A stretch of 61,503 nucleotides of DNA. Origin: a virus. The DNA is taken from the IMG/VR virus record IMGVR_UViG_3300005347_000207, positions 1 through 61,503 of that record; one strand, 5' to 3'. The position numbers and the translations under genes were made by a program. How positions within the stretch are numbered: the stretch's first letter is position 1; each line of letters begins with the position of its first letter. Shown here in pieces: positions 1 to 61,503 of the stretch. The notes under the pieces are model-generated. The model was not told where the DNA came from, did no database searches, and saw only the letters and a list, made by a program, of their open reading frames with translations.

Positions 1-1221
1 ATGCCAACAATCCCCCTTACGGACGCTCGCATTCGCGGCCTGAAAGCGACCGGCGCCTCTGTCAAGGTGAGCGACGGCGGTGGTCTATATCTGATGGTGA
101 CGCCCCAGGGGTCGAAGCTTTGGCGGCTCGCGTACCGGTTCGCAGGCAAGCAGAAGACCCTGGCGATCGGCGTCTACCCCACGGTGAGCCTCGTCGATGC
201 GCGCCTCGCCCGGGAAACCGCGAAAAAGGCGCTAGCGGACGGTGTCGACCCGGGCGAGGAGAAGAAGGCCAAGAAGCGCGAGCGGAACGCTGCGGTTGAG
301 AACACCTTCCAGGCCGTCGCGGAGCGGTGGTACGCGGCTCGCAAGGTCAGGTGGACCACGCCCTACGGCGACCGGCTTTGGAAGCGGCTAGAGGAGTTCG
401 TCTTTCCTGAACTCGGGGACCGCCCTGTCATCGAGATAGAGCCGCCGGAGCTCTTGAAGGCGCTTCGAAAGGTTGAGGCGCGCGGTACGCTCGAGCTGTC
501 GCATCGGCTGAAGAGCTATTGCGGTCAGGTCTTCAGATACGCGATCGCCGAAGGCATCGGACTGCGCGATCCCAGCGCCGACATCCGCGAAGCCCTTAAG
601 GCCCAGCCGCCGGTCAAACATCGCTCCGCGCTGAAGGCGACAGAACTGCCGGAATTCTTCAGTCGGCTCGCCGCTTACGATGGCGCCGAACAGACGGCCC
701 TCGGGCTCCGATTGGTCATGCTGACCATGGTGCGCGTGGACGAGGCCCGCTTTGCGCCGAAAGCCGAGTTCGAAGCCCTGGACGGCAAGGAGCCGCTTTG
801 GCGGATCCCCAAGGAGCGGATGAAGATGCGGCGCGACCATCTCGTGCCGCTTACGCCCCAGGCCGTGAAGGTGGTTCGGCGACTGATCGAGATCTCGCCG
901 AAGCCGCAATCGCCGCTCCTGTTCGCCAGTGACGCGGCACCGTCCGGCGTCATGTCGGAGAACACTCTCCTCTATGCGCTATACCGCATGGGCTACCATC
1001 ACCGGGCGACTGTTCATGGCTTCCGCTCGACGGCCTCCACCGTTCTTAACGAGCAGGGGTTCAATCGGGATTGGATTGAGCGGCAACTGGCGCACGTAGA
1101 GGGGAACGCCGTTCGCGGCATCTACAACGCCGCCGAATGGCTGAAGGAGCGCCGTAGCATGCTGGCGTGGTGGGCCGACTATCTGGACCGGCAAGCTGAG
1201 GCGGGCGAATTGATCGGCTAG
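1..1221 (+). CDS. int: Tyrosine-family site-specific integrase
   Basis: Catalyses integration and excision of the phage genome at the host attachment site. The N-terminus (about residues 1-90) is the DUF4102-type arm-binding domain of P4-like integrases, followed by a SAM-like core-binding domain (about 100-200) and the catalytic domain. The whole active site is visible: R245 (in LTMVRVDEAR), a Lys around 271-275, H339 and R342 (HGFR), H365 (QLAHVEG) and the nucleophile Y375 (IYNAAEWL). The length of 406 aa is usual for the family. The window opens on its ATG. It ends in GELIG, resembling the acidic -LIG tail found on many proteins of this phage. No att core could be identified. Confidence 0.95.
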   Translation: MPTIPLTDARIRGLKATGASVKVSDGGGLYLMVTPQGSKLWRLAYRFAGKQKTLAIGVYPTVSLVDARLARETAKKALADGVDPGEEKKAKKRERNAAVENTFQAVAERWYAARKVRWTTPYGDRLWKRLEEFVFPELGDRPVIEIEPPELLKALRKVEARGTLELSHRLKSYCGQVFRYAIAEGIGLRDPSADIREALKAQPPVKHRSALKATELPEFFSRLAAYDGAEQTALGLRLVMLTMVRVDEARFAPKAEFEALDGKEPLWRIPKERMKMRRDHLVPLTPQAVKVVRRLIEISPKPQSPLLFASDAAPSGVMSENTLLYALYRMGYHHRATVHGFRSTASTVLNEQGFNRDWIERQLAHVEGNAVRGIYNAAEWLKERRSMLAWWADYLDRQAEAGELIG

Positions 1222-1228
1222 AATGAAA

Positions 1229-1262
1229 GGGCCCGGCCAGGGGGATTGATCTGGCCGGGCCC
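1229..1262 (+). terminator. Strong hairpin downstream of integrase
   Basis: A perfect 12-bp inverted repeat (GGGCCCGGCCAG and its complement) encloses a 10-nt loop, starting 7 bases after the integrase stop codon. There is no T-tract, so it is not a canonical Rho-independent terminator. It could stop transcription with Rho, protect the 3' end, or be part of a cos/packaging signal, because the terminase genes follow. Confidence 0.45.
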
Positions 1263-1362
1263 AATGCCTGTCGAGGGGCATGTCGCTCGCGTGCTTCCCA
1301 ACCGCGTGCGCGAGTTCCCGTATATCGCGGACTGTGGATCAACACAACAATCGAGTTGAAAA

Positions 1363-1377
1363 TCCACTGAAAGTGGA
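1363..1377. promoter_or_regulatory. Operator-like 15-mer upstream of alpA
   Basis: TCCACTGAAAGTGGA has perfectly complementary 5-bp arms around a 5-bp spacer and belongs to the dispersed TCAMC-N5-GTTGA family. It lies 24 bp before the first ATG of the AlpA-like gene, at the head of the packaging operon. A further isolated half-site GTTGA lies at 1355-1359. Confidence 0.6.
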
Positions 1378-1401
1378 GATAGTGCGTTCCCATGCGTCCA
1401 C

Positions 1402-1620
1402 ATGAGTTCGCCGATGGCCCAGAACGACACCGCAATCCGCTTGCCCGAAGTCCGGAAGCGGACGGGTCTGAGCAAGACCGAGATCTATCGTCAGGCGAAA
1501 CTCGGCACGTTTCCCGCTTCGCGGCGGGTCTCCCACAAGGTGGCGGTTTGGTCCGGCTCGGCGGTCGACTTGTGGGTCGCGCAGAAGCTTGATCCGGAAG
1601 TCGCGGATCTGATCGGATGA
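1402..1620 (+). CDS. AlpA-family DNA-binding regulator
   Basis: Small MerR-like helix-turn-helix protein of the AlpA/excisionase group. The segment RLPEVRKRTGLSKTEIYRQA is the winged-helix start typical of AlpA, followed by the basic FPASRRVSHKVAVW strand and the SAVDLWVAQ helix. It may regulate integrase or excision, or act with the terminase at the packaging site, since its stop overlaps the TerS start (ATGA). Start is either ATG 1402 or ATG 1414; neither has a clear Shine-Dalgarno sequence. It ends in VADLIG, the shared tail. Confidence 0.85.
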   Translation: MSSPMAQNDTAIRLPEVRKRTGLSKTEIYRQAKLGTFPASRRVSHKVAVWSGSAVDLWVAQKLDPEVADLIG

Positions 1621-2276
1621 GCGAAGCCCCGCCGAAGCGGGGGCCCGGCCGTCCTCGCAAAGAGCCGCCGCCCGCCGATCTCACCGCCGCGATGCCCGAC
1701 TGGCAGGAGTTCCGCCGGCCGGTCAACGTGACCTTCCTGATGAACGTGTTCGCCATGGAGCGGCGGACCGTCCAGACCCGGCTGCTGAATCTGGCGCCGG
1801 TGGCGCACGAGCGCGGAAACACGCCGCTCTACGACTTCCGGCAGGCGGCGGCCCACCTGGTCAAGCCGGTCGGCGACCTGAAGGAGCAGCTGAAGAGCTT
1901 CCGGGTCCAGGACCTCCCGACACATCTTCAGGCCCCGTACTGGGAAGCCATGCTGAAGCGCCAGAAGTACGAGCTGGTGGCGAGCAATCTCTGGCGCACG
2001 GAGGACGTGCTCGACGTTTTCGGCGAGGTGTTCATGCGGATCCGCGACAGCCTGCAGCTCTGGCCTGACACGCTCGCCGAAAACACCGACCTGTCGGACG
2101 AGCAGCGCGAGAAGTTGATCGAGCTCGCCGACGACCTGCAGAAGGACATCCACGGCAAGCTGATGAAGCTGCCGCGGCAGCGGAAGACGCCGAACCTCGC
2201 CGGCCGCTTGGCCGAGGACGAGGGCGTGCTGCCGGACGATGACGATCTCGATGACGACGAGGACTTGGTGGGATGA
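1617..2276 (+). CDS. Terminase small subunit (Nu1/DUF1441-like)
   Basis: DNA-recognition subunit of the packaging motor. It has the layout of Nu1/DUF1441 proteins: a basic Pro-rich N-terminus (KRGPGRPRKEPP), a winged-helix region where phage Nu1 proteins have their HTH (NVTFLMNVFAMERRTVQTRL), a helical oligomerisation part, and an acidic C-terminus ending in DDDEDLVG. It starts in a 4-nt ATGA overlap with the AlpA-like gene and in turn overlaps the radical SAM gene, so the three are translationally coupled. Lambda-type TerS implies cos packaging. Confidence 0.85.
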   Translation: MSEAPPKRGPGRPRKEPPPADLTAAMPDWQEFRRPVNVTFLMNVFAMERRTVQTRLLNLAPVAHERGNTPLYDFRQAAAHLVKPVGDLKEQLKSFRVQDLPTHLQAPYWEAMLKRQKYELVASNLWRTEDVLDVFGEVFMRIRDSLQLWPDTLAENTDLSDEQREKLIELADDLQKDIHGKLMKLPRQRKTPNLAGRLAEDEGVLPDDDDLDDDEDLVG

Positions 2277-3274
2277 TCATCGATCGTCCGGGCCCGGTTC
2301 GGCTCGTCCAGGTGGATGGGCGCCTGCCCAACCTCGCGCTCATGCGGCTGTCGCATTGGCTGAAGGCGCAGGGTCGCGAGGTCGTGTTTACGCGCAGCGT
2401 CAACCGGACGCCGGATGAGCCCGATTACGCCACCGTGCTGGGCAGTGCGATCTTCAAATTCAGCGATGCCCGCGTGGAGAAGCTGCGCACCAACTTCCCG
2501 GGTGCGATCGTCGGTGGGACTGGCGGAGATGATCTGATCACGGTCGAGCGGCTGATCGGAGACTACGAGCACTATGACTATTCGCTTTACCCCGAATTCC
2601 CGTTCAGCATCGGGTTCACCCAGCGCGGATGCCGGCCCGCTTGCGAATTCTGCGTCGTGCCGAAGAAGGAAGGCAAGCCGCGCAGCGTGAACACTATTCA
2701 CGGCATTTGGCGTGGCCCCGGCTATCCGAAAAAAATCCATCTTCTGGACAACGACTTCTTCGGCAACCCCCATTGGCGGGAGCGGATCGCGGAAATTCGC
2801 GAAGGGGACTTCAAGGTCTGCTTCAACCAGGGAATTAACGTCCGCATTCTCTCGAACGAGGTGGCGCGGGCGCTCGCCACGATCCAGTACCGCGATGACC
2901 AGTTCCAACGACGCCGCCTCTACACGGCCTGGGACAACATTGGGGACGAGCGGATCTTCTTCCGCGGCGTCGACCGGCTTGAGCAAGCTGGCGTTCCCGG
3001 CAAGCACCTGATGGCCTACATGCTCATCGGCTTTGACCCAGCTGAGACGTGGGGAGCGATCTTCCACCGCTTCCGACGGATGACGGACCGAGGAATCCTA
3101 CCTTATCCGATGGTATTCGATCACACCCGGCGGGATCTAAAGCGCTTCCAGCGGTGGGTCGTCACCGGCCTCTATAGGGCGGTCGCGTTCGAGGACTATG
3201 ACGCCAGCATCCGCCGGGCGCCTGCCCCAACAATCCTCCCCCGCCAACTCGTCACCTGGGCGCTTGCCGCATGA
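2273..3274 (+). CDS. Radical SAM protein between terminase genes
   Basis: Radical S-adenosylmethionine enzyme with the iron-sulfur motif CxxxCxxC at C120, C124 and C127 (RGCRPACEFCVVPKK). The N-terminal 90 residues (VDGRLPNLALMRLSHWLK, then VGGTGGDD) resemble the Rossmann-like cobalamin-binding domain fused to many radical SAM enzymes, without a clear cobalamin-binding His. A DNDFF strand and an IGFDP segment fit the partial TIM barrel. It overlaps TerS and TerL by 4 nt on each side, so it is co-translated with the packaging genes. Substrate is unknown; DNA-base or protein modification linked to packaging is possible. Family confident, function open. Confidence 0.85.
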   Translation: MIIDRPGPVRLVQVDGRLPNLALMRLSHWLKAQGREVVFTRSVNRTPDEPDYATVLGSAIFKFSDARVEKLRTNFPGAIVGGTGGDDLITVERLIGDYEHYDYSLYPEFPFSIGFTQRGCRPACEFCVVPKKEGKPRSVNTIHGIWRGPGYPKKIHLLDNDFFGNPHWRERIAEIREGDFKVCFNQGINVRILSNEVARALATIQYRDDQFQRRRLYTAWDNIGDERIFFRGVDRLEQAGVPGKHLMAYMLIGFDPAETWGAIFHRFRRMTDRGILPYPMVFDHTRRDLKRFQRWVVTGLYRAVAFEDYDASIRRAPAPTILPRQLVTWALAA

Positions 3275-5412
3275 CCTATCAGTTCCTCGAGCAGCTCGTC
3301 TTGGCCACTGCCGAGGGCGTCCGGCCGACCGAGCGTCTCACCGTCAGCCAGGCCGCCGAGAAGTACCGCTACCTGAACAACCCGGGCAGCTTCGTCGGCT
3401 ACTGGTCCAACGCCAAGACGCCGTACCTGGTCGAGCCGATGGACACGCTCACCAGCACCCAGTTCACCGGCATGGCGTTCGTCGGGCCCGCGCGGACCGG
3501 CAAGTCCGACATGTTCTTCAACTGGCTCACCCACACGTCGATCTGCGACCCCGCCGACATAATGGTCGTCCACATGACGCAGGCGACCGCGCGCGACTGG
3601 AGCCAGGGCGACCTGGAGAAGGCCTGCTTCCATAACCGCGACAAGAAGCGGCCGACGGAGATCGGCTCGCGCCTGGTGCCTGGGCGTCAGAACGACAACG
3701 TCTTCGACAAGAAGTTCCTCTCGGGCATGCGGCTGCTGATCAAGTGGCCGACGATCACGGAGCTGTCCGGCAAGACGATCCCGCGACTCTGGATCAACGA
3801 CTACGACCGTATGGGCCAGAACGTGGACGGGGAGGGGAATCCCTTCGACCTGACCCGCAAGCGGGCCGAGACCTTCAAGCGGTTCGGTATGTGCGTCGCC
3901 GAGGCCTCGCCAGGCTTCCCGGTCTCCGATCCGAAGTGGATTCCCGCGACCCCGCATGAGGCGCCGCCCTGCGAAGGCATCCTGGCCATCTACAACCGCG
4001 GCGACCGGCGCCGCTGGTATTGGCGCTGCCCGCAATGCCGCGAGACGTTCGAACCGGACTTCAAGCTGCTCAGCTACCCGAAGTCGGACGACTTCATGGA
4101 GGCCGCTGAGCAGGCCGTCCTGGTCTGTCCGCATGACGGCTTCCCGATCGCGCCTGACTTCAAGCAGGAGCTCAACGAGGGCGGCCGCTGGATCAAGGAG
4201 GGCCAGATCTGGATGCCGGACGGCTCCATGGAGGGGCGGGCGCGGCGTTCCGACATTGCGTCGTTCTGGATGAAGGGGCCGGCGGCCGCGTTCTCGGATT
4301 GGCGAAAGCTGGTGCTCAACTACCTCACGGCCGTCGAGGAATACGAGACGACGGGCTCAGAGGAAGCGCTGAAGTCGACCACGAACCTCGACCAGGGACT
4401 CCCCTACGTCTCCAAGGCCATGCAGTCGGACCGGCTGCCGCAGGAGATCAAGGACCGGGCGGAGGATTGGGGCGGCAGCAAGGAAGAGCCCGTTGTGCCG
4501 GAAGGGACGCGCTTCCTGGTGGCCACGGTCGACGTTCAGGCGCGCAGCTTCGTGGTCCAGGTCCACGGCCATGGCGAGGGCGGCGACGTCTGGCTGGTCG
4601 ACATGTTCAAGATCCGCAAGTCGGCGCGCGAGGACGAAGATGGCGACCGCCTGCCGATCGACCCGGCGGGGCACCCGGAGGACTGGAAACGCCTTGTCCC
4701 GGAGGTGATCCGCCGGACCTATCCGCTGGCCGACGGCAGCGGCCGCCGCATGGCCATGCGCATGTCGGGCTGCGACTCTGGCGGCCGCGAGGGTGTGACG
4801 ACCAACGCCTATGCGTTCTGGCGCTGGCTGCGGAACGGCCCGCCGGCCGGCGCGGAGACGCCGCTCGAGGACGAAGCCTGGTCGGACGATCTGTGGCCGA
4901 AGTTCCTGCTGGTGAAGGGTGAGGCGAAGCCGTCGCAGCCGCGCATCCGGCTCGGCTATCCCGACGCGCAGCGGAAGGACCGTCATTCCGGCGCCCGCGG
5001 CGACGTGCCGGTGCTCTTCATCAACACGAACCTGATGAAGGACCAGATGGCCGCCATGCTCGGCCGTAAAGAGGTCGGGTCGAACCAGATGCGCGCCTTC
5101 GGCATGCTGCACACGCCGACCTGGGCGGAGAACTGGCTCTACACCCAGCTTACAGCGGAGGTCCCGACGCCGAAGGGCTGGCTGAACCCGTCGGGCAAGC
5201 GGAACGAGGCTTGGGATTTGCTGGTCTACGACGCCGCGCTCTGCCTGCATCGCGAGATCCGGCTTGAGCATATCGACTGGCGCAGCCCGCCGAAGTGGGC
5301 GGCTACGTGGGACGAGAACGAGCTTGTCTGTGACCCAAATATCAACAAAAAGTTGGACCAACCACAAAAGGTGGATTACGACTTGGCGAAGCTGGCCGAA
5401 TCCCTCGCGTGA
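3271..5412 (+). CDS. Terminase large subunit (GpA family)
   Basis: ATPase and nuclease that cuts and pumps DNA into proheads. The N-terminal ATPase has the Walker A-like GPARTGKSD at residues 72-80 and a Walker B-type strand (IPRLWINDYD). A CPQC...CPHD zinc-binding insertion sits near residue 255, and the C-terminal nuclease contains ATVDVQ and MSGCDSGG with metal-binding Asp residues. The length of 713 aa is usual for GpA-type terminases. Starts in an ATGA overlap with the radical SAM gene. Two operator-like 15-mers lie in the last 70 bp of the gene. Confidence 0.95.
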   Translation: MTYQFLEQLVLATAEGVRPTERLTVSQAAEKYRYLNNPGSFVGYWSNAKTPYLVEPMDTLTSTQFTGMAFVGPARTGKSDMFFNWLTHTSICDPADIMVVHMTQATARDWSQGDLEKACFHNRDKKRPTEIGSRLVPGRQNDNVFDKKFLSGMRLLIKWPTITELSGKTIPRLWINDYDRMGQNVDGEGNPFDLTRKRAETFKRFGMCVAEASPGFPVSDPKWIPATPHEAPPCEGILAIYNRGDRRRWYWRCPQCRETFEPDFKLLSYPKSDDFMEAAEQAVLVCPHDGFPIAPDFKQELNEGGRWIKEGQIWMPDGSMEGRARRSDIASFWMKGPAAAFSDWRKLVLNYLTAVEEYETTGSEEALKSTTNLDQGLPYVSKAMQSDRLPQEIKDRAEDWGGSKEEPVVPEGTRFLVATVDVQARSFVVQVHGHGEGGDVWLVDMFKIRKSAREDEDGDRLPIDPAGHPEDWKRLVPEVIRRTYPLADGSGRRMAMRMSGCDSGGREGVTTNAYAFWRWLRNGPPAGAETPLEDEAWSDDLWPKFLLVKGEAKPSQPRIRLGYPDAQRKDRHSGARGDVPVLFINTNLMKDQMAAMLGRKEVGSNQMRAFGMLHTPTWAENWLYTQLTAEVPTPKGWLNPSGKRNEAWDLLVYDAALCLHREIRLEHIDWRSPPKWAATWDENELVCDPNINKKLDQPQKVDYDLAKLAESLA
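5342..5375. promoter_or_regulatory. Tandem operator-like 15-mers in end of terL
   Basis: TCAACAAAAAGTTGG (5342-5356) and ACCACAAAAGGTGGA (5361-5375) are two members of the dispersed palindrome family, with centres 19 bp apart. They lie inside the TerL coding sequence but only 51-84 bp before the gpW-like start, where a repressor could block transcription entering the head genes. Confidence 0.55.
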
Positions 5413-5425
5413 GTTCGAAGCCGAT

Positions 5426-5629
5426 ATGGCGACCCTTCAACAGCAGTTGGACGAAGCGATTGCAGCGCGCCACGCGCTCGCGATCGGTAAGTCGGTTGCC
5501 CAGGTGCGGGACTCCAACGGCGAGACGATCACCTACACGGCCGCCAACCTGACCCAGCTGACGGCCTACATCGCCGACCTTCAGCGTCAGCTCGGCGGCG
5601 GTCTCGGCCCGCTTCGGGTCCTTATGTGA
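5426..5629 (+). CDS. Head-tail joining protein, gpW family
   Basis: Small head-completion protein that follows TerL in lambda-like phages. The 67-aa sequence has the gpW pattern: a helix (QQLDEAIAARHALAIGK), a beta hairpin (SVAQVRDSNGETITYTAAN) and a second helix (LTQLTAYIADLQRQLGG). ATG 5426 gives the family's normal length. The stop overlaps the portal start (TGATG). Confidence 0.9.
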   Translation: MATLQQQLDEAIAARHALAIGKSVAQVRDSNGETITYTAANLTQLTAYIADLQRQLGGGLGPLRVLM

Positions 5630-7296
5630 TGTACGATCCCGAGGTCGAAGAGCTGCTCGGGCCGGTCGGGTCTCCCGGTTCGGCGGCGTCGTCCCCGTCT
5701 GTCGCACCTCCCGCGGCGGGCGGGGAAAGCGCGATCGTGGGCGGCGCATATGAGGGCGCGAGCCGTTTCGACCGCGCCGTGGCCCTGTGGCAACCGCCGC
5801 TCCAGTCCGCCGACCAGGACATCCTGGTCGAGAAGCGCGACCTGGACGCCCGGTCGCGCGACAGCCTGCGCAACGACGCCTACGTGGCCGGCGGCGCCTC
5901 GCTGCACAAGGACAGCATCGTCGGCGCGATGTTCCTGCTCAACGCCAAGCCGAACGGCAAGGTGCTGGGACTGGACGAGACCTGGGAGCAGGAGTTCCAG
6001 GAAGAGGTCGAGGCGAAATTCACGCTGGCGGCCGAGAGCCCGAACAACTGGTTCGACGCGGCGCGGCTGAACACCTTGACCGAGCTCGTGCGCCTGGCCG
6101 TGGGCGTGAACCTCGCCTGCGGCGAGTCCCTGGCTTCGGTCGAGTGGCTGAACAAGGACACGTCGCGCCCCTTCAAGACGGCGCTGCAGATGGTCGACGT
6201 CGACCGGCTCTCGACGCCGTGGGACCAGATCGAAGGCCCGCTGCTGCGCGGCGGCGTGGCGCGTGACCAGTACGGCGCGCCGCAGGGCTACTGGATCCGC
6301 AAGGCGCACCCGGCGGACGTGACCACGCCCGACATCTACTCGTGGAAGTTCGTGCCGGCGCGCAAGCCGTGGGGCCGCCCGCAGATCATCCACATCTACG
6401 AGCAGCTGCGGCCGGATCAGAGCCGCGGCGTGTCGCAGATGGTGGCCGCGCTGAAGGAACTGCGGATCACCAAGAAGTTCCGCGACGTCGTACTGCAAAA
6501 CGCCGTGGCCAATGCGACCTTCGCGGCCTCTATCGAGTCCGAGCTGCCAGCCGAGACGGTATTCGCCCAGCTCGGCGCCAACGGCGACTACGAGAAGGGC
6601 ATCGTCGACTACGGGACCGCGTACCTGGGCGCCATCGCCCAGTACACGGGCGCCTCGCGCAACATGATGATCGATGGCGTGCGGATCCCCCACCTGTTCC
6701 CGGGGACCAAGCTCCAGTTGCGTCCGGCCGGGCAGGGCGGTCCGCTCGGCACCGACTTCGAAACCTCGCTGCTGCGCTACATCGCCGCCGCGCTCGACGT
6801 CTCCTACGAGGAACTGAGCCGCGACTACACCCAGACGAACTATTCGTCGGCGCGCGCGGCGCAGAACAACACCTGGAAGGGGATGGTCTCGCGCAAGAAG
6901 CGCACGGCCGACCGCTTCGGCTCGACGGCCTATCGGCTGTGGTTCGAAGAGATGGCCAACGCCGGCCAGATCGAGGCGCTGAAGACGCCCAAAGCGCCGT
7001 CGATCTACGACGGCTTGAACATGGACGCCTATACGGCTTGCGACTGGATCGGCGCCTCGCGCGGCCAGATCGACGAGCTGAAGGAAACCCAGGCCGCCGC
7101 GCTGCGCCTGAAGCTGAACCTGTCCACGCAGGAAGAGGAAGCGGCGCGCCTCGGCAAGGATTGGCGCCGGATCAACGCCCAGCGACAGCGCGAAATCGCC
7201 GATCAGAAGGCGCGCGACATTTACGTCGATCCGAACGCGGCGGACCCAAACGCCAAGGCGGCTCACGCGGACCAAGGGGAAAAGGCCGATGCGTAA
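5629..7296 (+). CDS. Portal protein, lambda gpB family
   Basis: Forms the dodecameric ring at the capsid vertex through which DNA passes. Features typical of lambda-family portals are the RDSLRNDAYVAGG segment near residue 70, the PHLFPGTKLQLRPAG loop near 345 and the helical stem and crown region (YTQTNYSSARAAQNNTWKG). About 555 aa, as expected. ATG 5629 overlaps the gpW stop; a GTG at 5626 is an alternative. Followed with a short overlap by the protease gene. Confidence 0.93.
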   Translation: MYDPEVEELLGPVGSPGSAASSPSVAPPAAGGESAIVGGAYEGASRFDRAVALWQPPLQSADQDILVEKRDLDARSRDSLRNDAYVAGGASLHKDSIVGAMFLLNAKPNGKVLGLDETWEQEFQEEVEAKFTLAAESPNNWFDAARLNTLTELVRLAVGVNLACGESLASVEWLNKDTSRPFKTALQMVDVDRLSTPWDQIEGPLLRGGVARDQYGAPQGYWIRKAHPADVTTPDIYSWKFVPARKPWGRPQIIHIYEQLRPDQSRGVSQMVAALKELRITKKFRDVVLQNAVANATFAASIESELPAETVFAQLGANGDYEKGIVDYGTAYLGAIAQYTGASRNMMIDGVRIPHLFPGTKLQLRPAGQGGPLGTDFETSLLRYIAAALDVSYEELSRDYTQTNYSSARAAQNNTWKGMVSRKKRTADRFGSTAYRLWFEEMANAGQIEALKTPKAPSIYDGLNMDAYTACDWIGASRGQIDELKETQAAALRLKLNLSTQEEEAARLGKDWRRINAQRQREIADQKARDIYVDPNAADPNAKAAHADQGEKADA

Positions 7297-8572
7297 TCCT
7301 CTGTTCGCGGCCTTCGCCGGCCAGGTGGTCATGGTCGCGTCCGAGATGCAGGCCGGCTTCGAAGCCAACTTGCATGCGGCTGAGCTCGAACTGGCGAACT
7401 TCCAGGCGCGCGACCGTGCTGGGCCGCCGGCGCAGATGACCGACGACTTCTGGTTCGCCGATGGCGACTGGCGGTCGTGGATTCGGCCCTATGTCGTCAA
7501 GGACGGCGTGCTGCAGATCCCGGTCAAGGGCGTGCTGCTGAAGGATTTTCCCTACGCCTTCGGCTCCTACGCCACGGGCTACGAGTACATCTGGCGCGCC
7601 TACGAGCGCGGCATGGACGACTCCAACGTCCGCAAGATCGCGTTGATCGTGAACTCGCCGGGCGGCCTGGTCGCCGGCAACTTCGACCTGGTCGACAAGA
7701 TGTTCGCGCGTCGCGACGAGAAGCCGGTGCGCGCCTTCGCCAGCGAGCACGCCTATTCCGCCGCCTACTCGATCGCCAGCGTGGCCGGCGACGGCCTGGT
7801 GGTCGCGCGCACGGGCGGCGTCGGTTCGATCGGCGTGGTGGCGATGCATGTCGAGGTGTCGGAAGCCCTGGAGAAGTCCGGGGTGAAAGTCACCTTCATC
7901 AAGAAGGGCGCGCACAAGACCGATGGCAATCCCTACGAGCCGCTGGGCAAGGACACGCTCGCGCGCCTCGAGGCCAAGATGGAGGTGCCCTACGACATCT
8001 TCGTCAAGACCGTCGCGCGCAACCGCGGCCTGGAAGAACAGGCCGTCCGAGACACCGAGGCCATGACTTTCACGGCCCCGGAAGCCCTGTCCAACGGGCT
8101 CGCCGACCAAGTCGGCGCGCTGGACGACGCCCTCGCGGACTTCGCGAGCGGCGAAACTCAAGACGGAGACGATGAGATGGCCGGTCAGGCTGACACTCCG
8201 GCGGTCGATCAGGCCGCCATCGATACCGCGCGCGCCGAAGGCGTGACGCAGGGCCAAGCGGAAGGCGCCACCGCCGAACGCGCCCGGATCGCCGCGATCC
8301 TCGACAGCGACGAAGCGAAGGCCCGTCCTGCCGCGGCGCGCATGCTGGCGTTCGACACTGACAAGGACGCCGACTCCGCGCGCGCCTCTCTGGCCAAGCT
8401 GCCGGAAGAAGCCGCTGCGAATGCTGCGGCGGCCGAAGAGCCGAAAACCAACGCCTTCGAACAGGCGATGGACAAGTCCAAGAACCCGGAGCTCGGGGCT
8501 GGCGACGGCGAAGCCGCCGAGCAGTCCGCTTCCGACCGCATCCTGACGCTGCGCTTCGGCTCGGCGAAGTAA
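7289..8572 (+). CDS. Head maturation protease (S49/gpC) with scaffold C-terminus
   Basis: Self-assembling prohead protease fused to scaffold. Residues about 60-280 are an S49 (SppA-like) peptidase closely matching the lambda gpC pattern: NSPGG, the catalytic Ser S157 in HAYSAAYSIAS, GSIGV, and the catalytic Lys K210 in GAHKTDGNPY. Beyond residue 295 the sequence turns into Ala/Glu/Asp-rich helical scaffold, as in gpC/Nu3. Overlaps the portal stop by 8 nt and is followed by the decoration protein. Confidence 0.93.
   Translation: MRNPLFAAFAGQVVMVASEMQAGFEANLHAAELELANFQARDRAGPPAQMTDDFWFADGDWRSWIRPYVVKDGVLQIPVKGVLLKDFPYAFGSYATGYEYIWRAYERGMDDSNVRKIALIVNSPGGLVAGNFDLVDKMFARRDEKPVRAFASEHAYSAAYSIASVAGDGLVVARTGGVGSIGVVAMHVEVSEALEKSGVKVTFIKKGAHKTDGNPYEPLGKDTLARLEAKMEVPYDIFVKTVARNRGLEEQAVRDTEAMTFTAPEALSNGLADQVGALDDALADFASGETQDGDDEMAGQADTPAVDQAAIDTARAEGVTQGQAEGATAERARIAAILDSDEAKARPAAARMLAFDTDKDADSARASLAKLPEEAAANAAAAEEPKTNAFEQAMDKSKNPELGAGDGEAAEQSASDRILTLRFGSAK
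8177..8572 (+). CDS. Possible in-frame internal scaffold start (Nu3-like)
   Basis: In lambda the scaffold Nu3 is made from an internal start in gene C. Here an in-frame ATG at 8177 opens exactly at the border between the protease and the low-complexity scaffold region (MAGQADTPAVDQ) and has a GGAG-type sequence about 9 nt upstream. It would give a free 131-aa scaffold. This is inferred from position and analogy. Confidence 0.4.
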   Translation: MAGQADTPAVDQAAIDTARAEGVTQGQAEGATAERARIAAILDSDEAKARPAAARMLAFDTDKDADSARASLAKLPEEAAANAAAAEEPKTNAFEQAMDKSKNPELGAGDGEAAEQSASDRILTLRFGSAK

Positions 8573-8587
8573 GAAGGAAACCAGACA

Positions 8588-9016
8588 ATGACCAACCTTA
8601 CTTCGGGTTACGAAGACCTCGGCCGCGCCGCCTCGAGCAGCGACACCTACACTCCCGCGGACGTTCTGCTCGCCGGTTCGTTCCCGCTGGACACCAGCGC
8701 CGGCACGCTGCTCGACCAGAACGCGGTGCTCCCGGCGTTCTCGCTGGTCGGCCGCATCACCGCGTCGGGCAAGCTGACTCTCAGCGCGCAGGCCGCCTCT
8801 GACGGCTCGCAGGTCCCGGTCGGCGTGACCATCGTCGAGTACCCGGACACGGGTGCGGACATCCCGAATGTCACGTTCTACCGCTCGGGCAACTTCAACT
8901 TCGACGCCCTGAACCTGGGCGCCGGCTGGACGCTCGCGAACCTTCGCGTCGCCGTCGAGAACAGCGGCGTGCCTCTGTTCTTCGGCCAGCCCGCCACCGC
9001 CACCCCCACCGTCTGA
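8588..9016 (+). CDS. Head decoration protein (gpD-like)
   Basis: 142-aa protein between protease and major capsid, the place of lambda gpD, which trimerises on the capsid surface and stabilises it. The sequence is rich in beta strands, with a ready-made start site (AAGGA 10 nt before ATG). Motifs fitting the family are LLAGSFPLDTSAGTLL and VPVGVTIVEYPDTG. No other role is suggested. Confidence 0.85.
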   Translation: MTNLTSGYEDLGRAASSSDTYTPADVLLAGSFPLDTSAGTLLDQNAVLPAFSLVGRITASGKLTLSAQAASDGSQVPVGVTIVEYPDTGADIPNVTFYRSGNFNFDALNLGAGWTLANLRVAVENSGVPLFFGQPATATPTV

Positions 9017-9042
9017 CGGTCAGCGCAGAAGGAAACTGCAAT

Positions 9043-10101
9043 ATGGCTATCGCCCCTCTCCCGACGCGCGACCTGCTCGGCGTCTTCAAGGACAACCGTC
9101 TCGCGACGGTGTCCAACTACTGGCGCACGGTGGGCGGCCTCGCCGTTCACCAGTCGACCCGCCCGGAGATCATCTTCGAGAAGATCACCTCGTCGCGCCG
9201 TATCGCGCCGCACGTCCTGCCGGCCAACACCGGCAAGCCGACCCTGGTGAAGCAGGGTTCGGCCGCGCAGATGTTCTCGCCGGGCTATATCAAGGCGAAG
9301 GACCCGGTTCTCCCGGGCGAGCAGTTCTCGCGTCAGCCCGGCGACCTCTTCACCGACGTGCCCCGCACGCCGCAGGCGAACTTCGACATGGCCGTGGCCG
9401 ATGTCGTCGCCTATCACCGGCAGATCATCGAGCGCCGCTGGGAATACATGGCGGCGAAGGCCGTCATCACCGGCACGGTCGATGTCGAATACGTCGACTC
9501 GCCCAAGGTGACGGTCGATTTCGGCCGCGCGGCCGGTCACACCATCGACGCCACCGCGTCGCAGTGGGCTGCGGCCGACACCGACCTGCTCGAGAACATC
9601 GAGAGCTGGGCGGACACGATGGCGACCGCCGACTTCGGCGGCATCGCCAACCGTCTGACTGTCAGCCCGGAAGTCTGGGCGGTGATGCGCAAGAATACTG
9701 GCATCATCAACGAGATGTCGACGCAGCGTCGCGGCAACACCGAGACGAACATCCGCACGGGCATCACCGTGATCGATCCGAACAACATGACCAAGTATGT
9801 CGGCACCGTGGGCGCCGGCATCGACGTCTATGTGACGGCCGACTTCTACCAGAACAACGCCGGTAGCCAGGTCAAGTACCTGCCGGCGAAGTCAGCGGTG
9901 CTGACGGCTCCGGGCATCGACGCAGTGATGGCCTTCGGGGCGATCGTCGACGCGGACGCCAATCTCCAAGCGTCGCCCGTGTTCATGAAGATGTGGAAGG
10001 AGAACGACCCGAGCGCCATGTTCATCATGTCGCAGTCGGCGCCGCTCTACATCCCCGTCAACCCGAACTGCTCGATGCTGATCAGCAACCTCGTGGCCTA
10101 A
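9043..10101 (+). CDS. Major capsid protein (gpE family)
   Basis: HK97-fold shell protein of the lambda gpE family. 352 aa, close to the family norm, with the usual N-terminal extension, the GYIKAKDPVLPGEQF spine region, RWEYMAAKAVITGTV and a C-terminal PVFMKMWKENDPSAMFIMSQS segment that is very characteristic of gpE-type capsids. A strong Shine-Dalgarno (AAGGA) precedes it. A 10-bp stem hairpin follows the stop codon. Confidence 0.95.
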   Translation: MAIAPLPTRDLLGVFKDNRLATVSNYWRTVGGLAVHQSTRPEIIFEKITSSRRIAPHVLPANTGKPTLVKQGSAAQMFSPGYIKAKDPVLPGEQFSRQPGDLFTDVPRTPQANFDMAVADVVAYHRQIIERRWEYMAAKAVITGTVDVEYVDSPKVTVDFGRAAGHTIDATASQWAAADTDLLENIESWADTMATADFGGIANRLTVSPEVWAVMRKNTGIINEMSTQRRGNTETNIRTGITVIDPNNMTKYVGTVGAGIDVYVTADFYQNNAGSQVKYLPAKSAVLTAPGIDAVMAFGAIVDADANLQASPVFMKMWKENDPSAMFIMSQSAPLYIPVNPNCSMLISNLVA

Positions 10102-10109
10102 CGGCCTGC

Positions 10110-10136
10110 TGGAGCGGGGCGAGAGACCCCGCTCCA
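10110..10136 (+). terminator. Hairpin after the major capsid gene
   Basis: TGGAGCGGGG and its exact complement form a 10-bp stem with a 7-nt loop, 9 bases after the capsid stop. There is no T-run, so it probably acts as a partial terminator or an mRNA-stabilising structure that raises capsid yield over downstream genes. Confidence 0.55.
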
Positions 10137-10159
10137 ACCTTCCAGGAGAGACTCGCGAA

Positions 10160-10525
10160 ATGACCCACAAAGCGATGATCGCGGTGAGCGCGGTCCAGTA
10201 TGCCGACGAGAAGGGGAGGCGGTGCGTCGCCCAGCCCGGCGAGACCTTCTATGTCGACGAGAAGCACGTCAAAACCCTCGCCGACAGCGGCTCCGCCCAA
10301 TCCGTGGCGGAAGCCGCCAAGGCCGGCAAGTCGTCCGCGAAGGGTGGCCGGAAGACCGGAGAGACCGGAGAGACCGGCGAACCGGACAAGGTTGACGCCG
10401 ATACCGGAGAGACCGGCGAACCGGACAAGGTTGACGCCGATACCGGAGAGACCGGCGAACCGGACAAGGTTGACGCCGATACCGGTGAGACCGGTGCTTG
10501 TGAAACCGACGACATGGTCGGCTGA
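10160..10525 (+). CDS. Connector-region protein with 13-aa tandem repeats
   Basis: Unassigned 121-aa protein in the position of lambda FI. Residues 1-50 form a small beta-rich domain (AVQYADEKGRRCVAQPGETFYV). The rest is three perfect copies of a 13-residue Thr-Gly-Glu/Pro-Asp-Lys repeat, ending in ETDDMVG, the shared tail. The N-terminal domain is similar to the next gene, so the two look like tandem paralogues. Role inferred only from position. Confidence 0.75.
   Translation: MTHKAMIAVSAVQYADEKGRRCVAQPGETFYVDEKHVKTLADSGSAQSVAEAAKAGKSSAKGGRKTGETGETGEPDKVDADTGETGEPDKVDADTGETGEPDKVDADTGETGACETDDMVG
10364..10480. repeat. Three perfect 39-bp tandem repeats
   Basis: Units 10364-10402, 10403-10441 and 10442-10480 are identical 39-bp copies; a partial fourth begins at 10481. 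Each codes in frame for 13 aa (TGETGEPDKVDAD). Perfect identity implies recent expansion or gene conversion, so copy number should vary between relatives. Confidence 0.97.
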
Positions 10526-10526
10526 C

Positions 10527-10751
10527 ATGAAAGTCGAAGCTGTCCACACGATTCAGCATCAGCCGGATCCCAACGGTCCGATCGTTCGTGAAAAGCCGGG
10601 CTCGCAGTTCGATCTGGCTGAGCGCGACGAGTGGATGCTGAAGACCGGCGCCGTTAAGGCGGTCGAAGGTGAGACTGCGGCCCCGAAGGGCAAGCGCAGC
10701 AAGAAGTCTGACGACGAAACCGGAGCCAACGGCTCCGACCTGGTCGGCTGA
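10527..10751 (+). CDS. Small connector-region protein, paralogue of upstream gene
   Basis: 74-aa protein one base after the preceding stop. VEAVHTIQHQPDPNGPIV..KPGSQFDLAERDEWM..GAVKAVE lines up with the N-terminal domain of the gene before it (AVQYADEKGRRCVAQPGETF..KTLADSGSAQSV). The C-terminus is basic, then ends in GSDLVG. Function unknown. Confidence 0.75.
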   Translation: MKVEAVHTIQHQPDPNGPIVREKPGSQFDLAERDEWMLKTGAVKAVEGETAAPKGKRSKKSDDETGANGSDLVG

Positions 10752-10752
10752 G

Positions 10753-11118
10753 ATGGGCGCGCGCGACGTCATTCGCGCCGCGCGGCGGGACCTGCACGCA
10801 GAGTTGCAGGTCCCGGCCCTCTACCTTACGTCCAAGACGGATGAGGACCCGACGCCGATCAACGTCCGCTTCCGGGTTCACCAGAAGTCGATCACCGGCT
10901 TCCAGGCCGGCGCCTTCGCGATCGAGACCGCTGATGCGCCGCCGCAGCTTCGTTTCGACCTGCTCGAGATCACGCCCGCCCGTGGCGGTTTCGTTTCGGT
11001 GACGACCGGCGAAGCCTATCGCATCGATCGCGTGGGAGAGAGGGACGACGAGTTCATCAACGCTGACGTCATCCGGTTGAGCGCGGCCGAGGCCGCGGGG
11101 CTCCCGGTTCCGGCCTGA
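10753..11118 (+). CDS. Head-tail connector (gpFII-like)
   Basis: 121-aa protein occupying the FII position between capsid and Z-like genes. It has a helix (DVIRAARRDLHAEL) followed by beta strands with a GEAYRIDRVGERDDEF segment typical of small head-tail attachment proteins. ATG 10753 is 1 nt after the preceding stop. Family assignment rests mainly on position, size and fold pattern. Confidence 0.65.
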   Translation: MGARDVIRAARRDLHAELQVPALYLTSKTDEDPTPINVRFRVHQKSITGFQAGAFAIETADAPPQLRFDLLEITPARGGFVSVTTGEAYRIDRVGERDDEFINADVIRLSAAEAAGLPVPA

Positions 11119-11120
11119 CG

Positions 11121-11720
11121 ATGGACAGCTATGTCTTCGCCGTCGAAGGCCTGGACGACGTTAAGTCGATCAAGGACCTCGACCCGGCCATCGTCACGGC
11201 GGCGCGGCAGGCCGTGAACAAGACCGCCGACCGGGCGCGAGCCCGCAGCGCGCGCGACATCCGCCGCCAGGTCAATTTCCCGGCGTCCTATGTCAGCGAT
11301 GCAGAGGGCCGCCTATCGATCGTGAAGAAGGCGTCGAGCGACAGCCTCGAGGCGGTGATCCGCGGCCGCCATCGCGCAACGTCGCTGGCGCGCTTCATCT
11401 CCGGTTCGCCTCGAGCTGGGCGCGGCGTGCGCGTTCAGGTGAAGCCGGGCTCCAATCAGTTCATGGCCCGGGCCTTCTTGATCAAGCTGCGTGCTGGCAA
11501 CGCCGCGATCGACACCAAGTTCAACATGGGCCTGGCGGTGCGGACGGATGGCGCGAAGCCCGCCGCCGCCTTCAAACCCGTTCGCCTGGGGAGAAACCTC
11601 TGGCTGCTGTACGGCCCGAGCGTGGACCAGGTCTTCCGTTCCGTCGCCCCGGAGATCGCGCCCGAGATGGGCGACTTCCTGGAAGGCGAGTTTCGCCGCC
11701 TGCTGGACCTTAAGCGATGA
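11121..11720 (+). CDS. Minor tail protein Z-like
   Basis: Tail completion protein of the gpZ family. The N-terminus (VTAARQAVNKTADRARARSA, then RQVNFPASYVS) matches the helical start of Minor_tail_Z proteins, which act at the head-proximal end of the tail. 199 aa, as expected. Stop overlaps the next start by 4 nt. Confidence 0.85.
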   Translation: MDSYVFAVEGLDDVKSIKDLDPAIVTAARQAVNKTADRARARSARDIRRQVNFPASYVSDAEGRLSIVKKASSDSLEAVIRGRHRATSLARFISGSPRAGRGVRVQVKPGSNQFMARAFLIKLRAGNAAIDTKFNMGLAVRTDGAKPAAAFKPVRLGRNLWLLYGPSVDQVFRSVAPEIAPEMGDFLEGEFRRLLDLKR

Positions 11721-12214
11721 GCGACCCCCGTCCTTTCCGTCTGCGCGTGCTGGACGCGCTGACCGAGTGCCTGAAGGGCATCACCGTGGCCAACGGCTAC
11801 TCCACCGACATGGCGGGCGCCGTCTTCCGCGGGCGCGTCCGGTTCGGCACGGACGATCCGCTGCCCATGCTGGCGATCCTCGAGCCGCCCGAAGGTGAGG
11901 ATCCGGATTTGGCCGCTGAAAGCAGCGCCAAGGCGAAGAGCGACTGGCCACTGGTGATCCAGGGCTTCGTGAAGGACGACTTCGATCATCCGACCGATCC
12001 AGCGCACATGCTGCTGGTGGACGTAAAGCGGGCGCTGATCAAGCAGCGCACGGGCGCCGACGCCCGCAACATTCTGGGGATGGGCGGCCGGGTTTACGGC
12101 CTGCGCATCGGCGCCGGCACGTGCCGGCCGCCCGACGACATCTCCGACAAGGCGTACTTCGGGCTGCCGATCGTTCTCCGCATCCTGGAGGACCTCGAAA
12201 ACCCGTTTGCGTAA
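11717..12214 (+). CDS. Tail terminator, gpU-like
   Basis: 165-aa protein in the lambda U position between Z and the tail tube. It shows an initial helix (LRVLDALTECLKGITV), a hairpin with FRGRVRFGTDDPLPMLAILE, and a DWPLVIQGFVKDDFDHPTDPA segment common in tail completion proteins of siphophages. Caps the tail tube at its head-proximal end, by analogy. Confidence 0.75.
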   Translation: MSDPRPFRLRVLDALTECLKGITVANGYSTDMAGAVFRGRVRFGTDDPLPMLAILEPPEGEDPDLAAESSAKAKSDWPLVIQGFVKDDFDHPTDPAHMLLVDVKRALIKQRTGADARNILGMGGRVYGLRIGAGTCRPPDDISDKAYFGLPIVLRILEDLENPFA

Positions 12215-12222
12215 CCCAAAAA

Positions 12223-12237
12223 TCAACTTAATAGTGA
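12223..12237. promoter_or_regulatory. Operator-like 15-mer before tail tube gene
   Basis: TCAACTTAATAGTGA, in the 45-bp gap between the U-like and tail tube genes and 22 bp before the tail tube ATG. AT-rich in otherwise GC-rich DNA. Member of the dispersed family. Confidence 0.6.
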
Positions 12238-12259
12238 TCCTCAACCACGGAGTGGATTC

Positions 12260-13048
12260 ATGGCCATCACCACGAAGAAGGTGCAGAACCAGGTGCTCGG
12301 CAAGGGCCGCCTGTATTTCGCGCCCTACAAGACCGGCACCACGACCCCGCGCGGCGAACGCTACATCGGCAATACGCCGTCCTTTTCGCTGACCATCAGC
12401 GCTGAGACGCTCACCCACCAGAATTCCGACGAAGGGATCAAGGAGACCGACAAGGAGGTCCCGCTGTCCACGGAGCGCAAGGGTGCGTTCGAGGCCGACG
12501 ACATCGACCTGGACAACGTCGCCCTGTTCTTCTTCTCCGAAGGCAAGGAGACGATCTCCCAGTCGCTCGTGAACGATCACACCGAGACCCTGACGGACGT
12601 CGAAAAGGGCTTGTACTACCAGCTCGGCTCTGACCTGGTCGCCAGCGGCGTGCGCGACATCTCCAACCTGGTGGTGGAGAAGGGCGCGACCACCTTCGTG
12701 GAAGGCACCGACTACGAGGTCGATCTGACTCTCGCCCGCATCCTAATCCTGGAAGCCGGCTCGATTGTCGACGGCGACGACCTCGAACTCACCTACGACA
12801 TCAACGCCCACAGCCGCGACCAAGTGCAGTCGGGCAGCCAGCCGGTGGAAGGCGCGCTGCGCTTCGAAGCCGTCAACCCCGAGGGCGCCAACGTCGACTA
12901 CTATATGCCCGACGTGAAGCTGTCCCCGAACGGCGACTATGCTCTCAAGGGCGACGACTGGCAGAAGATGGCGTTCAACGTCGCCGTCCTGCTGAAGACC
13001 GGCCAAGCCGCGGCGATCTATGCCGACGGCCGTCCGTATACGCCGTAA
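12260..13048 (+). CDS. Major tail tube protein (gpV-like)
   Basis: 262-aa tail tube protein. The opening KGRLYFAPYKTGTTTPRGER and the repeated strands with ETLTHQNSDEGIKETDKEVP are typical of phage tail tube proteins of alphaproteobacteria. It is preceded by a GGAG Shine-Dalgarno and followed by the chaperone genes, as in lambda. The length leaves no room for a lambda-type extra Ig domain. Confidence 0.85.
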   Translation: MAITTKKVQNQVLGKGRLYFAPYKTGTTTPRGERYIGNTPSFSLTISAETLTHQNSDEGIKETDKEVPLSTERKGAFEADDIDLDNVALFFFSEGKETISQSLVNDHTETLTDVEKGLYYQLGSDLVASGVRDISNLVVEKGATTFVEGTDYEVDLTLARILILEAGSIVDGDDLELTYDINAHSRDQVQSGSQPVEGALRFEAVNPEGANVDYYMPDVKLSPNGDYALKGDDWQKMAFNVAVLLKTGQAAAIYADGRPYTP

Positions 13049-13068
13049 GTCGAGGGGCATAGAGACCC

Positions 13069-13506
13069 ATGTCCTTCGATTTCGAACCCGTCTCCGCGAC
13101 GGCGACCGTGACCTTCCCCGGCGGCCAGATGACCGTCCGGGGATTGTCGCTTCCGGACGTGACGACGCTGATCTCCCTACATCGGGAGGTCATCGCAGAC
13201 TTGTTCCAGCGCGCGGCCGCCGATCCCTTGCAGGCGCTCGCGGCCGCCGCCGTCTTCGGCCAGCGGCTTCTGCACGAGGCGCCCGAACTGGGGGCTGACA
13301 TCATCGCCCTCGCCGCCGACGTGCCGACCGAGAAGCGTCCCAACGTGAGCCGGGTGCCGTTCCCGGCGCAGATCGAGGCGCTGGAAAAGATCGCCGAACT
13401 CACCTTCGCGACGGAGCAGGACCTAAAAAAAGTGATCGAGACCGTCGTCCGGGGCGCTCGCGCGATCAGCGGGAGTCTCGACAGCCTTCAGACCCACCCG
13501 GGCTGA
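13069..13506 (+). CDS. Tail assembly chaperone, gpG-like
   Basis: 145-aa unshifted product of the G/GT-type locus between tail tube and tape measure. The N-terminal half is beta-rich (VSATATVTFPGGQMTVRGLS), the rest helical. Near its 3' end the message carries a run of seven A residues that permits a -1 shift into a second open frame. These chaperones coat the tape measure during tail assembly. Confidence 0.85.
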   Translation: MSFDFEPVSATATVTFPGGQMTVRGLSLPDVTTLISLHREVIADLFQRAAADPLQALAAAAVFGQRLLHEAPELGADIIALAADVPTEKRPNVSRVPFPAQIEALEKIAELTFATEQDLKKVIETVVRGARAISGSLDSLQTHPG

Positions 13507-13742
13507 AGGATTGGCTGTGGGGCATCCGGAAGAAGGTCAGCCTGCTTCTGGATCACGGACACCCCCACGCGCGCCGCTATCCCCTCGGGATGGTGTGGGA
13601 CGAGGCGCTACTGGTCGCGGAACGGCTCAACGGCCTCGAGGCGACCAGGGCGATCCTTCTGCAGGCGGCGGTCTCAAGTCTCTTTTCCGAGGAAGCCGGC
13701 AGGGAATTTGGCGACCTCATTGAAAAGCTGAACGAGGGCTAG
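13069..13742 (+). CDS. Frameshifted tail assembly chaperone (G-T type)
   Basis: A -1 slip at A-AAA-AAA (13425-13431) moves ribosomes into a frame open to TAG at 13740-13742, adding about 100 residues that contain LKDWLWGIRKKVSLLLDHGH, RYPLGMVWDEALLVAERLNG and FGDLIEKLNEG. This extension is protein-like and fills the otherwise empty space before the tape measure. The arrangement matches the conserved G/GT frameshift of siphophages. Frameshift efficiency is not visible from sequence. Confidence 0.8.
13425..13431 (+). other. Slippery heptamer for -1 frameshift
   Basis: A AAA AAA, in phase with the G-like reading frame (codons CTA AAA AAA GTG), fits the X-XXY-YYZ rule for -1 slippage. It is placed 73 bp before the zero-frame stop, as usual for tail chaperone frameshifts. 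Confidence 0.85.
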
Positions 13743-13747
13743 GGCCG

Positions 13748-16700
13748 ATGGCCAAGAATGACGTCGAACTGGTTATCCGGGCTCGCAACGAGGCGAGCAA
13801 GGCCATCGACGCCATCTCGAATGCGCTCAACACGCTGACGTCGGCCCAAGCCAACACCGGGGCCGGCGCGCAGCGGATGGACGGCCTGCTGGGCGAACTG
13901 GTCCACCAGTTCCAGGCGCTCGACGCCCAGACCAAGGGCCTACAGGCGTTCAGCAAGATCGCGCGGGAGATGGATTCCGCGACGGCCGCGGTCGAGCGGC
14001 TGGAAAAATCCGTCGCTTCGGCCGCGCAGGAGCAGAGCCGGCTCTCCGCCGCTCAGTCGAGCTCGGCCAATGAGGTTTCGCGCCTGAAGGCGGTGGCCGA
14101 CGCCTCCAAGCAGGCCTACGACGCTGAAAAGGCCCGGCTCGACTTCCTGAAGACCCGGGTTTCCAAGGATAGCCTCGCTTACCAGGAGCAGGTCCAGGCC
14201 GTCGAGCGGACATCGGCGGCGAACAAGGAGGCGAACGCTGCGGTCGGCGCAGCCGAGCGTCAGCAGCGCCAGCTGACCGGCGCACTGGGTGAGGCGAGCG
14301 CGGCGCTCACCGACCAGCAGGCCAAGCTCGACGCCGCTAAGACCCAGTTCAACGAGCTACGGACAGCCGCGCAGGGCGCCGGCGCCGCGCTCGGCGGTAT
14401 CGTGGCCGAGCAGCAAGCCGTGTCCGCGGCGTCGCAGAAGACCGCCGCGGATCTGAAGGCCGTGGGCGACGCTATCGCCCGGCAACAGGCGGCGCGTTCG
14501 GTCGAGGCTCCGGTCGCCGGACCTGCCGCCGGCCCGGCGGCGCAGGCCACAGCCGCTTACCGGGCCCAGGTCCAGGCTGTCGCCGCCGCCAAGCAGGCAT
14601 TCTCGGACGCACGAGAAGAGGCGACCCGCCTTGGCAGGGAGCTTGCCGCAGCTGCGGCGCCCACGAACGAGCTGAAGACCGCCTTCCTGCTGGCCAGGGA
14701 GGCGTCAAAGGCGGCCGAGCAATCCTATCTCGACCAGGCGCAGGCGCTCCAGAAGCTCCGCGGTCAGTCGGGCGGCGGGTTCAAGCAGGTTATAGATCTG
14801 TCGGAGTCGCTGAAGCAGGTCCCGGCACAGGAAACCGCTGTCCAGCGACTCCTGCGGGCGATCGGACTTGGTCGGCAACAAGTCGAGCAGTCGAACAAGC
14901 CGACCGGCCGCAAGGGCGAGGTCCTGTTCGGTCTGCGGCCCTACGAGCTGCAGAACCTCGGCTTCCAGGTCAACGACCTGATCACCCAGATCGCCAGCGG
15001 CACGGCGCCGAGCCAAGCCTTTGCTCAGCAGTTCGGCCAGATCATCCAGATCTTCCCGAAGCTGGGCGCGGTCCTGCTGCCGATCCTGCCGGAGTTGATC
15101 GGTCTCGGTATTGCGCTCGGCGTCGTCGGCGCCGCAATGGGCAACGTTGGCGACCACGCCGAGTCTGTGCGCGAGTTCGGCGGCGAGCTTGCGGCGTCGG
15201 CCGACGGCGCACACCACAGCGCCGAGGCGCTCGCGACAGCAGCCCACCAACTGGACGTCTATGGTGGGTCTCTGAAAGACGCGCGCGCCGCGATTTCACA
15301 GTTCGTCCAGGCGGGCCTCGACGACACAAAAATCGAGCGCTTCGGTCGCTCCGCGCAGAACATGGCGGACATCTTCGGGGGGAAGGTTCCCGAGGCGGCC
15401 GAGAAGATGGCCGCCGCCTTCACGCACGGGTACGACGCGGTCAAGAAACTGGACGACCAGTTCAACTTCCTTAGCGCCGCCGAGCGACAGCACATCAAGG
15501 AACTGTTCGAAAGCGGCCAAGCCGAGGAAGCCCGGACCGAGGCATTCCGAATCTTTGAACGGCAGATGGACGCGGGCGCCGCGAAGACGCGCGGCCCGTG
15601 GACCGAGGCCATCCGTAACCTGACCCAGGCCTGGGACAACTTCCTTACGTTCCTGGCGAACAGCGGGCCGATCCAGGGGGCCATCAAACTTCTGGGCGAT
15701 CTGGCTCAAGCTGCGAAGAACGCGACGGCGAACCTGCCAGGCGCCAAGCCGGCGCCACGCGTTACGGGCGATCCCGAACTCGATCGCGAACTGGCGCAGC
15801 TGAAGGAACTGCAAACCCGTCGCGACAACTTGGCGAAGCATCCGATCATTACAGGTGCGAGCCGGGCGATCGTGCGAGCCGGCCAAGCGGTGGCTGGGGA
15901 CAGCTTGGCGGGCAAGTTCGGCACGGCCCTGAGCGGCCACGCCCTGGACACCGTCAGCAGCGTTGACCGGCAGATCGCCGACGCACAGAAGGCGATTGCG
16001 CAGCGCCGCCAGGCCATTGCTAAAGCGGGCCAGGACGCCACCCAGGCGCAGCTGAAGGCCGACGCAGACGTCAAGGATGCTCTCCAGGACCAGCTGAACT
16101 CCCTGAAGGGTGTGAACGACGCCCGCCGCGTCGCAGTGGCCGGTCAGAAGGCCTATGACGACGCTTTGGCCAAGGGTGCCTCGCAGGCTGGCGCGGACGC
16201 CGCGCGCGCGCTTGGCCAGCAGATCGAGCAGACGAAGGTCAACAAGGAAAACGAGGCGAGGGCCCGGTCCGCCGCGTCGCACGCGCAGGCGCTCCAGAAC
16301 AAGCTCGACAGCCTGGAAGGCTCGATCGCCACCGCCGAGAACAACCTCGAGCGGAAGGCCGCTGAGGGCCAGACCGCGTCGCTGAAGGAGCGGCTCGACG
16401 CCATCGCCGCGCAGGCAGGTAAGATCAAGGGCGACCTGGCGAAGTTCGCCTCGCTCGGCGGCAAGGACATCAACGGCGAATCCATCAGCGCCTTCACCGC
16501 CCGGATCGATCAGAACACGAAGGTCCTGCAGCAGCAGGAGACCCTTCGGTTCTACTCCGAACAGATCAACGCGCTAGAGAAGCAGCGTCAGGACCGCCTC
16601 CGCGCCATCGCCGATCAGTACGCCGCCGGCAACATCAGCGCTGCCGACGCCTTCAAACAAGAGCAGGACGCGGCGTCGACGTTGACGAAGCAACTGGCCG

Positions 16701-17911
16701 ATCTGGCGAAGACGGCGGGCGATTTCGCAAAGGCCCTGCCGGACGCTGCGGCGGACCCGAAGATTAAGGCGTTCGTCGACCAGATGGAGCGCCTGCAGAA
16801 GACGCCGACCACGGGGACGCGGACGGAGGCGGCCCGGGGTGGCCGGGATCTCCTGGCGGCAGAAGAGCGCGCCCTGAACGACATCGTCCAGGAACGCAAC
16901 GCCACGGTCGAGACGCAGAACCAACTGCTCGACCAGGGGCTCATCACCCTCGACGAGTGGCGGCAGAAGGTTCAGGGCGCCTACGCGAGCACGACGCCCG
17001 AAATTCAGGACCAGATCGAGAAGATCCGGGTCCTGCTCGATCTGCTGCGCGAGCAAGGCGCGATCACGGACACGACCTACGACGCCTGGGTCGCAAAACT
17101 TCAGCTCGTGGGAGCCGAAACCACGAATCTGACGACCCAGGTCCTCTCGGTCCGGGACGCGAACGACCTGCTGGCGAGCGCCGGCACACGCGGCATCGAG
17201 TCTTTCCTTCAGAAGGTCGTCAACGGCGCCAACGTCTTCCAATCGTTCGGTCAGGCCGTGGCGTCCACGGTTGCGGACCTCCTGCTTCAGATCGGCGAGC
17301 TGATCCTGAAGCAGGAGCTTCTGAATCTGATTATGAAATCCGGCGCGGGGAACAGCCTGGCGGGCGCCGTCAACGGCGTTTTCAATGTGGCTCCGGTGCT
17401 GACGGCAGGTGCAGTGCTCACCTCCGCCAGTGCGGCCTTGGGCGCCTCTGGCGGGATGGTCGCCGCGGCCGGCTCGACCATAATTGCCGGCGCCGCGGCG
17501 CTCCAAGCTGCAGCCGCAGCGCTGATGGTCGCCAACTCGGTGGGCGTGCTACACGGCGGCGGGATCGTCGGCAGCGTCTCATCGCGTAGCCGCGCGATCT
17601 CGCCGCTCGCCTTCCTGGGCGCGCCTCGCTTCCACAGCGGGACCGTGGTCGGCCTCCGGTCCGACGAGGTGCCAGCCATCCTTCAGCGCGGCGAGGAAGT
17701 GCTGTCGCGGAACAACCCGCGCAACATCCTAAACGGCGGCGGATTGGTGGGCGGCCCGGGCGGCGCGCCCCAGGACATCGCCAACATCATGCTCCTGGAC
17801 CCGGACATGGTCCCGAAGATGCTCGCCTCTCAGAAGGGCAAAAAGATCATCTTCTCGCACATCATGGATGCGGTGCCGGCCATCGCTCAGCAGCTCGGCC
17901 GAGGGCGCTGA
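13748..17911 (+). CDS. Tape measure protein
   Basis: At 1387 aa it is the longest gene, as expected for the protein that sets tail length and may help DNA cross the membrane. It is mainly Ala/Gln/Lys-rich coiled coil, with a hydrophobic segment near residues 436-470 (VLLPILPELIGLGIALGVVG) and another near 1240-1265 (Ala-rich). The C-terminus carries the LHGGGIVGS and RGEEVLSRNNPRN segments common at the end of tape measures. Starts 5 nt after the frameshifted chaperone stop. Confidence 0.95.
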   Translation: MAKNDVELVIRARNEASKAIDAISNALNTLTSAQANTGAGAQRMDGLLGELVHQFQALDAQTKGLQAFSKIAREMDSATAAVERLEKSVASAAQEQSRLSAAQSSSANEVSRLKAVADASKQAYDAEKARLDFLKTRVSKDSLAYQEQVQAVERTSAANKEANAAVGAAERQQRQLTGALGEASAALTDQQAKLDAAKTQFNELRTAAQGAGAALGGIVAEQQAVSAASQKTAADLKAVGDAIARQQAARSVEAPVAGPAAGPAAQATAAYRAQVQAVAAAKQAFSDAREEATRLGRELAAAAAPTNELKTAFLLAREASKAAEQSYLDQAQALQKLRGQSGGGFKQVIDLSESLKQVPAQETAVQRLLRAIGLGRQQVEQSNKPTGRKGEVLFGLRPYELQNLGFQVNDLITQIASGTAPSQAFAQQFGQIIQIFPKLGAVLLPILPELIGLGIALGVVGAAMGNVGDHAESVREFGGELAASADGAHHSAEALATAAHQLDVYGGSLKDARAAISQFVQAGLDDTKIERFGRSAQNMADIFGGKVPEAAEKMAAAFTHGYDAVKKLDDQFNFLSAAERQHIKELFESGQAEEARTEAFRIFERQMDAGAAKTRGPWTEAIRNLTQAWDNFLTFLANSGPIQGAIKLLGDLAQAAKNATANLPGAKPAPRVTGDPELDRELAQLKELQTRRDNLAKHPIITGASRAIVRAGQAVAGDSLAGKFGTALSGHALDTVSSVDRQIADAQKAIAQRRQAIAKAGQDATQAQLKADADVKDALQDQLNSLKGVNDARRVAVAGQKAYDDALAKGASQAGADAARALGQQIEQTKVNKENEARARSAASHAQALQNKLDSLEGSIATAENNLERKAAEGQTASLKERLDAIAAQAGKIKGDLAKFASLGGKDINGESISAFTARIDQNTKVLQQQETLRFYSEQINALEKQRQDRLRAIADQYAAGNISAADAFKQEQDAASTLTKQLADLAKTAGDFAKALPDAAADPKIKAFVDQMERLQKTPTTGTRTEAARGGRDLLAAEERALNDIVQERNATVETQNQLLDQGLITLDEWRQKVQGAYASTTPEIQDQIEKIRVLLDLLREQGAITDTTYDAWVAKLQLVGAETTNLTTQVLSVRDANDLLASAGTRGIESFLQKVVNGANVFQSFGQAVASTVADLLLQIGELILKQELLNLIMKSGAGNSLAGAVNGVFNVAPVLTAGAVLTSASAALGASGGMVAAAGSTIIAGAAALQAAAAALMVANSVGVLHGGGIVGSVSSRSRAISPLAFLGAPRFHSGTVVGLRSDEVPAILQRGEEVLSRNNPRNILNGGGLVGGPGGAPQDIANIMLLDPDMVPKMLASQKGKKIIFSHIMDAVPAIAQQLGRGR

Positions 17912-17912
17912 G

Positions 17913-19832
17913 ATGGTCGATGATGTCGCCCTGCCGGTCTGGACCTTCCGTCCCAATTGGAGCGAGAAGGTCGTCGATCGCCTGATGTGGCTGACCGATG
18001 TGAAGCGGTCGAAGACGGGCGCGGAGAGCCGGCGCAGCGTCCGCATCGATCCGCGCCGGCAATTCGACTTCTCGCCGCTGCTCGAGGGCCAGGACCGCGC
18101 CTACTTTGACCTGGCAATGTCGAAGATGGGCGCGGGCGAGTGGATGGTCCCGGTCTGGGTGGATGGCCTCACCGTCAGCGTCGACTCGGGCGACACCTCG
18201 ATCGCCTGCGACACCGTCGGCCGCGGCTTCCTGGAAGACGGCTATGCCGTGTTGCTCGGCGAAGACGCCCGCACCTACGAGCGCGTGGCGATCACCGCCG
18301 TAACCGACACGACCCTCACTCTGGCCGACCCGGTCACGCGCAACTGGCCGCGCGCGCGCCTGTATCCGCTGCGCCGCTGCTACATGGACGGGCCCAAGGT
18401 CACGCGGCGGACCTCTAAGGTTGCGACGGCCAACCTTCGGTTCACGCAGATCCCGCCGGAAAGCTGGCCCGACACGTTGGCGATGACCGCCTATCTCGGC
18501 TTCCCGGTACTGAACTGGGCGCCGAACGAGCGGGAGGACCTGGACCTCAATTACGACTTCCTACGCGACACGTTCGACAACGAATCCGGCCGCTGGCTCG
18601 CGGTCGACACGGGCGGTCGGTCCTTCCATTCACAGTCGTTCCAGTGGCTCCTGGGCGGCCGGACCGACCTCGCGAACTTCCGCTCGTTGCTCTACACGCT
18701 GCGCGGCCAGCAGAAGGGCATCTGGGTTCCGAGCCACAACGCCGACCTGGTTCTGGCTCAGAGCGCGCTCACTGGGGCGACCGCGCTGAAGGTCCGGTCT
18801 GTCGGGATGGCGACGCTCGGCGGCATACCGGACGCCCGGAAGCACATTCAGATCGTGCTGCGCGATGGAACCCGCATCCAGCGCCAAATCACCGCCGTCG
18901 TCGCCAACGTGGACGACACGGAAACGCTGACGGTGGCCGCGCTTCCGGCGGGAGTGTCGATCGCCAACGTGCAGCGGATCTCCTTCCTCGAGCTGATGCG
19001 GCTCGCCCAGGACGACATCGAACTTGAATTCCACACGACCAGCGTGGTCGAGGTGCGCGCGCTGTTCCAGGCGTTCCCCAACATCCGCCAGGAGGTTGCA
19101 CTCAACGACTATCCGATCCCCAACGCGGTCATGGGCACAACTCCCTGCGGCGTGCCGCAGCAGGTCTTCTGCTACGCGGTCAACGAAGGCGCCACGGGCG
19201 CTCTGCCGGTCGAATTGCTCTGCGGCTCGTTGGCGGAAGGCAACCTGATGATCGCCGTTGGCTGGGGGTACCCCGCCAGGCCGATCGTCAACACGGCCGG
19301 CGGCTGGGCTATTCCCGAAGGCGTTGTGGGAACAGATCCGCACATTTCGCGGCCGGGCTGGGATATTGCGATCAAAGTCTGCGGTCCCGACGAGCCGACC
19401 ACCCAGGTTCCGTTCAGCTTGGCCAACGGCGTCACAGTGATGGAGTTGGCCAACTACAACTTTGCGGACATCTACCGCGGGGCACAGTGGTTCACCGAGA
19501 CGAGCATATTCTATTGCGACGGCAACCTGACGTCGACCGACCCCAACACCCTGTTCTACGCATCTTGCTTCTACTGCGAAGGCAGCAGCGATGTTGATCC
19601 GGGCGTGCCGACGATCTCCGGCGGTTCCGACACTAAGGACTGGACAGTGTTCGGCACGGATCACGGGTCGTTCCGCACGCTGTTGGGCGCCTACATCGAA
19701 GGGGTGCCCGATGCAACCGAAGTCACCGCGCACTTCACCAGCCCGAATATGGGCGTCGGAATCCTTCAATCGCCGAACCTCATCCTAATGATGTTGGCGC
19801 TACCTGAAACGGGGTTCGAAGGTGACGTATAA
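17913..19832 (+). CDS. Tail tip or distal tail protein
   Basis: 639-aa protein after the tape measure. The first 400 residues look like a distal-tail/baseplate hub protein (WTFRPNWSEKVVDRLMW, then FDFSPLLEGQDRAYFDLAMS). Residues from about 420 onwards (VPQQVFCYAVNEG, IFYCDGNLTSTDP, CFYCEGSSDVDPG) are Cys- and aromatic-rich and read like a separate surface domain. ATG 17913 lies 1 nt after the tape measure stop. Precise family not recognised. Confidence 0.7.
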   Translation: MVDDVALPVWTFRPNWSEKVVDRLMWLTDVKRSKTGAESRRSVRIDPRRQFDFSPLLEGQDRAYFDLAMSKMGAGEWMVPVWVDGLTVSVDSGDTSIACDTVGRGFLEDGYAVLLGEDARTYERVAITAVTDTTLTLADPVTRNWPRARLYPLRRCYMDGPKVTRRTSKVATANLRFTQIPPESWPDTLAMTAYLGFPVLNWAPNEREDLDLNYDFLRDTFDNESGRWLAVDTGGRSFHSQSFQWLLGGRTDLANFRSLLYTLRGQQKGIWVPSHNADLVLAQSALTGATALKVRSVGMATLGGIPDARKHIQIVLRDGTRIQRQITAVVANVDDTETLTVAALPAGVSIANVQRISFLELMRLAQDDIELEFHTTSVVEVRALFQAFPNIRQEVALNDYPIPNAVMGTTPCGVPQQVFCYAVNEGATGALPVELLCGSLAEGNLMIAVGWGYPARPIVNTAGGWAIPEGVVGTDPHISRPGWDIAIKVCGPDEPTTQVPFSLANGVTVMELANYNFADIYRGAQWFTETSIFYCDGNLTSTDPNTLFYASCFYCEGSSDVDPGVPTISGGSDTKDWTVFGTDHGSFRTLLGAYIEGVPDATEVTAHFTSPNMGVGILQSPNLILMMLALPETGFEGDV

Positions 19833-20655
19833 TACTTACGCAGTCTCGAACCAGGATCTCGTCGAAGTCCTCATCTACGAGTTCAATCTCGGGACAACGT
19901 ATCACCGCTACACCAGCGCTGACCGTGACATCACCTACGGCCTGGACGAACACGGCGATCCGGCCGTCTACACGGCCGCGGCCATTGAGGACGACGGCAC
20001 GCAGTCGTCGGGTGACACGGGCGACGGGATCACGCTGACGATCGACGCCAGCCTGCCGCCGCATCAGTACCTCGCCGGACCGCCGCCTTCGGAAGAGATG
20101 TGGCTGACCATTCGCAGGCTCCACTACGGCGATACCGATGCGCCGGTCTACTGGGTCGGCACGATCGACAGTTCGAAGATGATCAGCGACGCCAGGGCGC
20201 AAATGAAAGGACGGCTGATTGGCCCGTCCCTGAAGCGCGGCGGTCTTCGGCACCTCTGGTCCCGCCAGTGCGGCAACATGCTCTACGCGCCCGAGTGCGG
20301 CGTGGTGAAGGCCGACTACGCGGTGACGATCACCATTACGGCCTTGACCGCCACGTCGATCACCGCCGTGGAGATCGGCGGCCAGGACGCCGGTTGGTTT
20401 GACGGCGGCTTTGCCGAGTGGACCCGCCCAGACGGTTCGATGGATCGGCGGATGATCCAGGCCGGAGGCACTACGGATACAGTCTACACGCTCAGCGGCA
20501 CCCACGGTCTGGAGGTCGGCCAGGAAATTACGTTGTATCCAGGTTGCGATCTTTCCTACGATGGCGGCTGCACGAAGTTCTCCAATACGGAAAACTATGG
20601 CGGAATTCGACATCTAATTGAGCAGAGTCCGTTCAATGGAACGAGGCTTATGTAA
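19822..20655 (+). CDS. Phage BR0599/DUF2163-like tail hub protein
   Basis: 277 aa, GTG start at 19822 overlapping the preceding gene. The C-terminal pattern YPGCDLSYDGGCTKFSNTEN followed by YGGI is the signature of the phage BR0599 domain (PGC..C..F.N..N.GG), found in tail hub proteins of gene transfer agents and siphophages. Probably part of the tail tip complex that binds the cell surface. Confidence 0.8.
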   Translation: MTYNTYAVSNQDLVEVLIYEFNLGTTYHRYTSADRDITYGLDEHGDPAVYTAAAIEDDGTQSSGDTGDGITLTIDASLPPHQYLAGPPPSEEMWLTIRRLHYGDTDAPVYWVGTIDSSKMISDARAQMKGRLIGPSLKRGGLRHLWSRQCGNMLYAPECGVVKADYAVTITITALTATSITAVEIGGQDAGWFDGGFAEWTRPDGSMDRRMIQAGGTTDTVYTLSGTHGLEVGQEITLYPGCDLSYDGGCTKFSNTENYGGIRHLIEQSPFNGTRLM

Positions 20656-20888
20656 TGGACCCGTTTACAGCCATATTCATTGCTGTGGCTACGCTTGCCG
20701 TTTCTTTCGGCATCACGGCCCTCATGCAGCCCAAGGCGACCAAGCCGAAGCCAGCGACGCTCGAGGAATTCGAGTTTCCGCAACACGAGGAGGACATCCC
20801 GCAGACCGTCATTTTCGGCGACGTCTGGCAGGATGGTTGGGAGGTTCTGTGGTGGGGCAACCTGCGCACTCAGCCGATCAAGAAGTGA
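20655..20888 (+). CDS. Small tail tip assembly protein
   Basis: 77 aa with an N-terminal hydrophobic helix (FTAIFIAVATLAVSFGITAL), a Lys/Pro linker and a C-terminal VIFGDVWQDGWEVLWWGNLR segment. Such proteins are common between the hub and the J-like gene in this phage type. Overlaps the previous stop. Role inferred from position. Confidence 0.7.
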   Translation: MDPFTAIFIAVATLAVSFGITALMQPKATKPKPATLEEFEFPQHEEDIPQTVIFGDVWQDGWEVLWWGNLRTQPIKK

Positions 20889-20896
20889 TCGTGCGA

Positions 20897-21061
20897 ATGG
20901 CACATATCCGCGCCTGCGGCTTGTGCGCGAACGGTGTGCGGGAGTGGTTCCGCGCAAACGGGCACTCGTGGCCGGACTTCGTCGCCAACGGGATTCCGGC
21001 TTCGAAGCTCACGGTCGACGCCATGAGCGAACGCGTGATCGAGGTGGCGACCCGTGGGTAA
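20897..21061 (+). CDS. Small conserved CxxC protein (tail tip region)
   Basis: 54 aa: MAHIRACGLCANGVREWF, then HSWPDFVANGIPASKL. The CGLC...W...F.ANGI pattern is a recurrent small protein next to J-like genes of alphaproteobacterial phages. A GTG at 20891 is an alternative start. It overlaps the next gene by 8 nt. Function unknown. Confidence 0.7.
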   Translation: MAHIRACGLCANGVREWFRANGHSWPDFVANGIPASKLTVDAMSERVIEVATRG

Positions 21062-23507
21062 GTCGAAGAAAGTAACGATCGGCTATCGCTACCTGATGAC
21101 CCTGCATCAGGGCCTCTGCCGCGGCCCGATCGATGAGGTTAAGGAGATCGAGGTCGGCGAGAAGAAGCTGTATCCCGTCGACTATGAGGGCTTCAGTGAC
21201 TACGGAATCGTCGCCGATGGCACCGTCGCCACGAAATTCGACCTCGACGTTCTAGCCCACTTCTTGGCTGTCGGAACCATCATCCAGGTTGTTGGCGACC
21301 CCAATCCTGATTTCAATGGGATGTACCAGAAGCAGTCCGACGGCACGATGCTGAAGCTCAGCGCCGACGGTTTCCTGGCGCTCAGCAGCAACATGACCGT
21401 CCAGCTGAACGCGCCGAAGTTGTTCGGCGGCGATGACGGCGAGGGCGGCATCCAGGGTGCGTTCATGCTGCGCATGGGCGGCCCGACGCAGACCTCCGCC
21501 GAGCACGAGCAGGTCTCGCAGTTCACTGGCGGGTTCGGCGCGCTGCGCGGCATGGTCACGGCCATCTTCGACGGCCTGATCTGCTCAATGTCGCCATACC
21601 CGAAGCCCTGGCGCTTCCGACTGCGGCGCACGACGAGCGGCTGGACGAACGACGAGTGCTGGTATCCGGCCAAGGCGACGATCTGGATGAACAATGGCCG
21701 CGTGAAGGCCATGAACCCGGCGCACATCCTCTACGAGGTGCTGACCAACAAGGAGTGGGGCCGCGGTTTGTCGCCGAGCCGTATCGACGAGAACAGCTTC
21801 GTCTACGCGGCGAACCAGCTGTGCGGGGAAGGCTTCGGTCTGTGCTTCGCCTGGCAGCGCCAGGACGACATCGACCAGTTCGTGAAGGTCGTGATCGATC
21901 ACATCGCAGGCGCGCTCTACGTCGACCGCTCGACCGGGCTCTACACGCTGCGCCTGATCCGCGACGACTACGATCCCGAGGACCTTCCGCTGTTTGATCT
22001 CAACAGTGGTCTGCTGGAGATCGACGAGGATGAGAACGCGGCCGGCGACATGCTCGTCAACGAGGTCGTGGTCAAATACAAGGACCCCGTCGCGCGCGGA
22101 AAAGCGAAGGCCGTGCGGGCGCAGAACCTCGCAGCCTTCCTGTCGCACGGCTCCGTCCTCAACAACACAGTCGAGTACAACGGCGTCCCGACCGGCGAGC
22201 TGGCCGCGCGGCTGGCGCTTCGGGACCTGCGGATCGCCAGCATCGCGCCGAAGCGCTACAAGCTCGTCTTTGACCGTCGCGCATGGCGGCTGAACCGGGC
22301 GATGCCGATCCGGATCTCCGTGCCGTCCCGCGGCTTCACCAATCTCGTGCTGCGGGTCCTCGACATCAAAGAGGAAGGCTTGGCGGACGGGAAGATCGAG
22401 ATCACGGCCACACAGGACATCTTCGGCTTGCCTGCGACCGGTTACACCGCCGTCGTCTCGAGCCCGTACACGCCGCCGTCCAACTCGCCGACGCCTGCCG
22501 CCGACGCGCTGATGTTCGAACTGGGATACCGCGACATCCACCGGCTGGGCGAGAGCGTGCCCGATGGATCTGGCGGCGTAGCCATGGTCGCCCGGAAGCC
22601 TGCGAATGTGCTGACCTCCAGCTTCCAGCTCTGGACGGACGCAGGAGGTGGTTACACCGAAGCGGCGACCGAGGCCTGGACGCCGAACGGCGAGCTCTCG
22701 GCGGCGATCACGCATTACGCCACGTCGCTGACTCTGCTGAACGTGACGGACCTTCCGGCCGTGATGACCCGAGCGCTGCTAATCGAAGGCGAGGGTGGCT
22801 TCGAAATCGTTCGGGTCGACGGCTATTCGGCCGGCGTCTGCACCGTGGTCCGCGGCTGCGCGGACACCTTGCCAATGCCGCATGCGAGCGGCGCGCGCGC
22901 CTGGTTCATCGACGACTACCTGGCGATCGACGAGACCGAATACGCCGACGGCGAACTCATCTCGGGCAAGCCGCTGACGGTGGCGGCCGCGATCCTGCCG
23001 CTGAACGCCGCGTCGGCCGAAACGGCGACCGTCGCTCGTCGCTACGAGCGGCCCTATCCGCCAGCCAACCTGAAGGCCAACGGTTTGCTCGTGTGCGCCG
23101 TCACCGATCTGGACGGCGACACGTTCCAGGGCGTCGACACGGTGCTGACCTGGAACGAGCGCAACCGGATCACCCAGGCCGACACACTGGTCGGCCACAC
23201 AGAGGCGAGCGTGTCGCCGGAGACCGCGCAGACCTACACCCTACGAGTCTACGCCGCCGACGGCTCGACGTTGCTGCGGACCGAGGTTGGCATCGCGGGC
23301 GCAACGTTCACCTATGACGGGACGATGTACGTCGCCGATGGCTCCCCGGACAACGTCTGGATGGAGTTGGAGGCCGTGCGGGACTCCCTGGCCTCGATGT
23401 ATGCCTACAGATTCAACATTCCGTTGATAGACCACGTTTTGCGCAACGAGGCCGGCGGGCCGATTTCCCTGGAAGATGATAGCGGCTACCTGGAGATTGA
23501 ATCGTGA
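21054..23507 (+). CDS. Tail tip attachment protein (gpJ/phage-tail-3 like)
   Basis: 817-aa central tip protein, GTG start. Residues about 1-430 have the features of the J-like tip: IGYRYLMTLHQGLCRGPIDE, WTNDECWYPAKATIWMNNGR and YKLVFDRRAWRLNRAMPIRI. The remainder holds beta-rich receptor-binding parts. It probably recognises the host surface and closes the tail. Confidence 0.88.
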   Translation: MGKSKKVTIGYRYLMTLHQGLCRGPIDEVKEIEVGEKKLYPVDYEGFSDYGIVADGTVATKFDLDVLAHFLAVGTIIQVVGDPNPDFNGMYQKQSDGTMLKLSADGFLALSSNMTVQLNAPKLFGGDDGEGGIQGAFMLRMGGPTQTSAEHEQVSQFTGGFGALRGMVTAIFDGLICSMSPYPKPWRFRLRRTTSGWTNDECWYPAKATIWMNNGRVKAMNPAHILYEVLTNKEWGRGLSPSRIDENSFVYAANQLCGEGFGLCFAWQRQDDIDQFVKVVIDHIAGALYVDRSTGLYTLRLIRDDYDPEDLPLFDLNSGLLEIDEDENAAGDMLVNEVVVKYKDPVARGKAKAVRAQNLAAFLSHGSVLNNTVEYNGVPTGELAARLALRDLRIASIAPKRYKLVFDRRAWRLNRAMPIRISVPSRGFTNLVLRVLDIKEEGLADGKIEITATQDIFGLPATGYTAVVSSPYTPPSNSPTPAADALMFELGYRDIHRLGESVPDGSGGVAMVARKPANVLTSSFQLWTDAGGGYTEAATEAWTPNGELSAAITHYATSLTLLNVTDLPAVMTRALLIEGEGGFEIVRVDGYSAGVCTVVRGCADTLPMPHASGARAWFIDDYLAIDETEYADGELISGKPLTVAAAILPLNAASAETATVARRYERPYPPANLKANGLLVCAVTDLDGDTFQGVDTVLTWNERNRITQADTLVGHTEASVSPETAQTYTLRVYAADGSTLLRTEVGIAGATFTYDGTMYVADGSPDNVWMELEAVRDSLASMYAYRFNIPLIDHVLRNEAGGPISLEDDSGYLEIES

Positions 23508-24217
23508 CGAAGATCAGTTCGCTCACCGCGCTGCTGGGAGCCGACGTGGCGCCGAGTGACGACCTGTTGACCATTGTCGACATGTCCGAGACCGGCGCCG
23601 CAAGAAACAAGAAAATCACGGTCGCAGAACTACTGAGTTCCATGACTGTCGATCTTACAGATCTGCTCGACGACTCGGCGGGCGATGGGATCACCGACAA
23701 AACCTGGTCTGTCGACAAGATCATCGACGCAATCTACACGGCGCTGACGGGGGTGGCGGAGACTGCCCGGGACGCCCTCGGCGCAGCCCTGGTTGCGGGT
23801 ACGGGCATCTCGATCAGCGTCAACGATGCCGGCGACACAATCACCATCAGCCGTACCGCCATCACTGAATCATTGGTGCTGGCGGTCTCCGACGAGACGA
23901 CCGCGCTGACGACGGGCGTCGCGAAGGTGACATTCCGAATGCCTTACGCCTTCACCGTCACTGCGGTGCGCGCGTCGTTGAGCACCGCGCAAGCGACTGG
24001 TTCGATCATTCAGTTCGACATCAATGAGGGCGGCGCCTCGATCCTGTCGACCAAGCTGACGATCGACAACGGTGAGAAGACGTCTGTCACCGCCGCGACG
24101 GCCGCCGTGATCTCGGACGCCTCGCTGGCCGACGACGCGGAGATCACGATCGACATCGATGTGGTCGGTGACGGGACCGCGAAGGGTGCCAAGATCTACC
24201 TCATTGGACACCAGTAA
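23504..24217 (+). CDS. Tail fibre-like protein
   Basis: 237 aa, GTG start overlapping the previous stop. The start ([20 protein letters not shown]) is typical of short tail-attachment segments of fibre proteins; the rest is beta-rich ([20 protein letters not shown]). Likely host-range determinant, receptor unknown. Confidence 0.75.
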
Positions 24218-24219
24218 CG

Positions 24220-25269
24220 ATGTCTGCGCTCATCAACCCCTATGCGTTCGGCGGGGTGGGGCCCAGTCTGGTCGACCTCACCAACTATCAAGAGACGGGA
24301 GGCGCCAACGGCGCGACGTCTGTCTCGATGAACTATACGCCCAGCGCCGGCAATAAGACCGCGTTGCTGGTGTTTCTCGTCATCGCGCGCCTGGCGTATT
24401 CCGGCCCATCGGGGGCTGATTGCTCATGGGGCGGAGTCGCGATGACACCCCTGGTCAGCCTGGGAGACGTGAGCGGCGACGCGCCAGGAAACTCCTTGCA
24501 TGTGTTCTACACGCGGCTCGACGGAGACACGACCACCCGCACCCTTCTGGCGAGCAACTTCCTCGCGGCCGTGGACCTCAGATCGAACATTGCTGTGATG
24601 ACGCTACACAATGTCCGCGAAGGCATTGACCCCGCGGTCGTCGTCGCCACGGCCGGGGTTCTGAGCGCTTCCTTCGCCGGCACGGTGCCCGGAGGATTGA
24701 TCGCGGATTGCTCCTTCACGTCAGAACCAGCCACAGGCGCCGGGCCATCCTTCACCGCCGATCCCGCGGCGACAACTTTGCGCGCACTAGTCGCGCCGCC
24801 CGGGAACCTTGAATCGACGATCAGCAAAATGAGCGCCGGCTCGGGAGGCAACAAGACCATCGCGCAGACGTCGACCTACTCGAACAACGACATTGTCTAT
24901 GCCGCCGTCAGCATCGCGCCGGCTCTGACCGCGAGCGGCGTACCAACCACGAGTGGGGCGGTAGGCGCTACGTTTGAAGGGTTCACAGTCACGGCGTCCG
25001 GTGGAGCGGCCCCGTACAGTTATTCGACGCCAGCCGGCGCTTTGCCGCCTGGTTTGTCGATCAACACGTCCAATGGCTATACGTCGGGTGTTCCGACCAC
25101 GGCCGGAACCTACTCGGGGATCATTGTTCGCGCGACCGACAGTCTCGGTCGAACCGCCGACGTTGGACCGTTCGCCATCACCATTTCCGCCTCATCGGCC
25201 ACGGTCACGATGGATTCGACCGTAATAACGATGGATTCAACTGTTCACACTATGGACGAGATCTCCTAA
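24220..25269 (+). CDS. Tail fibre/adhesin with putative Ig-like domain
   Basis: 349 aa. N-terminal jelly-roll-like part (residues 1-220) and a C-terminal He_PIG-type Ig-like domain visible as [20 protein letters not shown] followed by [20 protein letters not shown]. Ends with a repeated VTMDST/ITMDST/HTMDE motif, perhaps a trimerisation or attachment tail. Starts 2 nt after the upstream stop. Confidence 0.75.
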
Positions 25270-26582
25270 TGCCTCAGCAAACGATCAACATAGGTGCAGC
25301 CGGAGACGATCACACGGGCGACAGTCTCCGTGCGACCGGCACTAAGCTCAATGCGATGTTCGGCGAGCTGTATGCTGTCGGAGGAGCCCTGACCCCGGGG
25401 GGCAGGCTCACCCTGACGACCGGCAAGCCCGTCATGCCGGTCGACGCTACGGCGCAGTCGACCGTCTACTACACTCCGTTCGTCCGCGCTCAGCTGCCGA
25501 TCTTCGACGGGACCAACTGGGCACAACGTCTCTTTACCGAGATGTCGCTGGCTCTGAATTCCACCGACAATCTCAGCGAGCACGTCTACGACATCTTCGT
25601 CTTCGACGATTCCGGGACCCTGCGTCTGGGCACCGGCCCGTCGTGGAGGACCGCGTCGACTGTCACGATCACCATCGCGACGCCAGGTGTTGTGACGTGG
25701 ACGGGGCATGGGCTGACCGAAGGCGCCCCAGTCATCTTCAGCACGACGGGGGCGCTGCCGACCGGCCTAACGGCGGGGACGACCTACTACGTCGGCAAGA
25801 ACGTCACTGCCAACACGTTCAGCGTCGCCACCAGCGTCGCCAACGCGGCAGCCGGAACCTATGTCGCCACGAGCGGCTCCCAGTCGGGCACACACACGGC
25901 GTCGAACGCCTCGACGCAACGAGGAACCGGCGCCGGCACGTCCGAGCTCGAATTGAAGGACGGCATCTGGACCAACAAGGTCTCGATCACCCTGAAGGCT
26001 GGCGGCTCGACTGTCGGAACCCCAGCCGCCAACCGCGCGACGTATCTGGGCTCGATCTATTGCACCGCCAATGGTCAGACGGGCATGGCGATGGCGCCGG
26101 CAGCGGCGGCAGGAGGTTCCGCGCCTTACCTGTACGTCTACAACGCCTACAACCGCGCTCCGATAACGGCGATCTGCCGCGACAGCACCGTGTCATGGTC
26201 GGATACCACGGCCTCGTGGCACCCGAACAATGCCGGGGCGACGGGCAGCGGCTCGAACAATCGTGCCAAATGGCTCGACGGCCTGCAGCAATCGTTCGCC
26301 AGCGCGACCTTCATTCAGAACGTCAACAACAGTTCTGGAACCACGATGTACTGGGCATGCGGAGTCAGCTTGGATGCGTCCAACGGCACGCCGCAGTCCT
26401 CGTCGCAACACGGTTTCCTCAACAATCACCAGGGCGCCGGGAATGCGCAGGCCAGCTTCGCCCCACAGCTCGGCGTCCACTTCGCCCAGGAAGTATTCTA
26501 CACCAACAACGCCACAGCGACGCCCGCGGGCACATCGTTCAGTACGTCGGTCAGCGCGATGTACCTGACCGTGATGATGTAG
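25269..26582 (+). CDS. Tail fibre protein
   Basis: 437 aa, last gene of the tail operon; stop and start overlap by 1 nt with the previous gene. Residues about 1-40 are an attachment segment (INIGAAGDDHTGDSLRATGT), about 130-215 a repeat-type beta domain (WTGHGLTEGAPVIFSTTGAL, then YYVGKNVTANTF), and the rest a probable receptor-binding region. Convergent with the acyltransferase gene 1 bp away. Confidence 0.78.
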   Translation: MPQQTINIGAAGDDHTGDSLRATGTKLNAMFGELYAVGGALTPGGRLTLTTGKPVMPVDATAQSTVYYTPFVRAQLPIFDGTNWAQRLFTEMSLALNSTDNLSEHVYDIFVFDDSGTLRLGTGPSWRTASTVTITIATPGVVTWTGHGLTEGAPVIFSTTGALPTGLTAGTTYYVGKNVTANTFSVATSVANAAAGTYVATSGSQSGTHTASNASTQRGTGAGTSELELKDGIWTNKVSITLKAGGSTVGTPAANRATYLGSIYCTANGQTGMAMAPAAAAGGSAPYLYVYNAYNRAPITAICRDSTVSWSDTTASWHPNNAGATGSGSNNRAKWLDGLQQSFASATFIQNVNNSSGTTMYWACGVSLDASNGTPQSSSQHGFLNNHQGAGNAQASFAPQLGVHFAQEVFYTNNATATPAGTSFSTSVSAMYLTVMM

Positions 26583-26583
26583 A

Positions 26584-27462
26584 TCAGGCTGCAGCGCGCA
26601 GTCTGATGGGGTCGAGCTTGCGGTCTGGAAGGACCCGGCGGCGCTTGAAGCGCATGGCATGACGCTCGACCCCGTACCAGCTTAGCCAACCGGCGATGGC
26701 CGCGCAGGGTAGGGACCATAGGATGAGCGGCCAAGGGTCCGTGAGGCCCACCAGCCAGACCAGTAGTTTCTGGACCGGCCAACCGTACAGATACACGCCG
26801 TAGGAGATGTCGGGGAAACGCGGGAGCGGCGCCGGCGGGAGGCGGAGGCAAGCGTCGAGCCCGAACCGATGCACCGCCGAACCGGTCAGGAAAATCAGGA
26901 ACAACATCGCAGGCGAGCGCCAACCGAAGTGGATCGCCAACGCAGCTGTGGCCAACCAAGCGACTACGAGGGACCAGCGCCGGCCGACCACGAAAGGTGT
27001 CAGCGCGTAGCAGGCGACTTCCCACTTGATCGTCCACAATGAGCCGTTCGCGGCATGGGCGGGGCCGAGCGTCAGAACATGTGGCTCGTGCAAGATAATC
27101 AGGTCGACCGCCATCTGGCGCCAATCGATCGCCTGGCCGGGGCGCAGGAGGCAGGCGATGCCGACGGAGACGACGAAGGCCGTCGCGAATCCGGGCCAAA
27201 TTCGCAGGAGGCGGTTTCGCCCGTAGTCGAGGGGCGATGGGTTGCCGCACCAACTCTTCGCTATGAGGTAGCCGGACAACAGGAAGAAGCCCCAGACGGC
27301 GACGCCGCCGAAACCGATGTTCGGGCTGAGGAAGCGCCGTAATGGCTCATCGCTGCCGTGACCCAGCATGTCGAAGCCATGCGTAATCAGCACGAGGCTC
27401 GCTAGGCACAGACGTGCCACCGAGAGCCAATCCGAGCGCGCCATCCTTGGTTGCTTGGTCAT
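26584..27462 (-). CDS. Acyltransferase family 3 membrane protein (lysogenic conversion)
   Basis: 292-aa integral membrane O-acyltransferase of the OafA/YrhL type, which acetylates cell-surface sugars. The catalytic His is in LASLVLITHGFDM; further marks are FFLLSGYLIAKSW, NRLLRIWPGFATAF and a series of about nine hydrophobic segments ending in GWLSWYGVERHAMRF. It sits alone on the minus strand between tail and lysis operons, the usual place of cargo genes, and could alter the phage receptor to block superinfection. Surface target unknown. Confidence 0.9.
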   Translation of the reverse strand: MTKQPRMARSDWLSVARLCLASLVLITHGFDMLGHGSDEPLRRFLSPNIGFGGVAVWGFFLLSGYLIAKSWCGNPSPLDYGRNRLLRIWPGFATAFVVSVGIACLLRPGQAIDWRQMAVDLIILHEPHVLTLGPAHAANGSLWTIKWEVACYALTPFVVGRRWSLVVAWLATAALAIHFGWRSPAMLFLIFLTGSAVHRFGLDACLRLPPAPLPRFPDISYGVYLYGWPVQKLLVWLVGLTDPWPLILWSLPCAAIAGWLSWYGVERHAMRFKRRRVLPDRKLDPIRLRAAA

Positions 27463-27510
27463 GACGCAGCTTATGCACGAACTGCGACGACGCGCTACTA
27501 TGACGAGCGA

Positions 27511-27663
27511 TCAACCGCGAAGCTTTGCAAGCGACCAGATTGCAAGGCCGGCGGCGGCGCTAACGATCGCTGAAGTGAAGGCTAGATCGTACCAGCCGCG
27601 GGCCACTTCAACGAGAATGATGCAACCCGCTAGACACCCTGCGCCGAAGCCAATCCTTGCCAT
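27511..27663 (-). CDS. Small two-helix membrane protein beside acyltransferase
   Basis: 50 aa beginning MARIGFGAGCLAGCIILVEV, with a second hydrophobic helix FTSAIVSAAAGLAIWSLAKL. Same strand as the acyltransferase and 48 bp upstream of it. Could assist the acyltransferase or act as a second holin-like protein. No family recognised. Confidence 0.5.
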   Translation of the reverse strand: MARIGFGAGCLAGCIILVEVARGWYDLAFTSAIVSAAAGLAIWSLAKLRG

Positions 27664-27746
27664 GGCCACTACCTAGCCACGAATTTGGTTAGCGCGACAA
27701 GGGGGCGTCGCTCTCACGTCGAGCCGTTAGGCCGCGCCTCAAAATA

Positions 27747-27779
27747 TCCACTTTTAATTGATAATCACGTAAAACGTGT
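27747..27779. promoter_or_regulatory. Tandem operator-like 15-mers before lysis operon
   Basis: TCCACTTTTAATTGA (27747-27761) and TCACGTAAAACGTGT (27765-27779), centres 18 bp apart, in an AT-rich gap just before the lysis genes. The divergent cargo genes start on the other side, so both transcripts could be controlled here. The pair geometry is repeated at 5342 and 50183. Confidence 0.65.
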
Positions 27780-27794
27780 CATTCCATGCTTTAG

Positions 27795-28055
27795 GTGACT
27801 CCATCTTTAGCGGGGAGCTGGGGCGATGTTTTCGGTTATGCGGGCGTGATCGTGTCGGATCACCACAGCCTCGTCCAGGATGTGAGCGTCGCCGCGGTGA
27901 AGGTCGTGCCGCCGGCTACGATCTACGCTCTCACCCTTAACGAGTGGCTGGCCGTGGCCGCCATCGTCTACACGGTCCTGCAGACCGCGCACCTGGTCTG
28001 GAAATGGGCCGGCGAATGGCGCCGCGCCCGGCGCCTCAAAGAGCGAAACTCCTGA
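27795..28055 (+). CDS. Putative holin
   Basis: About 86 aa with one clear membrane helix (LAVAAIVYTVLQTAHLVWKW) and a strongly basic tail (RRARRLKERNS), directly upstream of the endolysin. Its stop overlaps the endolysin start (TGATG). The GTG at 27795 follows no good Shine-Dalgarno; later GTG codons at 27846 or 27852 are possible. Holin role inferred from topology and position. Confidence 0.65.
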   Translation: MTPSLAGSWGDVFGYAGVIVSDHHSLVQDVSVAAVKVVPPATIYALTLNEWLAVAAIVYTVLQTAHLVWKWAGEWRRARRLKERNS

Positions 28056-28588
28056 TGCCCTCCGCCAGGCAGACAGCTGGCGGCGCAGCGGCCCTCGCGG
28101 CGGCTCTCACCATTTCCGGGCCAGTGATCCAGAAGTGGGAAGGCAAGGTCAACGATCCCTATTGGGACCTGGCCCACGTTCGCTCGGTCTGCTGGGGCGA
28201 GACTCGTGGCGTTCAGGAACGCCACTACTCCGACGCTGAGTGCCTGGCGATGTTCCGCAACAGCCAGGCCGAGCATGGCCGGGAAATCCAGGCCTGCCTG
28301 CCGCCGCTCGTGCCTGTGCCTACGCTCGCCGCCTTCATCGTGTTCGCCTACAACGTCGGCGTCACCAACGCCTGCAAGTCCACGGCGGCGCGCCGCGTCT
28401 GGGCCGGCGATGTGGCCGGCGGCTGCAACGCCCTGCTGGCCTGGAACAAGGTTCGTCAGGTCCGCCGCGACGCGAACGGACTGCTCGTCACCAGCTACGT
28501 CGTCAAGCAGGGCCTCGCCAATCGTCGCGCCGAAGAGCGCGCGCTCTGTCTGCAGGGCGCCCCGATGTCGATCGCCAGGAGCTCCTAG
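28055..28588 (+). CDS. SAR-type endolysin, GH24 lysozyme
   Basis: 177-aa muramidase that cleaves peptidoglycan. The E-x8-D-x5-S/T active site is E29 (KWEGK), D38 (YWDLA) and S44 (SVCWGET), where Ser replaces the more usual Thr. Residues 9-25 are a weakly hydrophobic Ala/Gly-rich helix typical of signal-arrest-release endolysins, implying export by Sec and activation on release from the membrane. Confidence 0.9.
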   Translation: MPSARQTAGGAAALAAALTISGPVIQKWEGKVNDPYWDLAHVRSVCWGETRGVQERHYSDAECLAMFRNSQAEHGREIQACLPPLVPVPTLAAFIVFAYNVGVTNACKSTAARRVWAGDVAGGCNALLAWNKVRQVRRDANGLLVTSYVVKQGLANRRAEERALCLQGAPMSIARSS

Positions 28589-29086
28589 ATGTTCAGACGC
28601 ATTCTCGACGCCCTCGGCGTCCCATGGATGGCGTTCGGCGGGACCTGCCTGGCGCTCATCGCCGTACTAGCCTTCTGCTACCAGAGCGGCGTCAAGGCGG
28701 CCCGGGAGATCAACCTGATCACCGTGGACCGCGACAGCATCGCCCGCTGGGCGGACGTGACCTGCGCGCTGACCGGGAAGGTCTACCGCGCGCCGGGCAT
28801 GAAGCGGGAGGAGTGGGGCCGGGCATGCCAGTCCGAGATCCAGGCCCTCGCCGACTTCCGCCGGAACACCACTGAAACCACGAACACCGCCATGGCCAAT
28901 CACCTGAAGACACAGGTCGAGCAGGCCACGGCGGACCTGGCTGCGGCGCGTCGCGCCAACGAGCAGACCGCCAGGGCCCTGAAACGCATGGAGGCAGCAG
29001 ATGCGTCCGTCAAAGACGATCATGTCGGCGGCGATTGGTTTGGCGCTCTCAACGAGCTTGGGGGCTTGCGCGCACCGGGCTCCTAA
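28589..29086 (+). CDS. Inner-membrane spanin (Rz-like)
   Basis: 165 aa with an N-terminal membrane anchor (WMAFGGTCLALIAVLAFCY) and a periplasmic coiled coil (HLKTQVEQATADLAAARRAN, then RALKRMEAA). Follows the endolysin and overlaps the lipoprotein partner, the standard spanin layout. Acts in disrupting the outer membrane at the last step of lysis. Confidence 0.85.
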   Translation: MFRRILDALGVPWMAFGGTCLALIAVLAFCYQSGVKAAREINLITVDRDSIARWADVTCALTGKVYRAPGMKREEWGRACQSEIQALADFRRNTTETTNTAMANHLKTQVEQATADLAAARRANEQTARALKRMEAADASVKDDHVGGDWFGALNELGGLRAPGS

Positions 29087-29336
29087 GCTCGAGGCGCCGA
29101 CCCACACGCAGGTCATCGCCGTCCCGTTGAAAGAGACGCCGCCCGCGGATCTGATGGTCTGCGCGCAGCGTCCGGACGGCTTTCCGGAGGACCTGGTGGC
29201 GACCATGCCGCTGGGCATCCGCGACGCCGCCAAACGGGTCATGAAGGCCCTGAAGGACGACGCCGATCGCCTGGATCGCTGGGTGAACTACCACGCACCT
29301 GGGTCGTGCCCGGCGCCCAGCCCGACGTCGCCATAG
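29001..29336 (+). CDS. Outer-membrane spanin lipoprotein (Rz1-like)
   Basis: 111 aa starting inside the Rz-like gene in another frame, an 86-nt overlap. The signal peptide ends with a lipobox LGAC, placing the lipid-modified Cys at residue 23. The mature part is Pro-rich at both ends (APKLEAPTHTQ; CPAPSPTSP) as in Rz1. Pairs with the inner-membrane spanin. Confidence 0.85.
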   Translation: MRPSKTIMSAAIGLALSTSLGACAHRAPKLEAPTHTQVIAVPLKETPPADLMVCAQRPDGFPEDLVATMPLGIRDAAKRVMKALKDDADRLDRWVNYHAPGSCPAPSPTSP

Positions 29337-29351
29337 TAGCGGAGTTCGCCC

Positions 29352-30536
29352 ATGGACGACTTGCCGGAGCATGTCGTTGATCCCCGGCTCAAGAAGTGGG
29401 CGACGGACCAGCAGAAGCAGCGGATCGATCTGATCAACCAACTCGGCGGCTATCGGTCCGCCGGCCGCCAGCTGAACATTCAGCATACGACGCTCATTCG
29501 CATGGTCGAGCGCGTGGAGAAACGCGCGCGGCTGGCCGGCTTCGACCCTGCTCACGACATGACGCATCCGACGGCCGACCCGTTCGTCGTCAAGGGCGTG
29601 TCGACCTACTACGACAGCGAGGGCAAGGTCCGCGGCCAGTGGGTGAAGACCCAGCTCGATCGCGGACTCTCGGAAGCCGCCATCCGCGACTTCGTTGAGC
29701 ATCTGATCCAGGAGGCGCGCGGCCTGGCGCCGCTAACTCCGCCGCCGGAGTCCTGCGCGGACGAGCTGCTGGCGCTCTACGGGTTCGGCGATCCCCACTT
29801 CGGCATGTATGCCTGGAAGGAGGAGACCGGAGACGATTTCGACCTGGCGACCGCCCAGCGGCTCACCCAGGCGGCGATTGACCGGATGGTGGCGAGCGCG
29901 CCGCCGGCCAAGACCGCGCTGCTGCTCAATGCCGGCGACTTCTTCCACGGCGACAACAGCAAGAACCAGACGCCCGGCAGCGGCCACGCGCTCGACATCG
30001 ACACGCGCCACGCCAAGGTCGTCCAGGTGGGTGCGCGCGCAATGGTCTACGCGGTTCGGCGCATGCTCGAGAAGCACGAGCGGGTGCTGGCCTGGATGAT
30101 GCCGGGCAACCACGACCCGGAGACGTCGTTCGCGCTCGCGCTTTGCCTGGCGCTCTATTTCGAGAACGAGCCGCGCGTGGAGATCGATCTGACGCCCGGC
30201 CTCTACAAGTACATGCGCTTCGGCAAGGTGCTGATCGGAGCGCACCACGGTCACGGGGCGAAGATGAGCGAGCTGCCGCTACTGATGGCCGCCGACCGGC
30301 CGGAGGACTGGGGCCTGAGCCGCTTCCGTTACTGGTATTGCGGCCATATCCACCACAAGACCGTCGACAAGGAGCATCCCGGCGTGGTGGTGGAGACCCT
30401 GCGGACGTTGGCGCCGCGCGACGCCTGGCATGCCGGGAAGGGTTATCGGGCCGGGCGAGACGCTCAACTCATCATCCACCACGCGGAATACGGTGAGATT
30501 GAGCGTCATCGCTGCGACGTCGCCATGTTGAGCTAA
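29352..30536 (+). CDS. HTH plus calcineurin-like metallophosphoesterase
   Basis: 394 aa. The first 60 residues form an HTH-like domain (LINQLGGYRSAGRQLNIQHT). The C-terminal two thirds are a metallophosphoesterase with all motifs: GDPHFG near residue 145, NAGDFFHGDN near 195, GNHD near 254 and GHIHH near 329. Found in many siphophages next to lysis genes; a nuclease role in DNA processing is plausible, substrate unknown. Confidence 0.88.
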   Translation: MDDLPEHVVDPRLKKWATDQQKQRIDLINQLGGYRSAGRQLNIQHTTLIRMVERVEKRARLAGFDPAHDMTHPTADPFVVKGVSTYYDSEGKVRGQWVKTQLDRGLSEAAIRDFVEHLIQEARGLAPLTPPPESCADELLALYGFGDPHFGMYAWKEETGDDFDLATAQRLTQAAIDRMVASAPPAKTALLLNAGDFFHGDNSKNQTPGSGHALDIDTRHAKVVQVGARAMVYAVRRMLEKHERVLAWMMPGNHDPETSFALALCLALYFENEPRVEIDLTPGLYKYMRFGKVLIGAHHGHGAKMSELPLLMAADRPEDWGLSRFRYWYCGHIHHKTVDKEHPGVVVETLRTLAPRDAWHAGKGYRAGRDAQLIIHHAEYGEIERHRCDVAMLS

Positions 30537-30865
30537 GCGGCCAGGGTGTTCGCCGCCGATCCAAAGCACGCGGCAGCGTCGGTCGCCGCAAGCATCAGCG
30601 TCACGGCCGTCGCTCCGACCGCGGCTTGGCCAATAGCGCGGCCAGCGATCGCCGTCATGAAACCCGCCTCCACGCCACCGTAGCGACCATGGCCGATCAT
30701 CGACCGGACGACGGAGCCGAGCACGCTGGCGGCGTCCTCCTGCTGCGCGAAGACGACGAACTCATCGGCGTACCGCCGGCCAGTTCGGGTATCGTCCGAC
30801 CAGTTTCCCGTGGGCTCGACAACCCAGAAGTCGGAGCCCCTCACGAAGGGAAGACGTTGTGGCAT
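30533..30865 (-). CDS. Conserved phage hypothetical protein
   Basis: 110 aa on the minus strand, converging on the metallophosphoesterase gene. The pattern FWVVEPTGNWSDD..GRRYADEFVVF..ASVLGSVVRSM...GRYGGVEAGFMTAIA recurs in small proteins of alphaproteobacterial phages as I recall them. The function is unknown. An operator-like site lies about 80 bp upstream of its start. Confidence 0.7.
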   Translation of the reverse strand: MPQRLPFVRGSDFWVVEPTGNWSDDTRTGRRYADEFVVFAQQEDAASVLGSVVRSMIGHGRYGGVEAGFMTAIAGRAIGQAAVGATAVTLMLAATDAAACFGSAANTLAA

Positions 30866-30943
30866 ATCCTTGAAAACCCCCAGCTAAGAACCGTGATGTT
30901 TGAACTGACTTCGGCGTGGAAACTCACCTGGTCAACGAGAAAT

Positions 30944-30958
30944 TCAACTTTCAGGTGA
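30944..30958. promoter_or_regulatory. Operator-like 15-mer at 30.95 kb
   Basis: TCAACTTTCAGGTGA, between the methyltransferase stop and the small hypothetical gene, so it lies upstream of the latter on the minus strand. Its right arm CAGGTGA also mirrors TCACCTG at 30924-30930, giving a wider inverted repeat. Confidence 0.55.
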
Positions 30959-30964
30959 GGTGCG

Positions 30965-32215
30965 TCATAACAACTCAGCGACGTCGCTCGGGAAGCCTAC
31001 CAACGCTAGGATGTCCGGATCCTTACGCCATGGCAGAGCTAGGTTGAGACGTCGTCGGATGTCGGTGGCGTAGTCCGTTTCGCGTTCGATCAGGACGCAA
31101 TCGAAGCCCTCGTCGCGAGCCGCCTGACCGGTCGAGCCGCTGCCAGCGAAGGGGTCAAGCACCGTGCCGCCTGGTGGGGTCACGAGGCGGCAGAGCCAGC
31201 GCATCAGAGCGACGGGCTTGACCGTCGGGTGCGAGCTGCCGGCGCGATCGGCCTTGGACGCCTTGGCTTGATACATGATCGGGTTGGCAGGGAAGGCGTT
31301 GAAGAAACGAGCTGCGGAGCCGGAGTCTCCTCGGAAGGTGGAACCGGCCTCGTCTACGTTGCCCTTGAACGCACCATAGGTGTTCCGAAACTTGTCGGCG
31401 TTCCGCCTATGGACGGGCGCCGCGGCGCCCGCCTGGGCGGGAAATATGGCTGTCACGCCTTCCGAGCCGTCATGCACGAGGTTGGCGGGCCAGCGACCTT
31501 GATCCGATCCATTCGTGCCTGGGGTAGGCACCCAGCCGTCATCATTGATCAAGCCGAAGTCGGTCGCAGCGCGGGGTCGAACCGTGCTTTCGCCGCGAAT
31601 CCTGCATCCGTCGATGTTCACCGCACCCACGCCGTGTTTCAGGATGTTCAGAAATCCATTCTTCTCGGCGAAGGGCTTCTGTCCCATGTAGATCGGCTCG
31701 AGGGCCGGCTTGAGGCTCTGCGTTCCGTAGAACCAGCCTTCCCATGTAGCTGCCTCGGCCGTGCCGAGTGCCTTGTCGATCGCTTTTCCAACAGCGTGCG
31801 CCTTGGGAAAACCCTGGCCGTACACCCAGCCGATGAATGGGTGCATGATGAAGCCGGCGAGCTCCATGGCGCACGCCTGCCAATGGCCGGTCCTGGGCGA
31901 GCTGAACGCCAGAACATAGCCGCCGGGCTCGAGCACCTCGTAGACGAGCCGCCAGAACTCCGGATCTTGGGCGATGCGCGAGCCGTCTGGATCCGCGCCG
32001 TCCCAAGCCTTGCCCATGAAGCCCTTCGACTGGCGGGCAAACCGGCCATCTGACCCCGCCTTGGCCGGCGCAGCGCCGTCCTTGCCGAACCGTTTGACGA
32101 TGGATTCGAGGTAGTAGGGCGGATCGCAGACCACGGATTGGACGCGCACACCCTCGTCGGCCATGCGGGCGAGCACGGCCCGGCAGTCGTCGTGATGAAG
32201 GGTGATCCGGCTCAT
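30965..32215 (-). CDS. DNA methyltransferase, N6-adenine/N4-cytosine type (DPPY)
   Basis: 416 aa. The catalytic motif DPPY comes early (VVCDPPYYLES) and the SAM-binding motif late (VLDPFAGSGSTGQAARDEGF, then LIER), the motif order of beta-class amino-methyltransferases, with the target-recognition region between. No restriction enzyme gene is adjacent, so it is probably an orphan protecting phage DNA or tuning transcription. Last of a set of leftward genes; starts in an ATGA overlap with the gene upstream. Recognition sequence unknown. Confidence 0.92.
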   Translation of the reverse strand: MSRITLHHDDCRAVLARMADEGVRVQSVVCDPPYYLESIVKRFGKDGAAPAKAGSDGRFARQSKGFMGKAWDGADPDGSRIAQDPEFWRLVYEVLEPGGYVLAFSSPRTGHWQACAMELAGFIMHPFIGWVYGQGFPKAHAVGKAIDKALGTAEAATWEGWFYGTQSLKPALEPIYMGQKPFAEKNGFLNILKHGVGAVNIDGCRIRGESTVRPRAATDFGLINDDGWVPTPGTNGSDQGRWPANLVHDGSEGVTAIFPAQAGAAAPVHRRNADKFRNTYGAFKGNVDEAGSTFRGDSGSAARFFNAFPANPIMYQAKASKADRAGSSHPTVKPVALMRWLCRLVTPPGGTVLDPFAGSGSTGQAARDEGFDCVLIERETDYATDIRRRLNLALPWRKDPDILALVGFPSDVAELL

Positions 32216-32559
32216 CCGATCAGGTCGTCCTCGTCCTCAATGGCTGCAACCTCGCCGCGATTTTCGGCGGAAGGCAAGCCCGTGTTCTCTTTCTGTTCTA
32301 GCCCTACCGGTGCGTCAGTTCCGGACGTAGGATCGGCGGATGGTTTACGAGGTGTTAACGATTTGCTCTTGCGCGGCCGCGCTTTCTCGATCTCCGACTC
32401 AATGAACTTGCGGAAGTCGGCCGCCAACTTCTCCGGGTCGCCGCCATTCATGCTGAGGTGCTGCCAGCCCGTCTTCGGGTGGTGGGCGCGGGCGACGTAG
32501 CGCTGGTTTGGATGCACCTCTTCCGAGGTCTCGTAGATGACGATCCGCATGGCGCTCAC
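32212..32559 (-). CDS. Hypothetical protein with -DDLIG tail
   Basis: 115 aa, not recognised. A short folded N-terminus (IVIYETSEEVHPNQRYVARA, then GWQHLSMNGGDPEKLAADFR) precedes a disordered Lys/Pro-rich linker and the tail IEDEDDLIG. Overlaps both neighbours by 4 nt. Shape resembles the next gene upstream, so the two may be distant paralogues. Confidence 0.75.
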   Translation of the reverse strand: MSAMRIVIYETSEEVHPNQRYVARAHHPKTGWQHLSMNGGDPEKLAADFRKFIESEIEKARPRKSKSLTPRKPSADPTSGTDAPVGLEQKENTGLPSAENRGEVAAIEDEDDLIG

Positions 32560-32894
32560 CCGATCAGGTCGTCATCGTCGATCGGGGAAGGCACCGTGGG
32601 CGGCCGCTCGGGATCGTGCTCGACGGTGGGCTTGACCTTCCTGGCCGCGTCAACCCTGGCGAGCGCTTCCTCGATCGCGTGCTGCGGGTCCACGCCGTTG
32701 CCGAACTCGTAGAAGTGGGAGTTGTCGGCGGCCCGGACGTTGCAGCGCCACATGCCCGAGTTCAGATGAAACAAATTGTTAACGCGTAGGCCGCGGCGCT
32801 TAACTTCGCGGAGCCAATGCTCGATCGTTTCCACGACTTGCTCTTTCATCACACGGCCAGCTGTGACCGGCGCGATATCGTTAACTTTGTCCAC
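32556..32894 (-). CDS. Hypothetical protein with -DDLIG tail
   Basis: 112 aa, not recognised. Helical N-terminus (EQVVETIEHWLREVKRRGLR), a strand region (MWRCNVRAADNSHFYEFGNG) and a Pro-rich linker to IDDDDLIG. First gene of the leftward group ending with the methyltransferase, divergent from the XRE regulator at 33029. Confidence 0.75.
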   Translation of the reverse strand: MDKVNDIAPVTAGRVMKEQVVETIEHWLREVKRRGLRVNNLFHLNSGMWRCNVRAADNSHFYEFGNGVDPQHAIEEALARVDAARKVKPTVEHDPERPPTVPSPIDDDDLIG

Positions 32895-33028
32895 GGTTTG
32901 CTAGACGCCGCGCGCCACATGCGTTCTTTACCTCCCAGAACTCGTTCATACCCCTGCCTTTCCTTGGGCGCCACCGATATGGTGGCAACCGTCGGTGGTC
33001 TTACGGGCGAAGCCGCACGCTTGGAACT

Positions 33029-33289
33029 GTGGCAAAGATGCGCTCCGCCCTCGCTGATCCCGCCTATCGCGCGTTCGTGCGCCGCGTGATCGCGTTGCGT
33101 GCGCAGGCCGGGATCACCCAGCGCGAGCTGGCCAAACTGCTGAACCGGCCGCCGTCCTATGTCGACAAAACCGAACGGTACGAGCGCCGCATGGACCCTT
33201 CGGAGTTCTGCGCCATTGTGAGAGCGCTCGGCTTCGATCCGGCCGCCGAGTTTGCGGCCGTGGTCGCGCAGAACGCGGCGCCTCAATAA
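33029..33289 (+). CDS. XRE-family HTH regulator
   Basis: About 86 aa (GTG 33029; ATG 33038 possible). A classical lambda-repressor type HTH: VIALRAQAGITQRELAKLLN followed by PPSYVDKTERYERR. Only plus-strand gene within the leftward block, divergent from the 32894 gene across a 134-bp gap. Likely a local switch protein; its operator is not identified. Confidence 0.85.
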   Translation: MAKMRSALADPAYRAFVRRVIALRAQAGITQRELAKLLNRPPSYVDKTERYERRMDPSEFCAIVRALGFDPAAEFAAVVAQNAAPQ

Positions 33290-33315
33290 GCAATCCTCGG
33301 CTGTAGAGATATCCA

Positions 33316-33609
33316 TCATCGGATAGTCCCCGGCTTTCTCAGCTTGCCGAGCCGGACGCGGTCTTCGTGTGCGCGGATCCCATGCATGACGCTTGTGTGG
33401 TCGTAGTAGGGCTCGCCGAACTGGCGCCCGATCCAGGGGAGACTCTTGCCCGCCAGTTCCTTTTGGATGCGGAACATGGCTTCGTGCCTGGCATGGGAGA
33501 TCGCATGGACGCGCGCTCGGCGATCGAGGTCGGCGACCTCGAGCAGCCACTCAGACGCGACCTGCTCCTTGATGGCCCGAACGGCGGGCGGCACCGTGGC
33601 GACGCTCAT
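33316..33609 (-). CDS. DnaA domain IV-like DNA-binding protein
   Basis: 97 aa (start ATG 33609, overlapping the stop of the gene before). The C-terminal part RHEAMFRIQKELAGKSLPWI, then GRQFGEPYYDHTSVMHGIR, matches the DnaA box-binding domain IV, including the D-H-T/S signature loop, but there is no AAA+ ATPase. It could bind DnaA boxes on phage or host DNA and either recruit or block host DnaA. Function inferred from the domain. Confidence 0.82.
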   Translation of the reverse strand: MSVATVPPAVRAIKEQVASEWLLEVADLDRRARVHAISHARHEAMFRIQKELAGKSLPWIGRQFGEPYYDHTSVMHGIRAHEDRVRLGKLRKPGTIR

Positions 33610-33842
33610 AGGGCGAACCGCTTGATCAGCGCCCACTCGTCGTAGGCGACGGAGAGCGGCTCAGGGCCGACGGACGCCCGTCTCGACCAGGACGTGGTCC
33701 AGTGCGCGACCTCGGTCCGGGCGTTGCGCCGCCCACGGCTATGGACGGCGGACTCGTCGCGGGCCTGCTGGATGTCCGAAGCCGCACACACGAACGGAGG
33801 GCCATTGTCCGAGCTGATGGTCAGGATCAACAGATCCACCAT
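33606..33842 (-). CDS. Hypothetical protein
   Basis: 78 aa, unrecognised, between the GapR homologue and the DnaA-like gene, with 4-nt overlap downstream and 3 bp gap upstream. N-terminal MVDLLILTISSDNGPPFVCA looks like a short strand region; the rest is polar and basic. Kept because it is embedded in a tight operon. Confidence 0.6.
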   Translation of the reverse strand: MVDLLILTISSDNGPPFVCAASDIQQARDESAVHSRGRRNARTEVAHWTTSWSRRASVGPEPLSVAYDEWALIKRFAL

Positions 33843-33845
33843 GGC

Positions 33846-34148
33846 TTAGAATTCGCCGAGCGCCGACATGTAGAGGTCGAGAATGGCCTCGGCCTCCATA
33901 CGCTTCGCGCGGTCCTGCTTCCGCAGGCGCACGATCTGGCGAAGGATCTTGACGTCGAAGCCGTTGCCCCGGGCCTCGGCGTAGACCTCCTTGATCTGCT
34001 CGGCGACCTCCGCCTTCTCTTCCTCGAGGCGCTCCACACGTTCGATGATCGAGCGGAGCTGCGACTGCGCGGTTTGGTTCAGGACGTCGGGGTGGGCGCC
34101 GGAGTTGTGCCCGACGCCGCCGATCAGGTCATCGTCCTCACTGGCCAT
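33846..34148 (-). CDS. gapR: GapR-like nucleoid protein (DUF2312)
   Basis: 100 aa. Residues 20-100 contain [40 protein letters not shown] and [10 protein letters not shown] followed by [14 protein letters not shown], the whole GapR/DUF2312 family. In Caulobacter GapR is a coiled-coil tetramer that clamps overtwisted DNA ahead of replication and transcription. A phage copy may protect or support phage replication or compete with host GapR. The N-terminus carries the DDDLIG motif followed by GVGHNSG. Confidence 0.93.
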
Positions 34149-34150
34149 GG

Positions 34151-34528
34151 TTAGGCCGCCCTCTGGGCGCGACGGGCAGTCTCGCGAACCGCGCGCTTCA
34201 TCGTCCGAACATCGTCCTCGGCGATCACCGCCGGCTGAGGCGTCGCCGCCTTGGTCCGGCGGCCCTTGATCGCCTGCAGCCGCGCGGCGGTAGCCTGCTG
34301 CTTCGCCAGCCTGCGGGCGACACGGCGGAGGACTTGGCGCGAGGCCGGCGCTTCGGGAACGTCGGCGTAGAGCGTGGCGTTCGCCTTCAGCTTGGCTGTA
34401 AGGCGGGCCCGGGCGCGCTTGTGCCCTTCACCGGGTTGTGGCGCGGCAGGGCCGTCGCTGAAGACAGCACCGAGCGCAGCCATGGCGACATTGCGGGCGA
34501 CGCTGGCGAGAGTTTGCTTGGTGTCCAC
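34151..34528 (-). CDS. Hypothetical basic protein
   Basis: 125 aa, very rich in Arg, Lys and Ala ([33 protein letters not shown]). Helical throughout, possibly nucleic-acid binding. Directly upstream of the GapR homologue on the same strand. Not recognised. Confidence 0.65.
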
Positions 34529-34550
34529 GGATTGGGTCTCCGGTTGAAAG

Positions 34551-34565
34551 TCAACGCTAAGTGGA
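34551..34565. promoter_or_regulatory. Operator-like 15-mer inside leftward operon
   Basis: TCAACGCTAAGTGGA, overlapping the stop codon of the gene at 34557 and 23 bp upstream of the basic-protein gene. It is one of the few non-overlapping joints in the leftward block, so it may mark an internal promoter controlling the GapR/DnaA-like genes. Confidence 0.55.
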
Positions 34566-34742
34566 TTTTACGGGCGCGGCAATAGGCGACGCCTTCCTTT
34601 TCTCGTCCTCCAAATCGAACGAGTGGCGGATCGCCTGCATGACGGGGCAATCGGCGACATCATCGACGTCCCAGACCGTGCCGCAGGGCTGGCAACGCAT
34701 CTGGCCGGAACCGTCGCGCCGGGCGCTGCACGTCGCCATCAC
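34557..34742 (-). CDS. Small zinc-ribbon-like protein
   Basis: 61 aa with CSARRDGSGQMRCQPCGTVW and a further Cys in VADCP, enough for a zinc ribbon. Overlaps the gene upstream by 4 nt. Function unknown. Confidence 0.7.
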   Translation of the reverse strand: MMATCSARRDGSGQMRCQPCGTVWDVDDVADCPVMQAIRHSFDLEDEKRKASPIAAPVKST

Positions 34743-34993
34743 AGCTGCTCCTGGTCGGGAAGATGCCGCCAGTAGGTCGGTCCGGCGCCGCCGTATTCGC
34801 TCCAGGTGAACTGGCGGTCGAGCGACTCCCAGAGGCCGGGCCCCGGCTGGATGAGCAAATTCAGGCCGGTGGCGTTCCAGTGCATCACGAACTCGCCGCA
34901 GTCGTCATCACCGACGATAATGCTGAGGCCGTTGCGCGGCGCGGTGGCGATCGGCTGGTTTGCCGGATCTGCGTGCTGACCGATCGCCATCAC
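34739..34993 (-). CDS. Hypothetical protein (PIATAPRNG type)
   Basis: 84 aa. The opening QPIATAPRNGLSIIVGDDD followed by an aromatic middle (TWSEYGGAGPTYWRHLPD) is typical of small phage proteins of the DUF551 kind. Tight ATGA overlaps on both sides. Function unknown. Confidence 0.7.
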   Translation of the reverse strand: MMAIGQHADPANQPIATAPRNGLSIIVGDDDCGEFVMHWNATGLNLLIQPGPGLWESLDRQFTWSEYGGAGPTYWRHLPDQEQL

Positions 34994-35613
34994 GCAGCAC
35001 CTTCGTGTGGCTTCACATAGAGCACGACAGTGGGTTTCTCCGCCTCACGAACGAATGGCGCCTTCGGGTTCGGATAGCGGTCAATGATCTCACCGGCCTT
35101 CCGACTCATGGCGGCCATCCAGTCGGGATCAGCCACGCTAGGCGGCCGGTCGTCCTCGCACATGCGGTTCATCTGGGCGTCTCGTAGGACGCAAAGCGCC
35201 GCTATGGCCTTGGTGACATGCGACAGCCCAGAGTCGGGGTCGACGTCCACGCCCTCCCACCAGTCGATCAGGTGGCGCAGGGCGGCGTCGTAGTAGACGG
35301 AGGCGCGGACGCCAGCGACCCGGTAGTTCGATCTGCCGTACTTCCTCGCCCCCTCGAGCATGGCCAGGCCAACTTCGCCGAGGACCTGGGCGGGGATGGT
35401 CGACAGCGGCGCCTTTCGGATGCCGACGGCGTCCTTGGGATTGGTCTCTTTGGTTGCCGTCGCAGCGGGCGTTGGGCAAGCGCCCTTGCCGCAGTCCGAC
35501 ACGCGCGCAAGCCGGCGGCCGCAGGAGGCGAGAAATCCCTCCGCTGGCGCGGCGCCTGGGATGACCTGCCGATCGCACTCCGGGCAGTATTCGACTAAGA
35601 CGCGCTCGGTCAT
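34990..35613 (-). CDS. DUF5664-type dATP/dGTP diphosphohydrolase-like protein
   Basis: 207 aa (ATG 35613, overlapping the MazG stop). N-terminal Cys cluster (YCPECDRQ..C..C) is zinc-ribbon-like. The core NPKDAVGIRKAPLSTIP, then GARKYGRSNYR, YYDAALRHLIDWWEG and DPDSGLSHVTKAIAAL is the DUF5664 pattern annotated as N-terminal dATP/dGTP diphosphohydrolase. Together with two MazG-type proteins it suggests control of deoxynucleotide pools during infection. Confidence 0.82.
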   Translation of the reverse strand: MTERVLVEYCPECDRQVIPGAAPAEGFLASCGRRLARVSDCGKGACPTPAATATKETNPKDAVGIRKAPLSTIPAQVLGEVGLAMLEGARKYGRSNYRVAGVRASVYYDAALRHLIDWWEGVDVDPDSGLSHVTKAIAALCVLRDAQMNRMCEDDRPPSVADPDWMAAMSRKAGEIIDRYPNPKAPFVREAEKPTVVLYVKPHEGAA

Positions 35614-35930
35614 TGGGTTTCTCCGGGGGAGGCTGCCGGCCGGCTTTCCGCGTGCCACTTCTGGAAGAGCACGAACTTCGCCTCTGTCCGTTCGAACAGC
35701 TGGTTTCGATCAAGATCGCAGGCAGACGTTACGTAGAGGATGGCCGCCCATACGTCGGCCATCTCGTCCAGAAGGCGCTGGTCAAGCGGCGGCCCGCCGT
35801 CCCAGTGATCCACCGAACCGCTTGCGCCGACGATCTTGCCGATGACCTGGAGCACCTCGCCCGCTTCCTCTGCGAGCTTGGACAGGCCCGGCCACTTGTC
35901 GGCGCCGATGCTGTACGGGCCAGCGCTCAC
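35610..35930 (-). CDS. MazG-family nucleotide pyrophosphohydrolase
   Basis: 106 aa all-helical NTP pyrophosphatase. Metal ligands are visible as KLAEEAGEVLQVIGKI (EExxE) and LLDEMADVWAAI (ExxD). Hydrolyses (d)NTPs to monophosphates in the family. Sits between the DUF5664-type and deoxyribosyltransferase-like genes with 4-nt overlaps. Confidence 0.88.
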   Translation of the reverse strand: MSAGPYSIGADKWPGLSKLAEEAGEVLQVIGKIVGASGSVDHWDGGPPLDQRLLDEMADVWAAILYVTSACDLDRNQLFERTEAKFVLFQKWHAESRPAASPGETQ

Positions 35931-36517
35931 GACAGGATCGCCTTAACGACGTCGAGGCCCTCCTCGAGCGTCGCCACTCGGAACCCGAGCGCTTCGCAGA
36001 GCATGGCATGCTCGTGCACATTGCCAGGCTCCATCACGCAGATGATTGGCGTCCGTGACAGGTCCGCCCATGCGCACTCCATGACAGTGCCGACACTGAT
36101 GCGCTCAGCGCCAGCGAAGTTCACCAGCATCACGTCGCAACGGGTGGCGTCGAAGCGGTCGCGCGTCATGATCGCGCGCTCCGTGGACAACGGATTCTCC
36201 TCATAGCCGCGGTTGGTGAGCTTGCCGCGGTCGCGGAGAAACTCCTTCGCCCTCATCGGCGACAAGGCCTTGATCCCCGCGGCGGCCAGGTCACGCGTGG
36301 CGAGGTCGCGCCAGCTGGTGGCGCCTTCGTAGTCCAGCCCAGCGATCGGGCCGGCGAGGTAGACGGTGTGGCGCACGAAGGCGAACTCCGATTGAGGTGG
36401 AACGAGGCGCAGCGGTGGTGCGCTGGGTAGCCGGATGGGATCGAGTTCGCCGTGAACGCCGAATTGTTGGACGAACTGAGCGACATCCGGCTCGTCGAGG
36501 ACGGACGGCAGCATCAT
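35927..36517 (-). CDS. Nucleoside 2-deoxyribosyltransferase-like protein
   Basis: 196 aa. VYLAGPIAGLDYEGATSWRD, ALSPMR and SVGTVMECAWADLSRTPIIC show the Rossmann-like fold and the active-site Glu of the nucleoside deoxyribosyltransferase/DUF4406 superfamily, which moves or cleaves bases from deoxynucleosides. N-terminal 45 residues are a variable extension. Fits the nucleotide-pool cluster. Confidence 0.85.
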   Translation of the reverse strand: MMLPSVLDEPDVAQFVQQFGVHGELDPIRLPSAPPLRLVPPQSEFAFVRHTVYLAGPIAGLDYEGATSWRDLATRDLAAAGIKALSPMRAKEFLRDRGKLTNRGYEENPLSTERAIMTRDRFDATRCDVMLVNFAGAERISVGTVMECAWADLSRTPIICVMEPGNVHEHAMLCEALGFRVATLEEGLDVVKAILS

Positions 36518-36741
36518 TCCTGCCCCCGGCGCGCCTCGACCCGGTGGACCAGATCGTAAAGGGTGTCCGCCATGTGCGAGGCCTGCGCCGACGTCAGGAC
36601 GACGTGCGCGTCGCCGTTCGTGGTGAGACGGATCGCGTTGTCGAGCTCCACCATCTCGACGTTGGTCGATTTGGCGTCGCCGTCCTTGGCCTGGAAGCCG
36701 CGGATCAGCCGCAGTTCGCTGGGATCGACTGCGGCGCTCAT
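36514..36741 (-). CDS. Hypothetical protein
   Basis: 75 aa, unrecognised. Strand-rich start (LIRGFQAKDGDAKSTNVEMV) and a C-terminal helix (TSAQASHMADTLYDLVHRVE). Overlaps neighbours by 4 nt on each side. Confidence 0.65.
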   Translation of the reverse strand: MSAAVDPSELRLIRGFQAKDGDAKSTNVEMVELDNAIRLTTNGDAHVVLTSAQASHMADTLYDLVHRVEARRGQE

Positions 36742-36896
36742 TGGAGCGCCCCGAAGACGTAGTCGCCGACGATGATCGCGCCGAGCACGACGGTCATGAC
36801 GTAGAGGGCCAGCAGCACGTAGCGGCTGGAGAGCAGGAAAGACGTGACGGGGCCGTAGCCTTCATCACGCAGCTGCCGGTAGGCGGGCAGTTTCAT
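36738..36896 (-). CDS. Small single-pass membrane protein
   Basis: 52 aa starting MKLPAYRQLRDEGYGPVTSF, then a membrane helix YVLLALYVMTVVLGAIIVGD. ATG 36896 is chosen because it overlaps the stop of the upstream 56-aa gene (ACATGA). Function unknown. Confidence 0.65.
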   Translation of the reverse strand: MKLPAYRQLRDEGYGPVTSFLLSSRYVLLALYVMTVVLGAIIVGDYVFGALQ

Positions 36897-37063
36897 GTGA
36901 AGCTCGCTGGAATGATGTGAGGTGTCAGCCGCGGCTCGCCGCGCTGATTGCGCACCTCGCGGATGGAGGGAAAGCCGCCGACGAGGCGACACATGCGGAC
37001 GTAGAGGCGGTCGTCTACGCGCTGTGGGTAGCCCTGCTTGACGGGCAGATCGGAGGACGGCAT
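36893..37063 (-). CDS. Hypothetical 56-aa protein
   Basis: MPSSDLPVKQGYPQRVDDRL, then VRMCRLVGGFPSIREVRNQR. Short, but it fills the gap between two coupled genes exactly and its TGA overlaps the next ATG. Basic and probably folded. Not recognised. Confidence 0.6.
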   Translation of the reverse strand: MPSSDLPVKQGYPQRVDDRLYVRMCRLVGGFPSIREVRNQRGEPRLTPHIIPASFT

Positions 37064-37071
37064 CGCCACGG

Positions 37072-37710
37072 CTAGTAGCTCTTGCCGCCGGCCGCGCGCC
37101 GGTTCTCGGGCTTATGGTCGGCCCGCGAAGCGTTGAAGGCCAATTTCTCGACCAAGGCGCCGCCGAGGTCCAAGCCGTAGCCGCCGGCCAGGTCGAAGAT
37201 GCGGATCATGGCGTCCGCGAGTTCGACTTCGATCATCGGCCGGTGCGGTAGCTTGTCGTCCTGCAGCCCCTTGCGATGGCCCTCCATGGCCTCGCTGATC
37301 TCGCTGTGGACCAGGCAGAGCAGTTCGCCGACGTTGCGCTTGCCGTGGAGGTCGTCGCCCGTCGCCAGGTCATTCCACCAGCCGGCGACGACGTTCCGCT
37401 CGTGGATATTGTCGCGGATGTGGTTGAGCAGGTTGGCCGCGCTCATCGGCACGGCGCCGACTCGGCCGGTCGGAAGCGCCTCGATCGCGAGGTCGTCGAA
37501 GTAGGGCGTCGGGGTGTCTTCGATCGCCTCTTGTGTGCGGACGACCATGAGCGGCGCAGAACTCTTCCTCTGCGGCTCGCGGCCCTCCGCCGGATCGACG
37601 AGCACGCAGAAGCCGCGGCGCCCGAAGTCGACGGCCAGGGTTTCGGCGAGTCTGAATTTCTCCGAGGCCGTGGGCCCGGCGATGGTGACGGTGGTCAGGG
37701 TCTCTTGGGT
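37072..37710 (-). CDS. MazG-like pyrophosphohydrolase with N-terminal extension
   Basis: 212 aa. Residues about 120-205 are MazG-like: LLCLVHSEISEAMEGHRKG, then IEVELADAMIRIFDLAG and NASRADHK. The first 85 residues (TVTIAGPTASEKFRLAETLA) form an unidentified domain. GTG 37710 is chosen because GGAG stands 7-8 nt upstream and a longer form would run into the previous gene. Second MazG in the block. Confidence 0.8.
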   Translation of the reverse strand, partial: TQETLTTVTIAGPTASEKFRLAETLAVDFGRRGFCVLVDPAEGREPQRKSSAPLMVVRTQEAIEDTPTPYFDDLAIEALPTGRVGAVPMSAANLLNHIRDNIHERNVVAGWWNDLATGDDLHGKRNVGELLCLVHSEISEAMEGHRKGLQDDKLPHRPMIEVELADAMIRIFDLAGGYGLDLGGALVEKLAFNASRADHKPENRRAAGGKSY

Positions 37711-37727
37711 CACGCGGCGTCTCCGGA

Positions 37728-38189
37728 TCAGTGGAACAGGAAGTGGTTGAGGCGGCCGGCGACGCTGATCAGCGCCCACCAGCTCAGGAGGCAGAAGGCG
37801 AGGCCGACGACCCACGTCAGGGCGTTCGTCGGGCTGAAGTCGCGGAGCCGGATCGGCTGCCAAATCGATCGCCTTCCTGGTTGATAATCACTCGTAAGTT
37901 GACGTTCCGGGCATGGGTAGGCGCCGTTCGTCAACACCTCGGGGTTCCGTCGCCGGTCCGCGACCGGCAGGCCGAGGATGTTGGCGTAGTGCCTGGCGTA
38001 TGAGCTCGCCCGAGCGTGACCGGAGTCCGTCGCTGGGAAGGTGAGGGCGCCGCACATGCCCGTTCGGCTGTTGAAGCCCACGTGGACCTTCGGGCTGTCC
38101 GTCGCCTGGCCGCTTTCGGTGATGTCGATGAACGGCCGGAGCCGGCGGATGCGCCAAAGGCGCTTCAGGGTAGTTGCGCGCATCACCAT
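37728..38189 (-). CDS. Hypothetical protein with C-terminal membrane helix
   Basis: 153 aa. Arg-rich N-terminus (LKRLWRIRRLRPFIDI), a middle part with VHVGFNSRTGMCGALTF, and a C-terminal helix NALTWVVGLAFCLLSWWALI. An operator-like site lies within the coding sequence. Overlaps a 37-aa gene upstream. Function unknown. Confidence 0.6.
   Translation of the reverse strand: MVMRATTLKRLWRIRRLRPFIDITESGQATDSPKVHVGFNSRTGMCGALTFPATDSGHARASSYARHYANILGLPVADRRRNPEVLTNGAYPCPERQLTSDYQPGRRSIWQPIRLRDFSPTNALTWVVGLAFCLLSWWALISVAGRLNHFLFH
37888..37902. promoter_or_regulatory. Operator-like 15-mer at 37.9 kb
   Basis: TCACTCGTAAGTTGA followed by CGTTC, matching the 3' flank (NATTC/NGTTC) of several other sites. 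A second half-site GTTGA lies at 37880-37884. Located inside the 37728-38189 gene, about 180 bp upstream of the MazG-like gene. Confidence 0.5.
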
Positions 38190-38296
38190 CTCCCGAGATG
38201 CGGTTGCGAGTGGAAGAAGATCGGGGTCCGCGACTTGGCGTAGTCCCGGTAGCGGCGCTCATCGAGGCGCTGGCGGAGGCGGTCGCGGACGTTCAT
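38183..38296 (-). CDS. Hypothetical 37-aa protein
   Basis: MNVRDRLRQRLDERRYRDYA, then KSRTPIFFHSQPHLGRW. Its ATG overlaps the preceding stop (TGATG) and its TGA overlaps the next start, the same coupling as all other genes here. Very basic. Not recognised. Confidence 0.55.
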   Translation of the reverse strand: MNVRDRLRQRLDERRYRDYAKSRTPIFFHSQPHLGRW

Positions 38297-38529
38297 CACC
38301 GTTTGACCTTCGTGCTGCGACCGGCCAGGGGCCCAAGCAGGACGTCAAGTGCTTTCAGGCGACTGTCGCAGCAGCGCCCGCAAAAGTGCGCTTCCCGCTT
38401 CTCGTCGCCTTGATACCCGCCGCGCCACGACAACTCCCGCCAACCGTGCGGCGCGATGATGTGGCTTTCGCCCATGCGCTCGATGCCGCAGCCGTCGCAA
38501 CTGAATGTAGTTCTGGTTTCCTGGGTCAT
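38296..38529 (-). CDS. Small zinc-finger-like protein
   Basis: 77 aa with two Cys pairs, CDGCGIERMGES and HFCGRCCDSRL, forming a probable zinc site. 4-nt overlap with the upstream gene. Function unknown, possibly nucleic-acid binding. Confidence 0.7.
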   Translation of the reverse strand: MTQETRTTFSCDGCGIERMGESHIIAPHGWRELSWRGGYQGDEKREAHFCGRCCDSRLKALDVLLGPLAGRSTKVKR

Positions 38530-38912
38530 CGCCTGCCCGCCTTCTTGACCGTCCAGGCGTCGATCCCGGGTGGATTGTAGCCGGGGGCGTGCTCGTCAAC
38601 CGGCGCCCAAGCCGGCGTGTGGATGTTGGCGACGGCGTTCGATGCGGCCTCGCGAGCGGCGACCTTGTCGCGCTGATAGTCATAGGCCAGGCTGTCGAGC
38701 CCGCAGTCCACCACGACCTTGCCGTTGAGAAAGAGCTTCTCAGGCGGGTCGTAGTCGCTGCCGGCGCTCATCAGCTCCGTGGCGATCGTCTCCAGGATCG
38801 AGAAGTAGGGGCCTTGACTGTGCGTGGCGTCGGCGCCCAGACCGCCGCGGAACATCATCACGCGGCCGGATTTGCGCATCACGACGTAGGTCTTCGGGGG
38901 CTTCTGACTCAT
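38526..38912 (-). CDS. Hypothetical protein
   Basis: 128 aa. KTYVVMRKSGRVMMFRGGLG at the start, then SILETIATELMSAGSDYDPP and a polar Pro-rich end. Not recognised; in the tightly overlapping leftward operon. Confidence 0.65.
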   Translation of the reverse strand: MSQKPPKTYVVMRKSGRVMMFRGGLGADATHSQGPYFSILETIATELMSAGSDYDPPEKLFLNGKVVVDCGLDSLAYDYQRDKVAAREAASNAVANIHTPAWAPVDEHAPGYNPPGIDAWTVKKAGRR

Positions 38913-39313
38913 CGGGCGGACTCCGCGTGCCGCGGGCAGCTCTCCAGGGGATCCCCGTCGCAGTTTTCATCCACGGCCGCACCGCAAGTCGGACACGGCT
39001 GAGGCTCGTTCGACAGCGTCCGCAATTTGGTCTCGATGCGTCCGGCAATCTCGGCGTTCCGCTCGGCCTTCTCCGGCCGTCCGGCCTCGCTCGCCTTGGC
39101 GCGGTGGTGCGCCTCATAGGTACGGAAGAGCGAGGCCGCGTCGCGCAGCAGTCCGCTCAGTTCCTCGATCTCGTGGCCGAGCGCCATCACGAAGCCATCG
39201 CCGGCAAGATCGCGCCAGGCCTCGCCGTAGCGGAGCGCGCGCAGGTTTCCGGCATCCATGATCAGCGTGTATTTGCCGTCGCAGACAGTGAGGTGGGCTG
39301 GCGGCGCGCTCAT
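38909..39313 (-). CDS. Hypothetical protein with C-terminal zinc ribbon
   Basis: 134 aa. Beta start (LTVCDGKYTLIMDAGNLRAL), a helical middle and a Cys/His cluster CPTCGAAVDENC...SCPRH at the end. Function unknown. Confidence 0.68.
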   Translation of the reverse strand: MSAPPAHLTVCDGKYTLIMDAGNLRALRYGEAWRDLAGDGFVMALGHEIEELSGLLRDAASLFRTYEAHHRAKASEAGRPEKAERNAEIAGRIETKLRTLSNEPQPCPTCGAAVDENCDGDPLESCPRHAESAR

Positions 39314-39555
39314 CGTTCGCCCTCGTAGATGTGCGAGAGCGGGGCGCCGTGGGCGGCGGCGAACTTGCGGCGCGCGTCACCGACGGAGGCGGCGTCGTCG
39401 ATCGGCTCCCAACCCTTTCCCCAGTCCTGCGATAGGCCGCCCTGGCCAGCGAAGAACTGCGCCTCCTTGATCATCGGCGAGTTAGGGACGTGCGGGCGCC
39501 AAAGCCCGTAGTGGGTGATCATCGTGCATTTCCCGTGAGTTCGGCGGGTGCTCAT
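39310..39555 (-). CDS. Hypothetical protein
   Basis: 81 aa (ATG 39555 overlaps the upstream stop; an internal ATG at 39522 is possible). Contains MITHYGLWRPHVPNSPMIKE and a C-terminal helix. Not recognised. Confidence 0.6.
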   Translation of the reverse strand: MSTRRTHGKCTMITHYGLWRPHVPNSPMIKEAQFFAGQGGLSQDWGKGWEPIDDAASVGDARRKFAAAHGAPLSHIYEGER

Positions 39556-39716
39556 GCGAACACCGCGGCGGCCAGCTTGGCGTGCGCCTTGCGGGCCTTA
39601 GCAAGGATCCGCGTCTCGGCCCGCAGGTCCACGATGCGGCTGCGATCCGTGGTCATTTGCGGCTTGCCGTCGGCGTCCAGGCCGACGAACCAACGCAGGG
39701 CGTCAGGTGCGCTCAT
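39552..39716 (-). CDS. Hypothetical 54-aa protein
   Basis: MSAPDALRWFVGLDADGKPQ, then a basic helix ETRILAKARKAHAKLAAAVF. Start ATG 39716 overlaps the stop of the upstream gene. Not recognised. Confidence 0.6.
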   Translation of the reverse strand: MSAPDALRWFVGLDADGKPQMTTDRSRIVDLRAETRILAKARKAHAKLAAAVFA

Positions 39717-39928
39717 CGAACTGCCGCCTGCAGCGCGTGTTGGACGGCTGGGATGGCGGGCTGGATCGTCATGCAGCCGCGGACCTCGTTGGCGCTCCAG
39801 ATGGCCGCCGAGATGAGGATGGCCTTCATCGCCTTCTTGGGCTTGCGGAAGCCCGTCACGGCGCCCGCGTACCGCCGCTCCCATCTGGGGCGGAAGGCGT
39901 CACTGCGCACGATGCGGTGCGAGTGCAT
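39713..39928 (-). CDS. Hypothetical protein, first gene of leftward operon
   Basis: 71 aa, basic (RIVRSDAFRPRWERRYAG) with a moderately hydrophobic centre (MKAILISAAIWSANEV). First leftward gene after the 39.93-40.38 kb regulatory gap, so probably the promoter-proximal gene. Function unknown. Confidence 0.6.
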   Translation of the reverse strand: MHSHRIVRSDAFRPRWERRYAGAVTGFRKPKKAMKAILISAAIWSANEVRGCMTIQPAIPAVQHALQAAVR

Positions 39929-39998
39929 TGTGGTGTTTCCCCTCGCTTCGGCCCTCGACGGCCTGACGTGGACAGGAGGTCACGCTCGATCTGAGAAG

Positions 39999-40013
39999 TC
40001 AACTAAAAAGTGA
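39999..40013. promoter_or_regulatory. Operator-like 15-mer, leftward promoter side
   Basis: TCAACTAAAAAGTGA, 71 bp upstream of the first leftward gene. One of the best AT-rich matches to the dispersed consensus. Confidence 0.65.
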
Positions 40014-40029
40014 GATCATAACTTGCGCA

Positions 40030-40121
40030 GTGGGTTTCCCCGAGTCCGCACTGCCGCAGTCAATTTCTCTGGGGTGGCGGGACGGTGGGTTTCCCCGACC
40101 CCTCGATCAATTTCTCTGGGG
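40030..40121. repeat. Two composite direct repeats
   Basis: Each unit has a first box GTGGGTTTCCCCGA (40030-40043; 40085-40098) and a second box TCAATTTCTCTGGGG (40060-40074; 40107-40121). The spacer between boxes is 16 nt in the first unit and 8 nt in the second. Conserved boxes with variable spacing suggest protein-binding sites or a structured leader rather than a simple duplication. Confidence 0.85.
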
Positions 40122-40315
40122 CCGGCGGGCAGCTCGAGGTTCGCGCCCCTGCAGCGCCCTTTTGCCTCGGCGGAGAGCGTCGCCGCGGCCTGGCCGGCGG
40201 ACCGCCAGCTCGGCGCAATGCGGCCGCCCCTGCAGCCAATGGCGAGCCGGTTAGCGAGACAGATTGAGGGACGGGAACTGGAGGCGCGGGCGGCCGCTTG
40301 CCCGCCTTGTGCAAC

Positions 40316-40330
40316 TCAACAGAAAGTTGA
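40316..40330. promoter_or_regulatory. Operator-like 15-mer, rightward promoter side
   Basis: TCAACAGAAAGTTGA has perfectly complementary arms and is followed by CATTC. The embedded TTGACA is also a good -35 hexamer for rightward transcription, so repressor binding could mask a promoter. A degenerate site follows at about 40335-40350. The first rightward ATG is at 40382. Confidence 0.7.
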
Positions 40331-40381
40331 CATTCAATCTGGAAGGTGAGACAGATTGAGCGTCAACCGATGGAGTCCCTC

Positions 40382-40504
40382 ATGGGCAATGCATCTTATA
40401 GAGCCGCGCTCTTCAAAGACCGGGTCGAGACGTGGGCGGTTCGCCTGGCGCTCGTTCTCGTTCTCGGCGCCGCGGCCGCCGCGATTTGCGGAGTGGCGCT
40501 ATGA
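40382..40504 (+). CDS. Small membrane protein, first gene of rightward operon
   Basis: 40 aa starting MGNASYRAALFKDRVETWAV, then a hydrophobic C-terminal helix (LALVLVLGAAAAAICGVAL). GGAG precedes the ATG by 5-7 nt and the TGA overlaps the next ATG. Function unknown. Confidence 0.6.
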   Translation: MGNASYRAALFKDRVETWAVRLALVLVLGAAAAAICGVAL

Positions 40505-40986
40505 TTGCGCCCTTCACCCTGGACACGTCGGGCGCGGTCGCCCGCCCTTCACCCGAAACGAGCGTCATCAAGGCGTATCGCTGGCCCGACCTCGACGACT
40601 TCACGCAAGGGTATGTCGAGGCGCTGTTCCGCACGAGCCAGATGCTCGTTCGCGGCTGCCGCATCCCCATGGATGCCTACGGCTTCTCAGACCTCGCCCC
40701 CGAAACCCTCGCGCTGATCCTGAAGGACTGCGCGGCGTATCAGGCGCATCGCGCCTTCGACCCTCTGCGCGACTTGCCGGGCGTGAGCGGGGTCGAGAGC
40801 CTTCGGAATGCTGGGCGCGAGTTCTGGCACGTTCGCAGCGGCCAAGAGGATTATTGCCACGGTTTCAAGCCGGGCGATTGGCCCGACTTCTCGGCCGAGC
40901 CGCTGAACGCAGCAGCAAGAGCCTTCCCACCCCTCACGCCCTACCTGGGCGACGACGGCAAGGTCTACCTTCGGGAGGGCGCATAA
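40501..40986 (+). CDS. Conserved phage hypothetical protein
   Basis: 162 aa from ATG 40501. The layout FTQGYVEALFRTSQML..., DLAPETLALILKDCAAYQ, NAGREFWHVRSGQEDYC and C-terminal YLGDDGKVYLREG matches small phage proteins whose usual core is GxDFWLTRNGHGAGFxD. Unknown function; common in early regions of many tailed phages. Confidence 0.75.
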   Translation: MIAPFTLDTSGAVARPSPETSVIKAYRWPDLDDFTQGYVEALFRTSQMLVRGCRIPMDAYGFSDLAPETLALILKDCAAYQAHRAFDPLRDLPGVSGVESLRNAGREFWHVRSGQEDYCHGFKPGDWPDFSAEPLNAAARAFPPLTPYLGDDGKVYLREGA

Positions 40987-41174
40987 TGCCGCGCCAACTC
41001 AAACCCGCCGAGTCGGCTGACGTGATCCGCGTTCGCCGCGCTCTTTCCCTGCTACGCGAGGCGCGCGACCTGCTCCGCCAGGTCGGCGCCGTCCGGACAG
41101 TTGAGCGCGTGCAAGCCGCCATCAAGTCCGCCGACGGCGCCGTGCGCCATGTCGAGAGACGGGCGGCCGAATAG
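40986..41174 (+). CDS. Small helical protein
   Basis: 62 aa, one long amphipathic coil: SADVIRVRRALSLLREARDL, then VERVQAAIKSADGAVRHVER. Starts overlapping the previous TAA (TAATG). Possibly a dimerising small regulator; not recognised. Confidence 0.65.
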   Translation: MPRQLKPAESADVIRVRRALSLLREARDLLRQVGAVRTVERVQAAIKSADGAVRHVERRAAE

Positions 41175-41188
41175 GCGCGCCTGCAGCA

Positions 41189-41215
41189 CCAACCTTCTGT
41201 CGAGGATCAACCCCA
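41189..41215 (+). promoter_or_regulatory. Conserved leader with Shine-Dalgarno, copy 1
   Basis: CCAACCTTCTGTCGA followed by GGATCAACCCCA and ATG. The same arrangement (a TCAAC-like arm, GTCGA or GTGGA, then GGATCAACC) stands before three consecutive genes in this operon. GAGG within it is the Shine-Dalgarno, 10 nt from the ATG. Confidence 0.6.
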
Positions 41216-41941
41216 ATGAAGCTTCCCAAGCCTTCCCCCGTCGCTGGCGCCCCGTTCATGGTCGGATCAACGGCCATGCGCTACGTCGAGAAACCCGAGT
41301 CCGCCGGCTTCCGGCTCGTCGGGAATGCGGACGACATCGCGCCGCGCGCCGTCCAGCACCGCGGATGGTATCTTTACGACAACGGCGACCCGGACGAGAC
41401 CGCGCGCGGTCTCGTCTACCGGCTTCCGAGCAAAGGCGGCCGCGCTCGCTACGTCGCCGGCTATCAACTGTCGTATGAGGATGACGCGGCCGCGCTAGAC
41501 CTTGGCCACGTGTTCTCGGGCGATCGGTTCGGCGGAGAAGACGACGCGCGGGACGCGGCCATGATGGCGGACCGCCTGGCCGAAATCCTGGCCGAGCAAG
41601 AGCGCGACTATCACCGCGCATGGCAAGCCGGTTCGCTATGGTCGGATCTGGGCGAACGGATTGGCGATCTGCGGCGCGGGATCATTGCCGCCGTCCAGCA
41701 ATTCCGCGAGGCGCGTAAGACCCTGCAGCCCGGCGGCTCCGCTCGCTGGACGGGTGGCGACGGGACTCCCGTTGTTGGCCGCTTTGACGCGCTTTGCGCG
41801 ATCATTCGATCCGACATCGCCGATGACCTGGGCGAGCTCCGGAAGGCCCGGCGCCAGCGCGAGGAATTAGCGGACTCCGTATGGGGCGCGGCTAATCGAG
41901 CGGCCTTCAATGACGGCGCCGGCTGGCTTGTCTTCCCGTAA
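41216..41941 (+). CDS. Hypothetical protein
   Basis: 241 aa. A beta-rich N-terminal domain (residues 20-85: GFRLVGNADDIAPRAVQHRG, then GWYLYDNGDPDETARGLVYR) and a long helical domain (110-235). Preceded by the repeated leader. Recurs in alphaproteobacterial prophages as I recall; function unknown. Confidence 0.7.
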   Translation: MKLPKPSPVAGAPFMVGSTAMRYVEKPESAGFRLVGNADDIAPRAVQHRGWYLYDNGDPDETARGLVYRLPSKGGRARYVAGYQLSYEDDAAALDLGHVFSGDRFGGEDDARDAAMMADRLAEILAEQERDYHRAWQAGSLWSDLGERIGDLRRGIIAAVQQFREARKTLQPGGSARWTGGDGTPVVGRFDALCAIIRSDIADDLGELRKARRQREELADSVWGAANRAAFNDGAGWLVFP

Positions 41942-41955
41942 TCACGCCCGCAACA

Positions 41956-41982
41956 TCAACTAGTTGTCGAGGATCAACCGAA
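41956..41982 (+). promoter_or_regulatory. Conserved leader with Shine-Dalgarno, copy 2
   Basis: TCAACTAGTTGTCGA then GGATCAACCGAA before GTG 41983. Degenerate member of the operator-like family fused to a ribosome binding site. The GAGG-to-start distance of 10 nt supports the GTG over the ATG at 41989. Confidence 0.6.
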
Positions 41983-43959
41983 GTGAACATGCAATCTCAA
42001 ACCCAAGCCGCCGAACTCCCCGCCATCGGAACGCCCGTCTATAAGCGCGGCCAACTTGGTTACGTGTCGCGGATTGTCGAGGCGCAAGCCGGCGTCTTTG
42101 TGATCGGCCGCGGAATGCAAGCCGTCCGCCATGAAATCGAAATGGTGTTTGACGGCTATTTGACTCAGGTCGGAGACGGTATCGCCGCGCCCTGGCTCGA
42201 TGAGGCGCGGCGCACTGGTCGCCCCTCAATCAGCCCCGAAGAAGTCGAGACACGCCGCGCGGCGGCCGTGGCGGCGCAGACGGCCGCGCGTGATCAGCGG
42301 ATGCGCGAACACCACGAGGCGCAGGAACGCGCCGCGGCATTCAAGATCGAAGCGGCCGCCCGCATGCCGCGCGACGCAAAAGCCGTGATCGTCGCCGAAC
42401 TTCACGAAGACGACAGCGACAGCATGACCGATTATTTCGGGCACAAGGTGCGCCGGACGGTCATTCTCGCATGGTCGACGCACACGCGAGACCTGTTTCC
42501 CGAGCTGCGCAAGGCGGCGCTGAACTTCGCCGAAACGGCCGAACTGCACGACGCGCCAGAGAAGGCGGAGCACCACGAAAAGTACAGCATGGGCGCGGGC
42601 TTCTACCTGAAGCACGGGTTCCGCGACTCGTCGGGCTGGTCGGTCAAGAAGGTGCGCCTTTACGATCGCGGCGCCGACAACGTGCCCGTTGGCGAATGGT
42701 GCGAGGCATTGAGCGGCGCGAAGCCGCAACCCGCGCCGGCCGGCGCTCCCAAGCTGTCGCACGGCTTCAGCATCGAGAAGCACCACCACACGAAGGGCGG
42801 TTTTGATATGTGGCTCGCGATCATCGGCGAGCGCGTCGAGCGATCGGAATATGACCGCCTGTTGGCCGCGGCAAAGTCGCTCGGCGGCTGGTACTCCCGC
42901 GCCTGGAACGGGACGCCGGCCGGCTTCGCCTTCAAGTCGGAAGCCGCCGCGTTGGAATTCGCGGGCGCCCCGACCACGGATGACCCGATCGCCGAACGCC
43001 CGGCGGCCGCGCCCGCTGTGCCGCGCAATGAAGGGACGTCCGCGAAGCTCCGCGACATGGCGGACCGCCTGCAAAAGGATATCGACCACAAACTAGCGGA
43101 CCGCCTGAGCAACACGCCGAAGCGCCAGCGGGAGGCGCAGGCGGCGCGCCTGGACGGCTACCAACTGCAGCGGGCACAACAGGCAATGCGGGCGCTCGCC
43201 GATCACTACGACGCGAACACGGTTCCGGCCGAACTGCGCGGCATCACCACGAAAGCCGAAATCGTCAAGCTTGCGGCGGCCGAGATTTCCCGCTCCGGCG
43301 GCTATTACGACGCCGGGCACGAGACCGGCCGGCCCTACAGCGACACGCCAGCCGCGCGCGCCCTTTGGGATCTACTGAAGCCGCGCAGCGCCGCGGACCA
43401 GAAGGCGGACGAACTGCGCCAGATGGTCGACGCGCTGAAGTTCTCCAGCATCCCGGGCTATTTCCCGACGCCTCGGCCGATCGTCGCCCGCATGCTCGAG
43501 GCGGCCGAGCTCGAGGACGGAATGAGCGTGCTTGAGCCGGAAGCCGGTAGCGGGGCGATCCTGGACGAAGTCCGGGCGGCCGCGCCGTCGTCCAGCTTGG
43601 CCGCGTTCGAATGCCATTACAGCTTGCGCAAGATCCTGCTGGCCAAGGGCTACAATCTGACCGGCGCCGATTTCATGGAAGCGCCAGCGTCGCCGCTCTT
43701 CGATCGCGTGCTGATGAACCCGCCCTTTGAGGCTGGCCAGGATATGGCGCACGTCCGCCACGCGTTCGAGTTCCTGAAGCCCGGCGGCCGCCTCGTCGCG
43801 ATCATGTCGCCCGGCCCGTTCTTCCGGAGCGACCGCAAGTCCGCCGAATTCCGCGAATGGTTCGAAGGCCTGGGCGGGGAGTGCGAAGACCTGCCGGCCG
43901 GCGCCTTCAAAGAAAGCGGAACGGGCGTTGCAACGGTCCTCGTGACGCTCTGCGCCTAA
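41983..43959 (+). CDS. DNA methyltransferase with large N-terminal region
   Basis: 658 aa. The C-terminal 200 residues are a class I SAM methyltransferase: YFPTPRPIVARMLEAAEL, LEPEAGSGAILDEV (motif I) and the amino-methyltransferase catalytic NPPF (RVLMNPPFEAGQDMAHVRHA). The N-terminal 400 residues contain AELHEDDSDSMTDYFGHKV and a KHHHTKGGFDMWLAIIGERV domain seen in plasmid and phage replication-related proteins. Probably adenine-specific. GTG start as argued for the leader. Confidence 0.87.
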   Translation: MNMQSQTQAAELPAIGTPVYKRGQLGYVSRIVEAQAGVFVIGRGMQAVRHEIEMVFDGYLTQVGDGIAAPWLDEARRTGRPSISPEEVETRRAAAVAAQTAARDQRMREHHEAQERAAAFKIEAAARMPRDAKAVIVAELHEDDSDSMTDYFGHKVRRTVILAWSTHTRDLFPELRKAALNFAETAELHDAPEKAEHHEKYSMGAGFYLKHGFRDSSGWSVKKVRLYDRGADNVPVGEWCEALSGAKPQPAPAGAPKLSHGFSIEKHHHTKGGFDMWLAIIGERVERSEYDRLLAAAKSLGGWYSRAWNGTPAGFAFKSEAAALEFAGAPTTDDPIAERPAAAPAVPRNEGTSAKLRDMADRLQKDIDHKLADRLSNTPKRQREAQAARLDGYQLQRAQQAMRALADHYDANTVPAELRGITTKAEIVKLAAAEISRSGGYYDAGHETGRPYSDTPAARALWDLLKPRSAADQKADELRQMVDALKFSSIPGYFPTPRPIVARMLEAAELEDGMSVLEPEAGSGAILDEVRAAAPSSSLAAFECHYSLRKILLAKGYNLTGADFMEAPASPLFDRVLMNPPFEAGQDMAHVRHAFEFLKPGGRLVAIMSPGPFFRSDRKSAEFREWFEGLGGECEDLPAGAFKESGTGVATVLVTLCA

Positions 43960-43963
43960 CGCA

Positions 43964-43988
43964 TCAACGAGTTGTGGAGGATCAACCA
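43964..43988 (+). promoter_or_regulatory. Conserved leader with Shine-Dalgarno, copy 3
   Basis: TCAACGAGTTGTGGA then GGATCAACCA before ATG 43989. Third copy of the leader; arms TCAAC and GTGGA fit the 15-mer operator consensus better than copies 1 and 2. Confidence 0.6.
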
Positions 43989-44630
43989 ATGATCAGCAAT
44001 CCGACTCCGCCCATGGGCAACCGCTACGGCGCGCCCATGGGCCGGCATACTGGCCCCGACTACTTGGCCACTGAAGCCGGCCCGCTCTACCTCCGGCGCA
44101 TCCGCCTAGACCGCGGCGGCTACGATGCGGGCGGCGCGTATTGGGGACTCGGCGAGCCGCTCTATTACGTCGAGGACCAGGACGGGAACGCGAAGTTCTT
44201 CCGGGCTAGGTCGCGCGACGCGGCTAAGGCTGCGATCCGCGCCGACTGGCCAGGCGCGCGCTTCTATGGCGAGAAGGACACGCGGCCGGGACTACCTGTC
44301 ATCTTCCGGGCGGAGTGGGCGGCGCAAGCCGGCGGCGCGGTTCACGTGACGGCCGTCTTCCCGACCTTGCCGGACACGAGCGACCCTTACACGGCCACCT
44401 GTTACGCTCACGTTGGCCAGCATTCGGGATGCTCGCGCGGCTGGTATCGAAGCACGCGCGCCGCAAAGCCGGACGAGTTCGCGGACCTACTGCGCGAACT
44501 ACGCGGGATCTACGAAAGGCCGGACGATCCCGACGCGGTCCGCCTGATCGTCGCCCGACGCTGGACGAAACACCACGACGCCGCGCGGCGCGCCGAACTG
44601 CAGCGCATGCGGGAAGGGGTCGCCCAGTGA
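43989..44630 (+). CDS. Hypothetical protein
   Basis: 213 aa. Residues 28-85 (PLYLRRIRLDRGGYDAGGAY, then YYVEDQDGNAKFFRARSRD) form a small domain common in phage and plasmid proteins; 110-165 contain ATCYAHVGQHSGCSRGWYRS with two Cys. Start fixed by the conserved leader. Function unknown. Confidence 0.7.
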   Translation: MISNPTPPMGNRYGAPMGRHTGPDYLATEAGPLYLRRIRLDRGGYDAGGAYWGLGEPLYYVEDQDGNAKFFRARSRDAAKAAIRADWPGARFYGEKDTRPGLPVIFRAEWAAQAGGAVHVTAVFPTLPDTSDPYTATCYAHVGQHSGCSRGWYRSTRAAKPDEFADLLRELRGIYERPDDPDAVRLIVARRWTKHHDAARRAELQRMREGVAQ

Positions 44631-45061
44631 CCTACGCCGCAGCCTACCAACACCCGAACTTTGCCCAAGCCCTACCCGTCGGGCCGGCGTGGGAGTATGT
44701 CGGGTGCGAGTGCGGATGCCTGCTCTATCGCGACCTCTCATCGGGCGCTCAAGCACTGGTCCCGGCTATCTGGTACAACCTGCCGCCGGCGGACTACGCG
44801 AAAACGCTCCGCTTCAACGCCGAGCGCAGCGACGAATGCGCCGCCCATCGGCGCAAGGAAGCCAAACCATGGGCGACCCACGAAGCGGCGACGTTCGAGC
44901 GGCAGGCGCGCCGGCTTCGTGCCATGGCGCTTCTCTGTGATCGTTCGCCCGCGCCTTGCGCTGGCCAGGTGGAGTTTCTAGGGCTGAACGATCCGAGCCA
45001 GTCCCGCGAAGCGGAAGCGATGGCCATAGAGCACGCGGAGGCGCAATGCGAACGCTTCTGA
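44627..45061 (+). CDS. Hypothetical Cys-containing protein
   Basis: 144 aa, GTG start overlapping the previous TGA. CECGCLLYRDLSSG near residue 25 suggests a metal site; further Cys at CAAHRRK, LLCDRS and APCAG. Overlaps a 31-aa membrane peptide gene at its end. Not recognised. Confidence 0.65.
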   Translation: MTYAAAYQHPNFAQALPVGPAWEYVGCECGCLLYRDLSSGAQALVPAIWYNLPPADYAKTLRFNAERSDECAAHRRKEAKPWATHEAATFERQARRLRAMALLCDRSPAPCAGQVEFLGLNDPSQSREAEAMAIEHAEAQCERF

Positions 45062-45141
45062 CGATCTATGGTTGGCTTTGCCGCATCGTCGTCACGGTGG
45101 CGATCCTGCTAGGCCTGATCATAGCGACGGTCCATCACTGA
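45046..45141 (+). CDS. 31-aa membrane peptide
   Basis: MRTLLTIYGWLCRIVVTVAI, then LLGLIIATVHH: a single transmembrane helix with a basic N-terminus. Starts inside the 3' end of the previous gene and is the last gene before a strong terminator. Small, so only moderately certain. Confidence 0.5.
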   Translation: MRTLLTIYGWLCRIVVTVAILLGLIIATVHH

Positions 45142-45154
45142 CGAACTGAGTACG

Positions 45155-45183
45155 GGGCGCCCTTAGCGGCGCCCTTTCTTTTT
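45155..45183 (+). terminator. Rho-independent terminator of rightward operon
   Basis: GGGCGCC and GGCGCCC form a 7-bp stem with a 6-nt loop, followed by TTTCTTTTT. Located 14 bp after the stop of the membrane peptide gene. Separates the 40.4-45.1 kb operon from the repeat region. Confidence 0.9.
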
Positions 45184-45226
45184 GAGCGGCTTCCGGCGCG
45201 AGCTGGCGGCCGCTTTTTGCTGTCTG

Positions 45227-45268
45227 CGCCATGAGTTCGCATGCCCGGACGCATGCGAACTCATGGCG
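45227..45268. repeat. 18-bp perfect inverted repeat (hairpin)
   Basis: Arms 45227-45244 and 45251-45268 are exactly complementary around a 6-nt loop. The right arm overlaps the first copy of the 29-bp repeat and the left arm is that copy inverted, so the array starts with a head-to-head pair. No T-run follows, so a protein or cruciform function is more likely than termination. Confidence 0.9.
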
Positions 45269-45642
45269 TGGGATAGCCGGGTTAGCGGGACGGACTCACA
45301 TCGGGAAGCCGGGACGCATGCGAACTCATGCGAACGCATTGGGTGGAGCGTGGGCGAGCGTGGCCAGGCCTAAGCCCGGACGCATGCGAACTCATACGGA
45401 CTTATGGGGATGCGTGTTGTTGGTATCTCGGGGTTGAGTGAGTGCGGACGCATGCGAACTCATGCGGACTTATGAGCCTGAAAGCATCGAGTCGGGATGG
45501 TCGGGCGGCCGGACGCATGCGAACTCATGCGGACTTATGGGTCCTTCCCGGGCTTTCCGGCCACCGCGAGGGGCGCCGAGCCCGGTCTGTGAGAGTTTCC
45601 ATTCGACGTAAAATGCACAGCGGGACGCATACGAACGCATGG
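45247..45642. repeat. Array of 29-bp repeats built of 10-bp units
   Basis: Copies start at 45247 (partial), 45312, 45378, 45446, 45511 and 45623 (partial). The 45446 and 45511 copies are identical over 29 bp. Each is three consecutive 10-bp units of the form GCGRACKYAT. Start-to-start spacing is 65, 66, 68, 65 and 112 bp. Open frames across the array repeat MRTHANS-like peptides and look like non-coding read-through. Iteron-type protein-binding array, possibly the replication origin. Confidence 0.85.
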
Positions 45643-45660
45643 AGAGCAACGCGAACGGAC

Positions 45661-45954
45661 TGCAACAGCCTGTAACAGCCTGCAACGCTTAAGTGAGACG
45701 GTCTGTTGCAGGAAAAGCCTATATAACTCAATAACTTCAACACCTTTCAACCGATGCAACGCTCTTTTCTAAGGAACTCTCGTCTTGAGCAGGGAATAAG
45801 GGGGAGGGGATAAGCCACAAGGGCGCATGGTCGACTCATACGACGCGACAAGTGTTGGAAAACGCTGTTGCAAGCGTTGCAGCGTTGAAGTGTTTGATTT
45901 CATTTGCAAACGCCTGCAACGCTCCCTGCAACGCTCGAATCGGCTGTTGCAGCG
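45661..45954. repeat. TGCAACGCT repeat cluster with AT-rich segment
   Basis: About ten copies of TGCAAC(G/A)(C/G)C in both orientations: a tandem triplet at 10-bp steps (45661, 45671, 45681), inverted copies near 45702, 45864, 45873 and 45943, and direct copies at 45755, 45904, 45915 and 45927. Between them lies the AT-rich stretch 45715-45780. Short repeats next to an AT-rich region are typical of replication origins. No protein-coding gene is visible in 45142-46026. Confidence 0.8.
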
Positions 45955-45969
45955 TTTTCGGTTGACGTG

Positions 45970-45984
45970 TCACCCAAAAGTTGA
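45970..45984. promoter_or_regulatory. Operator-like 15-mer at 45.98 kb
   Basis: TCACCCAAAAGTTGA, at the downstream edge of the repeat region and about 42 bp before the next gene start. Immediately preceded by a half-site GTTGA (45961-45965). Confidence 0.6.
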
Positions 45985-46026
45985 TTTATGAGTTCGCATG
46001 AGTTCGCGGACGCATGGAGCGCGGAA

Positions 46027-46317
46027 ATGAGCGAAATGACCGATATCCCGCCTCGTTGGGCATTCGAACGCATGGAAGCCGAGCGTTGCAAATTCTTCTG
46101 CGTTGAGCCGAACCCGCTAAATGTCGACGTCTTCATGCGCGACCCACTTGGCTGGGCGCCATACCACGCCTTCGCTTCGTACATCGCGCGCGCAGAGCAA
46201 ATGCTGCGCGAGGTGACGGAGCATCTGGCCAGCGTCACGGGCGCCGACGAGCGGCCCGGGTCGGATAGCGCCGACATCGTCAATCGGGTGCGCGAGATGA
46301 TCGGAGAGAAGTCGTGA
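46027..46317 (+). CDS. Hypothetical protein
   Basis: 96 aa from ATG 46027, chosen because GGAG lies 7 nt upstream. An in-frame ATG at 45988 has no Shine-Dalgarno and its first codons are a copy of the 10-bp repeat unit. WAFERMEAERCKFFCVEPNP and WAPYHAFASYIARAEQML are the recognisable parts. Function unknown. Confidence 0.65.
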   Translation: MSEMTDIPPRWAFERMEAERCKFFCVEPNPLNVDVFMRDPLGWAPYHAFASYIARAEQMLREVTEHLASVTGADERPGSDSADIVNRVREMIGEKS

Positions 46318-46553
46318 CCGTCGCCGAACTGATTGCCAAGCTGCAGCAGCTCCCGCAGGACCTTCCCGTGACGACCGGCGGGTTTGATGAGGATGCCTAC
46401 GACTATCTGGAGACCGTGAAGGTGGTGCGCCTGCGCGAGGTCGACAGCCCCGGCAGTCATTCCGGTGCCTTTGATGAAGCGGAGGGGGAGCGCGGCATGT
46501 ACCGTCGGCCGCTGAAGGGAGAGCCGTTCGACGCGGTTTACTTGGACCGATGA
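46314..46553 (+). CDS. Hypothetical protein (MTVAELIAKLQQLPQD type)
   Basis: 79 aa, GTG start overlapping the previous TGA. Opening helix TVAELIAKLQQLPQDLPV followed by acidic strands (YLETVKVVRLREVDSP) is a common small phage protein type. Its first 15 residues are repeated in the broken gene that follows. Confidence 0.7.
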   Translation: MTVAELIAKLQQLPQDLPVTTGGFDEDAYDYLETVKVVRLREVDSPGSHSGAFDEAEGERGMYRRPLKGEPFDAVYLDR

Positions 46554-46729
46554 CCGTCGCTTAACTGATCGAAGCTCTCCGCCAGCTGCCGTCCGACGCC
46601 GTCGTGTTAGCGGACGGCGAGTTCCTCGCCCCGATCGACAGCGTGCGTGGCCCAGTGCGCTATCTAACCGCGACGTCCGCCCTTCAACACCTGTCGGTCT
46701 CCCGACGATTCGGGTGCGCCTGTGAGTGA
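46550..46729 (+). pseudogene. Duplicate of upstream gene broken at codon 5
   Basis: ATG 46550 overlaps the previous stop and reads MTVA, then TAA at 46562-46564, then LIEALRQLPSDAVVLADGEF to TGA at 46727. MTVA-x-LIEALRQLPSD lines up with MTVAELIAKLQQLPQD next door, where the stop takes the place of Glu5 (GAA to TAA). So this is a tandem duplicate inactivated by one nonsense change, unless the base is an assembly error. Confidence 0.75.
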
Positions 46730-46982
46730 TCCTGACGTGACCGACCTTCCTTTCAAGATCGGGGACATCGTCACTCGCGATGGGACCGATCTTCACCGCA
46801 TTGTCGACATGAACGGCGAGGGCGGCGACCTGATCGAGGTCGAATGCATCAAAGAGCCGCTTGGCTTTTTGAACGAGGACGGCTCGCGCGATGAGCCATG
46901 GACCCGGCTCGGCGAGCGTGAGTGGAACCTGACGCGTCGCTACGATCACGCAGGCGACCTAATCGAGGGTGATGCGGCATGA
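46722..46982 (+). CDS. Hypothetical protein
   Basis: 86 aa, GTG start at 46722. LPFKIGDIVTRDGTDLHRIV and NEDGSRDEPWTRLGEREWNL suggest a small SH3/KOW-like beta barrel. Overlaps the next gene by 4 nt (ATGA). Not recognised. Confidence 0.65.
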   Translation: MSDPDVTDLPFKIGDIVTRDGTDLHRIVDMNGEGGDLIEVECIKEPLGFLNEDGSRDEPWTRLGEREWNLTRRYDHAGDLIEGDAA

Positions 46983-47170
46983 ACGTCACCGAACAACATG
47001 CTCTGACCCTCGAGCCCCAGCCGATGGCCGATCAGTGGATGGGTAAGTGCTCGTGCGGCTGGCGGACAACCGTCTCCATCTATGAGGCGCCCACGCGTGA
47101 GGCGACGATCCAGGAAATCCGCCGCCGGCACGCTGAGCACACGGTCGAACTGGTCAAGGAAGGCGACTGA
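46979..47170 (+). CDS. Hypothetical small zinc-ribbon-like protein
   Basis: 63 aa. WMGKCSCGWRTTVSIYEAPT, then a C-terminal His-rich helix (RRRHAEHTVEL). The CSCGW..H..H pattern may bind zinc. Last intact rightward gene before the convergent primase gene. Confidence 0.65.
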   Translation: MNVTEQHALTLEPQPMADQWMGKCSCGWRTTVSIYEAPTREATIQEIRRRHAEHTVELVKEGD

Positions 47171-47174
47171 TCCT

Positions 47175-47405
47175 GTGCGTGACGAACTCCGGCCCTACCT
47201 AGGCTAGCGCGTCGGCGGCGATCCGGCGGACGAGGCCGAACACTTCTACCTCTGCCGGGCCTGTCAGCAGCCGGTCGATATGCACGATCTGGCCGCGGTC
47301 TTCCACCACGAGGAGCCTGATCACGAAGCGCTCCCGGTCGAGGACGCAGAACGGATCCTGCGGATTACAGAAGTGCTGCGCGCCGCGTTGCGACGGCGGA
47401 CTTAA
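47175..47405 (+). pseudogene. Small conserved protein broken by TAG at codon 11
   Basis: GTG 47175 reads MRDELRPYLG then TAG (47205-47207), then RVGGDPADEAEHFYLCRACQ, QPVDMHDLAAVFHHEEPDHE and a normal end at 47403-47405. The continuous product with CxxC and HHEEPDH resembles a small phage family (PYLGRP.GGDP...C..C.QPVD). An in-frame stop, probably from CAG, has cut it. Second nonsense mutation within 650 bp. Confidence 0.65.
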
Positions 47406-49846
47406 CCGACCCGCCCGACCCGCCGGTAGGCCCGCTGCCGGCCGTACTTCTCGAACGATCCGGTGCTGCCGGCCTTCCAGCCCTCGACCCGCCGCATGGC
47501 CTTGCCGAGCAGCTGCGAAGCGCCGGTATTGTAGGACCGCCGGTCGTTGCCGAGGCACTTCTCCCAGATTTCGATGAGGCAGGTCTCGTCGCGGTAGCGC
47601 GGCGCGGCGCCGACCAAGTCGTCGGCGTCTTCGAACTCCTCTGGCAGCGGGCGGTCGAGCCAAGCTGACACCTGGCCGATCAAGGCGTCTTCCGCCGTCT
47701 CGATGCGCCGGTCTTCCTGCAGCTTGAGCGCGTCGGCCTGGGCCGCCTCGTCGGTCAGGTAGAGGGGCAGGGTGCCGTAGGGCTGCTCGGCGCGCATCTG
47801 GCGGTACATCGCCAGCGCCTCGGCCCAGATCTGGTCGACTTCCCGGGTCAGGCGGTCGGTGTCGATCTGGTCGACGTTGCACTCGACTGGCCAGAAGCGC
47901 CGGCCGCCAGTTTCGTCGCGCAGATACTCCCGATCGTTGGTCGAGCCCATGAACACGCACTGCCGCGGGAAGATTTGGGCCCGACGGGCGTAGGCCAGGC
48001 GCACCTTGTCGTCGGTCCGCGACATGAATGCCTTGATCACCCGGACGTCGGCCTTCCCGAAGCCGGAGAGCTCGGGAATTTCCAGCAGCCACGCGCTCTG
48101 CATGAGCTCGACGAGGCTCTTCGGGTCGTGGAAATCGCCTTCCAGCTCGGCGTACCAGGACTTGGCCAGGGTGCGGATGAAGGTGGATTTCCGCTTGCCC
48201 TGAAGGCCCTCGAGGATCGGCGCGAAGTCGAACTTATGGCCCGGCTCGTAGACCCGGCAGACGGCCGCGATCAGGAACATCCGCGCGACCTGGCGCACGT
48301 AAGGCGTATCGGGCGCACCGAGGTAGTCGACGAACAACCGCTCGGCGCGCGCGACGCCATCGTGCGCCTGCGCCTCGAGGAACTCGCGGATCGGGTGGAA
48401 GGGTACGCGCTGCGCCGCCAGGTCCACGGCCGCCTTCAGGTCCCGGTCGGAGACCTTGATCCCATAGCCGCCGCGGCCCTTGGGCGCCTCGATCATCTGG
48501 CGCACGGCGTTGTCCATGCTGTCGGACCAAATGTCGCCGTTCACGGGATCGCGCAGGCGCCAGATCGCGCTGTCGAGCTGCAGGATGCCTTTTTCGGTCT
48601 TGCCGGGCCGGCGTCCCGGCGCCGCGCGCTTCACCACCTCGCCCGAAAACTCGTTCAGGCGGGCGACGCCGGTCGTGCGGGCGTCGTGCTGTACGATGAG
48701 TGCGACGTTGGGGAGCGTCGGCTTGACCGCGCCTTCTTCGTTGCGGTCGAGCAGGGAGACCCAGTTGAGGTCGTGACGCTTGGCCGAGGTGTCGAAGATC
48801 GCGTCGATGTCATCCTTCGGCGCGTCCGCGGTGGCCGGCGGCGGCCCGAGCAGGTCTTCCTCTTCGTCGTCCTCGGTGAAATCGTCGCCGTCGTCGGCCG
48901 TGAGGCCCTGCTCGTGGATGTCGCGCTCGACGCTGGCCGCCTTGATGAGCGAGCGCATGGTGATCGGGCGCTTGGCGCCCTTGAACCCCTTGCGCCACTT
49001 CGCCTCGCAGGCGCCCTTCTCGAAATGGTCGCTCTGCTTGGACCATTCGACCCAGATTTCCAGGCCGCGCGCGTCGCCCTTGAACTGGTGGTGGAGGGCG
49101 CAGCCGACGCCAAACCAGCCCCAGTAGTCGTCGCACCATTCGTCCTTCGGCAGCCATTTCAGGTGCTCGAGGATCTCGTCCTCGTCGAGCTTGAGCGGCT
49201 GCTGCTTCAGCCAGGCGGCCAGCTCGTCCGGGTCTTCGTCGATCTGGCGGTTGTCGATCGCCGTGAAGCACTCAGGCAGGCTGGGCAGGCCGATGAGGTC
49301 GATGATCTCGAACGGGTCGCACCCCGTCTGCCACCCGTACCGGCGACCGGACTTGTGCAGCGACGGCGCCAGGATGACGTAGCCGGCGTACTTGAGGTCG
49401 ATCCCCTTGAACTTCTCGCCGCGCCAGCCGGGCTCGGGCGCCTGGAAGAAGTCGTGCGTCCCGCCGCCGCCCGTGCCGGCGCGAAGCGGGCTTTCGATCT
49501 TGTGGCCGGCGGCCTTCAGCGCGGCGGCTGATTCGTCCGAGCCGTTGCGCGGGTCGCGGTCGACGACGATGACGCCGGAGACGTCGCAGGCCAGGCCGAT
49601 GTTGGCGGCCGGATACTGGGTCCACCAGCGGCGAATCGTGGCCGGGTCGTTCGATGCGTTGCGGAAGCCCTTTGGAACGAGCTCGGCGATCGGGTGCTTG
49701 CCGGCGTGCTTGCCGCCTTCGCAACTTTCGAGCCCGCCGCAGGCGCAGGCGCCGTCGTCGCGCAGACCCCAGACCGGGAACACGCGCCAATCGAGCTCCG
49801 ACGCGTAGCGGAGCGCTGTTTCCAGCATGGACGTTGACTTGAGCAC
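47402..49846 (-). CDS. PrimPol-helicase replication protein (VapE-like)
   Basis: 814 aa, GTG start 49846 (ATG 49828 possible). Residues 1-190 are a PrimPol primase-polymerase: LDWRVFPVWG, the metal-binding VVDRDPRNG (D96, D98) and GGTHDFF. About 225-310 is a PriCT-type linker (WLPKDEWCDDYWGWFGVGCA). About 520-680 is the VirE/VapE P-loop helicase with GLQGKRKST near residue 545 and VFMGSTNDREYLRDETGGRR. Primes and unwinds phage DNA. Two internal acidic EEEDLLG/DADDLVG motifs resemble the shared C-terminal tail. Encoded opposite to the other replication genes. Confidence 0.92.
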   Translation of the reverse strand: MLKSTSMLETALRYASELDWRVFPVWGLRDDGACACGGLESCEGGKHAGKHPIAELVPKGFRNASNDPATIRRWWTQYPAANIGLACDVSGVIVVDRDPRNGSDESAAALKAAGHKIESPLRAGTGGGGTHDFFQAPEPGWRGEKFKGIDLKYAGYVILAPSLHKSGRRYGWQTGCDPFEIIDLIGLPSLPECFTAIDNRQIDEDPDELAAWLKQQPLKLDEDEILEHLKWLPKDEWCDDYWGWFGVGCALHHQFKGDARGLEIWVEWSKQSDHFEKGACEAKWRKGFKGAKRPITMRSLIKAASVERDIHEQGLTADDGDDFTEDDEEEDLLGPPPATADAPKDDIDAIFDTSAKRHDLNWVSLLDRNEEGAVKPTLPNVALIVQHDARTTGVARLNEFSGEVVKRAAPGRRPGKTEKGILQLDSAIWRLRDPVNGDIWSDSMDNAVRQMIEAPKGRGGYGIKVSDRDLKAAVDLAAQRVPFHPIREFLEAQAHDGVARAERLFVDYLGAPDTPYVRQVARMFLIAAVCRVYEPGHKFDFAPILEGLQGKRKSTFIRTLAKSWYAELEGDFHDPKSLVELMQSAWLLEIPELSGFGKADVRVIKAFMSRTDDKVRLAYARRAQIFPRQCVFMGSTNDREYLRDETGGRRFWPVECNVDQIDTDRLTREVDQIWAEALAMYRQMRAEQPYGTLPLYLTDEAAQADALKLQEDRRIETAEDALIGQVSAWLDRPLPEEFEDADDLVGAAPRYRDETCLIEIWEKCLGNDRRSYNTGASQLLGKAMRRVEGWKAGSTGSFEKYGRQRAYRRVGRVG

Positions 49847-49865
49847 TGACCCCCGTGACCCGTGC

Positions 49866-50138
49866 TCAGGCGAAGATGAACTTGGTGAAATCCTCGATCT
49901 TAGCTCGCCCGCGGCTCAGCGCGACGGCTTTTCGGACCCCTTCGGGGCTGATCTTGTTCGCCCGCAGCCACTTATAGATGCCCTCGTTGGACATCTGCAG
50001 GTCGTTGGCGAATCGCGGAACGTCGAAGCGGCCGGTGTCCGTGCGATAGGCCGGGAATTTGCTCTTCAGGAGGTCGTAGAGAGGCCCGAAAGTGAAGGTG
50101 CTCTCGACCTGGCCAGCATCGCTCATGGGTGAACCCAA
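49866..50138 (-). CDS. HTH DNA-binding regulator
   Basis: 90 aa (ATG 50138; ATG 50126 possible). RFDVPRFANDLQMSNEGIYK, then WLRANKISPEGVRKAV is a helix-turn-helix of the repressor/Cro kind. Upstream of the primase on the same strand and divergent from the 50304 operon across a region with two operator-like sites, so it may be an early switch protein. Confidence 0.75.
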   Translation of the reverse strand: MGSPMSDAGQVESTFTFGPLYDLLKSKFPAYRTDTGRFDVPRFANDLQMSNEGIYKWLRANKISPEGVRKAVALSRGRAKIEDFTKFIFA

Positions 50139-50182
50139 CTTGACTTTCCCCGGCCCAAGCTAGGCCCACGTTCCCGGAAATA

Positions 50183-50216
50183 TCAACCAGAAAGAGGATT
50201 ATCACCTAACAGTTGA
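50183..50216. promoter_or_regulatory. Divergent control region with two operator-like 15-mers
   Basis: TCAACCAGAAAGAGG (50183-50197, right arm weak) and TCACCTAACAGTTGA (50202-50216), centres 19 bp apart. The second is followed by CATTC and embeds TTGACA, a -35-like hexamer for rightward transcription of the replication operon (first gene 50304). The leftward HTH gene starts at 50138. Confidence 0.7.
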
Positions 50217-50303
50217 CATTCGGTTCCGACCCGTGGCTCTTTGGGGACCGTCGAAACGGCCCGCGGCGAAGCGGGCGCATCATCCAGAGACCCGGAGACC
50301 CAA

Positions 50304-50753
50304 ATGAGCCTTGAAGCCGCCGTTGCGGAGCTGAATTCGAACGTTGTGAAGCTGTGCGGCCTGTTGGAGACCTCCAACGCCGGCCGTGAAGCCGCCATCG
50401 CCGCCGCCGAGAAGCTGGCGACGGGTGGCGACGCCCCCAAGGCGACCCGCAAGAAGAAGGACGAGCCGGCTGCCGGCGCCGCCGCGCCCGAGAAGCCCGC
50501 CGGTCCGCCGTCGGTGGACGAGGTCCGCGAGGCGTTCGGCACCTACATGGGCGTCGATGACGCGGCCGAGCGCGACGCGCGCAAGGTCTACGTGAAGAAG
50601 ATCCTCGAGAAGTTCGGCGTCGGCAAGGCGACCGAGATCACCGAGGGCAACCGCGCCGAGGCCATCGCGCTCGTGAAGCAACTGACTGCTGGCGAAGTCC
50701 CGGCCGAGTTCGCGGACGAAGCCGCCGAGGAAGAGGAAGACGGCCTGATCTAG
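50304..50753 (+). CDS. Hypothetical acidic-tailed protein, first gene of replication operon
   Basis: 149 aa, start supported by GGAGA 5-9 nt upstream. N-terminal coiled coil (SLEAAVAELNSNVVKLCGLL), a Lys/Ala/Pro-rich linker (TRKKKDEPAAGAAAPEKPAG), a helical C-terminal domain (VYVKKILEKFGVGKATEITE) and the tail EEEEDGLI. Two-domain proteins of this shape are frequent at the head of phage replication operons. Function unknown. Confidence 0.75.
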   Translation: MSLEAAVAELNSNVVKLCGLLETSNAGREAAIAAAEKLATGGDAPKATRKKKDEPAAGAAAPEKPAGPPSVDEVREAFGTYMGVDDAAERDARKVYVKKILEKFGVGKATEITEGNRAEAIALVKQLTAGEVPAEFADEAAEEEEDGLI

Positions 50754-50761
50754 GCCGCTTT

Positions 50762-50785
50762 GCCTCCGGCCTGTCGGCCGGGGGC
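50762..50785 (+). terminator. GC-rich hairpin after first replication-operon gene
   Basis: GCCTCCGGCC and GGCCGGGGGC pair over 10 bp (one G-T) around TGTC. No T-run. It opens a 250-bp gap (50754-51004) that shows no gene; a partial terminator or RNA-processing site would lower downstream expression. Confidence 0.45.
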
Positions 50786-51004
50786 CTTCCGGCGGCGCCG
50801 CGGTTGAACGGCTTCGGGCCCCAGTCCCCGTCATCGTTCTCCCGATCCGCAGCGTCGACCCGAAGGTCCTCGGCCGGCGCGGAGGCCTTCCGGCCGATGC
50901 TGCCGCGACAAGGGGATTTCAGGGCGGACGGTCCGTCACGGTCCCCGGGTCTCCCCCAGCCCTAGCAGCAGCATCGCCCCGAAAGCCTCAGAGGGAGCTT
51001 CACC

Positions 51005-51175
51005 GTGGAAAAGGTCGTCAGTCTGACCCAGGCGCAGATCGCGCGCATCTTTGAGATGTGGAACGCCGATGTGGGCGCGAACCCGCAGAACTACAACGCC
51101 TATGCCGGAGCCGATACCGATCACGGCCGGCAGGCCGAGCACTTCGTCCATTTGGCTGACCAACTGGAGCTCTGA
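51005..51175 (+). CDS. Hypothetical 56-aa protein
   Basis: GTG start with GAGGGAG 7-13 nt upstream. MEKVVSLTQAQIARIFEMWN, then NYNAYAGADTDHGRQAEHFV. Acidic and helical. Not recognised, but well-formed ribosome binding site. Confidence 0.6.
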   Translation: MEKVVSLTQAQIARIFEMWNADVGANPQNYNAYAGADTDHGRQAEHFVHLADQLEL

Positions 51176-51182
51176 CCGGGTC

Positions 51183-51386
51183 ATGCCGACGCCAGAACAA
51201 ATCGCTCTGCGTGACGATTTCCGAACGCGACTCGTCGGTCGCGCAACTCTCCCGCTTCCTCAAGCCCGGGACGAACTCAAAGCCTTCCTTGAATCGATCG
51301 GCGAGACCCGCGTGATCGATCTGCCCGTCGAGAAGCACGATGCGGCTCGCGCGTGGTTGAGCGAATTCGAGGCCCGCCATGCGTGA
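51183..51386 (+). CDS. Hypothetical 67-aa protein
   Basis: MPTPEQIALRDDFRTRLVGR, then ELKAFLESIGETRVIDLPVE. Overlaps the exonuclease gene by 8 nt. Helical; not recognised. Confidence 0.65.
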   Translation: MPTPEQIALRDDFRTRLVGRATLPLPQARDELKAFLESIGETRVIDLPVEKHDAARAWLSEFEARHA

Positions 51387-52056
51387 TGTGATGGTGGACC
51401 TCGAGACGCTCGGAAACTCGCCCGGCGCCGCAATCCTGTCGATCGGCGCGGTCGCGTTCGATCCCGAGACGGGCGAGATGGACGACGATGGCTTTTACAC
51501 CGTCGTCAACACGAACTCCTGTGTCTGCGCCGGCCTCCGGTTCGACCAGGGCACGCTCGACTGGTGGCGCGAGCAGTCAGACGAGGCGCGTCAGGTGCTC
51601 AAGGAAGCGATGAGCCCGAAGGCGCCGACGTTGAAGAACGCCCTGATCGCCTTCAACGGCTACCTCTACGCTCGCGGCAAGGATGTCCGGGTCTGGGGCA
51701 ACGGCTCGGACTTCGACAACGCCCTGCTGGCGGTCGCCTACCGCGCGGCCGACGTGACGCCGGGCTGGAAGTTCTGGAATAGCCGGTGCTTCCGGACGCT
51801 CAAAAACCTGTCGCCGGGGACCACGGTCCAGCGGCTCGGCACCTATCACAACGCCCTGGACGACGCCCGGACCCAGGCTGCGCACGCGCTGCGGATCTTC
51901 GCGGAGCTGCGCGGGCAGGGGGCCCGGCCGAAGGAAATCGTGAACACGATCACGCTGAAGGTCGACGCCAGCAAGGCTCTGGAATCGGTGGGGCAAGCGC
52001 TGGCGCGCGTCAGCGACCTCATCCCGGACGCCGAAGACGAGGATCTGGTGGGCTGA
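51379..52056 (+). CDS. 3'-5' exonuclease, DEDD superfamily
   Basis: 225 aa RNase T/DnaQ-like exonuclease (DUF5051/Rv2179c type). Exo I is VMVDLETLG (D and E ligands), Exo II GNGSDFDNALL, Exo III YHNALDDARTQAAHAL. Likely proofreading or nucleotide recycling during replication. Tail EDEDLVG. Overlaps the next start (TGATG). Confidence 0.9.
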   Translation: MRDVMVDLETLGNSPGAAILSIGAVAFDPETGEMDDDGFYTVVNTNSCVCAGLRFDQGTLDWWREQSDEARQVLKEAMSPKAPTLKNALIAFNGYLYARGKDVRVWGNGSDFDNALLAVAYRAADVTPGWKFWNSRCFRTLKNLSPGTTVQRLGTYHNALDDARTQAAHALRIFAELRGQGARPKEIVNTITLKVDASKALESVGQALARVSDLIPDAEDEDLVG

Positions 52057-52223
52057 TGGCACGCCCTGTTCCGTTCTCAATCGATCCGCTGTCGCCGCCG
52101 CATTGGTTGTTTGCGGATCCTGATTGCTGGATCTGCCGCGGGGATGGCGAAATCGAGATCGTCACGTATGACGTCGGTAGGGACTACACCCGACGCTGCC
52201 CTGCTTGCTTCGGGCCCGCGTGA
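52056..52223 (+). CDS. Small zinc-ribbon protein
   Basis: 55 aa with CWICRGDGEIE...RRCPACFG, two CxxC pairs in a rubredoxin-like zinc knuckle. Coupled to both neighbours by TGATG overlaps. Function unknown. Confidence 0.72.
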   Translation: MARPVPFSIDPLSPPHWLFADPDCWICRGDGEIEIVTYDVGRDYTRRCPACFGPA

Positions 52224-53461
52224 TGGCGGCCCACGCCTCCCGTTCGCCCTCGGCGGCCGATCGCTGGTTCGCATGTCCAGGCTCCGTGCAGGCGGCCGCG
52301 GCGATCACGAACCGCCAGTCGACGGAGGCGTCGGCCGAAGGAACGGTCTTGCATGACGTGGCGGCGACCTGCCTGGAGTTCGGCCTCGAGCCGGAGGACT
52401 TTCTCGGCAAGACGCTGTCCGCGGACGGCTTCAGCTTCGAAATCACCGACGAGCGCGTCGACTTGATCGGGGACTTCCTGGACTGGATCCGCGAGCAGCC
52501 GGGCGCCGTCTACATCGAACGCCGGGTGACGACTGAGAAGTGGCAGCCCACGCCGGACGGCGAGAAGCAGGGCGGCTCGCTCGACATCGGTATCGTCACC
52601 GCAGATCTGATCACGATCGCCGACTGGAAGTTCGGCATCGAGCCGGTCCCCGTGGTCGGTACGCGCCAGCTGCGCATCTACGGCCTCGGCTTCTGGGACA
52701 ACATCGCTCGTCACGTCTCGGCGGCTACGCGCTTCCGGTTCGTCATCTTGCAGCCGCGCGTCAGTCGCACGCCGCAGATCTGGGAAGTCGACCTGGACGA
52801 GCTGCTGGAATTCGGCGAAGAGCTCCGCCAGCGGCACTTGGCCACCTATGAACCAGACGCGCCACGGGTGGCGGGCGCCAAGCAGTGTCGTTGGTGTCCG
52901 CTGATCCGTGAAGGCGGCCCGGGCTGCGCCACCTACGAGGCCTTCAACCTCGACCTGGTGAGCCAGAAGTTCGCGGACCTGGATGACGACCTGGCGCTCT
53001 GCGCGCCGCCGACCCTCCCCAAGTTCACTGCGATCACGCCGGAGCGTCGGGCACACATCATCGACCACGCCGACATGTTCCGGAAGTGGCTTGCCCGGCT
53101 TGAGGAAGCGACACTGGTCGACGCGCTCGCCGGCCGCCCGACGCCTGGCCACAAGGCTGTCCGCGGTCCCGATGGCGACCGGAAGTGGATCGATGAGAGC
53201 CTCGCCGAAACCATGATGGTGCCGGTTTTGGCTGAGGAAAGTTTCAACAAAAAGTTGAAATCCCCTGCGCAACTTGAGAAAGTCGCGAAGCCTGGGCGCA
53301 AGAAGCCCGGCCATCCCGATCTCTGGGAAGGGGCGCAAAAGCTGATCACCCGGGCCGAGGGAAGACCAATCCTCGTCGCGGCGTCAGATGATCGACCGGC
53401 TCTGAAGACGACCGATCAGAAATTCTCGGAAATCATGGAAACTGAGGAAGACAATGGCTGA
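52223..53461 (+). CDS. DUF2800 PD-(D/E)XK nuclease
   Basis: 412 aa from ATG 52223 (TGATG overlap). RecB/AddB-like nuclease fold: AADRWFACPGSVQAA at the start, GTVLHDVAATCLEFG, GGSLDIGIVTADLITIADWK (D and D-x-K metal site) and CRWCPLIREGGPGCATYEAF, the Cys cluster seen in iron-sulfur nucleases. In many phages it pairs with the DUF2815 ssDNA-binding protein, as here. An operator-like site lies within it. Confidence 0.88.
   Translation: MAAHASRSPSAADRWFACPGSVQAAAAITNRQSTEASAEGTVLHDVAATCLEFGLEPEDFLGKTLSADGFSFEITDERVDLIGDFLDWIREQPGAVYIERRVTTEKWQPTPDGEKQGGSLDIGIVTADLITIADWKFGIEPVPVVGTRQLRIYGLGFWDNIARHVSAATRFRFVILQPRVSRTPQIWEVDLDELLEFGEELRQRHLATYEPDAPRVAGAKQCRWCPLIREGGPGCATYEAFNLDLVSQKFADLDDDLALCAPPTLPKFTAITPERRAHIIDHADMFRKWLARLEEATLVDALAGRPTPGHKAVRGPDGDRKWIDESLAETMMVPVLAEESFNKKLKSPAQLEKVAKPGRKKPGHPDLWEGAQKLITRAEGRPILVAASDDRPALKTTDQKFSEIMETEEDNG
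53244..53258. promoter_or_regulatory. Operator-like 15-mer inside DUF2800 gene
   Basis: TCAACAAAAAGTTGA, perfect arms, extended to TTT...AAA on both sides. It codes for FNKKLK in the reading frame, an AT-rich island in GC-rich DNA. Position about 200 bp before the ssDNA-binding protein gene would suit transcription blocking. Confidence 0.6.
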
Positions 53462-54137
53462 AGGAACTGATCCCGAAGTGATGGTGAAGGACGGACGACT
53501 GTCCTTTTCCGACAATCTGTTCTCACCGGAGGTCGGTGAAATCCGGACCAAGGGCAAGCACAAGGGGAAAATCCCTTATCGCTGGTCCTTCAACCTGCTG
53601 ATCCCCAAGACGAACACGGTCCTGATCGAAGCGATCAAGAACGGCATGCGCGAGGCGCGCGATCAGCAGTGGCCGAAGGATCCGCCGAAGATCAAGGCCG
53701 ACAAGATGTGCCTGCGTGACGGCGACGAGGAAGAATACAACGGCTACGCTGGCCACTACTACCTGTCGGTCAGCCGCACGGCCTACGGTCCTGCCGACGG
53801 TGAGCGCAAGACGCCGAAGCGTCCGTTCGACATCATCGACAGCCGGAAGGGCGAGGACGGCAAGTTCCCGCTGTTGAGCGAGAGCGACGGGCGTCCCTAC
53901 GCCGGTTGCTTCGTCAACGCCCTGGTTCGTTTCTGGGCCCAGGACGACGAGGACTACGGCAAGCGAATCAACGCCTCGATCGAAGCCGTGCAGTTCAAGC
54001 GCCACGGCGAAGCGTTCGGCGGCGGCAAGAAGGTGGACGTCCACTCGACCTTCGAAGACGAGGGCGACGAGGATGATTTCGCGGGCGGCTCCGGCAGCGG
54101 GGCGGCCGCGGACGATGACGACGACGGGCTCATCTGA
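53454..54137 (+). CDS. DUF2815 single-stranded DNA-binding protein
   Basis: 227 aa, T7 gp2.5-like OB-fold protein. GRLSFSDNLFSPEVGEIRTK, KIPYRWSFNLLIPKTNT and YAGHYYLSVSRTAYGP fit DUF2815. It ends in a Gly/Ala/Asp linker and DDDDDGLI, an acidic tail of the type used by ssDNA-binding proteins to dock polymerase and helicase partners. Coupled to the DUF2800 gene by an 8-nt overlap. Confidence 0.87.
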   Translation: MAEGTDPEVMVKDGRLSFSDNLFSPEVGEIRTKGKHKGKIPYRWSFNLLIPKTNTVLIEAIKNGMREARDQQWPKDPPKIKADKMCLRDGDEEEYNGYAGHYYLSVSRTAYGPADGERKTPKRPFDIIDSRKGEDGKFPLLSESDGRPYAGCFVNALVRFWAQDDEDYGKRINASIEAVQFKRHGEAFGGGKKVDVHSTFEDEGDEDDFAGGSGSGAAADDDDDGLI

Positions 54138-54141
54138 GCCC

Positions 54142-54321
54142 ATGTCGGATCCCTGCAAAGCGCCGGGGATGGACGAGGCCGGCGGCGCTCCCCCGCCGCC
54201 GGTCGATCCCGCGTTCGTCGCCGAGGCGCGCCGGTTGAACGAGGTTTATTCGCGCTTGCGCGAGGCGTGGGCGATAGAGATTGGCCGTCCGCAAGGCAAG
54301 TACGGCCGCGGTCAAGACTGA
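54142..54321 (+). CDS. Hypothetical 59-aa protein
   Basis: MSDPCKAPGMDEAGGAPPPP, then a helix DPAFVAEARRLNEVYSRLRE. Between the ssDNA-binding protein and polymerase. Not recognised. Confidence 0.6.
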   Translation: MSDPCKAPGMDEAGGAPPPPVDPAFVAEARRLNEVYSRLREAWAIEIGRPQGKYGRGQD

Positions 54322-54325
54322 TCCG

Positions 54326-56299
54326 ATGCGCCCGGTCATTGTCGACGTCGAGACCTACAAGAACTATTGGATGACCGGCTTCAAGGACGTTGAGTCCGGC
54401 CGGTACATGTTCTTTGAGAAGTCGGAGTTCCACGAACTCGACCGCGATCATCTCTATAAGATGATGCGCAAATACACGACGATCGGCTTCAATTCGCTTT
54501 CCTACGACGTACCGATGATCTTCCTGGCCATCGAGGGCGCCACGAACGCGCAGCTCAAACAGGCCAGCGACCGCATCATCATGGGCGGCATCAAGTGGTG
54601 GGATGTTGAGCATGAGCTCGGCATCCGCCTGCCGAAGCTTTCCCACATCGATCTTTTCGAGCCGCAGCCGAACCCGTTCATCAGCCTGAAGTCGCTGAAC
54701 GGCCGGCTGCATGGGAAGAAGCTCCAGGACCTCCCGTTCGAGCCTGACCGCGTGCTGACACGCGAGGAGATGGCCGCAACGAAGGCCTACAATCGCAACG
54801 ACCTCGACGCGACCAACGTCCTCTACGACGCCATGCGCGAGCCGCTGGTTATGCGCGAGCTGATCGGCGCTGACATCGGCCTGGACCTGCGGTCGAAGTC
54901 TGACACCCAGGTCGGCGCCGCGATCCTGAAGAAGCGGATCGAGGACATGACCGGCGAGCGGCTGGGCAAGCCCGTCATCAAGCCCGGGGCGACGTTCCGC
55001 TATCAGATTCCGCAGTACATCGAGTTCCACACACCCGTGCTGCAGGCGATGCTGGAGCGGATCCGCAACCACGACTTCATCGTCAAGGCGGACGGCAAGG
55101 TCGAACTCCCCGACTTCCTGGCGAACGAGCCGATCCCCATCGGCGAGTCCGTCTACCAGATGGGGATCGGCGGCCTGCATTCGACCGAGGCCAACCGCAG
55201 CCTCTATTCGGACGACGACTACGCCCTGGTCGACGCCGATGTCGCCTCCTACTACCCCGCGATCATCCTGACGCTCGGGCTCTACCCGCCGGCCGCCGGC
55301 CGCGAGTTCATCCCGGCCTATGCGGGCATCCGCGCCGATCGCCTGGCGGCGAAGAAAGCGAAGGACAAGACCCGCGACAAGGGCCTGAAGATTTCGCTCA
55401 ACGGCGTGTTCGGCCTGACGTCGAACCTCTATTCGCCGTTCTACTCGCCGCCGATGACGATCGCCATCACGCTCGGCGGCCAGCTCGCGCTGCTGATGCT
55501 GATCGAGCGCGCCGAGCGGGCCGGCATTTCGGTGATGAGCGCCAACACTGACGGCGTGCTCTTCCGCTGCCCGCGCGACCGCTACGCAGGCATCGAAAAG
55601 GACCGTCTGCTCCCGTTCCAGGACGGGCAGGACATCTCGTTCAGCCTGACGCTGAAGGAGATCGCGGAGCAGTGGGAAAAGGACACGGGCTTCGACCTGG
55701 AGTTCGCCGAGTACCGTTCGATCCACAACCAGTCGGTCAACAGCTACTTCGCGATCAAGGCCAATGGCGGCCACAAGCGGAAGGGCCCGCTGGTTCACCC
55801 GTGGGCGGACCATCCGGACGACGCCGATCTTCGCACGCAGCTGATGACGAACCCGTCGATGGCGGTCTGTTCGGATGCGGCGCTCGCCTACATCAAGGAC
55901 GGCACGCCGCTATACGAGACGGTGCGGACCTGCCGCGACATCCGTGACTTCGTCACTGTCGTGAAGGCGACGGGCGGCGCGACCTGGCGCGGCGAGTATC
56001 TCGGCAAGACGGTCCGCTACATCTGGTCCACCGACGGCGATCCGATCTTCAAGCAGAAGGCGCATGCGAAGACCGGCAACGTGCCGAAGGTGCCGAAAAC
56101 CGAGGGCTGTCGGCCGGTCATGGAACTGCCTGACGAGTTCCCCGCCGACATCGACTACACGCGCTACGTCGAAGAGGCGAAGACGATCCTGATCGAGCTT
56201 GGCGTGACTGAGGCGCCTCCCCCGCCGCCGAAGTTGGGCCGCATCCTGAAGGCGCGCACGATCCCGGCGCTCGCCGGCTGGATCCTCGCCGATGCGTGA
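54326..56299 (+). CDS. B-family-like phage DNA polymerase
   Basis: 657 aa from ATG 54326, the first start after the preceding stop. Proofreading domain: IVDVETYKNYW (D7, E9), GFNSLSYDVPM and YNRNDLDATN. Polymerase motif A is DADVASYYPAII near residue 302, motif B KISLNGVFGLTSN near 354, motif C SANTDG near 405. In motif C the usual first Asp of DTD is Asn, as seen in some phage polymerases. It replicates the phage genome with the PrimPol-helicase and DUF2815 proteins. Confidence 0.87.
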   Translation: MRPVIVDVETYKNYWMTGFKDVESGRYMFFEKSEFHELDRDHLYKMMRKYTTIGFNSLSYDVPMIFLAIEGATNAQLKQASDRIIMGGIKWWDVEHELGIRLPKLSHIDLFEPQPNPFISLKSLNGRLHGKKLQDLPFEPDRVLTREEMAATKAYNRNDLDATNVLYDAMREPLVMRELIGADIGLDLRSKSDTQVGAAILKKRIEDMTGERLGKPVIKPGATFRYQIPQYIEFHTPVLQAMLERIRNHDFIVKADGKVELPDFLANEPIPIGESVYQMGIGGLHSTEANRSLYSDDDYALVDADVASYYPAIILTLGLYPPAAGREFIPAYAGIRADRLAAKKAKDKTRDKGLKISLNGVFGLTSNLYSPFYSPPMTIAITLGGQLALLMLIERAERAGISVMSANTDGVLFRCPRDRYAGIEKDRLLPFQDGQDISFSLTLKEIAEQWEKDTGFDLEFAEYRSIHNQSVNSYFAIKANGGHKRKGPLVHPWADHPDDADLRTQLMTNPSMAVCSDAALAYIKDGTPLYETVRTCRDIRDFVTVVKATGGATWRGEYLGKTVRYIWSTDGDPIFKQKAHAKTGNVPKVPKTEGCRPVMELPDEFPADIDYTRYVEEAKTILIELGVTEAPPPPPKLGRILKARTIPALAGWILADA

Positions 56300-56570
56300 G
56301 CAGGTCGTGGTGGACGGCCTGGTCGCGCACGCCAAGGCGACCGGCTGGATCCCTCGCAAGATGGCCTACCGCGGCCGGCGCGGTTGCCGGGACCTCGACT
56401 GTTACGGCTACGGCCAAGTCGTGATGATCGAAGCCAAGCGTCCGGATGGCGGTGAGCTGTCGGCGTTGCAGGCGCGCGAGCGGCGCCGGCTGGCCGCGGC
56501 CGGGCTGATCGTCCACGTCATCGACAGCGTGGAAGAGGGCAGGGCGCTGCTGGATCGGAAAAGAGGATAG
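56292..56570 (+). CDS. VRR-NUC nuclease
   Basis: 92 aa, the small stand-alone VRR-NUC type. GWIPRKMAYRGRRGCRDLDC, then VVMIEAKRPDGGELSALQAR carries the D...ExK nuclease core and the Q of the family. Usually found next to phage polymerase and SNF2 helicase, as here. Probably a Holliday-junction or branch nuclease. Confidence 0.9.
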   Translation: MREQVVVDGLVAHAKATGWIPRKMAYRGRRGCRDLDCYGYGQVVMIEAKRPDGGELSALQARERRRLAAAGLIVHVIDSVEEGRALLDRKRG

Positions 56571-56573
56571 CCG

Positions 56574-56987
56574 ATGGGCAATTGGGAACATCCCGGCCAT
56601 CTCAGCGACGAGGCCAAGGCGTTCACCGTCGCATCCCGCCGAGCGGAGATCGCGGTCTTCTGCGAGATGATCCTGCCTCGCCTCCGCGGCGCGGCTCGAT
56701 CCATCGGCTATGCGCTGACCGAGCACGGATCTAAGTCGCGCGATCTTGATCTTGTGGCGATTCCCTGGACGCATAAGGCCAAGTCTGCGGAGGACCTGAT
56801 CGATGTGATTGCCCAGACCTGTCACACGCTAACCGGCTGGGGGTACAGGACCAACGAAGGCAAGCTCGAGCCGAAACCCCATGGTCGGATCGCGACAATC
56901 ATCATCGCGACGGCTGAAATCCACCTCGATCTCAGCATCATGCCGCGCCAAGTGAAGGCGGCCGAGGCGTCCGATGCTGACGCGTGA
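56574..56987 (+). CDS. Nucleotidyltransferase-fold-like protein
   Basis: 137 aa. EHGSKSRDLDLVAIPW resembles the GSxxRDxDL motif of the nucleotidyltransferase fold, with a later HLDLS strand supplying a third acidic residue. Overlaps the helicase gene by 14 nt. Catalytic function not certain. Confidence 0.65.
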   Translation: MGNWEHPGHLSDEAKAFTVASRRAEIAVFCEMILPRLRGAARSIGYALTEHGSKSRDLDLVAIPWTHKAKSAEDLIDVIAQTCHTLTGWGYRTNEGKLEPKPHGRIATIIIATAEIHLDLSIMPRQVKAAEASDADA

Positions 56988-58524
56988 CGACTTCCGTCCC
57001 TACCAGACCCACCTCGCCGAGATCGTAAAGCAGTGCTGGGCGACGGACCCGGCCGAGCGCCTGCCGGGCGTGATCCTGGCCCTGGAGCCCGGCGCCGGGA
57101 AGACCGGGCTTGTGCTGACGGCGCTGCGCGATCTGCTCGACCAGTTCGTCATCCGCAAGGCCCTGATCGTCGCGCCGCTGCTGGTGGCGCAGACGACCTG
57201 GCCGGACGAGTTCGGCGAGTGGGCCCACTTGAAGGCCCTGACCTGGACCCTGATCCGGGTCGAAGATGGCGACGAAGAAGTGAGGGCGGCCGGGGACGCG
57301 GCCTTTCAGGATTCCCGCGCCTGCGGCGTGCCGCCAAAGGTCGCCGAGAAGGACCGCCAGGCTGCGGTCGCAGCGGCGAAGGAAGCGAAGCTCCGGCGGC
57401 TGGCTGCCGAGGACACCGAGATCCATATCATCAATAAGGAGGCGCTGCCCTGGATCTGGGCGAACTTCCGCGATGGCAAGGATTGGCCCTACGATGTCGT
57501 CGTCGGCGACGACCTGCGCGAGTTCCGGAGCGGCAAGCGCCGGTCGAAGGGAAAGAAGGACGCGCCGCGCAAGGGGCCGGCGCCGCTGTCGCGGTGGGGC
57601 GTGTTGGCGCGCTCCCGCAAACACATCGACGCCATGATCGAGCTCTCCGGTACGCCGACTCCGAAGGGCCTGGTCGACATGTGGGGCTTGGTCTATCCGG
57701 TGGACCTGGGCGAACGGCTGGGCACGTCCAAGACGGCGTTCCTGCAGCGGTGGTTCGACCAGAACCGCTACACCTACGAGATCAAACCCAAGGCGCACGC
57801 CGAGCGCGAGATCACGGAGCGGGTGCGGGACGTCATGTTCAGTCTCGACCCGGCCGACATGGCGGCGCTGCCCGAGTATATCTGCGACCCGATCCGCGTG
57901 CGGCTGCCGACGAAGGCGCTCGAGGAATACCGGCGCTTCGAACGCCAGATGGTCTCCGACGAGTGGGACGTGGAGGCCGTCAACGGTGGCGTGCTGCACG
58001 GCAAGCTGCTCCAGGCGGCCAACGGCTCGATGTACCAAGAGGACGGCAACGACATCCCGATCCACGACGCCAAGCTCGAGGCGCTGAAGGCGCTGGTCGA
58101 GCGGATGAACGGCACGCCGCTCCTGGTGGCCTACAGCTTCCAGTTTGACGTCCAGCGCATCTGCCAGGCCTTCCCGAAGGCCGTCGTGCTGGCGCCGGAG
58201 AACGCCGTCGAGACGAAGCGGCTCTGGAACGAGGACAGGATTGAACTGCTGCTAGCGCACCGGGCCTCTGCCGGCCACGGCTTGAACCTGCAGAAGGGGA
58301 CAGGCCACATGTGTGAGTACGGTCTGACCAGCGACGCGGAGCTCTACCTTCAGTTCCTCAAGCGCATCCGGCGCCCGGGTCGGAAGACCACGGTGTTCAA
58401 CCACGTGATCATCGCGGAGGGCACGATCGATGACGACGTGTTCCCGATGTACCTCGACCCCAAAATCGCCACGCAGGAGCGCATCCTCGAGGCCGTGCGC
58501 GTGAGATGCGACTCGCCTCGTTGA
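56974..58524 (+). CDS. SNF2-like superfamily 2 helicase
   Basis: 516 aa. Walker A EPGAGKTG near residue 40, IVAPLLVAQTTWPDEFGEWA (motif Ia), motif II region VVVGDDLREFRSGKRRSKGK where the usual DE is DD, ELSGTPTPKGLVDMWG (motif III) and a C-terminal helicase domain with LLAHRASAGHGLNLQKGTG and FLKRIRRPGRKTTVF (motifs V and VI). Typical of the replication modules of temperate siphophages. Confidence 0.9.
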   Translation: MLTRDDFRPYQTHLAEIVKQCWATDPAERLPGVILALEPGAGKTGLVLTALRDLLDQFVIRKALIVAPLLVAQTTWPDEFGEWAHLKALTWTLIRVEDGDEEVRAAGDAAFQDSRACGVPPKVAEKDRQAAVAAAKEAKLRRLAAEDTEIHIINKEALPWIWANFRDGKDWPYDVVVGDDLREFRSGKRRSKGKKDAPRKGPAPLSRWGVLARSRKHIDAMIELSGTPTPKGLVDMWGLVYPVDLGERLGTSKTAFLQRWFDQNRYTYEIKPKAHAEREITERVRDVMFSLDPADMAALPEYICDPIRVRLPTKALEEYRRFERQMVSDEWDVEAVNGGVLHGKLLQAANGSMYQEDGNDIPIHDAKLEALKALVERMNGTPLLVAYSFQFDVQRICQAFPKAVVLAPENAVETKRLWNEDRIELLLAHRASAGHGLNLQKGTGHMCEYGLTSDAELYLQFLKRIRRPGRKTTVFNHVIIAEGTIDDDVFPMYLDPKIATQERILEAVRVRCDSPR

Positions 58525-58555
58525 GGTCGGATCTCATCGACGACTCCCGCAAGGG

Positions 58556-58652
58556 TTAATAAAAAGTTGCTTTTGGTCGAGAAACCACTTTTCGGGTGAT
58601 TCGTTTTCGGTTATGTTCTCAACTAACTGTTGACTAGACTCCAGAAAGTGGA
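58556..58652. promoter_or_regulatory. Repressor promoter region with clustered operator-like sites
   Basis: Within about 100 bp before the putative repressor gene are TCAACTAACTGTTGA (58619-58633, perfect arms), CCACTTTTCGGGTGA (58585-58599), a weak site at 58556-58570 and a half-site AGAAAGTGGA (58643-58652). The density recalls lambda OR. The 136-bp gap holds no gene. The ATG of the repressor follows the last half-site by 8 bp. Confidence 0.72.
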
Positions 58653-58660
58653 CGCACAAA

Positions 58661-59485
58661 ATGGGTGATGCTTTATCAACCCGAAGCGCGCAAAAGACCG
58701 TACTAGAACGCGAATCTGACGGCCGGATTCCTGCCGCCGAGCGGAGATCGTTCGCAGGACGGGATGCACAAATGGTTGAGAACGCAAATCCGCGGGGGAT
58801 TCGAGACGATGCGTTTGCTCGTCGTCTCAACATAGCCTGTGATGGCTATTCCCAAGTGCCTCCCTTGAATAAGGGGCGTCTCACCTGGATTCTGCGGGAG
58901 TTCGCCAGCCGCTATAATATGTCCCTGAGTTTGGAAGCGGTGCGGAAGTGGTTTTCCGGCGAGTCGCGACCGCGACCGGACAAGATGAAGAAGCTCGCCG
59001 AGCTGCTGCAGGTTGACGAAGTCTGGCTGGCGCTCGGCAAAGACGGCGACGTTTCACCGCGCGAGCAGCGCGCCCGTAACGCCCTGGCGGACGGCGCGGT
59101 TAACGTCGTGGCCGGCTATATCCAGATGGGCGGGGGCAACGTCGCCTTCCCGGATGAGGGCGCAAAGGCCGATCCGAATAGCGGTGTCGACATCTACGCC
59201 ATCATCAAGGGCGCCCGGTACGATATCCATGTTGTGGTGGCGAAGCCGATCGACAATGGGTTGCGGTTTGCCCTGCCAATCAACTTTGAATCGCTTTTCC
59301 TCGTTGGCATGGTGATGACGGGCTCAACCTGCTGCGAGCTGGTCGAGATCACGGCAGACGTTGTGAATGCGCACGGAAATCGTCGTGGTGGGCACTACGA
59401 TTTGGACGTCCGCGAGCACGACGGCCAGTTTGTCACCCCGTCTGGACCGCTCCCGAAGATCGAGAGTTTCGACAAGAGGTTGTGA
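58661..59485 (+). CDS. Putative phage repressor with HTH domain
   Basis: 274 aa (ATG 58661; ATG 58772 is possible and has an AGGA upstream). An HTH region spans about residues 72-125: KGRLTWILREFASRYNMSLS, LEAVRKWFSGESRPRPDKMK and KLAELLQVDEVWLALG. The C-terminal 130 residues (VDIYAIIKGARYDIHVVVAK, ALPINFESLFLVGMVMTG) show no S24/LexA protease Ser-Lys pair that I can identify. Best candidate for the protein that binds the dispersed operators, because of the operator cluster before its gene. Confidence 0.75.
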   Translation: MGDALSTRSAQKTVLERESDGRIPAAERRSFAGRDAQMVENANPRGIRDDAFARRLNIACDGYSQVPPLNKGRLTWILREFASRYNMSLSLEAVRKWFSGESRPRPDKMKKLAELLQVDEVWLALGKDGDVSPREQRARNALADGAVNVVAGYIQMGGGNVAFPDEGAKADPNSGVDIYAIIKGARYDIHVVVAKPIDNGLRFALPINFESLFLVGMVMTGSTCCELVEITADVVNAHGNRRGGHYDLDVREHDGQFVTPSGPLPKIESFDKRL

Positions 59486-59487
59486 TG

Positions 59488-59502
59488 TCACCTAATAGTT
59501 GA
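59488..59502. promoter_or_regulatory. Operator-like 15-mer after repressor gene
   Basis: TCACCTAATAGTTGA followed by TATTC, 3 bp after the repressor stop. It embeds TTGATA with TAGGGT 17 bp downstream, a possible weak promoter for the methyltransferase gene. Confidence 0.6.
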
Positions 59503-59529
59503 TATTCGCGACCCGCCTCGCTAGGGTGA

Positions 59530-59555
59530 GGGCTCCTTCGGGGGCCCTTTTCTTT
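59530..59555 (+). terminator. Rho-independent terminator after repressor
   Basis: GGGCTCC and GGGGCCC pair around a TTCG tetraloop (6 bp plus one G-T), followed by TTTTCTTT. Overlaps the likely TTG start of the methyltransferase gene, so termination and translation start are physically linked. Confidence 0.9.
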
Positions 59556-60747
59556 GTCGCGTGCCTACTACAACGAGATCGATCGGTACGCCGCGGCCTG
59601 GCTCCGCAACTTGATCGCCGAGGGCGTAATCGCGCCCGGCGACGTGGACGAGCGGGACATCCGAGATGTCACTCCAGGCGACCTCGCCGGCTACACCCAA
59701 TGCCATTTCTTCGCCGGCATCGGCGTCTGGTCCTACGCTCTCCGTCGTGCCGGCTGGCCGGACGAGCGGCCCGTCTGGACCGGATCCTGCCCTTGCCAGC
59801 CTTTCAGCTCGGCAGGCTCAGGAAAGGGGTTTGCTGACGAGCGGCACCTATGGCCGTTCTGGCTTCATCTCATCCGCGTCGGCCGCCCTGATGTTGTCTT
59901 TGGCGAGCAGGTTGCGAGCAAGGACGGCTTGCTGTGGCTCGATCTTCTATTCGACGACCTTCAAGGAGAGGGCTACGCCTTCGGGCCGCAGGATTCCTGC
60001 GCTGCGGGCGTCGGTGCGCCGAACATCCGCCAACGACTTGGGTTCGCCGCTCGGGAGTTGGGGAACTCCGACGACGTCAGAAGCCGGCGGCACGCCGGAA
60101 GCCTTCTTGCACCGGAAGGAAGCATTGGGCGGCCGATGTGGCGTGTCGTTGACTGCGTTGAACCTCCAAGCGGTATTGGCGGCCTGGCCCACGCCGACAA
60201 CTCCGAGCGGCGGGCAAACTGTCCCGGAGGGAACGACGGCGACCGGGAGGCGCCCCAACGGGACGAAGGCGACGGTGACACTCGGCAACGTAGCGACATT
60301 GTCTACATGGCCCACGCCGAAGAGTTCGGATGTCGCGAACGGTTGGCTGGGCCACATAGACGGACGCCGTTCGAACCTGAACGACACAGTGCTGCTGGCG
60401 TCGCCCTGGGCGACGCCAGCGAACAGAGACTATCGAACGCCGAACTTGAAGCCCTACTCAGAGCGGGGCGGGGGAGCGAAGGGCGAGCAGCTCAACAACC
60501 AGGTCGTACATTCTGGTCCGATCCTGACTGGCTCTTCTGCCGAGATAGCAAATGGCGCCCGGTTGAACCCGGCACATTCCCGCTGGTTGATGGGGCTCCC
60601 GCCCGTATGGGACGCCTGCGCGCCTACGGAAACGCGATCAACGCGGAGGACTTCGCCGGCCGCATCCGCGATTTCCTCGAGGCGGAGGCAGCCGGCTTCA
60701 CTCCTGGCCTGGGCGCTGGCGGCCTAGACGAAGACCTGATCGGCTGA
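59554..60747 (+). CDS. DNA cytosine-5 methyltransferase
   Basis: 397 aa. AdoMet motif CHFFAGIGVWSYALRRAGW, catalytic SCPCQPFSSAG (Cys81), FGEQV (motif VI variant) and GVGAPNIRQRL. TTG 59554 is the only start that keeps the conserved YNEID region; it lies at the end of a terminator. After about residue 160 this frame reads LAHADNSERR, VYMAHAEEFG and FWSDPDWLFCRDSKWRPVEP, then GRLRAYGNAINAED, a known methyltransferase C-terminus, ending in GLDEDLIG. The +1 frame over the same DNA reads another known C-terminus; see the separate entry. Confidence 0.88.
   Translation: MSRAYYNEIDRYAAAWLRNLIAEGVIAPGDVDERDIRDVTPGDLAGYTQCHFFAGIGVWSYALRRAGWPDERPVWTGSCPCQPFSSAGSGKGFADERHLWPFWLHLIRVGRPDVVFGEQVASKDGLLWLDLLFDDLQGEGYAFGPQDSCAAGVGAPNIRQRLGFAARELGNSDDVRSRRHAGSLLAPEGSIGRPMWRVVDCVEPPSGIGGLAHADNSERRANCPGGNDGDREAPQRDEGDGDTRQRSDIVYMAHAEEFGCRERLAGPHRRTPFEPERHSAAGVALGDASEQRLSNAELEALLRAGRGSEGRAAQQPGRTFWSDPDWLFCRDSKWRPVEPGTFPLVDGAPARMGRLRAYGNAINAEDFAGRIRDFLEAEAAGFTPGLGAGGLDEDLIG
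60041..60727 (+). other. Overlapping +1 frame encoding alternative methyltransferase C-terminus
   Basis: In the +1 frame relative to the methyltransferase, open from before 59666 to TAG 60725-60727, the DNA reads GSWGTPTTSEAGGTPEAFLH, LAAWPTPTTPSGGQTVPEG, STWPTPKSSD, SPWATPANRDYRTPNLKPYS, GEQLNNQVVH and LNPAHSRWLMGLPPVWDACA. The repeated W-x-TP and the LNPAHSRWLMGLPP block are hallmarks of phage cytosine methyltransferase target-recognition regions as I recall them. A +1 shift near 60030-60048 (CGACTTGGG) would fuse the catalytic domain to it. Confidence 0.7.
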
Positions 60748-60750
60748 GCC

Positions 60751-61038
60751 TCAGCGCCGCTTCAGCTTGTGGAGTTCGCTGGTCAGATAGGCGACGTTGG
60801 GCGGCGCCAGGTCCGGATCGCCGCGGTTCACGGCTTCCTCGAGGCCGACGTGTTCGGCCGCCAGGACATAGGCGATACGGGGCGTGGTCACGTCAGCTTC
60901 CAGCTCTTGATAGCCGCGCAGCTTCAGGCCAAGCCGGTCGGCCATCTGCGACTGGGTGAGCCCCAGGCGGACGCGGATGTTCTTCAGCTGTTCGGCGTGG
61001 CCCACTGGGGGCTTGGCGATGTTTGGCTGTGTCATCAT
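60751..61038 (-). CDS. XRE-family Cro-like regulator
   Basis: 95 aa. LKNIRVRLGLTQSQMADRLG, then LKLRGYQELEADVTTPRIAY is a canonical XRE helix-turn-helix. Minus strand, converging on the methyltransferase gene. Could be the Cro-type partner of the repressor or a separate orphan. Two direct repeats about 190 bp upstream are possible operators. Confidence 0.85.
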   Translation of the reverse strand: MMTQPNIAKPPVGHAEQLKNIRVRLGLTQSQMADRLGLKLRGYQELEADVTTPRIAYVLAAEHVGLEEAVNRGDPDLAPPNVAYLTSELHKLKRR

Positions 61039-61076
61039 ATTCTGATAATGTGACTCTGGTAGGTCAGGGGACCGGC

Positions 61077-61102
61077 CTTTCGGCCGATCCCCCTTCCCGG
61101 TG
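61077..61102. terminator. Hairpin upstream of XRE gene
   Basis: GGGGA-C-CGGCC pairs with GGCCG-A-TCCCC around TTTC with one mismatch. It lies between the XRE gene and the terminal gene, both on the minus strand. There is no clear T-run in either direction; weak termination or an mRNA structure. Confidence 0.4.
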
Positions 61103-61190
61103 CTACAGGCGGATGGAGAGTGCTAGTCTCCACCGCCACCACCGGAAGCGGACTTTGAGGTGAAACCTCATTGTCTCCTCCGGTTGAAGC

Positions 61191-61210
61191 GCCCGGCGTT
61201 GCTGCCGGGC
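61191..61210. terminator. GC hairpin with AT-rich flank
   Basis: GCCCGGC and GCCGGGC form a 7-bp stem with a 6-nt loop followed by AATTTGTTAT, a poor T-tract. A plausible weak terminator for rightward transcription reaching the right end of the phage. Confidence 0.5.
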
Positions 61211-61221
61211 AATTTGTTATA

Positions 61222-61269
61222 CGCACTATCTGCATATGGCGCAACGAGAAATGCGCACTTTTTGCATAT
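61222..61269. repeat. Two 16-bp direct repeats (possible operators)
   Basis: CGCACTATCTGCATAT (61222-61237) and CGCACTTTTTGCATAT (61254-61269) match at 14 of 16 positions and start 32 bp apart, about three helical turns. AT-rich and located just downstream of the stop of the last minus-strand gene, upstream of the XRE gene. They differ from the TCAMC-N5-GTTGA family, so a second regulator is implied. Confidence 0.7.
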
Positions 61270-61281
61270 TAATTTCAGCGC

Positions 61282-61503
61282 CTATGGCAGGCCGAGCCGA
61301 GCCTTGATCCGGCGCGCCTCGAGCCGCTGGCCGAAGCAGAGCATGCCGAGCGCAATGGCTTCCACGGTCTCCGGCGCCGGCCGCGCGCCCGCGAGCTCCG
61401 CGATCACCGATTTAAGGTGGATGCGGTAGACCTCGATCGCGTTCGAGCAGAGCGGCGCCGCGTCCGCTTCCGCGGTCAGGTAGTTGACAATTTGGTGGGT
61501 CAT
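61282..61503 (-). CDS. Hypothetical protein at window edge
   Basis: 73 aa, ATG exactly at the last base of the window. MTHQIVNYLTAEADAAPLCS, then EVYRIHLKSVIAELAGARPA and LGMLCFGQRLEARRIKARLG. Helical, unrecognised. Leftward like the XRE gene. If the ATG is the true start the gene is complete. Confidence 0.6.
   Translation of the reverse strand: MTHQIVNYLTAEADAAPLCSNAIEVYRIHLKSVIAELAGARPAPETVEAIALGMLCFGQRLEARRIKARLGLP

Follow-up and report, generated by a model that had tools for sequence, protein, structure and literature searches.

A radical SAM gene between the terminase genes of a temperate phage, in a slot that holds a DNA methyltransferase gene in near-identical phages

The window analyzed here, that is, the whole IMG/VR virus record of 61,503 bases, begins with a gene for a tyrosine integrase (positions 1 to 1221), which marks a temperate phage. 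It is followed, on the same (plus) strand, by genes for an AlpA-like excisionase/regulator (1402 to 1620, upstream of TerS), the terminase small subunit TerS (1617 to 2276; phrog_141, E value of 1e-38), a radical SAM protein of 333 amino acid residues (2273 to 3274; phrog_9298), which sits in the TerS-TerL slot, and the terminase large subunit TerL (3271 to 5412; Pfam domains GpA_ATPase, E value of 2e-57, and GpA_nuclease, 4e-56). Next come a small gene at the gpW-like (head-joining) place, the genes for a portal protein of the lambda family (5629 to 7296, plus strand) and an S49 protease, a second small gene in the decoration protein position, and the gene for major capsid protein E. The order of integrase, AlpA-type regulator, TerS, and TerL is the one found in temperate members of the Casjensviridae, for instance, Rhizobium phage RHph_X2_30, whose TerS and TerL genes overlap with nothing in the slot between them; the window virus is a temperate Casjensviridae-like siphophage.

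The first-pass annotation of this DNA had described the radical SAM gene as translationally coupled to both terminase genes. The 4-nt overlaps are real, an ATGA being common to TerS and the radical SAM gene at positions 2273 to 2276 and to the radical SAM gene and TerL at 3271 to 3274, but the same overlap is found in 19 of the 74 same-strand neighbor pairs of the window, AlpA-TerS among them, and coupling as a special property of this gene was rejected. The G+C content of the gene (0.60 to 0.62) is lower than that of most of its flanks (about 0.64 to 0.68), consistent with acquisition of the gene.

The open reading frame (2273 to 3274, plus strand) starts with ATG and has no internal stops, and the phrog_9298 profile (“radical SAM domain protein”) covers residues 10 to 297 of its product with an E value of 4e-44, although the Pfam Radical_SAM model scores 15.2 bits, under its 29.5-bit cutoff. 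The cysteines of the CRPACEFC (CxxxCxxC) motif are conserved in an alignment of 47 sequences (C120 in 47, C124 in 46, and C127 in 47), which bears out the early description of a complete radical SAM protein. The same alignment contains invariant or near-invariant blocks at L158-G164, Q186-R191, A219-D221, R266, and R294-W295, as expected of an enzyme maintained by selection. The structural model (pLDDT of 92, pTM of 0.85) has a radical SAM barrel fold, and the top-ranking solved structures are AprD4 (Z score of 19.3, root mean square deviation [rmsd] of 3.7 over 296 aligned residues), MgmA (Z, 18.2), MtaB (17.8), MiaB (17.7), RimO (17.2), and TsrM (16.6), followed by OxsB and CysS; the comparison with MiaB/RimO and B12-type enzymes proposed at the outset thus places the predicted protein near this group. 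With the predicted model, the nearest of these folds (AprD4, MgmA, MiaB/MtaB/RimO, and TsrM) align over 275 to 296 residues with rmsd values of 3.3 to 4.2, at 13 to 18% sequence identity. Structural matches to spore photoproduct lyase, QueE, and lysine aminomutase were taken to reflect the common barrel. The window gene encodes an intact radical SAM protein, which would be expected to cleave SAM.

The cobalamin-domain-like N terminus noted earlier finds support in the predicted fold, residues 4 to 97 matching corrinoid-binding domains with Z scores of 6 to 8, but not in the Pfam search, which gave no B12-binding match. In MiaB/RimO methylthiotransferases, three N-terminal cysteines hold an auxiliary cluster. 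These cysteines are absent from the window protein, whose first cysteine is C120, so that a MiaB-type auxiliary cluster is absent as well; together with a score of 14.1 bits against the NCBIfam MiaB/RimO models (cutoff, 251), this argues against membership in that group. A PDB sequence search returned nothing significant, PADLOC gave no match, and the single PDB match of Foldseek alone with an E value below 0.001 was OxsB. In the BFVD search, the top match was a methylthiotransferase-like protein of Megaviridae (E value of 4e-6, TM score of 0.58), and matches to phage proteins were weak.

Two near relatives of the window, L089 and L090, encode TerS proteins that are 97.3% and 95.9% identical, and TerL proteins that are 99.2% and 99.3% identical, to those of the window. 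In both, the slot holds a gene for an N6_N4 DNA methylase (E values of 3e-49 and 5e-48, respectively; the two methylases are 63% identical to each other) instead of the radical SAM gene. DNA similarity to the window extends to position 2286 and begins again at 3246 in L089 and at 3257 in L090, leaving a segment (2287 to 3245, plus strand) without DNA similarity to either relative between alignable flanks, which are 97 to 98% identical. What the window and its relatives share at the edges are the opening bases of the slot gene and the final codons that precede the TerL start; the unrelated slot proteins therefore have a common C terminus, WALA followed by one residue. At one site in near-identical phages, a radical SAM gene and a DNA methyltransferase gene have been precisely exchanged. 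Without the radical SAM gene, L090 still encodes a portal protein 99.5% identical to that of the window, protease and decoration proteins 100% identical, and a major capsid protein whose first 122 residues are 100% identical (L090 and L091 are 100% identical and, with L200, which comes from the same contig as L090, were counted once). A search of the L089 to L093 records (fragments of 5 to 20 kb for L089 to L092 and 64 kb for L093) for the radical SAM gene at other sites found none. Since the near-identical TerL and head proteins occur without it, the gene is optional cargo and not a required partner of the terminase or capsid.

Contents of the slot were surveyed in TerL relatives from three overlapping scans (32, 80, and 80 loci), which gave at least 154 TerL loci; TerS was visible at 144 of the 154 among the matches listed. 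Removal of near-duplicates left, among the matches listed, 91 distinct TerS-TerL loci, or 92 with L089 kept apart from L090. In most of these relatives, the packaging genes are contiguous, as the first-pass annotation had assumed: among the matches listed, the gap between TerS and TerL is at most 60 nt in 73 of the 91 loci, 61 to 350 nt in 7, and more than 350 nt in 11. Counting L089, 12 of 92 slots exceed 350 bp, and 6 of these 12 contain a DNA methyltransferase, again among the matches listed. The latter comprise N4/N6 methyltransferases in L089, L090, and L214, C5 methyltransferases in L203 and L205, and, in L093, a methyltransferase-like protein (weak similarity only) together with a DUF2786/DUF7168 protein. 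In L214, the methyltransferase gene is accompanied inside the slot by a gene for a Mom-like DNA modification protein (positions 3989 to 4504 of that locus; phrog_1384, E value of 5e-35; NCBIfam XF1762), that is, by DNA modification cargo that is neither a methyltransferase nor a member of the radical SAM family. The remaining 6 filled slots among the matches listed comprise one with a PAPS-reductase-like gene (L253) and five without known function, namely, four that carry a family of 130 to 160 residues between TerS and TerL (L095, 3504 to 3986; L099, 1250 to 1669; L102, 2747 to 3220; L204, 1206 to 1598; the L095 member belongs to phrog_19233, which has no annotated function) and one, L216, whose content has no assigned identity. 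Two further loci resemble filled slots: L224 has a PAPS-reductase-like gene in or near the slot, TerS not being visible there, and in L030, which lies outside the 92, TerL is preceded by a radical SAM gene, the contig beginning inside that gene, so that TerS is not seen.

The cargo of the slot is biased toward DNA modification. Outside the slot, a strict classifier (no iteration, motif filters) found 7 methyltransferases in 840 genes, giving a binomial probability of 3e-10 for the excess in the slot; this classifier drops some true methyltransferases (e.g., in L106 and L142) and, because its seeds include slot genes, is biased toward these. The background depends on the classifier: a looser tally, rejected because SNF2-type helicases had entered it in the second pass, gave 46 methyltransferases in 854 genes, and even against this contaminated background the excess has a probability of 2e-5. 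Among the control junctions, none of 45 between the gpW-like and portal genes and none of 70 between the portal and protease genes were filled, compared to 7 of 80 between TerL and the gpW-like gene, one of which (L106) holds a methyltransferase-like open reading frame. The bias therefore peaks at the TerS-TerL junction but is not confined to it. Of 81 loci surveyed, 3 have a methyltransferase gene immediately ahead of TerS, and a DNA methylase gene is found just upstream of TerS in phage RcCWillis. In L308, an open reading frame between TerL and the gpW-like gene resembles, by eye, an RtcB RNA ligase, a putative assignment.

The window phage also encodes methyltransferases outside the slot, an N6_N4 DNA methylase (30965 to 32215, minus strand) and a C-5 cytosine DNA methylase (59554 to 60747, plus strand), the latter belonging to the same family as the slot genes of L203 and L205 (43 to 44% identity). 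With at least two such enzymes elsewhere in the genome, there is no need for the slot gene to take over their function. A scan for partner genes covered 70 of the 86 called genes of the window, with families listed for 60 of those 70; no thymidylate synthase, base kinase, or queuosine-type gene was found among the families listed for these 60 genes (25 of 31 matched families). A dGTP_diPhyd_N protein and a nucleoside 2-deoxyribosyltransferase-like protein are encoded close together (34993 to 36517, minus strand) and are possible nucleotide-level partners. A 658-residue protein (41983 to 43956) has a C-terminal part that is weakly methyltransferase-like.

Members of phrog_9298, the family to which the window protein belongs by profile, were detected in 14 phage records (e.g., Bacteroides phage BKO1-TP3 and Methanomassiliicoccales virus vir215), the best being about 31 to 34% identical to the window protein. 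In the seven records inspected, the gene is surrounded by genes for replication or accessory functions and not, as in the window, by terminase genes. A wider set comprised 80 of 93 matching viral stretches and 80 of 144 genome stretches; 21 plasmid records also matched. Gene calling recovered the radical SAM gene at 84 of 87 viral and phage loci, in varying gene contexts; in most homologous loci it does not adjoin a terminase gene, and in many there is no methyltransferase gene nearby. A housekeeping function was rejected, as close homologs (55 to 65% identity) occur in phage contigs and scattered bacterial contigs with no single fixed locus. The radical SAM protein of L030 groups with those of L022, L140, L023, and L025 (support of 100/99), apart from the window protein, so the two belong to different clades. 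In L048, the radical SAM gene overlaps and precedes an unrelated TerL of the Terminase_6 type, which is followed by a portal gene; the layout of gene lengths is the same in L049, L059, L062, L063, and L064, of which L059 was re-inspected.

Across 104 nonredundant loci, methyltransferases account for 28 of 733 genes within four genes of the radical SAM gene versus 11 of 988 genes farther away (Fisher's exact test, P = 1.8e-4), a gradient that could result from the tendency of both kinds of gene to reside in accessory regions. In L152, an N6_N4 methyltransferase gene adjoins the radical SAM gene. Positions 4952 to 9860 of L006 (Oscillospiraceae phage NatCom_21982) encode, in a row and with overlapping ends, an S-AdoMet synthetase, a ParB-fused N6_N4 methylase, the radical SAM protein, and a C5 methylase, so that the synthetase gene lies two genes upstream of the radical SAM gene.

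Cellular relatives include proteins of about 700 residues with a C-terminal domain of this radical SAM family, which are encoded at 24 of the 80 genome loci (within L165 to L199; e.g., L197, 2038 to 4128). In the model of the L197 protein (pLDDT of 84.7), the N-terminal 319 residues match the ABC ATPase fold of the PtuA protein of Septu and retron systems (including retron Ec78) with Z scores of 16 to 20 (best, 20.1; rmsd of 3.8 over 278 residues), compared to about 14 for SMC/Rad50 heads. In the 12 of 20 alignment rows listed, the fusion proteins have no Walker A glycine-lysine motif, and the ATPase-like part has no counterpart in the window protein. The fusion ties the radical SAM family to nucleic acid conflict, and the fused proteins are possibly defense or genome-marking proteins. 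Some PtuA- or PARIS-type systems attack tRNA.

What the window enzyme acts upon has to be judged from gene position and predicted fold, on which all functional statements here are based. The methyltransferase gene in the same slot of near-identical phages and the methyltransferases in half of the filled slots lend support to DNA as the target, and the reading that we favor, on balance and by a modest margin over even chances, is that of a radical SAM DNA-modifying (antirestriction) enzyme expressed with the packaging genes. The gene would then be cargo of a DNA modification slot between TerS and TerL, encoding a stand-alone enzyme whose 5'-deoxyadenosyl radical may attack a carbon of a base in the phage's own DNA, for example, in a C-methylation. 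Its family and chemistry are unrelated to those of the packaging-operon N4/N6 and C5 methyltransferases (L089, L090, L203, and L205 and, next to the slot, RcCWillis), yet its role may equal theirs, shielding progeny genomes from host restriction. The position in the packaging operon would lead to late expression alongside the terminase, such that concatemers might be modified just before packaging and the prophage would stay unmodified.

Of the targets suggested in the first-pass annotation (DNA, the terminase, or the capsid), the slot contents thus favor DNA. An enzyme dedicated to packaging that modifies the terminase or capsid would fit the position and coupling of the gene, as well as the L048-type loci, where it directly precedes an unrelated TerL gene and a portal gene; this is nonetheless highly improbable, given that phages with 99% identical TerL and 99.5 to 100% identical head proteins lack the gene, that no copy is seen elsewhere in the 5- to 20-kb fragments of L089 to L092, and that most homologs lie in other gene neighborhoods. 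A role in accessory metabolism, with a deoxynucleotide or cofactor changed before or instead of DNA and the slot serving as a general site for accessory genes, is rather unlikely: the strong bias of the cargo to DNA methyltransferases, the presence of a Mom-like gene among it, and the absence of thymidylate synthase and base kinase genes among the families listed count against it, even with PAPS-reductase-like genes (L253, and L224 with TerS not visible) and genes without known function in some slots, the dGTP_diPhyd_N and deoxyribosyltransferase-like proteins of the window, and the SAM synthetase gene of L006 pointing that way. Modification of tRNA or other RNA, which could shield host tRNAs from tRNA-cleaving antiphage nucleases, draws on the similarity of the fold to MiaB, MtaB, and RimO (Z scores of 17 to 18), a group that includes tRNA methylthiotransferases, and on the PtuA-like fusions; with no cysteine before C120, the low NCBIfam score, and a slot shared with DNA methyltransferases, this appears improbable.

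If the DNA modification reading is correct, radical SAM enzymes would be an alternative to methyltransferases that works on the bases of DNA directly, and the TerS-TerL junction would be a place to seek new DNA modification enzymes. The natural cassette exchange gives a widespread phage radical SAM family a concrete, testable function assignment and suggests that this large family also chemically marks viral DNA. A broader and more speculative proposal, which we advance tentatively and consider somewhat doubtful, is that PHROG 9298 represents a new class of DNA base-modifying enzymes that would use radical chemistry on unactivated carbons to make DNA restriction-proof with no nucleotide-level pathway and would be swapped with packaging-operon methyltransferases, the fusions with degenerate PtuA being an unrecognized genome-marking or defense system. 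In titles and abstract openings of the open literature (subscription journals and preprints lay outside this search), neither a radical SAM gene nor a DNA modification slot between terminase genes was found, and passages of PMC10853773, PMC7641849, and PMC12715929 contained nothing bearing on the window gene.

Two minor features of the family's gene neighborhoods may be added. L010 and L149 each carry two copies of the radical SAM family, and the pair in L010 flanks a methyltransferase gene. PAPS-reductase-like genes occur no more than three genes away from the radical SAM gene in L024, L053, L082, L086, L126, L129, L142, and L195; in a post hoc comparison, they account for 7 of 198 adjacent genes versus 6 of 1,523 others when the class is defined loosely, and for 3 of 198 versus 3 of 1,523 (P = 0.02) when it is defined strictly.

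Follow-up and report, generated by a model that had tools for sequence, protein, structure and literature searches.

The final part of the window, by which we mean the whole 61,503-nucleotide stretch of viral DNA analyzed here (IMG/VR record IMGVR_UViG_3300005347_000207), raises the question of whether about one kilobase of phage DNA encodes a single cytosine methyltransferase or two proteins in overlapping frames and, if two, how they are related. A preliminary description of this DNA had reported two frames open together for about 700 nt, from about position 60040. Its coordinates and its peptides for both frames were correct and both frames are indeed open, but the extent was underestimated: frame 0 (alpha) and frame +1 (beta) overlap by approximately 1,060 nt, which takes in the catalytic half of frame 0, before position 60040, as well. 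The +1 frame has no stops from about 59630 onward, and the GC content at the locus is 65%. The features of the locus are collected in Table 1. A terminator-like hairpin with a TTCG loop and a T run (59528-59549) ends four bases upstream of the TTG of alpha, so that transcription of alpha may depend on a promoter of its own, or the leader of alpha may include the hairpin.

Table 1. Features of the overlapping locus, in positions of the window
Feature	Position	Strand	Basis
Alpha, cytosine-5 methyltransferase catalytic subunit (frame 0, TTG start, 397 aa)	59554..60747	+	Pfam, PHROG_363, M.HhaI profile, AlphaFold model
Alpha motif I, HFFAGIGVWS	59704..59733	+	Sequence; columns invariant or nearly so in alignment A4
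Alpha motif IV, PCQPFS with catalytic Cys	59791..59808	+	Sequence; invariant in alignment A4
Alpha motif VI, GEQV replacing ENV	59902..59913	+	G117, E118, Q119 invariant; aligned to M.HhaI ENV region
Alpha motif VIII, RQR	60028..60036	+	R159 and R161 invariant
Alpha residues 182-319, variable, predicted unstructured; same DNA as beta recognition region	60097..60510	+	pLDDT, codon-position rates
Alpha motif X, YGNAI	60625..60639	+	G359 invariant; predicted C-terminal helix 364-379
Beta, overlapping gene (frame +1, first ATG at 59666, 353 codons, stop ends at 60727)	59666..60727	+	PHROG_1008, near-absent +1 stops, start/Shine-Dalgarno enrichment
Beta WPTP module, residues 174-177	60185..60196	+	Sequence; W174 nearly invariant
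Beta WPTP module, residues 215-218	60308..60319	+	Sequence; lineage-A W-x-T-P counts
Beta WATP module, residues 248-251	60407..60418	+	Sequence; W248 nearly invariant
Beta motif IX-like end, LNPAHSRWLMGLPPVW	60563..60610	+	L300, P302, W307, L308 invariant; weak hhalign placement

Alpha matched Pfam DNA_methylase (E=4.6e-8), PHROG_363 (E=8e-73, residues 3-378) and a profile of M.HhaI (E=2e-15). AlphaFold was run with family alignments from which three rows taken from annotated phage records were left out, and the resulting model of alpha matched the m5C methyltransferase structures of M.HhaI, M.HaeIII and DNMT. Alpha thus has motifs I, IV (PCQ), VI, VIII and X together with the fold of the cytosine-5 methyltransferase class. 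The model is folded at residues 1-180 and around residues 361-379, the helix of motif X, while residues 182-319 have pLDDT values mostly of 32-47 and lack secondary structure over most of their length. No recognition domain was found within the alpha chain, where residues 182-319 are predicted to be unstructured, and a pattern search for an RLQGFP-type motif IX gave no match in frame 0 of the overlapping class, while several of the controls have one.

The DEDLIG tail of alpha had been described as phage-wide, and three other ORFs of the same phage do end in D[ED]DL[IV]G, the four endings lying at 2276 (+), 52056 (+), 60747 (+) and in a minus-strand ORF ending near 32556. The tail is not family-wide: the DEDLIG ending is present in 1 of 118 alphas, the window's own, and the other alpha homologues lack the acidic D[ED]DL[IV]G tail. 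By analogy with the tail of SSB, the acidic ending common to these four ORFs may be a shared recruitment peptide.

Each frame was searched separately and homologues were found for both, not for one frame only; tblastn with the C-terminal halves of the two frames found 177 and 193 phage records. Both proteins have homologues across their whole length (PHROG_363 for alpha, PHROG_1008 for beta), which bears out the earlier statement that both protein types occur in phage databases. A total of 325 loci was assembled from viral contigs fetched by the frame 0 protein or by the +1 protein, from bacterial genomes and viral contigs fetched by a +1 profile, and from a few annotated phages. The +1 homologue lay at +1 relative to frame 0 in all 325 (165/165 and 160/160), in keeping with the earlier suggestion that these are two frames of one ancestral DNA, and alpha was present in every one of the 240 loci fetched with beta queries.

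Most genome records show one of the two genes only. PHROG_363 and the phage 'DNA cytosine methyltransferase' correspond to alpha, and such records list alpha alone, without beta; thus alpha is listed and beta missing in the records of N15 (gp58) and epsilon15 (cytosine methylase). The sole gene annotated at this place in Pseudomonas phage PMG1 (L003, 2620-3381) is the +1 frame, called 'DNA methyltransferase' in RefSeq, and alpha is unannotated. Both frames are annotated in the record of E. coli phage K1ind1, with beta as 'Mte8-like protein' (PHROG_1008).

A few loci carry interruptions. Alpha is interrupted by one internal nonsense codon, and beta is uninterrupted, in L142, L262, L103, L159, L211 and L223; in L142 and L262 the codon is a TAG at the very position of the PCQ glutamine and could be explained by decay or by reading of TAG as glutamine. 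In L146 and L287 there is a +1 stop in the first, weakly constrained part of beta (alpha residues 38-60) and the +1 frame is open afterwards, so beta starts later in these loci or is shortened. In L287 the middle region is, in addition, much longer. The alpha nonsense codons and the early +1 stops may represent decay, error or a later start.

In the window alone, approximately 1% of synonymous shuffles leave the +1 frame open, which is moderately improbable. These shuffles keep the alpha protein and its codon usage, and the expectation assumes each gene's own codon use. The test for stops used a non-redundant set of 53 loci that had been retrieved with frame 0 only, and hence not chosen for their +1 frame. 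Over reference residues 40-360, one +1 stop was observed compared to approximately 177 expected from synonymous shuffling, and the +1 frame was fully open in 52 of the 53 loci compared to 1.5 expected. Just outside this interval +1 stops were in excess (99 versus 57 expected at residues 20-40, and 65 versus 37 at residues 360-400), and stops in frame +2, counted in the wider set of 118 loci, were near expectation (1461 versus 1276). The mirror test, in which the +1 codons were shuffled and which was run after removal of three more loci whose frame 0 was broken, found frame 0 open in 55/55 and 52/52 loci, with none expected. Each frame is thus protected from stops beyond what the protein of the other frame explains. 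Purifying selection in one frame only, the result that would have spoken against the preliminary description, was tested for, and both frames proved to be under selection. The comparative support for an overlap, itself larger than first noted, is overwhelming.

Searching with a profile of alpha brought up methyltransferases further removed from the family. Those whose catalytic signatures differ (L335, L338-L344) have a +1 frame with an LMGxPxxW end and, in most, WPTP or WATP as well. The 24 canonical enzymes had no +1 frame with LMGxPxxW, and their +1 stops were at expectation. Two further lineages (B and C), again fetched by frame 0 alone, have median GC contents of 0.52 and 0.51; the +1 frame was open over residues 110-230 in 53 of 60 and 58 of 59 of their loci, compared to 3.5 and 4.3 expected. 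Beta profiles can be aligned between all three lineages, at E values of 3e-19 to 8e-55, a similarity partly imposed by the homology of alpha. In a catalytic-domain tree, produced by a quick search on chosen rows, one branch separates the overlapping from the canonical enzymes (SH-aLRT 98), so that a single origin suffices. We think it fairly likely that these loci represent a clade of phage and prophage cytosine methyltransferases, of at least three divergent lineages and one origin, with catalytic and recognition subunits in overlapping frames of one kilobase and with the sharing of tasks between the frames preserved since that origin. We found no general report of such an overlap in the open-access literature searched.

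Rates were compared among codon positions in related pairs. Position 3 of frame 0 varies most in residues 1-120, as in an ordinary gene, and position 1, which is the third position of the +1 codons, is the most variable at residues 170-270 and 345-360; all three positions are conserved at residues 320-345. For residues 170-220, at 6-15% divergence, the rates were 0.286, 0.107 and 0.095 for positions 1, 2 and 3, values that rest on close pairs since the recognition region aligns poorly in distant ones, and amino acid identity in such pairs was 66% in frame 0 and 85% in frame +1. Synonymous-site conservation, a comparison proposed with the preliminary description, gave a matching result, since synonymous change in alpha at residues 80-170 is approximately half of that in the non-overlapped start (pairs at 25-33% divergence) and the second half shows +1 constraint. 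These rates show that frame 0 governs the evolution of the N-terminal half, and frame +1 that of residues 170-320. The two further lineages repeat this switch of codon-position rates.

Beta also has a start of its own. In lineage A, an in-frame +1 ATG occurs at residues 20-45, after the last stop, in 51 of 53 loci (26 expected), with the ATGs clustered at residues 30, 32 and 38, and an ATG preceded by a Shine-Dalgarno-like site occurs in 35 of the 53 (5 expected). The corresponding numbers in lineage C are 47 of 59 (18 expected) and, with a Shine-Dalgarno site, 30 of 59 (2 expected). An ATG is likewise enriched in lineage B (49 of 60; 22 expected), but Shine-Dalgarno sites are few; a clear one is missing in most lineage B loci and in about a third of those of lineage A, and the window's own beta ATG has a weak one upstream. 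The enrichment of both ATG and Shine-Dalgarno sites indicates that beta, the inner gene, is read from its own translation start.

The sequence of beta was analyzed for clues to its function. It matched PHROG_1008 (E=3e-29, residues 10-331) and also PHROG 31772, both of which are labeled DNA methyltransferase. Lineage A betas contain from 0 to 5 W-x-T-P motifs, most of them 1-3, with a spacing of approximately 38 aa, within the recognition region (alignment A3), and this variable number suggests modular growth or exchange of specificity units. The variability of beta peaks where a recognition domain would sit. Using hhalign, the end of beta in lineages A and B fell on motif IX (RLQGFP) of the canonical enzymes, in a short alignment with an E value of 0.06-0.08 and a probability of about 1%, and the best alignment of lineage C beta was elsewhere. 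AlphaFold modeled beta alone with confidence at residues 70-120 only, a fold comparison against the PDB gave no match, a profile search against PDB sequences found nothing, and Pfam searches of beta family members gave scattered weak matches and no family. The low-confidence model might fit a subunit that folds on its partner, and is no evidence by itself. Beta is proposed to act as the recognition domain, although its confidently folded part is small and it has no match in the PDB.

Comparisons across the homologues demonstrate that both frames are under selection, that beta starts independently, that constraint is divided between the frames and that the origin is shared and old. Our reading is that the locus is likely to be a split cytosine-5 methyltransferase formed from two overlapping, simultaneously translated genes, and both proteins are probably made together. 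Alpha would supply the catalytic domain, with motifs I, IV, VI and VIII followed near the C-terminus by motif X, while its middle, the site of the normal target-recognition domain, is predicted to be unstructured. Beta, produced by internal initiation approximately 35 codons into alpha, would provide the recognition region, in which the number of WPTP modules varies, as well as the end resembling motif IX. We infer that beta binds alpha, sets its specificity and is required for activity, the two polypeptides assembling into an active enzyme that would modify phage or host DNA. The order of motifs along the DNA would be canonical, with I-VIII in frame 0, the recognition region and IX in frame +1, and X in frame 0 again. 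Such a locus may have arisen through two compensating frameshifts that moved the middle of a normal gene into the +1 frame, both readings then being kept.

Beta could instead be a genuine overlapping gene that serves some purpose apart from methylation, such as inhibition, protection of the phage or regulation of alpha, as its lack of a fold match or Pfam family, and the location of its best-folded part in an N-terminal core (residues 70-120), would allow. Since alpha accompanies beta in all 240 beta-fetched loci, the motif IX-like end lies at the very place where alpha is missing this motif, a structured recognition domain is absent from alpha, and variability is concentrated at the place expected for such a domain, we regard this as rather unlikely. 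Programmed ribosomal frameshifting, with a start in alpha and a shift to +1 near residue 165 that yields a fused enzyme carrying the +1 recognition domain, would explain why constraint passes from frame 0 to +1 near residue 170 and would place the catalytic motifs, recognition region and motif IX in canonical order on one chain. The fusion would lack motif X, however, which is in frame 0, and the conserved beta start codons with their Shine-Dalgarno sites also argue against it. Moreover, the +1 frame is stop-free from residue 40, approximately 130 codons ahead of the switch, and alpha synonymous sites are constrained at residues 80-170, so that, contrary to the frameshift reading in the preliminary description, the +1 frame is constrained as protein upstream of any plausible shift point. 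We consider such frameshifting improbable, and expression by frameshifting only is unlikely, though some frameshift product may be made alongside the two proteins.

The two distinct C-termini in two frames had further suggested that a frameshift or single indel would swap the recognition domain, alternate alleles then differing in which C-terminus joins the catalytic domain. That claim did not hold, since every one of the 325 loci carries the two frames together, stops are avoided in both, and beta has its own start; with none of the loci in another register and both frames open in nearly all, swapping of specificity by indels is contradicted and can be given very little probability. The remaining alternative is that high GC content and a conserved frame 0 protein together keep the +1 frame open as a by-product, with no protein made from it, and a GC of 65% and the approximately 1% of shuffles of the window's gene that stay open are compatible with this. 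The deficit of stops across loci, however, is more than 100-fold even though the shuffles preserve the alpha protein and codon usage, it persists at about 50% GC and is absent from canonical methyltransferases, and in the second half the variation is greater at codon position 1 than at position 3. The synonymous shuffles, the lower-GC lineages and the canonical controls thus rule out that high GC opened the frame by chance, and the probability of a by-product is close to nil.

By analogy, the nearest known enzyme to the proposed split methyltransferase is M.EcoHK31I, in which the gene for the small subunit likewise lies within that for the large one, in a different frame. This active m5C methyltransferase (YGGCCR) consists of two polypeptides, with motif IX in the small one (PMC3404938), and the title of Lee et al. 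1995, cited in PMC3404938, gives two proteins as required for in vitro methylation. As here, its large subunit has motifs I-VIII and X and its second polypeptide has motif IX, which in beta is a weak, correctly placed alignment. The large subunit of M.EcoHK31I is predicted to hold the recognition domain (PMC3404938), whereas no structure is predicted for the corresponding region of alpha, whose evolution follows the +1 frame; furthermore, M.EcoHK31I is part of a restriction-modification system and the present locus is a phage gene. Since its recognition domain is reported in a different place, namely the large subunit, and the comparison is by description and not by sequence, we set the locus beside M.EcoHK31I as a variant and not a member of that type. 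M.AquI is also a naturally split m5C methyltransferase of two polypeptides with the break in the variable region, but in that enzyme both motif IX and motif X belong to the small subunit (PMC3404938). At the present locus, motif X remains with alpha, inside whose gene beta is encoded. The overlap of Rz and Rz1 in phage lambda is much shorter than that of alpha and beta. Rz/Rz1 are nested genes whose cooperating proteins are read from two frames of one DNA (PMC9409062), but these proteins and their function are unrelated to alpha and beta.

If the split-enzyme reading is true, alpha and beta would, in our judgment, rank with the longest and most widely distributed dual-coding pairs of bacterial viruses, with both products forming one enzyme, and M.EcoHK31I would be a known representative of an enzyme class that is widespread and, for the most part, annotated only in half. 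It would explain several phage 'DNA methyltransferases' that seemingly have no recognition domain, and PHROG_1008, now named by association only, would become a specificity subunit. The methylation targets of such phages could not then be assigned from alpha alone, and alpha expressed alone should be inactive or non-specific. The locus is also an unusually clear natural case of two frames sharing constraint, each half of the DNA evolving mainly under a different frame, in an arrangement that is old and common in phages.
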